A DNA stretch of 33,587 nucleotides from a virus. The translations under genes and the position numbers were made by a program. Positions 1-33,587 of the stretch are shown here, piece after piece (position 1 is the first letter of the stretch; each line of letters begins with the position of its first letter). The stretch lies in IMG/VR virus record IMGVR_UViG_3300035703_003858, positions 1-33,587 of that record; one strand, given 5' to 3'. Under the pieces are notes generated by a model. That model did not search any database. It had not been told where the DNA came from and saw only the letters and a list, made by a program, of their open reading frames with translations.

Positions 1-195
1 CCTACGCGATAGGAGCCTACGCGATAGGAGCCTACGCGATAGGAGCCTACGCGATAGGAGCCTACGCGATAGGAGCCTACGCGATAGGAGCCTACGCGAT
101 AGGAGCCTACGCGATAGGAGCCTACGCGATAGGAGCCTACGCAATAGGAGCCTACGCGATAGGAGCCTACGCGATAGGAGCCTACAAACTAGGAC
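1..195. repeat. Array of 15-bp direct repeats (iterons or centromere)
   Basis: Twelve head-to-tail copies of the 15-mer CCTACGCGATAGGAG fill 1-180; the tenth has one change (GCAATAGG). A degenerate thirteenth copy (CCTACAAACTAGGAC) at 181-195 overlaps the stop codon of the neighbouring gene. Each unit has a short dyad, CCTA and TAGG around a 5-nt centre. Constant phase and no unique spacers exclude CRISPR. Such arrays are either Rep-binding iterons at a plasmid origin or the parS centromere of a ParA system. The position directly behind the parA-partner operon favours a centromere, but an origin is not excluded. The window starts inside the array, so the true copy number may be higher. Confidence 0.85.
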
Positions 196-854
196 TTAGA
201 TGTAATTACAGGGTTATTCCAAGGGTCGAGCAAGAAAAAGTATGTGCCAGCCTGATTCTTTCGCCGCCCCAAGTTGCCCACAACATGCACAGTGAACATG
301 CCGTACTGCTCACCGAGCTTTCGATACTTCGTAAACGTAGCGCGAGCTCTATCTCCAAGAGCGTCAACGAGCATCTTTTTCGTGCAAAAGACTCTGCCAC
401 AGCCGGTACGGGCCGCCTCAGCATACAGAAAGCGATAAAAATAAAAAAAACGCTCCTGTGAGCGAGGCAAGCCTCCTAATACCGGATCAAACCAATATTT
501 AGCCAAAAAGCGCTCGTCCTTCGTAAGGTCAACACTCAGAGATACCTCAGGCAACGATGATGCCTTACCAACAGTCACGGGCGGCGTACGCCGTGGAGCT
601 TGAGCTGTCGCTCCCTGAATCGAGTTTTTAGCTTCAACGGCAGGAGACTCAAATTGGCTCTTCCCGCTCTCTATGGTCGGAAGAACCTGGCTTTTCTCCT
701 CCGCATTGATGGCGGACAAAGCAGTTTCTGGTTCCTGTGACGGAGCCGTCTCATCCTCAGGACTGCTCGACCCATACAGCTTTTCATATGCTCGAGGAGT
801 TAAGCGTGCCGGCGACTTGCGCGTAGAAGCGAAGGGATTTCCCTTTATGGCCAT
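189..854 (-). CDS. ParA partner / DNA-binding protein (putative)
   Basis: A 221-aa protein starting at ATG 854, one base after the parA stop, so the two genes form an operon. The N-terminal ~100 residues are polar and rich in Ser, Glu and Pro, and look disordered. The C-terminal ~110 residues look like a compact winged-helix-type domain, with an aromatic helix (ERFFYFYRFLYAEA) followed by a possible HTH around TKKMLVDALGDRARATFTKY. No family was recognised with certainty. Position (second gene behind parA, repeats immediately downstream) suggests the centromere-binding partner of ParA. A Rep-like repeat-binding initiator is the main alternative. The function is inferred from context only. Confidence 0.6.
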   Translation of the reverse strand: MAIKGNPFASTRKSPARLTPRAYEKLYGSSSPEDETAPSQEPETALSAINAEEKSQVLPTIESGKSQFESPAVEAKNSIQGATAQAPRRTPPVTVGKASSLPEVSLSVDLTKDERFLAKYWFDPVLGGLPRSQERFFYFYRFLYAEAARTGCGRVFCTKKMLVDALGDRARATFTKYRKLGEQYGMFTVHVVGNLGRRKNQAGTYFFLLDPWNNPVITSKS

Positions 855-855
855 A

Positions 856-1863
856 TTACTTCTCCGCCTTCAGGATCCTGCTCCAAACTTCCTTCACGAG
901 ATCATAGTAATCTCGCGCAAGATCACTCTTCGGATCATATTCTGGAGCTGACTGCCGCATCGTGAGCGCCTCTTGACCACGCACAGCGCGACGAATCGCT
1001 GTATGAGTAACTAGACCTGGATGCTGTGTGAGATATGCTCCATAGATTTGCGAGCTAAGCTTGTTTTTCTCAAGAAGAGTGGGGACCAAAATGACGTTAT
1101 CCCACTCGATATGCATGTCCTTCTGGAAGTCCAAAGTCGTCGAAAGATTCGTTGAGAGAGCCTGATAACTTCCAAGATCACACCCTATAGGGGAAATCAC
1201 GACATTAGCCGCAGTAAGAGCATTCTCGATCAAGAGATTCCAGTTAGGGCTGTTATCAAAAATGATCACTTGATAATCGTTCGCGAGCGGAGCGATCACC
1301 TGTTCTTTGAGGACGAACTCACGGCGCTTCGTATCACGGATAAATTTTTCTAGAGGACCTAGACCAGGTGTCTCCGGAATAATATCGAGCGTGGGCAATG
1401 GAGTTTCGCGGATCACCTTCTTCAGCGGCGACTTCCCGAGCAAAACATCCGCCAGGCCCTTGTATGCCGTCACTTCCTCTAGAGACTCGATTGCAATCGG
1501 ATTCAGAGCTAGATCCGTCACCGTTCCCTGGATATCCAGGCCAATGATCAGAGTTTTGATTCCGTGTAAGGCCAAGAGTCGACCCAACGAGTAGCTCAGC
1601 GTGCTTTTGAGTACGCCTCCTTTCGCGGTATATACGCAAATCACCCGCAGAGACTTCGGCGGCTCAAGAAAACCGTACTTGGCTCCGATCGCTGGCACTT
1701 GTGCAAGCGTCCACTGCCGCACCTCTATCCGGCCGCGATGAACGCGACGCGCCTTGGGAATGTGCCCAGCTTTCTCCGCGGCAATGAGCGTATTAGGCGC
1801 AACCGAATTCATCTGAAACAGCTTGTGCAGGTCAGTGCTAGTGAATAGATCCTTTTCGAGCAT
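856..1863 (-). CDS. parA: ParA-family partition ATPase with N-terminal HTH
   Basis: A 335-aa Walker-type ATPase that would segregate the plasmid form of the element over the nucleoid. Residues ~5-65 look like a MerR/winged-helix DNA-binding domain, as in large type Ia ParA proteins that repress their own promoter. Residues 81-88 are the deviant Walker A motif KGGVLKST with the signature lysine K81. The Walker A' region follows at GLDIQG (D110), and a Walker B-like strand at VIIFDNSPNW. Length fits type Ia ParA (about 320-400 aa). The start is ATG 1863 behind a weak Shine-Dalgarno. An inverted repeat at 1879-1920 lies in the promoter, consistent with autoregulation. The partner gene follows directly. 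Confidence 0.9.
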   Translation of the reverse strand: MLEKDLFTSTDLHKLFQMNSVAPNTLIAAEKAGHIPKARRVHRGRIEVRQWTLAQVPAIGAKYGFLEPPKSLRVICVYTAKGGVLKSTLSYSLGRLLALHGIKTLIIGLDIQGTVTDLALNPIAIESLEEVTAYKGLADVLLGKSPLKKVIRETPLPTLDIIPETPGLGPLEKFIRDTKRREFVLKEQVIAPLANDYQVIIFDNSPNWNLLIENALTAANVVISPIGCDLGSYQALSTNLSTTLDFQKDMHIEWDNVILVPTLLEKNKLSSQIYGAYLTQHPGLVTHTAIRRAVRGQEALTMRQSAPEYDPKSDLARDYYDLVKEVWSRILKAEK

Positions 1864-1878
1864 GATTCACACACCGCC

Positions 1879-1920
1879 ATTGTAGGTATTTTTTATTTTT
1901 GATTCGATCAAACCTACAAT
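1879..1920. promoter_or_regulatory. Inverted repeat in the parA promoter (probable operator)
   Basis: Perfect 9-bp arms ATTGTAGGT (1879-1887) and ACCTACAAT (1912-1920) flank a 24-nt AT-rich spacer, 16 nt upstream of the parA start. On the minus strand a -35-like TTGATC lies inside and a -10-like TACAAT lies in the arm next to parA. Each arm contains GTAGG/CCTAC, the same core that starts every 15-bp repeat at 1-195. One protein (ParA, its partner, or Rep) could therefore bind both places. This binding is inferred, not shown. Confidence 0.6.
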
Positions 1921-2036
1921 GACATGTTCAGCCGCTGCTGTAAAGAAAGTGCCTATGCGTGTGCTGAGCCTAATCTCTGTTCCGCCGCATGCATGCTAGA
2001 CTGGACCGGCTTTTATGACTCATCGCAGGGCAGGCC

Positions 2037-2174
2037 ATGGTTACCAAGGTCACCATCGCACGCGCCGTCTACACGCTGGACACGGCAGCTCCAGCGCGGC
2101 GGCTTCCGGCGGCCCTTATACTAACCATTCTTGTTATGGCCGTTGGTCTGGCAGCTTTTCACATGCGAGGCTGA
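2037..2174 (+). CDS. Small single-span membrane protein (putative)
   Basis: A 45-codon reading frame from ATG 2037 to TGA 2172-2174. The first ~23 residues are basic and polar, then a clear hydrophobic stretch (LPAALILTILVMAVGLAAF) would span the membrane once, and the end is short and basic. An AGGGCAGG Shine-Dalgarno-like sequence lies just upstream. It is transcribed away from parA and its end overlaps the 3' end of the convergent tail gene D by 41 nt. No family was recognised. Small membrane proteins at the edge of phage late operons can be lysis or exclusion proteins, but nothing here proves that. A chance frame is possible. Confidence 0.4.
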   Translation: MVTKVTIARAVYTLDTAAPARRLPAALILTILVMAVGLAAFHMRG

Positions 2175-3123
2175 CGACGTAGGCCTCCTCGGGCGCCAGC
2201 GTGTGGGTCGCTGACGTCACGCACCAAAGGCCGTCGACTGCGGCGCGAAACCCCGAAAGCCTGAGCCGAGAGTCGGCACAAATCCTTGCGTCGCCTTCCA
2301 ACTCGAGCCTTCCCGCAGCGCCTTGCCTTTGCGCCAGCGAGAGCTTGGCAGAGGCTGCTTGCAGAGCCTTCTCGCGAGAGGAAAACACCTCTCGAAAGCG
2401 AAAGACTGGCTTTCCGCTGCCAAGGGCGACCGTCTCGCTCTGCGCGGTTGTCAGATCGAAGGCCTCGGCCTCAACCGAGGCGTAGAGCGGCCGGCTCACG
2501 AAATCAAAATCCCAGGAGAGAACCTTGCCGCCGAAGGCCTCGACCTCGACAACGGGCAGCGCCTCTCCCGACACGCTCTCTCCAGCCCCCTGGGGAAGAA
2601 CAAGCACCGTGTCGCCTTGGATCTTGAGCGAGAGGGCGTAGTCGCCCGCAAGCCTCGACAGGAAGTGCACGGCCGACTCGTGCCTTTGGGAGACATCAGA
2701 CACGGCCACACGCGAGAGCGCTACGGAGGCCTTCACTTTGAGGGAGTAGGTGCGGCCGAGCTCGTCTATAACCCCCTTCAGGTCTCTTGCCGCGTAAAGC
2801 CTGGAGGAGACGGTTTTTAGGTCTTTTAGGGTGTCAAAGCCCTTGCCGGTAAGGCGCATGACGCCGCGGCTTGAGATCGACACCTCGTCGACAAAAAAGC
2901 TCCCCATGGGGGTGAGGCTCTCCCCCCAGCCAAGGGCCACGCTGACTTGCTGTCCTCTCTCGGGGACTGCGAGCCTGGCGTCTGAGTCATCGAAAACCAG
3001 CTCGAGTTGATCGGAGAGGAGCCCGCGCTCGTCTTTGAGGGAAAGCCGCGTGAGCCTTTCGCGGTAGACCCCCTTTTTCTCCTCGCCGTCGATGGTGACA
3101 AGAACCCCAGGCTTTAGTCCCAA
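2134..3123 (-). CDS. D: Phage late control / tail hub protein D (P2 gpD-like)
   Basis: A 329-aa protein of the P2 gpD family, which forms the baseplate hub below the tail tube and, as in VgrG/gp27, links tube and spike. The N-terminus has the usual pattern with an early LSLKDERGLLSDQLELVFDD stretch, and a second beta-rich half follows. It is the last gene of the P2-ordered tail module, directly after X, as in P2. No ATG is available. The best start is TTG 3123, which overlaps the X stop by 10 nt. Length matches the family (about 330-390 aa). Confidence 0.85.
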   Translation of the reverse strand: MGLKPGVLVTIDGEEKKGVYRERLTRLSLKDERGLLSDQLELVFDDSDARLAVPERGQQVSVALGWGESLTPMGSFFVDEVSISSRGVMRLTGKGFDTLKDLKTVSSRLYAARDLKGVIDELGRTYSLKVKASVALSRVAVSDVSQRHESAVHFLSRLAGDYALSLKIQGDTVLVLPQGAGESVSGEALPVVEVEAFGGKVLSWDFDFVSRPLYASVEAEAFDLTTAQSETVALGSGKPVFRFREVFSSREKALQAASAKLSLAQRQGAAGRLELEGDARICADSRLRLSGFRAAVDGLWCVTSATHTLAPEEAYVVSLACEKLPDQRP

Positions 3124-3323
3124 AGCGAGATCTCTCTGCGCTCAGGCCTGGCGCTCTGCGGGAGGCTTGGAAGAAAGATCTCGACTCCCTCGGGCAGGGT
3201 GGCCGGCAGCTCGGCAAGCTGCGGGTTCAGCTCAAGCACCTCTTCGACGACGCTGGATGTCTTGCCAAAGACCCGGTGGCAGATGAGGTCCAGCACCTCG
3301 CCCCCTCGCGTCACGTAAATCAT
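3114..3323 (-). CDS. X: Tail protein X (LysM-like)
   Basis: A 69-aa protein of the P2 gpX family. These small tail proteins carry a LysM-like fold thought to help the tail tip or tape-measure region contact peptidoglycan. The LysM pattern is visible: an early Gly-Asp/Glu-type turn (RGGEVLDLICHRVFGK), a central VVEEVLELNPQLAELP and a late PEGVEIFLP. The ATG at 3323 overlaps the U stop (ATGA). Its place between U and D is the P2 order. Confidence 0.85.
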   Translation of the reverse strand: MIYVTRGGEVLDLICHRVFGKTSSVVEEVLELNPQLAELPATLPEGVEIFLPSLPQSARPERREISLWD

Positions 3324-3742
3324 AGAGCCTTGGCCGGACTGGCAAGGTCATCGACTGTCACCCTTCGAAGCGAAAGCCGAAAGGCCACCTTCCGCGCCTT
3401 GCCGTCACCGCGAAAACTGGACAGCTCCTCGCTACAGGAGAGGACCGCCCAGCTGCCAAGGGAGCGCCCCTCAGAGTCGATAAGAAGAAGCGGCTCCCCC
3501 CGGCGAGCCTCGTCTTTTAGAGGCTTCAAAGGGTCATCGGTGGAGGCCCTCTCTACGTAGGCCTCGCCTGTCACCTCGACCTCAAGCGCCCTGCGCCCCA
3601 TGTAGCTGAGCGCCGACACTCTGCCGAGCCTCTCCTGCTCGGTCCAAATAAAGCTCTCGCTCCGGGTTAGCCTCTCAAACATGCTTCTGCCGGCCAGAAA
3701 GCGAAACGCCCCGAGCGCAAAAAGGGCTTTTCCTTCAGTCAT
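3320..3742 (-). CDS. U: Tail protein U (P2 gpU-like)
   Basis: A 140-aa protein of the P2 gpU family, needed for tail maturation at the tube terminus or baseplate. Family features seen are the G-rich central segment, the stretch LKDEARRGEPLLLIDSEGR and GSWAVLSCSEEL, and a C-terminal RKVAFRLSLRRV strand. ATG 3742 overlaps the tape-measure stop by 8 nt. Neighbours T upstream and X downstream match P2 synteny. Confidence 0.85.
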   Translation of the reverse strand: MTEGKALFALGAFRFLAGRSMFERLTRSESFIWTEQERLGRVSALSYMGRRALEVEVTGEAYVERASTDDPLKPLKDEARRGEPLLLIDSEGRSLGSWAVLSCSEELSSFRGDGKARKVAFRLSLRRVTVDDLASPAKAL

Positions 3743-5909
3743 AAAGCCTTGCCCTTGAGGCCCTGGCCTCTTCGTCTTTGACCTCGCGCAGGACGTCTTT
3801 GAGCTTGGCTGCGATCTCGGCGGTGGTGGCCTTGGGCTCTGTGACGTTGACGGTGATGGGGGCGTTTAGGATCGACTGACTCGGCCCCCCGCGAAGGGCA
3901 GCCCCAGCCGCCGCCAGCGGCACGGTGCCGGTTGCCTTGAGCGAGGTCATGCGAGTCATGAAGTCTGCAACCGACCGGCCGCCCGCCTGGAGGCTTTGCG
4001 TGATCTTGTCCCAGTTCTCGTAGACAAGGTAGGAGGCAGCGGCGAGCCCCGCGATGGCAAGCCCAATCCCAGAGCCGATAAGCGCGATTTTGAGCGCTCC
4101 GACCCCAGCTGTCGCGGCCGCCATCGCTCCCGAAGCCGCCGCCCCAAAACCGATCCAGGCCCCCTTAAAGAGAGCAACCGCCCCGACGGCCGTTGAGATC
4201 GGAATAAAAAGGGCACCGATTGCTGCTGCCGCGCCGCCCACCCCCAGCGCCACGCTCGAGAGAGCCTTTGTGACCTGTGGATTGGCAACAGCCCAGTCGC
4301 GCGTTTTGTCGACCACGCCCGCCAGGGTGCCGGCAAGCCGCGTGAGGTCTGAAAGGAGAGGCTTGCCGAGCACGTTCAAAAGATCCGACAGCGAGGCTTT
4401 GAGCCTAAGCAGCGAGGCGCTTGCCGTGGCGGCCTCGAGCCTAAGCTTCTCCATCGCAGTCCCCTGGGAAAGGGTCCTGATCTCAGCCTCGCGCGCTCTC
4501 AGGGCCGACAGCCTGGACGCTGCCCCGCTGTCGCCGCGAGCAGCCTTGACGGCGACATTCACAAGCTCTGAGATGCCGGCCAGGCCTTCGCGCCCAAAAA
4601 GCTTCTCGAGGATTTTGAGCCGCTGACCGGATCCCATGGGCGCAAGCCTGGCGCCAAGCTCCTCCATCACCGAGATGAAAGGCCGCATGCCGCGCGTCTT
4701 GGGGTCTACGACCCGAATGCCCAGCGCCCTGAGAAGCTTGGCCTGCTCGGTCTTTGGCGTGCCGCCGAGGGTGTCGTGAACCAGCGGATCAAGAAACGCC
4801 CCCTTGAGGGCTGTGGCCGCCACCGAGCCCTTCACCCCGACATCCGCCAGCATCGCCACCGACGCCATCACCGTCTCGAGCGGGATCTTGGCGGCGTTGG
4901 CGACCGAGCCGACGTGCTTTAGGACGTCGGCGATCTCGGTGAGGTTGGTGTCGGAGACGTCGGCTGTGTAGCCTACGACGTCCCCAATGCGCGACAGCCG
5001 CGAGATCGGCAGCTCGAAGGCATGCGCGATGCCTGTGAGCAGACTCACCGACTGCTCTGGCAAGATGTCGCCAACTTTGGACACTGCCAGCACAGCCTTG
5101 AGGTTGGCTTCGGTGATGTCTTTAAACTGAAGGCCGGCTGTCCCCATCTGGATCATCGCGGAAGCGACTTCTTCGCCCGTATAACCGAACTGGGTTGAGA
5201 CGCGGGCTGCCATGCGCTCCAGGGTCGCGAGGTCTCTCTCCTGGCGGGCCGTGTCCTTGTAGTCTGGCCCCGACAAGACCCGCGAGCGCACGCGCGCCAT
5301 GACGGCCTCAAGACTCATGGCGGTTTGAAGCGGCAGCGACGCCCTACTCAGCACCCCACGACCAAAGCCAGAGGCAGCGCCCCCGATCATGGCAAGCTCC
5401 GAGGCCCTGCTGCTCAAGGCCTCGCCCGACCTCCGCAGACCAGACAGCCGGTCTGACTTGGCTCTCAGCCGGTCAAAGACCTTCTCCTGCTCGGAAAGCC
5501 GCTCGGAGAGCCCACGAATCGAGAGCCCCGCCTCCCGCGCCTCGCGCTTTAGGCCTCGAAGCCGGGTGGTCTTTGTCTCAAAGGCGTCTTTCAGCCGCGA
5601 GGCCGAGACTCTTGCCGCGTCAAACTCTCTGGCCAGGCGCCGACTCGGCTCGCCGGCAGCCTTGATCTCTGTGGCAAGTGCCTTGACGCGTCCCTCGGCT
5701 GTCTTCCACTGGGAGTGGGCCTCGAGCGTAGCCTTGGCCTGCCCCCGCATCTGGCCGGCAAGCTTGTCGTGACGGCGCAGCTCGTCGAGCGCCAGACTTG
5801 CCCGCCTCAGCTCACCGCCAAGCCCGCGGGTGACCCCCGAGAGGTTCTTGAGCGGCAAGGAGAGAAGATCCTTGGCGGCAAGGCTTACCCTTATTTTGAA
5901 ATCGGCCAT
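3735..5909 (-). CDS. T: Tail tape measure protein
   Basis: A 724-aa tape measure protein that sets tail length and passes through the tube during ejection. Residues ~30-175 are charged coiled coil. A TP901-type core follows at ~200-450, with the pattern FGYTGEEVASAMIQMGTAG then LTEIADVLKHVGSVANAAK. Residues ~535-635 form several long Ala/Gly-rich hydrophobic segments (for example IALIGSGIGLAIAGLAAASY) that could insert in the inner membrane. ATG 5909 overlaps the E' stop. If tail length follows protein length, the tail should be somewhat shorter than that of P2, whose gpT is about 815 aa. Confidence 0.92.
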   Translation of the reverse strand: MADFKIRVSLAAKDLLSLPLKNLSGVTRGLGGELRRASLALDELRRHDKLAGQMRGQAKATLEAHSQWKTAEGRVKALATEIKAAGEPSRRLAREFDAARVSASRLKDAFETKTTRLRGLKREAREAGLSIRGLSERLSEQEKVFDRLRAKSDRLSGLRRSGEALSSRASELAMIGGAASGFGRGVLSRASLPLQTAMSLEAVMARVRSRVLSGPDYKDTARQERDLATLERMAARVSTQFGYTGEEVASAMIQMGTAGLQFKDITEANLKAVLAVSKVGDILPEQSVSLLTGIAHAFELPISRLSRIGDVVGYTADVSDTNLTEIADVLKHVGSVANAAKIPLETVMASVAMLADVGVKGSVAATALKGAFLDPLVHDTLGGTPKTEQAKLLRALGIRVVDPKTRGMRPFISVMEELGARLAPMGSGQRLKILEKLFGREGLAGISELVNVAVKAARGDSGAASRLSALRAREAEIRTLSQGTAMEKLRLEAATASASLLRLKASLSDLLNVLGKPLLSDLTRLAGTLAGVVDKTRDWAVANPQVTKALSSVALGVGGAAAAIGALFIPISTAVGAVALFKGAWIGFGAAASGAMAAATAGVGALKIALIGSGIGLAIAGLAAASYLVYENWDKITQSLQAGGRSVADFMTRMTSLKATGTVPLAAAGAALRGGPSQSILNAPITVNVTEPKATTAEIAAKLKDVLREVKDEEARASRARLYD

Positions 5910-6312
5910 GTCGCCTTTAGCCTCTCAAGGGCTAGCTGGTGGTAGAGGGAAAGCTCGTCTGCCAAAAGCGCGTCAATCGCCTCAGGGCTCCAGTGAAAGA
6001 CAAAGGCCAGGTCGGCCTTTACCTCTAGCAGTGCCCGCCTTCCCGCCGGCAGCTCCTCTAGGGAGCAAGCCCTAAAAAACCAGCCACCTTGTCGGACACC
6101 CTGCGGTAGTCGGCAAAGTCGAGTTCTCTCACCTCGTCTGGGCTCCACTCGGCCAGGTGGCTGATCAGATGCAAGGTCTTGGCGGCCTCGGTGTCGTAGC
6201 GGTCGACCAGCTCGAGGTCTTTTACCTTGGCTCTCCTAAGCTCGATGGTCCGCACCAGCCCCCGGCCCGAAAGCTCGACGGGATAGGAAAGCTCGATTAC
6301 CTCTTTTTTCAT
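5891..6312 (-). CDS. E': Tail assembly chaperone E-E' (programmed -1 frameshift product)
   Basis: Extended product of gene E. Reading starts at ATG 6312, follows E to the TTTTTTA site (6079-6073), shifts back one base after residue 80, and continues 60 codons to the stop at 5891, giving about 140 aa (P2 E+E' is about 142). The shifted part carries the hallmark gpE' pattern LAFVFHWSPEAID followed by ADELSLYHQLALERL. No convincing independent start precedes it. It would bind the tape measure during tube assembly. Coordinates span the joined product, not one continuous frame. Confidence 0.8.
6058..6312 (-). CDS. E: Tail assembly chaperone E (P2 gpE / FluMu gp41-like)
   Basis: An 84-aa protein of the P2 gpE / Mu-like gp41 family, an assembly chaperone absent from the mature virion. 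It has the family pattern of a basic beta N-terminus (SGRGLVRTIELRRAKVKDLE) followed by helices ending in LDFADYRRVSDKVAGFLGL. ATG 6312 has an upstream AGAGGA Shine-Dalgarno, 5 nt behind the tube gene stop. The normal stop lies 15 nt beyond the slippery site used to make E'. Confidence 0.85.
   Translation of the reverse strand: MKKEVIELSYPVELSGRGLVRTIELRRAKVKDLELVDRYDTEAAKTLHLISHLAEWSPDEVRELDFADYRRVSDKVAGFLGLAP
6073..6079 (-). other. Slippery heptamer T TTT TTA for -1 frameshift in gene E
   Basis: On the minus strand, codons 78-80 of E are GGT TTT TTA, which gives the X XXY YYZ heptamer in exactly the right phase. A -1 slip re-reads the A and enters the long E' frame, which has the family signature. 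The zero-frame stop is 15 nt further on. This arrangement is known from P2 E/E' and, in principle, from lambda G/GT. No downstream pseudoknot was evaluated. Confidence 0.8.
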
Positions 6313-6317
6313 GCCCT

Positions 6318-6836
6318 TTATCCTCTAAGCAGCGCAGCCTTGACGGCTGCCAGTTGGTCGACGCCGTTGATGCGGCGCACCATGTTGTCGGCGTCGATCT
6401 CGATGAGCACCTCTTCGGCATGCGCGTAGCGGTAGTAGGTGCAGTAGAGACGAAACTTCATGGCGGTCGTCTCGCCAGCCTTCCAGGCGCCAAAGTCGAT
6501 CTCGGTGATGACGCCTCGCATGTGGCAGCTCACGGGAACAGAGAGCGTGTGGCGCTTGAGGGCGCCTCGGACGTGAAGGGCAATGGGGCCGCCCTCCTGG
6601 AAGCCAAGCTGCTGGATCACAAAGCGGTCGTACTCGCCGAGCGTAAACTCGGCCTCGAGCTTCTCCATGCCCATCTCGATTGGGATGGGAAGGTCCATGC
6701 CGCCGGCCCTGTAGTCTTCTACCTTGTAGGTGAGCTTTGGCAGGACGATCTCGTCGACCATGCCGGCGTAGCCGCGGCCGTCGACAAAGAGCGTAAAATG
6801 CGTGAGCTTCTGCGGGAGGTTGTTAAGCAGCGTCAC
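6318..6836 (-). CDS. FII: Major tail tube protein (P2 FII-like)
   Basis: A 172-aa tail tube protein that polymerises into the inner tube inside the contractile sheath. It shows the family order: an N-terminal DEIVLPKLTYKVEDYRAGGM loop region, a central MEKLEAEFTLGEYD strand, and a late CTYYRYAHAEEVLIEIDADN. Length equals P2 FII (about 172 aa). The start GTG 6836 directly abuts the sheath stop, with GGAG inside the sheath gene as ribosome-binding site. Confidence 0.92.
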   Translation of the reverse strand: MTLLNNLPQKLTHFTLFVDGRGYAGMVDEIVLPKLTYKVEDYRAGGMDLPIPIEMGMEKLEAEFTLGEYDRFVIQQLGFQEGGPIALHVRGALKRHTLSVPVSCHMRGVITEIDFGAWKAGETTAMKFRLYCTYYRYAHAEEVLIEIDADNMVRRINGVDQLAAVKAALLRG

Positions 6837-8000
6837 CTAGAAGATCTCCTTTACGTGGTCGTCCGACAGCAGCGAGCGAAAGGTGATCCGCTCGGCCGGG
6901 TAGGGCGGCGTAAACTCGTAGTCAAACGTGACGTGGCCTTCGGTGATCTGGGACACGGTGTTCGCCTCGGGGTCTATCCAGCAGTGGCCGCCGAGGATGG
7001 CCTCCTTGGCCTTGAGGTCGCGCAGGTAGTTGTTGATGCTCTCTGTGACCTGAGCGACGTAGCTTCTTGTGATGTTGCGGTCGACGGCCCAAAGGTGGCT
7101 AGCAAGGATCGCGTCATCGATAAAATCCCTGAGGCGCCGCACGTTGATAAACTTGTGCCGGCTGTCCAGCGCATCGGCCTCGTCGTAAAGGGTCCGGTTG
7201 CCCCACAGGCGAAAGCCCTGCTCGTTCACAAAGGTGGCGATTTTGTTTTTGTTCAAAAGGTTGGCGCCGGACTCGCCCGAGGAGGGATCGAGCGAAAACT
7301 CGACCGGATGGGTAAGGCCGACAACCGACGAGCAAAGCCGGTTGGACGGCGACACCCAAAACCCAAGCTCAGCGTCGGTCTTGGCGATCAAGGCGGCTGC
7401 AAGAGCCGAGCCGCCGACCACCCCGATCGGGGCGGCAAGCCGGACGTTGGGATAGACCGGATAGAGCCGCGAGCCGCGCAGACTCTGAAAGTTCCCGATC
7501 ACCGCCTGCAGGTCCCCGCTGTCTGGGCTTTCAACAGACGCCACAGCGCGCAGCCGCCCTGCCACGACGCTGAGAGCAGCCCTCACCGACTCGTCGGCGG
7601 AAAACTCGGGCGCGATCACAATGCGCGGCTGGGCGCCAAGCGCTGCCTTGGCCTTGAGCAGGCCGTATACGCCTGTCAGCTCGCCTTGCGTGCCCGCCAC
7701 CTGGGTAGCCAGAGCATCAGCCTCGCCAGGCCCGACTGTGACGACGACACAGACGGCCTGCGTCTCCTCGTAGATGGCAGCCAGGGTCTTTGGCAGACTC
7801 CCCGGCGCATCGAGTGCCCCGAAAAGCTCTCTTGCCTCTCTCGCCCCTCTCACGAGAATGGGCGTGTGGGCAGTCACTTTGTCTGACAGAGCCGACGTGC
7901 CGACAACGCCAATGACCGACGTCGCCGGGGTTCTCACCCCGGGGGCCGTCCTGGTCGTGACCGGCACGACTTCGATTCCATGCCAAAAACCTTCAGCCAC
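6837..8000 (-). CDS. FI: Contractile tail sheath protein (P2 FI-like)
   Basis: A 387-aa tail sheath protein, close in size to P2 FI (396 aa). The N-terminus has the usual FWHGIEVVPVTTRTAPGVRTP motif and GVVGTS strand. A middle region with YPNVRLAAPIGVVGGSALAA and a C-terminus with SITEGHVTFDYEFTPPYPAERITF-type strands (split here as QITEGHVTFDYEF and PPYPAERITF) complete the fold. GTG 8000 with GGGGAGG upstream is the start, overlapping the stop of the small gene before it (GTGGCTGA). A contractile sheath makes this phage a myovirus. Confidence 0.93.
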   Translation of the reverse strand: MAEGFWHGIEVVPVTTRTAPGVRTPATSVIGVVGTSALSDKVTAHTPILVRGAREARELFGALDAPGSLPKTLAAIYEETQAVCVVVTVGPGEADALATQVAGTQGELTGVYGLLKAKAALGAQPRIVIAPEFSADESVRAALSVVAGRLRAVASVESPDSGDLQAVIGNFQSLRGSRLYPVYPNVRLAAPIGVVGGSALAAALIAKTDAELGFWVSPSNRLCSSVVGLTHPVEFSLDPSSGESGANLLNKNKIATFVNEQGFRLWGNRTLYDEADALDSRHKFINVRRLRDFIDDAILASHLWAVDRNITRSYVAQVTESINNYLRDLKAKEAILGGHCWIDPEANTVSQITEGHVTFDYEFTPPYPAERITFRSLLSDDHVKEIF

Positions 8001-8145
8001 CTGGCGACCTCCCCTGTTCGAGTGCCGTGATCCTGGCTTCCTGCTCGGTGACTTTCGCCTGCAGGGCTCTAACCTCGCCTGCCATCAGCTCTTGCAGCCT
8101 TCTCGTCTCGTCGACCAGAAGCGCTATCTGCTCTTCGAGAGTCAC
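7993..8145 (-). CDS. Small coiled-coil protein in the P2 gene G position
   Basis: A 50-aa frame from GTG 8145 to TGA 7993-7995. It has a strong GGAGTAGGGA ribosome-binding site spanning the tail fibre stop, and its end overlaps the sheath start. Nearly the whole chain is predicted helical with heptad leucine, valine and alanine spacing (for example QIALLVDETRRLQELM), so it probably forms a coiled coil. In P2 this slot between H and FI holds G, the fibre assembly chaperone of about 175 aa. This protein is far shorter and not visibly homologous. A role with fibre H is inferred from position. Confidence 0.65.
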   Translation of the reverse strand: MTLEEQIALLVDETRRLQELMAGEVRALQAKVTEQEARITALEQGRSPGG

Positions 8146-8149
8146 GTCC

Positions 8150-9274
8150 CTACTCCATAAAGAAAACGGCAGGCTTTCGCGCCGAGCGAGAAAAAAGCGC
8201 CTGAGTAGCCTCGACTATTTTTAGACCCCAAAGACCCTCCTTTAGGCCTGGAGAGGTAAGCTCTGCCTCGGAGAACTCAAACTCGACAAGCCCGCTGCCG
8301 AGATAAAGATACTTCTCGCTGTAGTCGGCTGTTTCGAGGCGAAAGCGCCGCTGAAAGTCGTTGAGATAGATCTCGAGCGTCAGCTCGCGCGGGAAAGAGG
8401 CGCCCGTGCGCAAAAGCCAGAAGTCTCTGAGCCCGACCTTGAGGCTGCCAGACGTCTTCTTGGTAAATTCGTACACGAGAGGCCCCCCCATATCGGGGAC
8501 GGGAGTCGACACCTCGAGCTCGAGCTCCTGCAGAAGAGCTTGAGCCCCCGTCCCAGCAGGCCAGCCAAGAAGGGCTCCAAGCCGCTCCTTGTAGCGGGCA
8601 AGCTCACCTCGAGCCTCGGCCACTTGGGCCTCAAGCTCCGCTTTGACCCCCTGCAGAAGCCTCTCAGTCTCGGCCTTTTGGGCCTGAAACTCGGCCCGCA
8701 GAGCCGCCAGCGAGGCCTTGGCGACCTCCTTGAAGGTTAAAAACTCCCCTCGGGTGGCGGCCAGCTCTCGCATCAGCTCGAGCGTGTGGCGCTGGCCTTG
8801 CGTGAGAGAGAGCGCCACCGCAGCAAGCTCCCTTGCCAAGGAGAGGTTGAGGCGCTCTCCGACGCCTTCGACTGCAATGAGAGAGTCCGGGATCTCTTCG
8901 AGAATGAGGTCGATGCCAAAAAGCAGATCCTCCGACGCTATCCGCTTGGCGAGGATCTCGCCTGCCCTAGAGAGCACGGCAAAGAGGATCGGTCCGTCCA
9001 CCCCTTCGAGGCTTGCCACAATGCCCATCTCGCCGACGTCGTAGGCTTCTCTCCCAGAGCGAAACTCGGCCGTGAGGTGAACGCGGTTTCCAGAGACCCG
9101 GTTTGAGTCGGCAAGGCTCGAAGCCTCGACTCTTTCCTTGAGCGCTGCTTCGGAGCCATCTGGATCGTAGGAGGCCTTTCCCAGCTCAATGCCGACAAAG
9201 CGAAGCCTCTTGCCCCTGGCCTCGGCCTCGGCCAGGGCCTCGAGCCCGCGTCTTGTAATCCTCGGGCGCTCCAT
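8150..9274 (-). CDS. H: Tail fibre protein H (P2 gpH N-terminal domain)
   Basis: A 374-aa tail fibre or tail-collar-type protein for host recognition. The N-terminal ~150 residues follow the P2 gpH baseplate-attachment domain (ITRRGLEALAEAEARGKRLR, then VGIELGKASYDPDG). Residues ~185-245 are an Ala/Glu-rich coiled coil, and the C-terminal ~110 residues form a beta-rich, non-repetitive tip. The start is ATG 9274, which overlaps the I stop as TGATG. It is much shorter than P2 H (about 669 aa), so the fibre is short. The tip is expected to set host range. Confidence 0.8.
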   Translation of the reverse strand: MERPRITRRGLEALAEAEARGKRLRFVGIELGKASYDPDGSEAALKERVEASSLADSNRVSGNRVHLTAEFRSGREAYDVGEMGIVASLEGVDGPILFAVLSRAGEILAKRIASEDLLFGIDLILEEIPDSLIAVEGVGERLNLSLARELAAVALSLTQGQRHTLELMRELAATRGEFLTFKEVAKASLAALRAEFQAQKAETERLLQGVKAELEAQVAEARGELARYKERLGALLGWPAGTGAQALLQELELEVSTPVPDMGGPLVYEFTKKTSGSLKVGLRDFWLLRTGASFPRELTLEIYLNDFQRRFRLETADYSEKYLYLGSGLVEFEFSEAELTSPGLKEGLWGLKIVEATQALFSRSARKPAVFFME

Positions 9275-9840
9275 CAACGCCCCACGACTGCGGCAAAGCG
9301 CTTGATGCGAGTCAGGCGCGCAAACATCGCCGCCCCGACTGTGGCCTCGGCCTCAAACATGACGTCGAGGTCAAAGCGGGCTCTAAGCGGCTTTAGCGAC
9401 TCGATGACGCGCAGGATGCGGCGTCTTTCGGCCTCGCCAAGGGGGCGGTTGTCCTTGTTGAAAAGGATGACCTTGAAGGTGTAGGGCTCCCTCGGCTCGG
9501 GGTGGTCCCACCACTCGCGGATTCTAGCCCTGACGCCAAGGGTCTCCATGGCCAAGTCGATGGCAGCCAGGGTGCCGCGCAGCCTTTTGATCTTCTCAAA
9601 GCGAGAGATGATCTCACGGCGCCGCCTCGTCAGGTCGTCTTCGCTCTCCACCCCGACAAAGTCCTCGTCCCACAGCTCAACCCCCCTCTCCCAAGCCAGA
9701 TACGGCAGAAAGGCCGGCGGGCAGGTGTCGGGGTCAAAAAGCGAGGCAAAGTCAAAGGAGAGGCCCTCGAGCCTCTCTCCTGCGACCTCCTCGAGCGTCC
9801 TCTCAAGCGGCGTCGAATTTTTCGGCAGAAGGCTTGTCAC
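9274..9840 (-). CDS. I: Tail formation protein I (P2 gpI-like baseplate wedge)
   Basis: A 188-aa baseplate protein of the P2 gpI family, joining wedge protein J to the fibre. Signature pieces are LFDPDTCPPAFLPYLAWERG and, later, KIKRLRGTLAAIDLAMETLG and REWWDHPEPREPYTFKV. GTG 9840 overlaps the J stop as GTGA. P2 gpI is about 176 aa, so the length fits. Order J-I-H is as in P2. Confidence 0.9.
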   Translation of the reverse strand: MTSLLPKNSTPLERTLEEVAGERLEGLSFDFASLFDPDTCPPAFLPYLAWERGVELWDEDFVGVESEDDLTRRRREIISRFEKIKRLRGTLAAIDLAMETLGVRARIREWWDHPEPREPYTFKVILFNKDNRPLGEAERRRILRVIESLKPLRARFDLDVMFEAEATVGAAMFARLTRIKRFAAVVGR

Positions 9841-10700
9841 GAGGACATCTCCAGCTTGAGGGCGTCCTCGCCGTCCTCAAGAAGCGGCGCCTCAAAGGCC
9901 TCGCACAAGACGCCGCCCGAGGGCTCGAGCAGCTCGGCCGAGGTGACGTCGTTTTGGGCATGGAGCGCGGCGTAGAGGACAGACGGCTCGAGGCTTGCCC
10001 CCACCCGAAAGCGGCTCCTAAAAAGCTCTCTGAGCGAGGCCTCGGCCTGCCCCTGCACCATCCGCCAGTCGGCGCCGTAGGGCACCTTAAGACGCGCATG
10101 CAGACGAAAGCGCCTCAGGCTTGCCTCCTCGACAGTCAGCTGATCGGTCAGCGCGCGCACGTAGGTCATCTTGTCGCGAAGCAGCGCCAGGTCGGCGGCC
10201 CGCACCGGCTCTTCTGTCTTGGGGTCAAAAAGAACCCAAAGCTTGATCCGCGCCGGAGAAACCTCGGCGCAGTTGGCGTCGACGACATACCCACCCCCGG
10301 AAAGCCGAACGGCCTTGGCCTGAGCGATGTAGCCGACTTTTGACCCGGCAGCCGACAAGAGATCGTCCTCGTCCAAAAACCGCCCGAGAAGACTCTCGTC
10401 TGTCTCGCCAGCGGCCCTCGTCAAGCCGCGCCGCGCTGCGACGTGATCGAGGTTTGCCCCCCGGGCAAAGGCCGGCATGGTGGCACGCGCAGCCTCGTTC
10501 ACACGGGCGCGCAGAAGCAGCTCGCGGTAAGCACACACCTCGAGCACCTTGACGGCGGGGTCGGATTCGAAAAGGTCGACGGCTTCGCCGTAGCGAGCGC
10601 GAAAGTCCTCGAGTAGCTGGCGCTTGATCGCCTCATAGCTCAAGGTCTCCACCACCTCGGGCGCCGGCAGACGACGAAGATCAATCACCCCGCCCTTCAC
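9837..10700 (-). CDS. J: Baseplate assembly protein J (gp47/Mu-like)
   Basis: A 287-aa wedge protein of the Baseplate_J family. The N-terminus reads IDLRRLPAPEVVETLSYEAI, and the family motif AYRELLLRARVNEAARATM is followed by ANLDHVAARRGLTR, the usual 'hole-free first row' of J proteins. GTG 10700 overlaps the W stop. P2 gpJ is about 302 aa. It sits between W and I as expected. Confidence 0.92.
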   Translation of the reverse strand: MKGGVIDLRRLPAPEVVETLSYEAIKRQLLEDFRARYGEAVDLFESDPAVKVLEVCAYRELLLRARVNEAARATMPAFARGANLDHVAARRGLTRAAGETDESLLGRFLDEDDLLSAAGSKVGYIAQAKAVRLSGGGYVVDANCAEVSPARIKLWVLFDPKTEEPVRAADLALLRDKMTYVRALTDQLTVEEASLRRFRLHARLKVPYGADWRMVQGQAEASLRELFRSRFRVGASLEPSVLYAALHAQNDVTSAELLEPSGGVLCEAFEAPLLEDGEDALKLEMSS

Positions 10701-11041
10701 CGCTCAAGCCTCACGGCGAGCGAAAACGGCGTGTCTGTCACCTTGATGACGCCGTCGAGGAGAATCGACACGCTCCCGTCTTGGACTTTTTTCTCGTCCT
10801 CTGGCCCATCGAGCACTTTCACGGCGTTAAGCCTCACCCGAGGCTCCCAGCGGGCTATGGCCTCGTGGACAGCGGTAAAGATCGACATCTTGTCGATGCC
10901 TCTTCCCAGCAGCTCAAAAAGCCTCGATCCGTAGTCACGCAGCATGACGCGCGAGCCCTTAGGAGTCGTCAGGATGTCTTCTAGGCTTTGGCGGACGTGC
11001 TCCTCGGGGGAGAGCTTTTTTCCCGTGCGGCGCGACATCAT
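10697..11041 (-). CDS. W: Baseplate assembly protein W (gp25-like lysozyme fold)
   Basis: A 114-aa protein of the gp25/gpW family that nucleates the baseplate wedge and starts sheath polymerisation. The typical segments SLEDILTTPKGSRVMLRDYG and the EPR motif WEPRVRLNAVKV are clear. Two adjacent ATG codons (11041 and 11038) overlap the stop of the preceding 61-aa gene; either could start translation. P2 gpW is about 115 aa. Confidence 0.92.
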   Translation of the reverse strand: MMSRRTGKKLSPEEHVRQSLEDILTTPKGSRVMLRDYGSRLFELLGRGIDKMSIFTAVHEAIARWEPRVRLNAVKVLDGPEDEKKVQDGSVSILLDGVIKVTDTPFSLAVRLER

Positions 11042-11223
11042 CCAAACTTTCCTTTCCCACTTGCCGGGTCGACCTGGACCTCGTTTTTCTCGACGATGTA
11101 GGCGACAAGCTCGGCCAGAAGATCGGCCAACACGGCGCCCCTGGCCCCCTCGGCGTCAAGCTTGAAGCCAAGCTCTTTCATCTTGGCGAGTATCCTCTCC
11201 CTTGCTTCGGCCTCGTTAAGCAT
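11038..11223 (-). CDS. Small protein between V and W (unknown)
   Basis: A 61-aa frame with ATG 11223 overlapping the V stop and its own stop overlapping the W start, so it is embedded in the coupled operon. It looks mostly helical (EARERILAKMKELGF, LADLLAELVAYIVEKNEVQV) with a Gly/Lys-rich end. P2 has no gene here, although many P2-like prophages carry a short frame between V and W. No function can be given; a tail assembly accessory role is likely from position. Confidence 0.7.
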   Translation of the reverse strand: MLNEAEARERILAKMKELGFKLDAEGARGAVLADLLAELVAYIVEKNEVQVDPASGKGKFG

Positions 11224-11773
11224 GCTTCACCTTGCAACGGGTAGAGCCCTGCGGGTGCGGAGAGCCGGTGAAGGCGCAGACGGCTTCTGTCGTGACCACG
11301 CCGGCACTTGCGTCGGCGCCGCCAAGCGCTATGCTTTCGGCCTCGACGACGACCGTCTTGGCGTTGACGACGATGCTTGCCCCACCGACTACCTCAAGAC
11401 GAGCCCCCTCGGGCAGAACGACCCGCATGGCCTTGGCCTCCTTGTCGTAGGACACGCTCGCGCCGTCGCCGTAGCTCAGGCGGTGGCCGCCTTCTTTAGG
11501 CAGACAGTCCTTTGTCATGACAGCCCCGAGGATGACCCCTTGCGCAAGCGAGCCAGAGGGAAAGAGACAAAGGACCTGCTCGCCGACCTCGAGCGGCCAG
11601 TTCTCGTTGTCCCCCTTGGCTCTCCGTTTCAGGGTCGAAAGCGGCGGGGTCTCCATGCCGCCCTCGATCCTGACCCGTGCCCTGGCGCCAAAGTCCAGGG
11701 TGGCCGTGACAACGCCAAAGCTCACAAGGCTTGCAAGTTGGCGCCGCATCTCGGCTGCCTCAAAGGCCGTCAC
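11216..11773 (-). CDS. V: Baseplate spike protein V (P2 gpV-like)
   Basis: A 185-aa central spike protein that pierces the host outer membrane. An OB-fold-like first half (VTATLDFGARARVRIEGG and GEQVLCLFPSGSLAQGVILG) is followed by a beta-helix-type region of short strands (ARLEVVGGASIVVNAKTVVV). The C-terminus has CAFTGSPHPQGSTRC with His and two Cys residues, consistent with a metal-binding tip as known for gpV. The start GTG 11773 overlaps the previous stop as GTGA. P2 gpV is 211 aa. Confidence 0.9.
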   Translation of the reverse strand: MTAFEAAEMRRQLASLVSFGVVTATLDFGARARVRIEGGMETPPLSTLKRRAKGDNENWPLEVGEQVLCLFPSGSLAQGVILGAVMTKDCLPKEGGHRLSYGDGASVSYDKEAKAMRVVLPEGARLEVVGGASIVVNAKTVVVEAESIALGGADASAGVVTTEAVCAFTGSPHPQGSTRCKVKHA

Positions 11774-12420
11774 CGCTTGTCCTCCGTGAGTTTTGCCTTG
11801 CGCACGATGACGGGAGCAGGCGCTATGCTTCTTCGCACGACGACGACCGGTGCTTTGCTAGCCCCCTGACGTGGCTTTGGCGGCGGAGGCGCAGGCTTGG
11901 CCGCAGGCTTTGGCGCCGGTTTTGCTGCCGGCTTGGGCGCAGGCTTCTTTTCCTTGGGCGGTGGCGGAGCCTTCTTGGGCTTTGGAATCTTGTGCTTTCC
12001 GCGAAAGCCGTGCTCGAAGTCGGAGCATTTCTTGAGCGCCCTCTCGCGAATCTCAGGTGGCAGGTCCAAAAGCTTGGCCCTTAGCTTGTCAAAATGCCTC
12101 CAGGTCCAAAACTGCCAGCTCCTTCGAGCTTTTGCCGCCTCCTTGAAGGCCGAACTTTTGGTGACAAACTCGTAGAGGTCGTCTTGGGCGGCGCAGACGT
12201 CAAGACCGAGCCTTAGGATGGCCGAGCAAAACTGGACGGTCCAAAGGGGGGAGGCCTTGGCGGGCTCTTTGAGCTTTTTTTCAAGGATCGGCCAGGCCCA
12301 CTCGCCGACATAGCCGTCAAAGGCCATCTTGGAGAAGGGGTCAAAGGCCGTAAACGGCAGGTAGCCGAGCCTGGTCGCCTCCTCAGTGAAGTCGAGCACG
12401 ACGTGCTTTCTTTTGGTCAC
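11770..12420 (-). CDS. Unknown late protein with Pro/Ala/Lys-rich tail
   Basis: A 216-aa protein from GTG 12420 (GTGA overlap with the previous stop) to a stop overlapping V. Residues ~1-125 look globular, rich in Trp and Phe (WTVQFCSAILRLGLDVC, SWQFWTWRHFDKLRAKLL). Residues ~140-190 are a low-complexity run of Pro, Ala and Lys (PAPKPAAKPAPKPAAKPAP), like a TonB-type extended linker. The end is basic. No family was recognised. It interrupts the expected P2 order between tail completion genes and V. A periplasm-spanning or lysis-linked role is conceivable, but only from composition. Translated in the operon, so expected to be expressed late. Confidence 0.75.
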   Translation of the reverse strand: MTKRKHVVLDFTEEATRLGYLPFTAFDPFSKMAFDGYVGEWAWPILEKKLKEPAKASPLWTVQFCSAILRLGLDVCAAQDDLYEFVTKSSAFKEAAKARRSWQFWTWRHFDKLRAKLLDLPPEIRERALKKCSDFEHGFRGKHKIPKPKKAPPPPKEKKPAPKPAAKPAPKPAAKPAPPPPKPRQGASKAPVVVVRRSIAPAPVIVRKAKLTEDKR

Positions 12421-12872
12421 GGCGGCACCTTTGCAGCCTCTGGGTACATGGCCAAGCTCTCCCAGTCGTTGACGCCAAGGCGCACCAGCTGCGCCCACTC
12501 GCAAGACCACACCTCGTAGCCTGCAACGGCAAGATCAAACCGAGCGTCGACGCAGCGCAAGACCCGAGCCTGCCGCGCGTAGTCGACAAACGTCTGGTTA
12601 TGAATAGCAAGGGCGATCCTTGCTGCGACGTCGCGGGCTGTCACCTGCTGGCGGCCGCGAGCGGGAGGCAACACGGCCAGGGCCTCCCAGCGCGTCTCAA
12701 AGTCCATCTCGCCTGTCATCGGGTCGCCTTCAGGCTCAAAGTCGGTCAGCTCAAAGAAGATGGCCGGCACCCTGTCGATCTTTTTGGTCTCGGGATAGGC
12801 GTCGTAGACGGGGATCTTCGGAAAAACCCGCCTAAGCTCATCACCGATCTTCTGGTAGATCTCGCCAAACAT
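12417..12872 (-). CDS. Tail terminator/completion protein candidate
   Basis: A 151-aa protein starting at ATG 12872, 4 nt behind the stop of the Z-like gene. A longer upstream extension exists but is antisense-like and Arg/Ser-rich, so it is not used. The pattern FGEIYQKIGDELRRVFPKIP, then a beta strand VPAIFFELTDFEP, then VTARDVAARIALAIHNQTF resembles small tail-terminator proteins that cap the tube and join it to the head. In P2 the R and S genes occupy this spot. Family assignment is tentative. Confidence 0.6.
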   Translation of the reverse strand: MFGEIYQKIGDELRRVFPKIPVYDAYPETKKIDRVPAIFFELTDFEPEGDPMTGEMDFETRWEALAVLPPARGRQQVTARDVAARIALAIHNQTFVDYARQARVLRCVDARFDLAVAGYEVWSCEWAQLVRLGVNDWESLAMYPEAAKVPP

Positions 12873-12876
12873 CGTT

Positions 12877-13380
12877 CTATCCGAGTAGGCCTCCGCGGTA
12901 TCTGACCTCGTGCAGGAGGTTTCTGAGGAAGGCCTCCCGCACGTCCACCTGGAGCGCCGCGGCTGCGGCAGCCCTGTGCAGCTCTGCCTTCTCGGCCCCG
13001 AGCGGATGGCGCGCCCTCGACACTCTCCGGTAGACCTTCCTTTCCAGCCGCCCGAGCCGACTGCGAGCGACAAAGGCCCCTTCGACAAACCTTCCCTGGC
13101 GAGTCGAAACCCCCGCCCGGCCTTGCCTGGCTCCTGCCAGGATCAAGGGCAGGTCGTGAGTGACCATCGAGAGGGTGGCTATCAGCCCGCGCCCTCTCGT
13201 CTTGATCCTCTGGCGCACAGGCCTTAGCGGCACTCTCGCCTCATCTGCCGTCTCTTTGGCCAGTTTTCGCGCAAAAGTCCTGATGGTGCGCGAGAGAGCC
13301 CGCGCGATGGCCGCCTCGAGCGTCTTCTCAGACATCTCGACTGCCTGGGCGAGACCTTCGATTTCCCTTTCAAGACTCAA
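12877..13380 (-). CDS. Minor tail protein Z-like (lambda gpZ family)
   Basis: A 167-aa protein of the lambda gpZ-type minor tail family, which acts in joining tail to head. The family pattern is clear: an N-terminal helix ARALSRTIRTFARKLAKE, the segment VPLRPVRQRIK, LPLILAGARQGRAGVSTRQG, GAFVARSRLG and a late VYRRVSRARHPL. TTG 13380 overlaps the FII-like stop (TTGA). An ATG at 13335 is an alternative start that would keep the whole conserved part. Confidence 0.75.
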   Translation of the reverse strand: MSLEREIEGLAQAVEMSEKTLEAAIARALSRTIRTFARKLAKETADEARVPLRPVRQRIKTRGRGLIATLSMVTHDLPLILAGARQGRAGVSTRQGRFVEGAFVARSRLGRLERKVYRRVSRARHPLGAEKAELHRAAAAAALQVDVREAFLRNLLHEVRYRGGLLG

Positions 13381-13724
13381 GCGAAGTCCTCTCCGATCTC
13401 GCTGTCGAGCTCTTCGGCCAGATCAAGCTGACTCATCCCGGTGAGGTCGTCGTGGCAGGCGGCCACCCGGTAGCGCCTTCCCTCAACGGTAAAGACGTCT
13501 CCGGCCGCGGCCCCCGAAAGATCACTCGTCAGACCGAGAAACTGGCTGTTCTCGGCCGAAACGCGCATCGAGCCCACCGCCTCGTCGAAGAACTTCACGT
13601 CAAAGACGCCGGCCACTTCTCTGCCGGAAAGCTTCCCGGTTTGAAACACCCCCCGGTGGACGAGGTCAGTTCCTCTAAAAAAAAAGGTAATGTCCCCCTC
13701 GCCAAAGGCATCTTTTGGTGTCAA
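13377..13724 (-). CDS. Head-tail connector, lambda FII-like
   Basis: A 115-aa protein in the lambda gpFII attachment family by pattern and place. It is a compact beta-rich chain with a late GDVFTVEGRRYRVAACHDD and GMSQLDLAEEL, resembling the 'gene..Y.V....DG..L..L.L' end of that family. The start TTG 13724 overlaps the capsid gene stop as TTGA, behind GAGGCGAGAG. Near the N-terminus there is a run of nine T (13685-13677) coding Phe-Phe-Phe, a possible slippage or sequencing-error spot. It is unrelated to the P2-type tube protein FII. Confidence 0.65.
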   Translation of the reverse strand: MTPKDAFGEGDITFFFRGTDLVHRGVFQTGKLSGREVAGVFDVKFFDEAVGSMRVSAENSQFLGLTSDLSGAAAGDVFTVEGRRYRVAACHDDLTGMSQLDLAEELDSEIGEDFA

Positions 13725-15598
13725 CTCTCGCCTCGCCGCGGCCGCGCGCGGTCAGGGCTTGGCACTGGCCCCTGGGGCGGCTTGATAGTGTCGTAGAAGG
13801 CAAAGGACTCGGGGTGGCGGATGGCGATGTCGACGTCTTGAATGACTCGGATGCGCACTGTCCCCGAGGTGCCCTTCAGATAGGGGTTCACCTGCACGTC
13901 GAGCACCCCCCACTCGCCAATCACCAGGTCGGCCCAGTTGCCAAAGATCATGGCGCTCTTGTCGGTATTCAAGTTGTCGGGGACGATGGTTGAGACCTCG
14001 GCCGGGTAGCCGTTGACGATGCCACGCCCATTAGACCCGCTTCCCCAGATAAAGGTGCTGCTGTTCTCGTTGACGAGAGTCGTTTTCAGCATGCCCGAGA
14101 CCCTGGGGTTTGTAAGATAGGCAAGCGAGCCGAAATTTGCGTTGGCCTTGGCAATCGCCGTCTCGAGCATGACGACGGCGTTAAAGTCAAAATCGGTGAG
14201 CGGCACATTGGCCACCCCCTCGGTCGAGAGAATGCCCCGGGGCTGGTTGTCCTTGCCGCTGCCGGCGATGGCTGCCAGGTCGATGGCGCTTGCCACGGCC
14301 GTGGCGAGGTCTTCTCTGACGACCTCTTCGACGTCAATCGAGCTTTGGAGGATGAGCCGCCGGGAAATATCGGTGAAGGCACCAACAGACTTGGGCGAAA
14401 GCGGCACCTGGTCGGTCTTAAAGGGCTGCTCTTCGACGTCCTTGGTCTCTGCCACCCAAAAGGCCTTGGCGCCGCCAGCCATCCTCGGAAGCGTCACGTT
14501 ACCTTCAAGGCCCGAAAGTATCTTGGCTCCGAGCTGGCGGATCACAAGCCGTGCCCGGAGCGCCTCGATAAAGCTGCCGGGCGGGATATTGGTGGCAACC
14601 AGCGAGCCGGCCGACCCCGGCGCCGTTGTCGTCTCAAAGCGCGAGGCAAAAATCACGTCCGACGGTACGAGAAAGCCGCTGGTCTCACGCTTGAACTTCG
14701 CTGCTGCGGCCTCACTCACCTCGCGCTCAAACTCAGCCCCCCGCCAGTCGTTGTTGAGAGCTGCGCGCATGGCTTTCAGAAATGAAAACCGCTTGGTCTC
14801 GTCGCGGCTGAGACCGATGTTCTCGCGCGCTGAGCTGGGCGCTGCCGCTGGCAGCTCGGGGCGTGACTCCATTGCCAAGAGGAGCTTTCGCGAGAACTCG
14901 TCGACCGAGAGGCCTTCCATCAGGGCCGCGCGCGCCAGGTCGGGCTTTTGAAACCTGTCTCCAAGCGAAATGATCTCGAGCGCCCTCTTGCGTTCGTCTT
15001 CGGCGCCTGCTGCCACCACCACAGAAACTTCCTCCCTCTTTGGCTCTGCGGCGCTCTCCTCTTGGGGGCCGCCCAGCTGGTTGATGTCTTCAAAGTGACT
15101 GCCGCGGCCGACTCCGACGGAAGGGTCGGCCGGCACGGCCTCGAGCGAGATCTCGAGCGGCTCCCAGTCGGTGACGCGGTAGGTGTCAGCCCCCTCGCTT
15201 TTTTGCTCCTCGAGCTTTAGCTCGTGGTAGCGGTAGGAGACCGACACGTTACTTTTGATGCCGTCTTTGACGTCCTGGAAGGCTTCCTCGCCGAGCTGGT
15301 TTCTGGAAAATTTGACGAGCGCCTTGCCACGCCGGCCCTCGACGGTGGCCTCCAGCACGACCCCGATCTGTTGGTTTCTATCGTGGTTTAAGAGAAAGGC
15401 GCCGCCGCGGTTGATCCTTGAAAGACGCACGGCCCGCGCCCCGTGATCGAGAATCTCCCTTCCAAACCAGCGGTCGACGGGGGCTTCCGAGGAAAACGTC
15501 AAAACGACCGTGCGGGCTTCCTCGTTGATCTCGCCCGAGGCAAGGTCAGAGAGCCTATGAGAGATACTGCTCGTCTGACTGAGTAGCCTCTGCCTCAC
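13721..15598 (-). CDS. Prohead protease-major capsid protein fusion
   Basis: One chain of about 625 aa. Residues ~1-180 are an S78/HK97-type prohead protease with a catalytic His in LLNHDRNQQIG and a Ser in KSNVSVSYRYHEL. A linker/scaffold region rich in Glu and Lys follows. The C-terminal ~320 residues are an HK97-fold capsid protein (RETSGFLVPSDVIFASRFE, FWVAETKDVEEQPF, MIFGNWADLVIGEWG). The longest frame begins at TTG 15634, but GTG 15598 with GGAGACGAGG upstream is better and reduces the overlap with portal to 44 nt. The protease probably cuts itself off the capsid during maturation, as in known fused versions. Confidence 0.88.
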   Translation of the reverse strand: MRQRLLSQTSSISHRLSDLASGEINEEARTVVLTFSSEAPVDRWFGREILDHGARAVRLSRINRGGAFLLNHDRNQQIGVVLEATVEGRRGKALVKFSRNQLGEEAFQDVKDGIKSNVSVSYRYHELKLEEQKSEGADTYRVTDWEPLEISLEAVPADPSVGVGRGSHFEDINQLGGPQEESAAEPKREEVSVVVAAGAEDERKRALEIISLGDRFQKPDLARAALMEGLSVDEFSRKLLLAMESRPELPAAAPSSARENIGLSRDETKRFSFLKAMRAALNNDWRGAEFEREVSEAAAAKFKRETSGFLVPSDVIFASRFETTTAPGSAGSLVATNIPPGSFIEALRARLVIRQLGAKILSGLEGNVTLPRMAGGAKAFWVAETKDVEEQPFKTDQVPLSPKSVGAFTDISRRLILQSSIDVEEVVREDLATAVASAIDLAAIAGSGKDNQPRGILSTEGVANVPLTDFDFNAVVMLETAIAKANANFGSLAYLTNPRVSGMLKTTLVNENSSTFIWGSGSNGRGIVNGYPAEVSTIVPDNLNTDKSAMIFGNWADLVIGEWGVLDVQVNPYLKGTSGTVRIRVIQDVDIAIRHPESFAFYDTIKPPQGPVPSPDRARPRRGES

Positions 15599-17030
15599 CC
15601 TCGTCTCCGGTATCTTCTTCACTGTCCTCTCCAAAGCTCAGACCGAATTTTTCGGCCTTGGCCTTCTCGGCTACGATTTCTGAAAAGACGTCGTCCAGCG
15701 ACCTCCCCTGCTCGGAGATGATCTCTGTTCGAGACTTGAGCCCGGCCTCGAGCGCCAGGATGTTGGCCTTGGTGTCTTTGAGCGGGTCAACCCAGGCCCA
15801 GCGCCTGGCGACCCACTGCGGCGAGTCAAAGCGGTCCATGTTGACCGTTGTGATTTTCGTGAATTTCTTGGAAAGCACCGCTCCCGTCAACCACTTCGCG
15901 TAGACGGCCTCACACAGGTTCTCAACCAGCCAGTTTTGCAGGCACACGTAGTGGTCACGCTCTTCGAGAAGACTCGAGCGGAGCGACGAGTAGCTGACGC
16001 TTTCGACGTCGTTGGCCAGCGAGTTGTAGGAGATGCCAAGCCCCGCCGAGATGCCGCGCAAACAGGCCTTCACGAAGGGGCCGAAGTTTCCGGCCGGGTG
16101 CTCGGGGTTCCAGGGCTCAAACTCGACCCCTTCCGGCAGAAGCTCGAAGGCTCCCGGCTCGGCCTTTTGGATGACGTTTCCCTCTTCGTCGGGCTTGAGG
16201 TCGTCGCCGACATAGCCAGCGCCGCCGGTCTGCTTGAAAAAGCCCATCTTGGTGCTTGCGACCCGGGCTGCGACCAGCTCGGCCTCCTCGTAGCCGCCAA
16301 GCATCTTGAGGCGACTCATGGCCGTGTGGATCCAGGGCACGCCGCGGGTTTGTTGCGGCATGTCCTGCATGAAGACGTGCAGGATCTCGCCGGCCGGGAT
16401 GCGCCGGTAGTGCCGGCCTGCCACCACCTCGCCCGTGTCGCGACCTGACTTGAAGTAGTAGGCAGTCGGCTTTCCCCACTCGTCGAGCTCGACTCCCATC
16501 GAGATGAGCCTCTCGCCCTTGCTGTCTGAGAGCTTTTCGTCAAGCAGGGCCGGGTCGATCACCTGCAGCGCCAGACCGTAGGGGTAGCGCTCGCCGTAGA
16601 CAAAGCGAAGGAAAGCCTCGCCGTCGCGCGCCACCCCCTGGAGCACAAGGCGCTGAACATCCCGCCAGGAAAGCCTGCCGGTAACGTCGCAGCTGCCCTT
16701 CTTGCCCCAGCGGCGAAACTGCTCCTCGATCTCGTCGTTGAGGGCCGTGTCGATTTCGCCCTGAACCTTGAAGGCGCACCTGAGCTGAATGCCCTTGGGG
16801 CCGACGACGTGCGTGTTGAGGAGCGCGAGAAAGCGCTTCACGTAGTCGTTGTTTTGCGCCAGATCGCGCGAGCGGCCCCTTAGCCTCGAAAGAGAGGCAA
16901 GGATGTCTTTGTCGTAGGGGGTGTCAGCCCCCCAGCCTGCCGCCTGCAGCCGGGAGGTCTTGGCGGCGTCAAAAACTCTCTTTTGGACCTTCTCTTTGCG
17001 CCCGAGAAAGACTCTGGAAAACCAGCCCAC
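15555..17030 (-). CDS. Portal protein (lambda family)
   Basis: A 491-aa portal of the lambda gpB family, a dodecameric ring at the capsid vertex for DNA entry and exit. Hallmarks are the N-terminal basic patch, RGRSRDLAQNNDYVKRFLAL, HVVGPKGIQLR, and the stretch GISAGLGISYNSLANDVESV (the conserved lambda-portal motif), ending in an acidic tail. GTG 17030 is the start, 7 nt past the stop of the small gpW-like gene. Lambda gpB is 533 aa. Confidence 0.93.
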   Translation of the reverse strand: MGWFSRVFLGRKEKVQKRVFDAAKTSRLQAAGWGADTPYDKDILASLSRLRGRSRDLAQNNDYVKRFLALLNTHVVGPKGIQLRCAFKVQGEIDTALNDEIEEQFRRWGKKGSCDVTGRLSWRDVQRLVLQGVARDGEAFLRFVYGERYPYGLALQVIDPALLDEKLSDSKGERLISMGVELDEWGKPTAYYFKSGRDTGEVVAGRHYRRIPAGEILHVFMQDMPQQTRGVPWIHTAMSRLKMLGGYEEAELVAARVASTKMGFFKQTGGAGYVGDDLKPDEEGNVIQKAEPGAFELLPEGVEFEPWNPEHPAGNFGPFVKACLRGISAGLGISYNSLANDVESVSYSSLRSSLLEERDHYVCLQNWLVENLCEAVYAKWLTGAVLSKKFTKITTVNMDRFDSPQWVARRWAWVDPLKDTKANILALEAGLKSRTEIISEQGRSLDDVFSEIVAEKAKAEKFGLSFGEDSEEDTGDEGEAEATQSDEQYLS

Positions 17031-17036
17031 GCGTTT

Positions 17037-17294
17037 TTAAAACCTCACGAGGACTTGGCGGGGAGAGGGCAGGTCACCGCGTCTCATGCGTGCTTCGAGC
17101 CGAGCTATCTCTTTTTGGTAGTAGTCTTTTGCTTTGAGAAGCTCAGGCAGCGGGATTTTGTCGAGCCGGCGCTTTCCGAGGTTGGTCTCGATCTCAAAAG
17201 AGGCGACGTCGCTGCCGACGCGGCCGGCAATCGTAGAGTCGATGGCAGCCGAGATCTCACGAGCGCGCTCGAGTGCCTCTTTGACCTCTTCCAC
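17037..17294 (-). CDS. Small head-tail joining protein (gpW-like)
   Basis: An 85-aa protein starting at GTG 17294, which overlaps the terminase stop as TAGTG with GGAG six bases before it. The chain begins with a charged helix (EEVKEALERAREISAAI), then a beta strand with FEIETNLGKRRLDKIPL and a terminal helix LLKAKDYYQKEIARLEARM. This helix-strand-helix order and position between large terminase and portal match lambda gpW (68 aa), which seals the portal. A longer frame runs upstream into the terminase gene but is Arg/Pro-rich and not used. Confidence 0.7.
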   Translation of the reverse strand: MEEVKEALERAREISAAIDSTIAGRVGSDVASFEIETNLGKRRLDKIPLPELLKAKDYYQKEIARLEARMRRGDLPSPRQVLVRF

Positions 17295-19138
17295 TAGTTT
17301 CTCCAGGCGTTCACAAAGCCGACGCCACTTGGCCGCTTCTTGAGGAGGACCTTTTTTTTCTCGCTCGCCTTGCCGTGGGCGTCTCTCAGGCGCTCCATCC
17401 TCTGGGTGATCTCGCGAAAAAGCGGGTTGAGGATGACGGCGGCCGCGTGCGCGTAGACGGCCGTGTCGAGAGCTTCGTTGCGACGGTGCCGCGGCAGCTC
17501 CCACACCTTGACGGGGTGGCCATTTTGGTAAGTAATCTTCACGCGTTCTGAGGTTAGCTGTTTATAGTAATCACCAGAAAGCGCCATGGGGAAATGTATG
17601 TAGCCGGGGCCTGGGTCTGAAAGCTTGAGCCTCTGGTAGAGGAGAGTCTTCCCCTCGTCGACTCCAAGCGGATAAAGCACCACCTCGCGCCCGTCAGAGG
17701 GGCTTTTGCGTCTGGTCGGCGCACCGACGACAGGCCTTCCCGTGCCGCGCATGCCTTTTACGGCAAACACCCTCTGGCCGGTCTTGCCGCGCACGTAGTC
17801 GTAGACGATCTTGGTGTTGTCGCCCGCGTCGACGGCGGTTGCCACCACCCGGACGGGAAAGCCCCACTCGTGGCGAAACTCTTTTGCCCTAAGCTCGTCG
17901 AGCTGAGCCCAGGGGGCGTCGGTGGCGACGTCCCCCCAAAAGACATAGTAGCCGATGACCCAGGCCTCCCAGTCCTCGCCGTAGCCGATGACGTGGGCCT
18001 CGAGCCGGTCGTCTTGGACATCGACTCCAAGACAAAGCACCCTGACCCCTGCCGGCACCTCGGCCGCGTAGTCTTCGGCTCTGGCAGAAAGCAGACTGCC
18101 GGCCACCGTGTCGACCTCGTCCTCGTAGGGCTCGCCGAGAAAGGTGTTGTAGAAGACCTTCATCTTCTCGGTGTCGCGCTGGGCTGCCATGTACTCGTCA
18201 GCCGTCTCGCCAAAAGAGACCCACGGCGAGTAGAGGGCCGAGACATGAAAGCCGACACTTGCCCCCCGTCTGTCGGGATCAAGACAGCGCCAGCGACCGG
18301 CCTTGAGGGCTGTCAATTTGTGGCCGTCGTAGATCGCCCCCGCACACTCCTGGCAGCGGTAGAAGGCTGTCTCAGTCCTGGCCTCCTCCCAGACCACCCC
18401 CTCCCATTCAAGGACGATAAAGGCCCGGCAGTGGGGACAGGGCAGCTCGAAGACGTGCCGCCTTGAGGCCTCGTAGAGGCGGTTGATCTTGGAGGTCCGA
18501 CGGTCCCGCGAGGGCGAGCTGGCGGCGATAAATTTTCGGTTGTAGAAGGTCGACGAGCGCTTTCGCGCCAGATCCAGCGGGTTTCCCTCAGAGCCGGCCG
18601 AGTCGGGCATCCGGTCGACCTCGTCGGCATAGACGATCCTGATCGGCCGTGACGAGAGCGAGGCGGGCGAGTTGGCGCCGGCAAGCGAGATGTGACCGCC
18701 GGCAAAGCGCTTGTGCAGCATGGTGTTGGAGGAGTCCTTGGCCTTGGGGTCTTCGACGATCTTGGCAAGGACTTTTGCGTCGCGAATCATGGTGGCAAGC
18801 CGGTCTTTGCTCCAGATCTCGGCCAGCTCCAGCGTGGGCAGCAGCACCAGCTGGGGGCTTGGCTCCTGGTGGGTGTAGTAGCCGATGCAGTTGAGGAGAA
18901 ACTCGGTCTTTCCGACCTGGGCTGCGGCCTTGACGATGACCTCTTTGACCTCTGGTGCCTTGACGGCCTCCATGATGCCGCGAAGATAAGGCACAGCGTC
19001 GGTGCGCCAGCGGCCTGGCGAGGCCGAGGCCTCGCCTGAAAGGACACGGTAGCGCTCGGCCCAATCGGAAATTGAGAGCCGCGGCGGCGGGGCAAAGGCC
19101 TCGCGAAAGACAGAAAGCAGCTCCCCTTCTGCCCTCAA
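17294..19138 (-). CDS. Terminase large subunit (lambda gpA family)
   Basis: A 614-aa packaging motor ATPase and nuclease. The Walker A-type segment KAAAQVGKTEF (~residue 70-80) and a Walker B-type IRIVYADEVDRMP (~170) are visible. A zinc-ribbon-like pair of CxxC motifs (LPCPHCRAF and YRCQECAGA) lies near 235-265. The RNase H-like nuclease begins at VLCLGVDVQDDRLEAHVIGY (~365). This is the GpA/lambda type rather than the P2 gpP type. TTG 19138 is the start, overlapping the small subunit stop as TTGA and preceded by GGGGAG. Length fits (lambda gpA 641 aa). Confidence 0.93.
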   Translation of the reverse strand: MRAEGELLSVFREAFAPPPRLSISDWAERYRVLSGEASASPGRWRTDAVPYLRGIMEAVKAPEVKEVIVKAAAQVGKTEFLLNCIGYYTHQEPSPQLVLLPTLELAEIWSKDRLATMIRDAKVLAKIVEDPKAKDSSNTMLHKRFAGGHISLAGANSPASLSSRPIRIVYADEVDRMPDSAGSEGNPLDLARKRSSTFYNRKFIAASSPSRDRRTSKINRLYEASRRHVFELPCPHCRAFIVLEWEGVVWEEARTETAFYRCQECAGAIYDGHKLTALKAGRWRCLDPDRRGASVGFHVSALYSPWVSFGETADEYMAAQRDTEKMKVFYNTFLGEPYEDEVDTVAGSLLSARAEDYAAEVPAGVRVLCLGVDVQDDRLEAHVIGYGEDWEAWVIGYYVFWGDVATDAPWAQLDELRAKEFRHEWGFPVRVVATAVDAGDNTKIVYDYVRGKTGQRVFAVKGMRGTGRPVVGAPTRRKSPSDGREVVLYPLGVDEGKTLLYQRLKLSDPGPGYIHFPMALSGDYYKQLTSERVKITYQNGHPVKVWELPRHRRNEALDTAVYAHAAAVILNPLFREITQRMERLRDAHGKASEKKKVLLKKRPSGVGFVNAWRN

Positions 19139-19431
19139 ATGACCTCTCCCCTGGAAAGCTCGCCCAGGGCATCGTCGATGGCCCGAGTGAGCACCTCTTC
19201 GACCTCGGCTGGCTCACCAAGCAGAGCCAGGGTGGGCGCTTTCGACGCTGGGATCGCAAGAAGCCTCGCCTTGGCCGCCATGACGGCCGCCTTCCAGAGC
19301 TTTTTCACCTCGTCGACTGGCACGAGCTGGCGCTCTTTCTCGAGCAGCTCGAGCTCGAGCTTGTCGGCTCTCACCTTGGTGAGCCGCACCTGCTCGGCCT
19401 CGAGGGCTCCTCCTTTGTGTTCTTCCCTCAA
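19135..19431 (-). CDS. Terminase small subunit (putative, no HTH)
   Basis: A 98-aa protein starting at TTG 19431, which overlaps the recombinase stop as TTGA with GGAG upstream. A GTG at 19476 would add 15 residues but overlap the recombinase by 49 nt. The sequence follows the middle part of Nu1-type small terminases: an EAEQVRLTKVRADKLELELL helix, KERQLVPVDEVKKLWKAAVM, then AKARLLAIPASKAPTLALLG. The N-terminal winged-helix domain that Nu1 uses to bind cos is missing. DNA recognition may therefore be provided by another protein, perhaps the recombinase whose HTH lies just upstream. That last point is speculation. Confidence 0.7.
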   Translation of the reverse strand: MREEHKGGALEAEQVRLTKVRADKLELELLEKERQLVPVDEVKKLWKAAVMAAKARLLAIPASKAPTLALLGEPAEVEEVLTRAIDDALGELSRGEVI

Positions 19432-21020
19432 AGCCTCACTCCGGTGGAGGTTTGCAACCGGACAGTCGGCAGCCACCTGGTGTCGACCTCGGCGTCGTCG
19501 ATTTTGAGATAGGCGTAGGTCTGGTCGACGGCGCTGTGATTCATTTTGAGCTGGATACTACGGATATCGGTGCCGTCTTCGTAGGCAAACTTGGCCCACG
19601 AGACTCTGAGACTGTGGGCTCTTCTTTGGCTTCTCCCGGCAGTGATCGGGGTGATGCCGGCCTTGTCGAAAAGGACACTGATGCGGCGACAACTAGTCGA
19701 AATGCCAAGCGGCTTGTCCTTGACCTCGAGAGAGGCCGAGAAAAGGTAGGCCTCGGGAGGGGCGTCGTGAAAGTAGCGCTCGATATAGGCCTCGACCATG
19801 TCGGCGACTGGCTTTGAGACGCCGACTGTGTAGCGATCGGCGTTGGCCTTGCTTTCAATGGCGAGGCTTTTGCCGCGGCGTGTCTCGAGGAGGTCGCACT
19901 TTCTGAGCGAAAGAAGCCCGCTGTGGCGCATGCCGACTCCAGCCAAGAGGTAGACGGCCAAAAGATCGCGGTGGGCCTTCCAACGCTGGGGGATGTTCAA
20001 AGGCGGCGTCGACTTTAAGATCTCCTGGGCCGTGGCGATGACCTTGGCGGTTTCGTCTCGGGTGAGCGCCTCGGTCTGGACCTTCCTCTCGATCTTTGGA
20101 ACCTTGAGCCTTTGAAGCGGGTTTTTGGGGATCTCCTCTTCGCCAGCGCAAAACTGCATGAAGGCTTTGACGGCCGACAGCTCGCTGGCGATGGTGGCCG
20201 GCTGCTTGCCAAGCTCGGTTCGGTACTGCTTGAAGGCCACGACGCTTTCCAGCGTGAACTTGTCGAGACGGTCGGCGGGGCTTTTGAGCACGCTGGCAGC
20301 AAAGCTTCGGTAGGTGCCAAGGTGCTTGCGGTAGAGCTTGGCGGTGGCGGGCTTTCTTTGGCCGGAAAGAAAGATCTCGAGAAGCTGCTCGAGCCTCTCT
20401 TCGGGCGTCTCTGCGAGGTTTCCAAGCCTGGCAAGGCTTGGGGCCGGCTCGGACTTGTCGCTCTCCACCTTACGCGCAAGCGGTCGCTGGTGGCCGCGCG
20501 TGTAGCGGTGGGCGGCGCTCACCGACACGCCGTACTTCTTTGCCAAGGCCTCCAGCGTTGCGCCCTCTCGCCTCTCGCGCTGCATGTCGGAGATAAAGCT
20601 TTTGCCGTGGGCCTCGGCGATGCTCGGCAGCCGTCGGGGGCGGAGCTTTTTCTGATGAGTGTTCATGACCCCAGTGAGAAACGAGCTGGTCATCTGCTCT
20701 TTGGGATCAAGCAGCAGGTTTTCATCAAGCAGCCGCACGTAGAGGCCGTCTTTCCTGCGCTTCTCGTAGAGTTCGACGAAGAGGTCGATGTCGAGCCTGG
20801 GGTGGTTCAGGCCATCGATCACCACCACACTGCGGTCTTCGGCCGTCAGCATGAGCGAGCGAAAGGAGGTATTCTTTTCGAGTACCACCCGCACCTTGTT
20901 CATGCGCTCGTCCAGGTGCGGCAGCATCTTGCCCGGATGCCGCCTCTCCTCCTGCGTCCGGTAGATCCGCTTCATCTCCTCCAGTGAGCCACCAAGCGAC
21001 ACGTAGTAGATCGTCAGCAC
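19428..21020 (-). CDS. Chimeric recombinase: resolvase-like domain fused to tyrosine recombinase
   Basis: A protein of about 530 aa from GTG 21020 (strong GGGGAAGGAG site upstream; longer frame not used). Residues ~1-140 resemble a serine resolvase: TIYYVSLGG for the start strand, VVVIDGLNHPRLDID in place of the usual DRLGR motif, then DGLYVRLLDENLLLD. The catalytic arginines are missing (Tyr for R8). Residues ~148-178 are a resolvase-type HTH (LEALAKKYGVSVSAAHRY). Residues ~200-300 form a SAM-like core-binding domain. Residues ~320-510 are a complete tyrosine recombinase catalytic domain, with R365 (GMRHSGLLSL), K391, H469 and R472 (HSLR), H495 (NHS) and Y504 (QTYAYLK). It heads the late operon. 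Roles could be multimer resolution or integration. Confidence 0.88.
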   Translation of the reverse strand: MLTIYYVSLGGSLEEMKRIYRTQEERRHPGKMLPHLDERMNKVRVVLEKNTSFRSLMLTAEDRSVVVIDGLNHPRLDIDLFVELYEKRRKDGLYVRLLDENLLLDPKEQMTSSFLTGVMNTHQKKLRPRRLPSIAEAHGKSFISDMQRERREGATLEALAKKYGVSVSAAHRYTRGHQRPLARKVESDKSEPAPSLARLGNLAETPEERLEQLLEIFLSGQRKPATAKLYRKHLGTYRSFAASVLKSPADRLDKFTLESVVAFKQYRTELGKQPATIASELSAVKAFMQFCAGEEEIPKNPLQRLKVPKIERKVQTEALTRDETAKVIATAQEILKSTPPLNIPQRWKAHRDLLAVYLLAGVGMRHSGLLSLRKCDLLETRRGKSLAIESKANADRYTVGVSKPVADMVEAYIERYFHDAPPEAYLFSASLEVKDKPLGISTSCRRISVLFDKAGITPITAGRSQRRAHSLRVSWAKFAYEDGTDIRSIQLKMNHSAVDQTYAYLKIDDAEVDTRWLPTVRLQTSTGVRL

Positions 21021-21422
21021 CCGACTCTGCTCCTTCCCCAGCACCCTTTTGCGAATAAATAGCGGCCGATCCCTCCCCCTTTCTTCGTCGTGAGAAGTAG
21101 GAGGTAATGCCCTGTTACTCCGAGGCGGGCGAACGGCACCAAAGATGAGACGCGAAACCCTTGAGCCACAAGGACAGCTTCCGCACAACACAGCTTTCTG
21201 ACGGGAAATGGACCTATCCAGCTAAGATAGCAGAGAAAAGATGGCTGGCTTAGCGATTCCCCCAAATGCCGGCAGGATTCCGACTATGTGCACACAAAGC
21301 GCGCAAACGGGTCCTTTCCCACCCCCCTTTTGCGGTGCCGGCGGCGCCGCGCCCCCTCCCTAGAGAATAAAAAAATTCGCTGAAAAGCCGCTGGGATGAG
21401 CAGGTCGCTAACCAAAACAGGC
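21021..21422. other. Non-coding region upstream of the recombinase
   Basis: About 400 nt with no convincing gene. It should hold the promoter of the long minus-strand late operon. An inverted repeat CTATC-N7-GATAG lies at 21214-21230, and GCTAAG (21221-21226) pairs with CTTAGC (21249-21254). These could be recombination or regulatory sites. A GC-rich hairpin (21332-21350, GCGGTGCC and GGCGCCGC) lacks a T-run. No att core could be proven because no integrated copy is available for comparison. Confidence 0.4.
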
Positions 21423-21462
21423 TTGACGCCTTACCTTGGCGGTATTACTTATATGGTAATAC
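21423..21462 (+). promoter_or_regulatory. Promoter and operator of the AbrB-VapC operon
   Basis: A -35-like TTGACG (21423-21428) and a -10-like TACTTA (21446-21451, 17-nt spacing) lie upstream of the antitoxin. A perfect inverted repeat, GTATTAC (21442-21448) and GTAATAC (21456-21462) with a 7-nt spacer, covers the -10 region. Antitoxins of this type repress their own promoters, so this is the expected operator. The ribosome-binding site GGAGG is at 21467-21471. Confidence 0.65.
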
Positions 21463-21478
21463 AAACGGAGGCGACGTC

Positions 21479-21733
21479 ATGACGTCCCGCATCACGTCCA
21501 AAGGCCAAGTCACCATCCCCAAAGAAGTCCGCGACGAGCTCGGCCTCACCCCAGGCACGAAAATCGGCTTTAAGAAGATCGGCGACAAGTATGTCCTCGT
21601 GAAGGAGGTCGAGTCCGCCGAGGACGACTACCTCGCCGGGTGGGTTGGAAAGGTCGAGCCCCTCGAGCCCGGTCAAACCGTCGACGAGATCATCGACGAC
21701 ATGCGGGGAGGCCGCCCCAGTGATCGCCGTTGA
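21479..21733 (+). CDS. vapB: AbrB/SpoVT-type antitoxin (VapB-like)
   Basis: An 84-aa antitoxin. Residues ~1-45 are a swapped-hairpin AbrB DNA-binding domain with the hallmark SRITSKGQVTIPKEVRDELG and LTPGTKIGF. The C-terminal ~35 residues are acidic and would wrap the toxin. ATG 21479 follows GGAGG. It overlaps the PIN toxin by 14 nt. The inverted repeat over its promoter fits autoregulation. Confidence 0.9.
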   Translation: MTSRITSKGQVTIPKEVRDELGLTPGTKIGFKKIGDKYVLVKEVESAEDDYLAGWVGKVEPLEPGQTVDEIIDDMRGGRPSDRR

Positions 21734-22142
21734 TACCAACGTCCTACTCGACGTCCTCGTGCGCGGTGCCGAGCACGAGGAAGTTTCTCGCAAGGCTCTG
21801 CTGGCCGCGCGCAAAGCCGGATCACTCGTCACCTCAGAGATCGTCTACGCCGAAATCGCCGCCCAGCTTGGCGGCGAGGCCAAGACGATTGACGCCTTCT
21901 ACCGTGACGCTGGCCTCGAGCTGGCCCCCTCCACGCGAGACGTCCTGGCCCACGCCGGAGCCGCGTGGAGGGCTTACCGGCAGCGCGGCGGCAAGCGGAC
22001 ACGCATGGCCGCCGACTTTCTCATTGGCGCCCATGCGCTTGCTAACGGAGGGGCGCTGCTGACGCGCGACGTGGACTTCTATCGGACTAACTTTGCAAAG
22101 CTGCGCGTGATCGATCCATCCGAAGGATGCGACATAATATGA
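21720..22142 (+). CDS. vapC: PIN-domain toxin (VapC family)
   Basis: A 140-aa PIN ribonuclease, start GTG 21720 with GGGGAGG upstream, inside the end of its antitoxin gene. Acidic metal-site residues are visible: D5 in VDTN, E45 in IVYAEIAA, D in MAADFLIGAHA and D in TRDVDFY. VapC toxins cut tRNA or rRNA and stop translation until the antitoxin neutralises them. The stop overlaps the ATG of the next small gene, so the operon continues. Confidence 0.92.
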   Translation: MIAVDTNVLLDVLVRGAEHEEVSRKALLAARKAGSLVTSEIVYAEIAAQLGGEAKTIDAFYRDAGLELAPSTRDVLAHAGAAWRAYRQRGGKRTRMAADFLIGAHALANGGALLTRDVDFYRTNFAKLRVIDPSEGCDII

Positions 22143-22252
22143 GACTTGAGGGACAGACGCGCCAAATCAACGTCGGCAACGAGTACACGGTCTGCCGACA
22201 CAGAGCGCGGTGCCCCATTGCTTGCTGGTGGAAGGAAGAACTGAGCCCGTGA
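22139..22252 (+). CDS. 37-aa cysteine-containing small protein (unknown)
   Basis: A 37-codon frame from ATG 22139, which overlaps the VapC stop, to TGA 22250-22252, which overlaps the next start as GTGA. The tight overlap on both sides supports translation. It has three cysteines, two tryptophans and a basic centre (TVCRHRARCPIACWW). It resembles no family known to me. A truncated remnant is an alternative, but the coupled arrangement argues for a used gene. Confidence 0.5.
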   Translation: MRLEGQTRQINVGNEYTVCRHRARCPIACWWKEELSP

Positions 22253-22539
22253 AGGTGACAAAAGACGCCAAGCTAGACGTCGCATACATCAAGCTCCGCG
22301 CCGGCAAGGTCGCATCCACGGTCGAGCTGCGCCCAGGCATCTTGTTCGACCTTGACAAGAACGGCCAGGTGCTTGGGATCGAGGTGCTAGCATTGAGCCA
22401 ACTCGCGCCGCTGCTCAAATCAAGCGGCTCAAGCGGTCCAGCCGCCCGAGCGCGTAGGCAGCAGCCAGGCAGCAGACGGCAAGAAAACGCGGAAAACCGA
22501 AGGTCATCGACAGCAGCGCAGCGGTCGTCAAATCGTTAG
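22249..22539 (+). CDS. DUF2283-family protein
   Basis: A 96-aa protein starting at GTG 22249, coupled to the 37-aa gene. The first ~60 residues fit the DUF2283 pattern: KVTKDAKLDVAYIKLR, then PGILFDLDKNGQVLGIEVL. The C-terminal ~35 residues are Arg/Gln/Ser-rich and probably disordered. DUF2283 proteins are often next to small toxin-like genes and may act as antitoxins, but their biochemistry is not settled. Here it is the last gene of the AbrB-VapC operon. Confidence 0.75.
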   Translation: MKVTKDAKLDVAYIKLRAGKVASTVELRPGILFDLDKNGQVLGIEVLALSQLAPLLKSSGSSGPAARARRQQPGSRRQENAENRRSSTAAQRSSNR

Positions 22540-22560
22540 TCTTTGTCGCAATCTAACCAG

Positions 22561-22577
22561 CGACGGGCGCCCCGTCG
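22561..22577. terminator. GC-rich stem-loop between convergent genes
   Basis: CGACGGG-CGC-CCCGTCG is a perfect 7-bp stem with a 3-nt loop. A second overlapping stem, CCCGT-CGTC-ACGGG, follows and leads into GGGCTTTCTT. It lies just past the DUF2283 stop and at the end of the minus-strand gene remnant. A terminator for one or both directions is plausible, but there is no long T-run. Confidence 0.4.
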
Positions 22578-22835
22578 TCACGGGCGGGCTTTCTTCACTC
22601 TGTCGATATATGCGGCAAGCTCCGAGTCGTCGGTCGGGATAGAGCCAAACTGCTGCTCCAGGTCGGACGCAAAGGATCTCGACCAAGCGTAGAGATCGTC
22701 GAGCACGACTTTAGAGCGCGTCTCATCTCTTGCCTGCTGAGGGCGCTGCTTTTTCAGGTCGCCAACGGAAACGCCCCAGCCCTCGGCGATAAACTTTAGC
22801 TTCTCCTCGTCAGAGGAGACGGGAGAGACAAGTCT
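22578..22835 (-). pseudogene. Open frame with no start codon, probable gene remnant
   Basis: An open frame of 85 codons ending at TGA 22580-22578. It has natural-looking composition (KLKFIAEGWGVSVGDLKKQ, then VLDDLYAWSRSFASDLEQQF), but there is no ATG, GTG or TTG before codon ~40, and an in-frame TAA lies at 22838-22836. It therefore looks like the 3' end of a gene whose start was lost, or one using a rare start. GVSVGDLKKQ could be from a small helix-turn-helix protein. Function unknown. Confidence 0.4.
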
Positions 22836-22935
22836 TTAGGGTCTGGTTAACTATTTGTTTTTTGAAAAGAAATCAGACGGATCTGTCTGCCATCACGCCA
22901 GAATCACCTCAAGCGGATTCACTCTCGTGCCGACA

Positions 22936-22961
22936 AGTATATAGAGTATGATATATATACT
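22936..22961. promoter_or_regulatory. Inverted repeat upstream of the second VapB (operator)
   Basis: AGTATATA (22936-22943) and TATATACT (22954-22961) form perfect 8-bp arms around a 10-nt spacer, 29 nt upstream of the antitoxin ATG. The AT-rich sequence can also serve as a -10 element. Operators of this form are usual for RHH-type antitoxins. Confidence 0.6.
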
Positions 22962-22990
22962 CGTCTTCCTGGAGTGAAGAGAGAAACCCG

Positions 22991-23218
22991 ATGGCCCAAC
23001 TGAACATCTACGTACCCGACGAACTCGAGGGCAAAGTCCGCAAGGAAGCCTCGCGCCGCGGCCAGAGCATCTCGGCCTTCATCGCCGAGCTCGTGCGCAA
23101 GGAAGTCGGCAGCGACCAGTGGCCGCTGGGCTTCTTCGACTTGGCCGGCAGCTGGGAAGGCGACTTTCCAGAAATCGAAGACCTGCCCCCGCAAGAGCGC
23201 GATTGGGGAGACTCGTGA
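22991..23218 (+). CDS. vapB: RHH-type antitoxin (VapB-like)
   Basis: A 75-aa protein with an N-terminal ribbon-helix-helix pattern (AQLNIYVPDELEGKVRKEAS, then RGQSISAFIAELVRKEV), which would bind the inverted repeat upstream. The acidic, Pro- and Trp-containing C-terminus would occupy the toxin active site. The stop overlaps the toxin GTG start as GTGA. The pair is typical of type II systems. Confidence 0.88.
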   Translation: MAQLNIYVPDELEGKVRKEASRRGQSISAFIAELVRKEVGSDQWPLGFFDLAGSWEGDFPEIEDLPPQERDWGDS

Positions 23219-23610
23219 GGCGTATCCTCGACACCAACACCTGCATCGCCTACCTGCACAAAGGCGAGCAGGAGGTCGTCCAGAAATTCGCACAGGCAAA
23301 GCCGCAGGAGCTGCTGCTGTGCAGTGTCGTCAAGGCGGAACTCCTCTATGGCGCGCGGCGCAGCCAGCGTGTCGCTGACAACCTCGACAAACTCGAACGA
23401 TTTTTTGCCAGCTTCGAAAGCCTCCCCTTCGACGACAAAGCAGCCGAGTTTTACGGCACCAACCGTGCGCTGCTTGCGCGCACTGGAACGCCGATAGGAA
23501 CCAACGATCTGCTCATCGCCTCGATCGCCCTGGCGCACGATGTGGCAGTCATAACCCGCAACACCAAAGAATTCACTCGCGTGCCAGGCCTCAGGGTCCA
23601 GACATGGTGA
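23215..23610 (+). CDS. vapC: PIN-domain toxin (VapC/FitB-like)
   Basis: A 131-aa PIN toxin starting at GTG 23215. Motifs are D6 in ILDTNTC, E42 in KAELLYGA, D in GTNDLLIASIA and a terminal VITRNTKEF. It belongs to the tRNA(fMet)- or FitB-like VapC group by pattern. It is not a recent copy of the first VapC, as protein similarity is limited to the motifs. Its antitoxin is directly upstream. Confidence 0.92.
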   Translation: MRRILDTNTCIAYLHKGEQEVVQKFAQAKPQELLLCSVVKAELLYGARRSQRVADNLDKLERFFASFESLPFDDKAAEFYGTNRALLARTGTPIGTNDLLIASIALAHDVAVITRNTKEFTRVPGLRVQTW

Positions 23611-23673
23611 CGAGAGATGCTGCGAAAGCTTCGCCAAACTGCCCACCAGCACGACTGCGGCTTGGCGGCAAAG

Positions 23674-23695
23674 GGCCAAGACGATTGACGCCTTC
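23674..23695 (+). repeat. 22-nt copy of a vapC internal segment (relic)
   Basis: The 22 nt at 23674-23695 are identical to 21878-21899 inside the first vapC, and the bases before (CTTGGCGGC) also match after a small gap. There is no VapC frame around it. This looks like a scar of a vanished vapC copy or of recombination between toxin genes. It lies in the short gap between the second VapC and the Phd-like antitoxin. Confidence 0.7.
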
Positions 23696-23728
23696 CTGCG
23701 AGCAAAAAACTCCCGAGGTGCCCTCCCC

Positions 23729-24007
23729 ATGGAAACCATCAACGCCCGAAATCTCAAAGCCGAGCTGAAAGACTATCTCGACCTCGCCGCCACGGAGCCC
23801 ATCCGCATCAACCGCCGCTCCGGTGAAGCCCTCATCCTCATGCGAGAAGACCTCTACGCCTCCATGCAAAACGAAATCCTCTCCCTGCAGCGCCGGTTGC
23901 TCGGTATGTCGCAGGCGCTCGAAGGGCAAGGCAGCAACGTCGAGCCCAGCGAGGCCGCAGGCCGCCTTCGCTCCCGGGCTCGGGCAAAGAAGGGCGTCGC
24001 ACCGTGA
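23729..24007 (+). CDS. Phd/YefM-type antitoxin (orphan)
   Basis: A 92-aa protein with the Phd/YefM N-terminal pattern (TINARNLKAELKDYLDLA, then EPIRINRRSGEALILMRED). The C-terminal half is helical, then basic. ATG 23729. No full toxin follows: only a 20-codon stub overlaps its stop. It may still neutralise a related toxin elsewhere, or be decaying. Confidence 0.85.
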   Translation: METINARNLKAELKDYLDLAATEPIRINRRSGEALILMREDLYASMQNEILSLQRRLLGMSQALEGQGSNVEPSEAAGRLRSRARAKKGVAP

Positions 24008-24066
24008 AAACTCAGCTCGTCGAGCTGTCCAGCTACCTGAGCCGCTCGGGTTCAGACCTTTCCTGA
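24004..24066 (+). pseudogene. Toxin gene stub after the Phd-like antitoxin
   Basis: GTG 24004 overlaps the antitoxin stop as GTGA, the same coupling used by the two VapC pairs, but the frame ends after 20 codons (KTQLVELSSYLSRSGSDLS). This is what a toxin gene cut soon after its start would look like. The identity of the lost toxin cannot be told from so few residues. Confidence 0.4.
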
Positions 24067-24474
24067 CCGACGCTGCCGAATGTATTCACTTACCGCCATC
24101 CGAATAAAGGATTGGTAACCAATGCTGAGCTTGGCAGCCTCATCCTTCACCGTCGTCAAAAGGCTCTCGGGCCACTTCATATGGACAGCCTCTAAAGGCT
24201 CCGGACTGCGCGGTCTGCCACTCCGCCGACGGATGGCCTCCTTGGCGCTCTCAACCGCTGACCACAGCTCGTCAGCCTCCTGGCCCTCGACGGCAACCCA
24301 GTCGGACGGTTTCGTCTGCTCAAGCTGGCGCGCTTCTTCCAACTCCTTACCTCCGGGCCCAGGAAGCTCTCTCTCTGTGCTTGGCTTTGCCTCGTTTGCC
24401 ATGGCTTCTCCCTTCGTTTCCATTCCCAAGCTAGAGACAACCGGAACGTTTGCCCTGTAACTCTCACCTTTCAT
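24052..24474 (-). CDS. BrnA/CopG-like antitoxin (putative)
   Basis: A protein of up to 140 aa. The C-terminal ~45 residues match the BrnA/RHH pattern (MKWPESLLTTVKDEAAKL, then GYQSFIRMAVSEYIRQR). The N-terminal part is Glu/Lys/Pro-rich and longer than in usual BrnA (~90 aa). ATG 24474 overlaps the toxin stop, but ATG 24402, with AAGGGAG five bases upstream, has the better ribosome-binding site and would give about 116 aa. It is the second gene of a toxin-first operon, the usual BrnTA order. Confidence 0.75.
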   Translation of the reverse strand: MKGESYRANVPVVSSLGMETKGEAMANEAKPSTERELPGPGGKELEEARQLEQTKPSDWVAVEGQEADELWSAVESAKEAIRRRSGRPRSPEPLEAVHMKWPESLLTTVKDEAAKLSIGYQSFIRMAVSEYIRQRRSGKV

Positions 24475-24784
24475 CGTCGTCAAAATCAGCCTCACCCAAA
24501 TCAAGCCACTTGCTCAGCGGCATAGCCGTCTTCAACCAAAGCGTTCGCTCCGCTCGTCTAATCGTCACCCATGCCACCAGCCAGCGATCTGACATGGTGG
24601 GAGCTGTAAACTGGTAGGTCGCCGGAGGATCATGGCGAGGATCACGCGGGCGCACCCAGTCCTCGCGCGTGCTGTTGCAAAAGGCCTCCTCCACCTCGAC
24701 AAACTCAACGCCGTGTTTTTTTAGTATTTTTTCACGTATCTGCGGCGAGGCGTCGAGGTCGTAGCCGCTGAAATCCTTCACCAT
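24464..24784 (-). CDS. BrnT-like toxin (divergent)
   Basis: A 106-aa protein from ATG 24784 (GGGGAGGGG about 10 nt upstream; ATG 24808 would add 8 residues). The segment ILKKHGVEFVEVEEAF matches the N-terminal hallmark of BrnT, a RelE-fold ribonuclease. The C-terminal half (PTMSDRWLVAWVTIRRAE, LWLKTAMPLSKWL) departs from standard BrnT, which usually ends in an 'ISAR' motif. It may be a distinct subfamily. The RHH antitoxin follows directly. Confidence 0.65.
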   Translation of the reverse strand: MVKDFSGYDLDASPQIREKILKKHGVEFVEVEEAFCNSTREDWVRPRDPRHDPPATYQFTAPTMSDRWLVAWVTIRRAERTLWLKTAMPLSKWLDLGEADFDDDER

Positions 24785-24808
24785 TTTCTTGTTCGCCCCT
24801 CCCCTCAT

Positions 24809-25134
24809 TCACTCGGCACAGCATCCCTATCGGCACAAGAACAGATGTAGATTAATATATGTTTTATGTACATCAAATTACTCACCCTCAAGACCTAGAA
24901 AGTCTCAGAACACCATCCAATTGCCCGGCCGCCACGTGCCATAAGTAGCCAATACGAAAAATATTTTTCATATCACCAACAAGATGGCTCATATTTCGTC
25001 ACGGCCTGCCGATCTCCGACTTGCCAGCCATCAGCAAGGCACCCCCTCCCCTAGAGGCTAAGGGATAGCTCCGCCCTAGAGGCCGAAAACGGCCAGATGA
25101 GGGCAGCCTAATGGGACGTGAGGAAGCCAAAGAG
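24809..25134. other. AT-rich intergenic region between brnT-like and fibre genes
   Basis: About 325 nt between divergent genes, with no supported gene. GATGTA (24844-24849) and TACATC (24869-24874) form an inverted repeat likely to be the operator of the BrnT-like operon. A 14-bp perfect palindrome, GAAAAATATTTTTC, lies at 24956-24969. CCCTAGAGGC occurs twice near 25050-25085, and a tight hairpin GGCCG-AAAA-CGGCC (25081-25094) sits just upstream of the fibre start. Promoters for both sides are expected here but were not pinned down. Confidence 0.5.
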
Positions 25135-28100
25135 ATGAAAACAGCAGCACTCAAATACGCCGCATGGAGCATCAGCCTCCTCACTTTCCTTATCCCCATG
25201 CCTGCCAAAGCCGCAGACCTCGCCTACGCCGGGCGTCTGGTCGACGCTGAGGGAGCCCCGCTTGCCGGCCCTCTCGACATCACCCTGCGGTTTTATGGCT
25301 CCGCTGCCGGCGGTGACCAGCTTGGGCCGACCAAGATCTTTGACGGCGTTGCGCTCGAGGGCGGCGTCTTTCAGCTAACAGTCCCTCTTGAGACCACCGA
25401 CCAAGCGGCCATCTTTGGCGACGGCACCGCGCAAGTCTTTGTCGAGATCGAGGCTGCCGGCAAGCTCTACCCAAGGCAGCGCTTCACGCCGGTGCCGCTT
25501 GCCCTCAGAATCCCCGTCGACAACGACGCGCTCGTCTACGGCCCAGACGCCAAGCTCACAGTCGGCGAGATCGCCATGGGGCAGGTGCAGGGGCTTCAGG
25601 CAGCACTCGCCCAGAAGCTCGACTCGACGCCGGCCTCGGCCTCGGCAAGCGGCTTCCTGTCGTCCTCCGACTGGACGACGTTTAACGCCAAGCAAGCCGC
25701 CATCACCGCCAGCTCGAGCCTGACGGCAGGAAGCATCGCCACCGCTAGCCAAGACGCAGTCGTCATCAAGCCCTATGGCGCCCAGGCCGGCGAGACCGGC
25801 GAGCTGCGCTTCGAGGAGAAAACCGGCGGCAACTACGTCGGCTTCAAGGCGCCCGACGCACTCGCCGCCAACAAGGTGTGGACCTTGCCGGCTGCCGACG
25901 GCGCTGCCGGTGAGGTGCTTGCCACCAACGGCTCAGGCGGGCTCTCCTGGGTGGCGCTGAGCGGCGCCAACATCCTCGACGCCACCATCACCGACAGCAA
26001 GCTCCAGACGATCACGACCGCCGGCAAGGTCTCAGGCTCTGCCATCACGTCGGGGACCATCGGCGGCAGCGCCGCGTTTGCCGGCTCGGGCGGCGTCACC
26101 ACCAGCGGCAACATAACCCTCTCGCCGGCCAGCGCGGCTGCCACCCAGCTGCGTTTTCAAGACGACGACGCCTCCAACTATGTCGCCTTCAAAGCGCCCA
26201 GCACCGTCGCCAGCAATCTGGTCCTCACGCTGCCGGCTGCGGACGGCGCCGCTGGACAGTTTCTAAAGACCGACGGCGCGGGCGTTCTCTCCTGGGACAG
26301 CCCCTCGGGCGCTGGCGACATGCTGAAAAGCGCAAACCTCTCCGACCTCGCCGACAAGCCGGCCGCCAGAACCAACCTCGGTCTTGGCGCGCTCGCCACC
26401 CTCTCGGCCGTCGGCTCCGCCGAAATCACCAACGGCTCTATCGCCGACGGCGACATCTCCGCCTCGGCCGCCATCGCCACCTCCAAGCTCTCAGGTGCTC
26501 TTACGGCCATCGCAGGCCATGGCCTCGGCGCGCTTGCCACTGCAAGCAGCGTCACCTCGGGGGAGATCACCGACTCGACTATCGTCGATGCCGACATCTC
26601 CGCCTCGGCCGCCATCGCCACCTCCAAGCTCTCAGGTGCTGTCACCTCCATCGCGGGTCACGGCCTTGGCGCTCTGGCGACCTTGAGCAGCGTCACGGCA
26701 GCCGAGATCACAGACGGCGAGATCGCCGACGGCGACATCTCTCCCTCGGCCGCCATCGCCACCTCAAAGCTCTCCGGAGCGCTCACTTCCGTCAGCGGCC
26801 ACGGCCTCGGAAGCCTCGCGGCCTTGAGCGCCGTCAGCTCGACAGAGATCACCAACGACACGATCGTCGACGCGGACATTTCGGCTTCGGCTGCCATCGC
26901 CGACAACAAGCTGGCGACCATCGCAACCGCCGGCAAAGTCTCGGGCTCTGCCATCACCTCCGGCACCATCGGCGGCACCGCCGCCTTCAACGGCTCAGGG
27001 GGCGTGTCGACGACCGGCGCTGTCTCTGGCTCCGGCAACTTCGTCGTGAGCGGCACGGGAGCTGCGACCACCGAGCTGCGCTTCCGTGACAACGACAACT
27101 CCAACTACATCGGCTTCAAGGCACCCGACACCATTGCCGCCAACAAGGTGTGGGTCCTGCCGGCAGTCGACGGCACCAGCGGCGACCTTTTGAAGACCGA
27201 CGGCGCCGGCACTTTGTCCTGGGTCTCGGGCGCCGCGCCAACTGGCGCAGCAGGCGGCGATCTTACCGGCAGCTTCCCGAGCCCCACGCTCGCAGCCACC
27301 GGCGTCTCTGCCGGCACCTATCCCAAGGTCACGGTCGACACCAAGGGACGCGTGACGAGCGGCAGCTCGACCATCACGTCGAGCGACATCGCCGACGCCA
27401 CCATCGCCGACGCCGATGTCTCCGGCACGGCCGCCATCGCCACCTCCAAGCTCTCGGGTGCTCTCACTGCCATCAGTGGACACGGCCTCGGCGCGCTCGC
27501 GACCTTGAGCACGGTGAGCACGACCGAGATCACCGACGGCACGATCGCCAATGCCGACATCGCTGCGACTGCGGCCATCGACGCCTCGAAGGTCGCCAAC
27601 GGCAGCGTCAGCTCGACCGAGTTCCAGTACCTGGACGGCGTGACGAGCAGCGTTCAGACGCAGCTCGACGCCAAAGCAAGCGCCGCGAATCCGACCTTCA
27701 CCGGCGCCATCTCATCGGCCTTGGGTAGCGTCTCGGCACCGAGCTACAGCTTCACGGGCGACTCCAATACCGGTGTCTGGTCGTCTGCGGCCGACACCGT
27801 CAACGTCTCGACCGCCGGCAGCGAGCGCCTCAGGATTACGAGCGGTGGAAATATCGGGATCGGAACAACGTCCCCGGTCAATCCGCTTCAGATCTCCGGT
27901 ACAGGAGGCGCCGTTCAGGCGCTCCCCAATGGCGTTCACATGGGTTCAGACATCGGCGGCAATGCTCACTTGGAGCTCGTCACGAGTGTGGGAACACCCT
28001 ACATCGACTTCTTGAACGACAACACAGGTGACTTTGACGCGCGCATCCGTCTCGTCAGCAATGGCAATCTCGCTTTCGAAGGGACAAACGTCGGTATCGG

Positions 28101-29670
28101 CACTACGGCCCCTAGCGCAGCATTGCATGTCAAAGGTAATGGAGGTTCTCTCTACCTCGAGGGAACAGATCACAACTTCATTGGTTTCTATCCTGATGGC
28201 CTGGCAGCAGGCCGCAAGGCCTATTTCGGCTTTGGTGGCGCGAGCGACAATAACGTTACAATTCAAAATGACATATCTGGCGCCCATATCGTGCTTAAGC
28301 CAAACGCAGGCAACGTCGGCATTGGCTCGACCGCGCCAGGCGCCTCCTTGGACGTTAACGGAACGGTGCGCGCGACCAGCTTCGTCAGTACCGGCAGCTC
28401 CGACTGGGGCGGCTACAACATCAACAATGTCGCTGGCGTCGGAATTGGCACCACCTCACCCTCGGGCAGCTTGAGCTTCGGCGGCAGCACCGCGCGCAGC
28501 ATCCTCGTCGAGCGCCATCCGACAGCCGACACGGCTGGCAACAACCTGTCGCTCGCCGCTGGTGGGGCGACCTCCGGCGCGACCAACAAGGACGGCGGCG
28601 ATCTGGTCCTGGCATCAGGCGCCGCTACTGGCTCGGGGACTTCCGACATCATGTTTCAGACCGCGGCTCCTGGGGCGGCTGGTACGGCCGACCGAGCCGC
28701 GACTACCAAGATGGTCATTACAGGCGCCGGCAACGTCGGTATTGGAACGACAACGCCGACTCACTTAATGTCTTTGGGCAACAGTCTGGGCAATTCCAAG
28801 CTGGCAATTTGGGAGGGCGGTACCGGAAGCTCATTCGGCATAGGAGTTCAGGCAGGTCAGTTCCGCTTCAATGTGAATCAGTCGACCGATATCTTCTCGT
28901 TCCTGAATGGCGAGTCGGGGACAGAAGTGATGCGGATTTTTGGAACTGGCAACGTCGGCATCGGCACGACATCGCCCACCTCTAAGGTGGCGGTCAACGG
29001 GGGGATTCAAGTCGGCAATGACTCCGACACCTGCAATAGCACAAAAGCAGGATCAATACGTTGGACTGGAAGCGCTTTCCACGGTTGCGATGGGTCTGCC
29101 TGGGTGTCTCTCAGTGGGATGCCCCCCATCATGATCAGGGTTACCCGGACCAAAGTCTCGGACGCAGCGACGGATGCCACGAAGGACGCGCAATGCTCCA
29201 CCGAGTTCGGCTCGAAGTATATGGCAGCAAACCCGCTGGATCTCGCTGCAAACTCGGGCAGCCTCGATCAAAACGATTCGTTCACTGAGGCTCTGCTCAC
29301 GGTGCGCGGCGACACCGACCCGTGGGCCTATTGGGTAGCACGCGTCATCGGTCGCTGGGATGGCTACTCCGACAACTACTTCGTCGCCTGCATTTACAGG
29401 GATGCGCCGCTCCGGTTTACACTAGGAACGGTTCCTTACAACGCCTCTGCAGCGACGAAGGATGCCTTGTGCGCGAGCGAGATCGGAGCGAGCTATGTAA
29501 CAGCCCAATCGCATGAGATCGCCCACAACTCCGGCGCCGGGTTGGAAAACTACTCCGGGTTCTATTTCAATGCATACGACTCCGCGCGGTCGTTCTACTA
29601 CCCCTCGGCCGATTATATCGAAGTGGTCGGAGCCGGGACTTACAAGCTCGCGTGTATCCGTAGTCCATGA
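25135..29670 (+). CDS. Secreted fibre-like repeat protein, 1511 aa
   Basis: ATG 25135 gives a clean Sec signal peptide (ISLLTFLIPMPAKA, cut after ~26); an upstream ATG 25111 would disrupt it. Residues ~28-140 form a beta domain (DLAYAGRLVDAEGAPLAG, YPRQRFTPVPLALR) common in surface proteins of environmental Gram-negative bacteria. Residues ~220-900 hold three ~50-aa units (GFKAPDTIAANKVWVLPA) and at least five ~46-aa units (EITDGEIADGDISPSAAIA), four in tandem. Residues ~900-1300 hold six tail-fibre motifs of the type GNVGIGTTSP. The last ~180 residues are two copies of a Cys-containing domain. A secreted adhesin or a recruited phage fibre are both possible. Virion fibres do not normally have signal peptides, so a surface protein is more likely. 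Confidence 0.75.
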   Translation: MKTAALKYAAWSISLLTFLIPMPAKAADLAYAGRLVDAEGAPLAGPLDITLRFYGSAAGGDQLGPTKIFDGVALEGGVFQLTVPLETTDQAAIFGDGTAQVFVEIEAAGKLYPRQRFTPVPLALRIPVDNDALVYGPDAKLTVGEIAMGQVQGLQAALAQKLDSTPASASASGFLSSSDWTTFNAKQAAITASSSLTAGSIATASQDAVVIKPYGAQAGETGELRFEEKTGGNYVGFKAPDALAANKVWTLPAADGAAGEVLATNGSGGLSWVALSGANILDATITDSKLQTITTAGKVSGSAITSGTIGGSAAFAGSGGVTTSGNITLSPASAAATQLRFQDDDASNYVAFKAPSTVASNLVLTLPAADGAAGQFLKTDGAGVLSWDSPSGAGDMLKSANLSDLADKPAARTNLGLGALATLSAVGSAEITNGSIADGDISASAAIATSKLSGALTAIAGHGLGALATASSVTSGEITDSTIVDADISASAAIATSKLSGAVTSIAGHGLGALATLSSVTAAEITDGEIADGDISPSAAIATSKLSGALTSVSGHGLGSLAALSAVSSTEITNDTIVDADISASAAIADNKLATIATAGKVSGSAITSGTIGGTAAFNGSGGVSTTGAVSGSGNFVVSGTGAATTELRFRDNDNSNYIGFKAPDTIAANKVWVLPAVDGTSGDLLKTDGAGTLSWVSGAAPTGAAGGDLTGSFPSPTLAATGVSAGTYPKVTVDTKGRVTSGSSTITSSDIADATIADADVSGTAAIATSKLSGALTAISGHGLGALATLSTVSTTEITDGTIANADIAATAAIDASKVANGSVSSTEFQYLDGVTSSVQTQLDAKASAANPTFTGAISSALGSVSAPSYSFTGDSNTGVWSSAADTVNVSTAGSERLRITSGGNIGIGTTSPVNPLQISGTGGAVQALPNGVHMGSDIGGNAHLELVTSVGTPYIDFLNDNTGDFDARIRLVSNGNLAFEGTNVGIGTTAPSAALHVKGNGGSLYLEGTDHNFIGFYPDGLAAGRKAYFGFGGASDNNVTIQNDISGAHIVLKPNAGNVGIGSTAPGASLDVNGTVRATSFVSTGSSDWGGYNINNVAGVGIGTTSPSGSLSFGGSTARSILVERHPTADTAGNNLSLAAGGATSGATNKDGGDLVLASGAATGSGTSDIMFQTAAPGAAGTADRAATTKMVITGAGNVGIGTTTPTHLMSLGNSLGNSKLAIWEGGTGSSFGIGVQAGQFRFNVNQSTDIFSFLNGESGTEVMRIFGTGNVGIGTTSPTSKVAVNGGIQVGNDSDTCNSTKAGSIRWTGSAFHGCDGSAWVSLSGMPPIMIRVTRTKVSDAATDATKDAQCSTEFGSKYMAANPLDLAANSGSLDQNDSFTEALLTVRGDTDPWAYWVARVIGRWDGYSDNYFVACIYRDAPLRFTLGTVPYNASAATKDALCASEIGASYVTAQSHEIAHNSGAGLENYSGFYFNAYDSARSFYYPSADYIEVVGAGTYKLACIRSP

Positions 29671-29925
29671 AGAAGAGTTCGAATCGGTGGACGAGCGTCC
29701 GAGCTCAACTCAAAGCCGCACGGGCTGCCCATACGACCCGCGACGATCGAGCTTTTCGCCACCATCGGAACTACGTCGCCGGGCTACTTGCTCCACGTCA
29801 ACGGGGCCGTCGCGGGCGTCGGTGCCTACAACCAACTGTCCGACGAACGTTACAAGAAAGATATCGATGACATCTCGGATAGCCTAACCGCGACGCCGGG
29901 CGTCGGCGTCGCCCCTGTGGCCTAG
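29671..29925 (+). pseudogene. In-frame relic of an S74-type fibre tip
   Basis: After the TGA of the large fibre protein, the same frame stays open for 84 codons to TAG 29925. From about 29764 it encodes a typical fibre end, IGTTSPGYLLHVNGAVAGVG, then AYNQLSDERYKKDIDDI, the usual entry into an S74 peptidase/chaperone domain, then breaks off. The rest of the chaperone is missing. This suggests that an older tip was replaced by the present C-terminal domains. Bases 29671-29760 have no recognisable content. Confidence 0.7.
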
Positions 29926-30001
29926 CTGGAGGTCCGAGAACGGCGCAGAAGCAGCCCCGCAAGGGACAGTCACGAAAAACCCGCCCATGCGCACGTGCCT
30001 G

Positions 30002-30328
30002 TCAGCTCCCAAAGAACTTCGGCGGTAGATACGGAAAAACACCATGAATCATGACGTCAGCCGAACTGTACGAATAAAGAATTACGTCGCCCTGAGCTGT
30101 GCCGGTCGATGCGATCGTCTTCACGCGGTACGCTTTGTCCGCAGTCAGCGGCGCTGCCTCGGGATAACGCGCAAGTTCCTCGATTGCCGCGAGGACGTGC
30201 TCACGATAGCGGCGCCTGGTCTCTAACGGAAACGGCTGAAAGGCAGCCATCGCACGAGCACGGCCACGAAATCGCCGTCGCGCACCTTCGGAGGCCCACC
30301 GCCATGGCAAGGCGGCGCGCTCAGTCAC
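30002..30328 (-). CDS. RelE/ParE-like toxin (putative)
   Basis: A 108-aa protein from GTG 30328, which overlaps the antitoxin stop by 8 nt. The second half fits the RelE/ParE fold: a helix EHVLAAIEELARYPEAAP, the strand AYRVKTIAS, and GDVILYSYSSADVMIHGVF. The N-terminus is Arg- and Trp-rich. Likely a type II toxin with the antitoxin upstream. The family fit is moderate and no catalytic set was confirmed. Confidence 0.6.
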   Translation of the reverse strand: MTERAALPWRWASEGARRRFRGRARAMAAFQPFPLETRRRYREHVLAAIEELARYPEAAPLTADKAYRVKTIASTGTAQGDVILYSYSSADVMIHGVFPYLPPKFFGS

Positions 30329-30671
30329 GGTCTTCGGCCTCCAGCGCGTCGAGCTCGACATCTTCCTGTTCGGCCGCGGCGAGCTCCTCAGCTGCTGTCG
30401 TAGTCGGCAGGGGCTCCTGGTGCTCGAAGAGCTGCCAGAAGGTCAGCAGCTCCAAGTAGCGTTCTTCGGTCACAACGACCTTGATGGGATGGCCGCGGTG
30501 GACGATGCGCAGGGCCTTGTCGTCTGTCACGTCGCCGAGAAGGGCGTTACCTTCGGGGCTTCGTATCTTGCTCACCGTAACGGTGCCGGCAAAAAGTGGC
30601 TGTTGGCTACGCGCTTTGGCGGCCGGAACCGTAAGCTCTTTGGCGGGAGCCGGTTGGGGTTCTGGTCTCAT
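30321..30671 (-). CDS. Antitoxin-like protein (Phd-related, putative)
   Basis: A 116-aa protein, ATG 30671. The centre has the pattern LGDVTDDKALRIVHRGHP, then IKVVVTEERYLELLTF, which resembles the 'repeat of a strand then helix' of Phd/YefM domains. The C-terminus is acidic (AEELAAAEQEDVELDALEAE), as usual for toxin-neutralising tails. The N-terminal ~35 residues are Pro/Ala-rich. First gene of a pair with the RelE-like gene. Confidence 0.55.
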   Translation of the reverse strand: MRPEPQPAPAKELTVPAAKARSQQPLFAGTVTVSKIRSPEGNALLGDVTDDKALRIVHRGHPIKVVVTEERYLELLTFWQLFEHQEPLPTTTAAEELAAAEQEDVELDALEAEDRD

Positions 30672-30688
30672 AACGTCCTTTGCCTTTC

Positions 30689-30720
30689 AGGATCTGTTTA
30701 AAGATCCATTTTCAGATCCT
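30689..30720. promoter_or_regulatory. Inverted repeat upstream of the antitoxin-toxin pair
   Basis: AGGATCTG (30689-30696) and CAGATCCT (30713-30720) are perfect 8-bp arms around 16 nt that themselves contain AGATCC. The element starts 18 nt upstream of the antitoxin ATG (30671), so it is a likely autoregulatory operator. Confidence 0.6.
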
Positions 30721-30783
30721 AAGGCTTATCGGCGTCTTTGTCCAGAAGCTTGAGCAGGCAATATGTAACCATTATCATTGAAA

Positions 30784-30969
30784 TTAATCGTCCATAGCTT
30801 CAGGCGTAGCCCTTAAAAGCTCAGAGCCCAGCTCATAACCGCGGGAACGCTCAACCTTCGGCGCCTTCACTCTGGCTCTTCTTGTGCTGGGCCGGCTCGG
30901 TTCCCTTGGCCTCTGTACGCGCTCGGCCGCTCGGTCGCTCCAGTGGTCCTCGAGCTTATGCCCTGCCAA
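30784..30969 (-). CDS. Small basic protein downstream of patatin (weak)
   Basis: A 61-aa frame with TTG 30969, 18 nt after the patatin stop. It is Arg-rich and polar (RPREPSRPSTRRARVKAPK) with no hydrophobic core. It may be co-transcribed with the patatin gene, or it may be a chance frame in GC-rich DNA. No family was recognised. Confidence 0.3.
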   Translation of the reverse strand: MAGHKLEDHWSDRAAERVQRPREPSRPSTRRARVKAPKVERSRGYELGSELLRATPEAMDD

Positions 30970-30987
30970 GGCAAAGCCGTTCGCGTG

Positions 30988-31899
30988 TCAGCCTAGGTAT
31001 TTTTCCTCGAGCCAAGACACTGCTGCGGTGAGATCCGCGCTTTGAGCCCACTGCATGAGTTCTCCCAGCGCGGCTGTTTCATCTGTTCCGACGTGGCGCG
31101 GAAGCACCTCATCAAAGCGAAAATAGGCATTTCGCCCGAGAATCTGTCGGCACTGGTAGTCGGCGATCCCGACGTTGGCGTCGATCATCAGGCTTGCCAT
31201 CGGCTGAGCCCACTGGGCAAAGCCCCAGTCGAGAGTCTTGCCGGAGATCCACTGTGGACTGCTTCCGCTCGAAAGCGAGAAGACGCGCAGCGAGCGGAGA
31301 TCCTGGCGGCCGATGTCCGGGTTGATGGCCAGAGCCACGGCCGCCATCGCCGGGTTGTTGCACCCTACTCCACCGTCGACGTAGCCCTGGTAGCTTGGAA
31401 AGTAGGTCGGCGCCGCGCTCGAGCGCAAGGCTACGTCGACCATCCGTTCCGTCCCGTCTGAATCGGCCCCGGGGTAGTTGTGGAAGAACTTCATTTTCCA
31501 CGTCCGCGGGGAACCCTCGTTGTCGAGGTCGAAGCTCGCAACGAGCACACGCCGCCTCAGGTCCGAAAGCTGCTGCTCGCCGAAGGTCCGCTCGAGAAGG
31601 CGCTTGAGGTAGCCCTGGTCATAGTCAGCGCCTATAACTTTGCCCATGTCCTGGAGGTTGTCGCACCAAGAGTCGTCAAAAACCTTGGCCCCATGCTTTT
31701 CGAAGAAGGAGACAAGCTCGGCTGCCGCCCTCCCCGAGGCCAGAGACAGGGCGTTAACAGAGCCAATCGAGGTGCCCGCAAAAAGGCGCACCGATGGCAG
31801 AAACGCAGGCACGGCTTCGGCAAGTCGAGCAAGGAGCACAGCCTGGTAAGCTCCTCGCACCCCGCCGCCATCGAGCGACAAGATCCGATAGGGCTTCAT
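30988..31899 (-). CDS. Patatin-like phospholipase
   Basis: A 303-aa patatin-fold lipid acyl hydrolase starting at ATG 31899 (ATG 31917 would add six residues). The oxyanion motif GGGVRG (residues 11-16), nucleophile GTSIGS (Ser44) and dyad Asp in YVDGGVGCNN are all intact, so it should be active. No signal peptide, so it acts in the cytoplasm or on the inner membrane unless released. It lies downstream of a GH108 muramidase on the same strand. Patatin enzymes are also CBASS effectors (CapV), but no cyclic nucleotide synthase is present here. Confidence 0.9.
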   Translation of the reverse strand: MKPYRILSLDGGGVRGAYQAVLLARLAEAVPAFLPSVRLFAGTSIGSVNALSLASGRAAAELVSFFEKHGAKVFDDSWCDNLQDMGKVIGADYDQGYLKRLLERTFGEQQLSDLRRRVLVASFDLDNEGSPRTWKMKFFHNYPGADSDGTERMVDVALRSSAAPTYFPSYQGYVDGGVGCNNPAMAAVALAINPDIGRQDLRSLRVFSLSSGSSPQWISGKTLDWGFAQWAQPMASLMIDANVGIADYQCRQILGRNAYFRFDEVLPRHVGTDETAALGELMQWAQSADLTAAVSWLEEKYLG

Positions 31900-31961
31900 G
31901 CGAGGCTCAAGCCGCATCGATATGACACCGGGTTATGGTGTGTATCGCAAGGTCGAGCCCT

Positions 31962-32441
31962 TCAAGCCGACTGCCGGGTCACGTGGAAAAGCCGCCGCAT
32001 CCAGCCTCGTCCAAAGGTCTTGAAGGTCGCAAGGCCCGCATAGCGCTCGGCACGCTCAGCCATGAAGTCGACGACCAGTTGCTCACAGTCAGCCTTGCCG
32101 GCAGCGCCAAGCGTCTGGGGGCCGATCATGCCGTCGACCGTGACGCCTAAAACCTTCTGGAGGATACGAATTGCCGTCTTGGCGCCTTGGTTGATGGCAG
32201 CGTCAAACACGACAAGCCGCAACGCGGCCGGCAGCTCGCTGCAGCGCGCCGCATCCCAGAAGTCCCGCCGGTAGATCGCCCGCGCCTTCTCGAGCGTCAG
32301 CTCCATGATCCCCTGTCGACCGAGCTTGGGATAGGCCGCAAGCGAGATGCCGAATTTCGTAAGCCCTCCAGGGTCGCGCGGGTCGTCGACCAGGCCGCCT
32401 TCCAGCTCCAAAATGATCGAGACGGCCTTGCGAAATTGCAC
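31962..32441 (-). CDS. GH108 N-acetylmuramidase endolysin
   Basis: A 159-aa endolysin starting at GTG 32441, with GGGAGG just upstream; this gives the family's normal N-terminus (QFRKAVSIILELEGG). A longer frame to 32534 is Arg-rich and not needed. The catalytic Glu lies in ELEGGLVDDPRDPGG, followed by TKFGIS. The C-terminal half (LQKVLGVTVDGMIGPQTL) is a peptidoglycan-binding domain. It would cut glycan strands at lysis. No signal peptide or signal-anchor, so it needs a holin. The patatin gene is 63 nt downstream. Confidence 0.9.
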   Translation of the reverse strand: MQFRKAVSIILELEGGLVDDPRDPGGLTKFGISLAAYPKLGRQGIMELTLEKARAIYRRDFWDAARCSELPAALRLVVFDAAINQGAKTAIRILQKVLGVTVDGMIGPQTLGAAGKADCEQLVVDFMAERAERYAGLATFKTFGRGWMRRLFHVTRQSA

Positions 32442-32546
32442 CGAGCCTCCCAGAGCCGACGATTTCGATGGATCTCTAGGATTTTGGAACATTCCTTGCT
32501 CTTTGTCTCGTCGGCGACGTGGCGTCGTCAGCAAACACCTGAAAAA

Positions 32547-33540
32547 TCAGGGAAGCAGTTCGACAAAATCGAGAGCACTGTCATGCGACTGGACATCAAC
32601 GACATGTTTCGAAACATCTGGACGGCCATCCCAGCCGGCATCGGCATTGGCGCCGGGATGAAGATCTTCAACTGGGTCTACGCTCTCCTCGACAAGATCA
32701 TCTAGCGTGCACGCCCTCGAAAGCCCCTTCTCGGACCGCCACGCCGAGAGCTTCTCGGCGTAGGTCTTCCGCTCTCCAAGCACCAGCCCGGCCTGCAAGA
32801 CGTCACCGCAAGACTCGATCGCGTCGCGATAGGCTGGCTGCCGGCTGCTGTGCGGCGTATAGACCTTGAGCCGTACGCCCTGGTACTCAGGCCTCCCGGA
32901 CAAAAACTCCAGCGCCGCTTGCGCCCGGTAGTGCCGTTTGGTGAAGCACACCACCAGCCGGCTCCCGTCGAAGATCCCTACCCGCTGCCGCCAGCGAATC
33001 GCGGCAAGGGAAACCTCCCTGCAGAGACTAGAAAGCGGCACTTGAGCCGCGCGGCTCGACTCCCGGTCAGGCCCGGCAGCCTCGCCGTCATCTTCGCCAA
33101 CGCCGTCGGCGAGAAGGCTTTGAAGAGAAGCAGCAACAAGGGTGAGCTTAGGCGGAGTCGCCTCTGGCTCCCTTCCCTCTGGAACCAAAAACCCCAGCCC
33201 CAGGGGGTATAACCCCCTTCTGGGATTTACTCCGCCTTGTTTTGGTGAGTTGTCAAAAGGCGTATCGTCGGCCAACCACGCGGGAAGGGCGCGGTCCGAA
33301 AAGCGCCCCTCCATGTGGGGGAGGTTGCGATAAATCGCCTTCACGATCGAGCGAACCTGGCGGCAGTTGCGCGAATACTCGCAGCCAGGAACCTCGGCCA
33401 TGCGCAGCTGAATCTTCGCCTGAGCCTCTTCCCGAGAGTAGCCATGCCACTTGTAGGCAAGGGCAAGCGACGTCAGCCAGGCGTTACGCTCCCCGTCCTC
33501 AACCAGCTCGGGTCTCTTGATCGAACTGACCGAACTGAGA
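32547..33540 (-). CDS. Primase/replication protein, C-terminal part (5' truncated)
   Basis: The frame is open from the stop at 32547 to the right window edge, so the start and N-terminal domain are missing. An internal ATG exists at 33401, but the conserved part begins before it. The segment around 33510-33330 reads EDGERNAWLTSLALAYKWHG, then YSREEAQAKIQLRMAEVPG, then VRSIVKAIYR, a good match to the PriCT-type helical domain of archaeo-eukaryotic primases of plasmids and phages. The remaining ~260 residues are less conserved, with a Toprim-like mixed region (VCFTKRHYRAQAALEFLSG). It would start replication of the element. The last ~45 residues overlap the opposite small membrane gene. Confidence 0.7.
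32583..32705 (+). CDS. 40-aa membrane protein (holin-like candidate)
   Basis: A 40-codon frame from ATG 32583 with GAGAG seven bases upstream. After a polar start (RLDINDMFRNIW) it has one hydrophobic segment (TAIPAGIGIGAGMKIFNWVYALL). It lies about 140 nt from the endolysin start, divergently transcribed. A small holin or antiholin fits this size and place. It overlaps the opposite-strand end of the primase gene, so one of the two frames may be wrong there. Confidence 0.4.
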   Translation: MRLDINDMFRNIWTAIPAGIGIGAGMKIFNWVYALLDKII

Positions 33541-33587
33541 ACCCGGCCGCGGGGGGGGGGGGCGGGGGCCCGGCGCCCCCCCCCCCC
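33541..33587. other. G/C homopolymer tail at the window end
   Basis: From about 33551 the sequence is almost only G then C in runs of up to 13, in the form of an imperfect inverted repeat (G-run, GGCCCGG, C-run). No coding sense. Most likely a sequencing or assembly end artefact. A hairpin telomere is a remote alternative. Confidence 0.6.

Follow-up and report, generated by a model that had tools for sequence, protein, structure and literature searches.

Why should a fibre gene that ends in two Cys domains be followed, behind its stop and in the same frame, by the beginning of an S74 chaperone? The gene lies in a virus record that was analysed as a whole (the window, 33,587 nucleotides), with terminase, portal, capsid, sheath and baseplate genes, the structural genes being P2-like. 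An earlier note, made from the letters alone, had proposed tip switching, in which a new receptor-binding end was inserted before the old one.

The fibre gene and the S74 piece behind its stop

The fibre ORF spans 25111-29670 (+), 1519 codons, and closes at a TGA. Its parts, and those of the DNA behind it, are as follows.

25135-29670 (+): fibre gene; likely start ATG 25135, further in-frame ATG 25111; 1511-1519 aa
25135-25212 (+): putative signal peptide MKTAALKYAAWSISLLTFLIPMPAKA, with basic n-region, hydrophobic core and AKA-A site
25213-25563 (+): N-domain as in exported bacterial fibres, pattern GRL..G.PL....F...GG...GVF....PRQRF..VPLA
25612-27591 (+): stem part A, repetitive; internal repeats 69-78% identical; GC3 0.85
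27592-28956 (+): stem part B, with five of the six VGIGTTSP-type motifs; GC lower
28957-29127 (+): stem-tip joint, with the sixth VGIGTTSP motif and a CNSTKAGSIRW...CDGSAW motif
29128-29403 (+): tip repeat 1, a Cys domain homologous to repeat 2; relatives in Bdellovibrionota and a Planctomycetota MAG
29404-29667 (+): tip repeat 2, a Cys domain; natural C-terminus
29668-29670 (+): TGA stop; three homologues terminate at the equivalent place
29671-29760 (+): 90-nt linker, open in frame, without homology
29761-29892 (+): S74 relic, with the last capping motif and the S74 start including SDERYK (SDxxxK)
29893-29965 (no strand): stretch from the relic to the right module edge, in which the frame closes
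29966-29998 (no strand): right edge of the exchangeable slot, common to L170 from 29966 and to L172 and L180 from 29998

The frame resumed 90 nt past the fibre stop encodes TIGTTSPGYLLHVNGAVAGVGAYNQLSDERYKKDIDDISDSL, the end of a VGIGTTSP stem joined to the start of an S74 chaperone; 29761-29922, read in the frame of the fibre ORF, encodes TIGTTSPGYLLHVNGAVAGVGAYNQLSDERYKKDIDDISDSLTATPGVGVAPVA and is closed by TAG at 29923. Besides the six VGIGTTSP-type motifs within the ORF there is a seventh in the relic, its leading VG lost. When the relic was aligned with the intact S74 fibre of L002, 71% identity was found over 41 aa (59.3 bits), while the best of 1000 shuffled controls reached 26.2 bits. 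By these scores the S74 relic is real homology and not a product of chance. Nine intact S74 ends gave a 126-position S74 model, of which the relic corresponds to positions 1-42 (E 2e-15); positions 43-126 had no match anywhere in the window. The SDxxxK catalytic motif of Peptidase_S74 is intact within 29761-29892. What the fibre frame holds is thus not a complete S74 chaperone domain but its first third, beyond the stop. The Pfam S74 model gave the relic 12.9 bits, under the cut-off of 22, because most of the domain is gone. ORF, alignment and model agree with the earlier note in that the frame ends and resumes after 90 nt with a seventh VGIGTTSP-type motif and an S74 start.

By chance the frames would agree with a probability of about 0.16, the product of 1/3 for the frame and about 0.47 for 30 codons without a stop; the shared frame of relic and fibre is weak evidence that they were one gene. 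Among the homologues, none with an intact S74 at the relic's position was found. Read-through of the TGA into the stub was judged unimportant, the gain being a truncated S74 alone, and the stub makes a poor independent small gene, a good start codon being absent and its domain incomplete.

The tandem Cys tip

The last 180 residues of the fibre had been described as two unrelated Cys domains. This description does not hold: repeats 1 and 2 are 34% identical (E 6e-10), one domain in two copies. The pair is a tandem duplication, unrelated to S74. Whole-genome searches yielded three homologues of it. Two are Bdellovibrionota lipoproteins, in which the tandem Cys tip follows an HHHDGSY stem (L216) or a collagen-like stalk (L218). 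The third (L221) is a long protein from a MAG titled Planctomycetota (Ess09-14), with the N-domain, a VGIGTT stem and the tandem Cys tip; its N-domain is broken by a masked stretch, across which continuity is presumed. With the beta-helix stem of the phage, the tip was seen on four stems. Since the homologous tip modules terminate at an equivalent place, the stop at 29668 is natural, and the sequencing error considered by the earlier note becomes very improbable. The occurrence of the pair on other stems with the same end point therefore marks it as a stand-alone terminal tip module, and its reuse suggests that it folds independently.

Behind the tip, S74 was found in 0/3 of these homologues. 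It follows that the S74 piece was not inherited with the tip module. The earlier note had itself set homologues with the same Cys tip and no S74 behind it against its proposal; all three are of this kind, and a lineage-specific switch is still compatible with them.

The tandem tip is rare, with 2/369 Bdellovibrionota genomes and 1/246 genomes of the Planctomycetota phylum. It was seen in 0/398 genomes of the Pseudomonadota phylum, an empty sample that does not prove absence. Direct searches of the viral and genome collections with the Cys tip returned no matches, tblastn against plasmids and phages returned matches confined to the region of a generic C..W motif, and a comparison with solved structure chains gave no match. 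A single-sequence model of the tip (pLDDT 41) was set aside.

An accessory slot and its fibres

The surroundings of the gene are those of cargo, and two further features are needed here.

8150-9277 (-): tail fibre gene of the phage itself, within the tail operon beside baseplate genes and sheath; phrog_3737, E 6e-28
21384-29965 (no strand): accessory slot, with two PIN toxins, a DUF2283 protein, CopG/RHH, Phd/YefM, CopG and BrnT-like genes, and the fibre

Because the tail operon already has its own tail fibre gene, the slot fibre is an extra one. It lies on the opposite strand to the tail operon, amid TA genes, and departs from a virion tail fibre in both respects considered, namely a place in the tail operon and the lack of a signal peptide. 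The slot is flanked by the integrase on one side and by a small TA-like gene and a patatin gene on the other; a small gene at 30002-30361 (-) adjoins its right edge with its 3' end. Ten contigs have terminases 81-98% identical to that of the window, and slot and backbone were compared in nine of them. The backbone left of the slot is common to these relatives, as is the right side in those reaching far enough; it is 80-98% identical on both sides, while the contents within the slot differ. In a more distant sister (L182, 10246-15257) the slot is occupied not by a fibre but by an McrBC-like gene pair together with a DNA methylase. This comparison shows an accessory hotspot, in which cassettes are exchanged.

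Several other genes of the neighbourhood were recorded. The Phd/YefM-type antitoxin gene at 23729-24004 (+) has no obvious adjoining toxin; L172, a sister, has a homologue of it with a small RelE/ParE-like gene next in line. The patatin-like phospholipase by the slot (30988-31917, -) is about 31% identical to plasmid CBASS phospholipase effectors, and L182 has a partial second copy of the gene. ParA and a PriCT primase-like gene were noted (window 856-1863 (-) and 32547-33587 (-); L183 196-6267), and in G010 the match to the right end of the window continues through 2.6 kb absent from the window to the match to its left end. This arrangement looks like that of a circular phage-plasmid, here with an integrase as well. 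In a host search by terminase, identity did not exceed 46% in the bacterial genomes sampled (Elusimicrobiota, Bdellovibrionota, Pseudomonadota, the phylum of a Desulfobulbaceae MAG and the class of the Planctomycetota MAG).

The putative signal peptide was judged by inspection (KD-10 maximum 2.2). The N-domain that follows it is 42-43% identical to that of the DGR fibres of sister phages and had matches in 9/16 bacterial genomes tested, while within IMG/VR an alignment scan found it in six contigs only, all near kin of the window phage. Its HMM, when iterated, reached a Bdellovibrionales MAT-type fibre (E 4e-4 when first included). A single-sequence model of the N-domain was beta-rich (core pLDDT about 85), and Foldseek gave middling beta-sandwich matches (best E 0.05, Z 6.2), on which no fold is claimed. 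Stem part A is 70-73% identical in DNA to the stems of the sister-phage fibres. Stem part B matches the Bdellovibrio MAT Bd2133 (PDB 8ond, E 2e-7; also 8oml and 8ol4), and the PHROG matches of the stem are tail fibres. The same N-domain bears several different ends, including a DGR-diversified C-lectin at the same locus in the sisters. The earlier note is borne out in that this is a fibre with a conserved putative signal peptide and N-domain and an exchangeable end, and the comparison of homologues that it called for did reveal variable ends, both in the tandem tip on its four stems and in the N-domain with its several ends.

Secreted fibres with differing ends also occur in bacteria. In an Omnitrophota MAG (L131, 8899-11905) two tandem secreted fibre paralogues have differing Cys-rich tips straight after the VGIGTT stem. 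The MAG titled Planctomycetota (G025; L138, L221-L227) encodes at least eight N-domain fibres with several C-terminal ends, a MAT-like repertoire outside Bdellovibrionota.

In six sister contigs the encoded fibre is 1080-1085 aa long; it has a signal peptide and the N-domain, its stem is related to that of the window fibre, and its tip is of C-lectin/FGE type (PF03781, E 1e-6). On the 3' side, where the contig extends, lie an HTH gene, bAvd (E 8e-9, under the Pfam cut-off), TR and RT (PF00078, E 3e-17). The VR/TR mismatches fall at TR adenines in 14/15 and 13/14 cases, the exception being at the repeat end. RT, Avd, TR, VR and adenine-specific differences are all present in these phages. Over 3243 nt the fibre genes of L170 and L178 show 12 differences, every one within the VR and at a TR adenine, and the 3 kb upstream contain a single difference; the DGR of the sisters has therefore been recently active. 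A MAT-like fibre predicted to be exported is the DGR target in L170, L171, L172, L178 and L180 (slot region of L172, 4018-9566). The window itself contains no RT, TR, VR or DGR remnant. The sister fibres appear to pair a phage location with a cellular type of DGR target: DGR targets are mostly tail proteins in viruses and mostly membrane-anchored in cells (PMC8144416), and phage DGR proteins were described as being without signal peptides (PMC6199706), a generalisation that a phage DGR target with a putative signal peptide contradicts. This DGR-driven, probably exported fibre in the sister-phage slot is the most interesting fact at the locus and, with the place of the window gene as phage cargo, a larger point than the letters alone could reveal.

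Origin of the stub and relation to known systems

The reading that we prefer, with a probability of about 0.6, is that the gene is an exported MAT-like cargo fibre in a swapped cassette, with a self-folding Cys tip, and that the S74 stub is a leftover of recombination. It builds on what was observed of the stub, the tandem tip and its reuse on other stems, the module edges, and the sister DGR with its activity. The gene would be cargo of a temperate P2-like phage and would encode an exported, probably trimeric, mosaic (MAT-like) fibre. The lysogen would make the fibre and show it on the host surface as an adhesin, not as part of the virion; export, trimerisation, display and adhesion are here predicted from sequence features. 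The slot between the integrase and the TA-like and patatin genes would serve as an exchange site for whole fibre cassettes. In the sister phages, a DGR cassette in this slot would repeatedly re-randomise the tip, a C-lectin, of an exported fibre akin to that of the window, and in the window the fibre would be capped by the tandem Cys tip, which would fold by itself and need no S74 chaperone. The stub would be a dead leftover from a recombination in which a fibre ending in S74 gave way to a new tip or cassette, the right cassette edge truncating the S74 domain. Since the slot gene of the sisters is a DGR fibre and not an S74 one, the stub would have entered with the new cassette or been left by a previous occupant. 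Tip or cassette exchange in the slot is supported by the exchangeable ends, and the stub may once have belonged to the same fibre gene. Of the tip switching first proposed, the exchange of ends stands; the order, a new end inserted before the old S74 end, is not supported and is one of two readings. The wider statement that the slot arms lysogens with swappable exported fibres, one of them DGR-diversified, and that the window records a switch from S74 to a new tip, is tentative and has somewhat less than an even chance.

Some 75-105 nt separate the end of the relic from the right-hand limit of the exchanged module (29966/29998), and being so near it the relic may equally be what remains of an adjacent S74 fibre gene that was cut in the same exchange. 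In that case the Cys-tip gene was never S74-ended, and the 5' part and the 3' end of the second gene were lost to a deletion and the module edge. Tandem paralogous fibre genes with different ends are known from the Omnitrophota MAG, and the missing S74 behind the tip in three homologues, the frame agreement to be expected by chance at about one in six, and the linker without homology would all suit such a history. However, it requires a deletion that stops almost exactly at the last capping motif, and no adjoining fibre gene is left in the window; we consider it possible, at roughly one chance in three. An artefact of sequencing or assembly, that is, a false stop or a false relic junction, might be suspected in a metagenomic contig, but is very improbable, because homologous tips terminate at the same place and two independent relatives have their module edges at the same spot, no more than 32 nt apart, past which the backbone is 97% identical.

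A separate question is whether the protein only looks exported and serves the virion as a tail fibre, so that tip exchange would alter the host range of the phage. Its stem does match tail fibres in PHROG, phage fibres classically end in S74 or in DGR-diversified C-lectins (viral DGR targets being mostly tail proteins, PMC8144416), and an N-domain of bacterial type might occur in some virion proteins, a point against the surface-adhesin reading. Against this stand the putative signal peptides of the window and sister fibres, an N-domain typical of exported bacterial proteins and not found in other IMG/VR contigs scanned, a place outside a tail operon that has its own fibre, and a slot that elsewhere holds TA or defence genes or no fibre. 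We regard a virion role as unlikely, and the preferred reading of an exported cargo fibre is kept.

If the preferred reading is true, an old end lying behind a new one would be a rare frozen intermediate of MAT tip swapping, which has so far been proposed. In one slot of near-identical phages a binding end is seen to be changed in two ways, by cassette exchange and by DGR mutagenesis. The idea is raised, if this is true, that a phage diversifies the surface of its host and not its own tail, a lysogenic conversion by a self-mutating adhesin. Phages might also carry such fibres from one bacterium to another.

The nearest known relatives are the MAT fibres of Bdellovibrio bacteriovorus, 13 S74 and 8 non-S74 members with a signal peptide followed by a conserved N-domain of about 130 aa, among which tip swapping was proposed (PMC10769870). 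The window fibre resembles them in its signal peptide, its beta-rich N-domain of similar size and its repetitive stem homologous to solved MAT stems, and the window and sister fibres have variable C-terminal tips as the MATs do. By these sequence features (signal peptide with N-domain, stem homology, diverse tips) both match the MAT superfamily. In contrast to the MATs, the window fibre is encoded on a temperate phage and not on the chromosome of a predatory bacterium, has a new tandem-Cys tip with an S74 stub left downstream, and is only remotely similar to them in its N-domain; because it comes from a phage record it is filed as MAT-like and not as MAT. The independence of the tandem tip from S74 fits the remark that non-S74 MAT tips fold by themselves (PMC10769870). 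In the same work the MAT Bd2740 has a trimeric C-lectin tip, and Mtd, which the DGR of phage BPP-1 diversifies, is the sole match to its trimer arrangement. The sister phages resemble the DGRs of BPP-1 Mtd and Hankyphage in having RT, bAvd, TR and a C-lectin gene whose 3' end carries the VR, with adenine-specific changes, but their target gene is not part of the tail operon, and its product bears a signal peptide and the N-domain of exported bacterial proteins; the window phage, unlike DGR phages, has no DGR. Like Peptidase_S74 fibres (PF13884), the relic keeps the last capping motif and SDxxxK, but it is without two thirds of the domain, lies beyond a stop and is not functional. As with displaced Rhs tips, which serve here as an analogy only, an old C-terminal end may be seen downstream of a newer one, although the window fibre has no Rhs core and no toxin/immunity pair.
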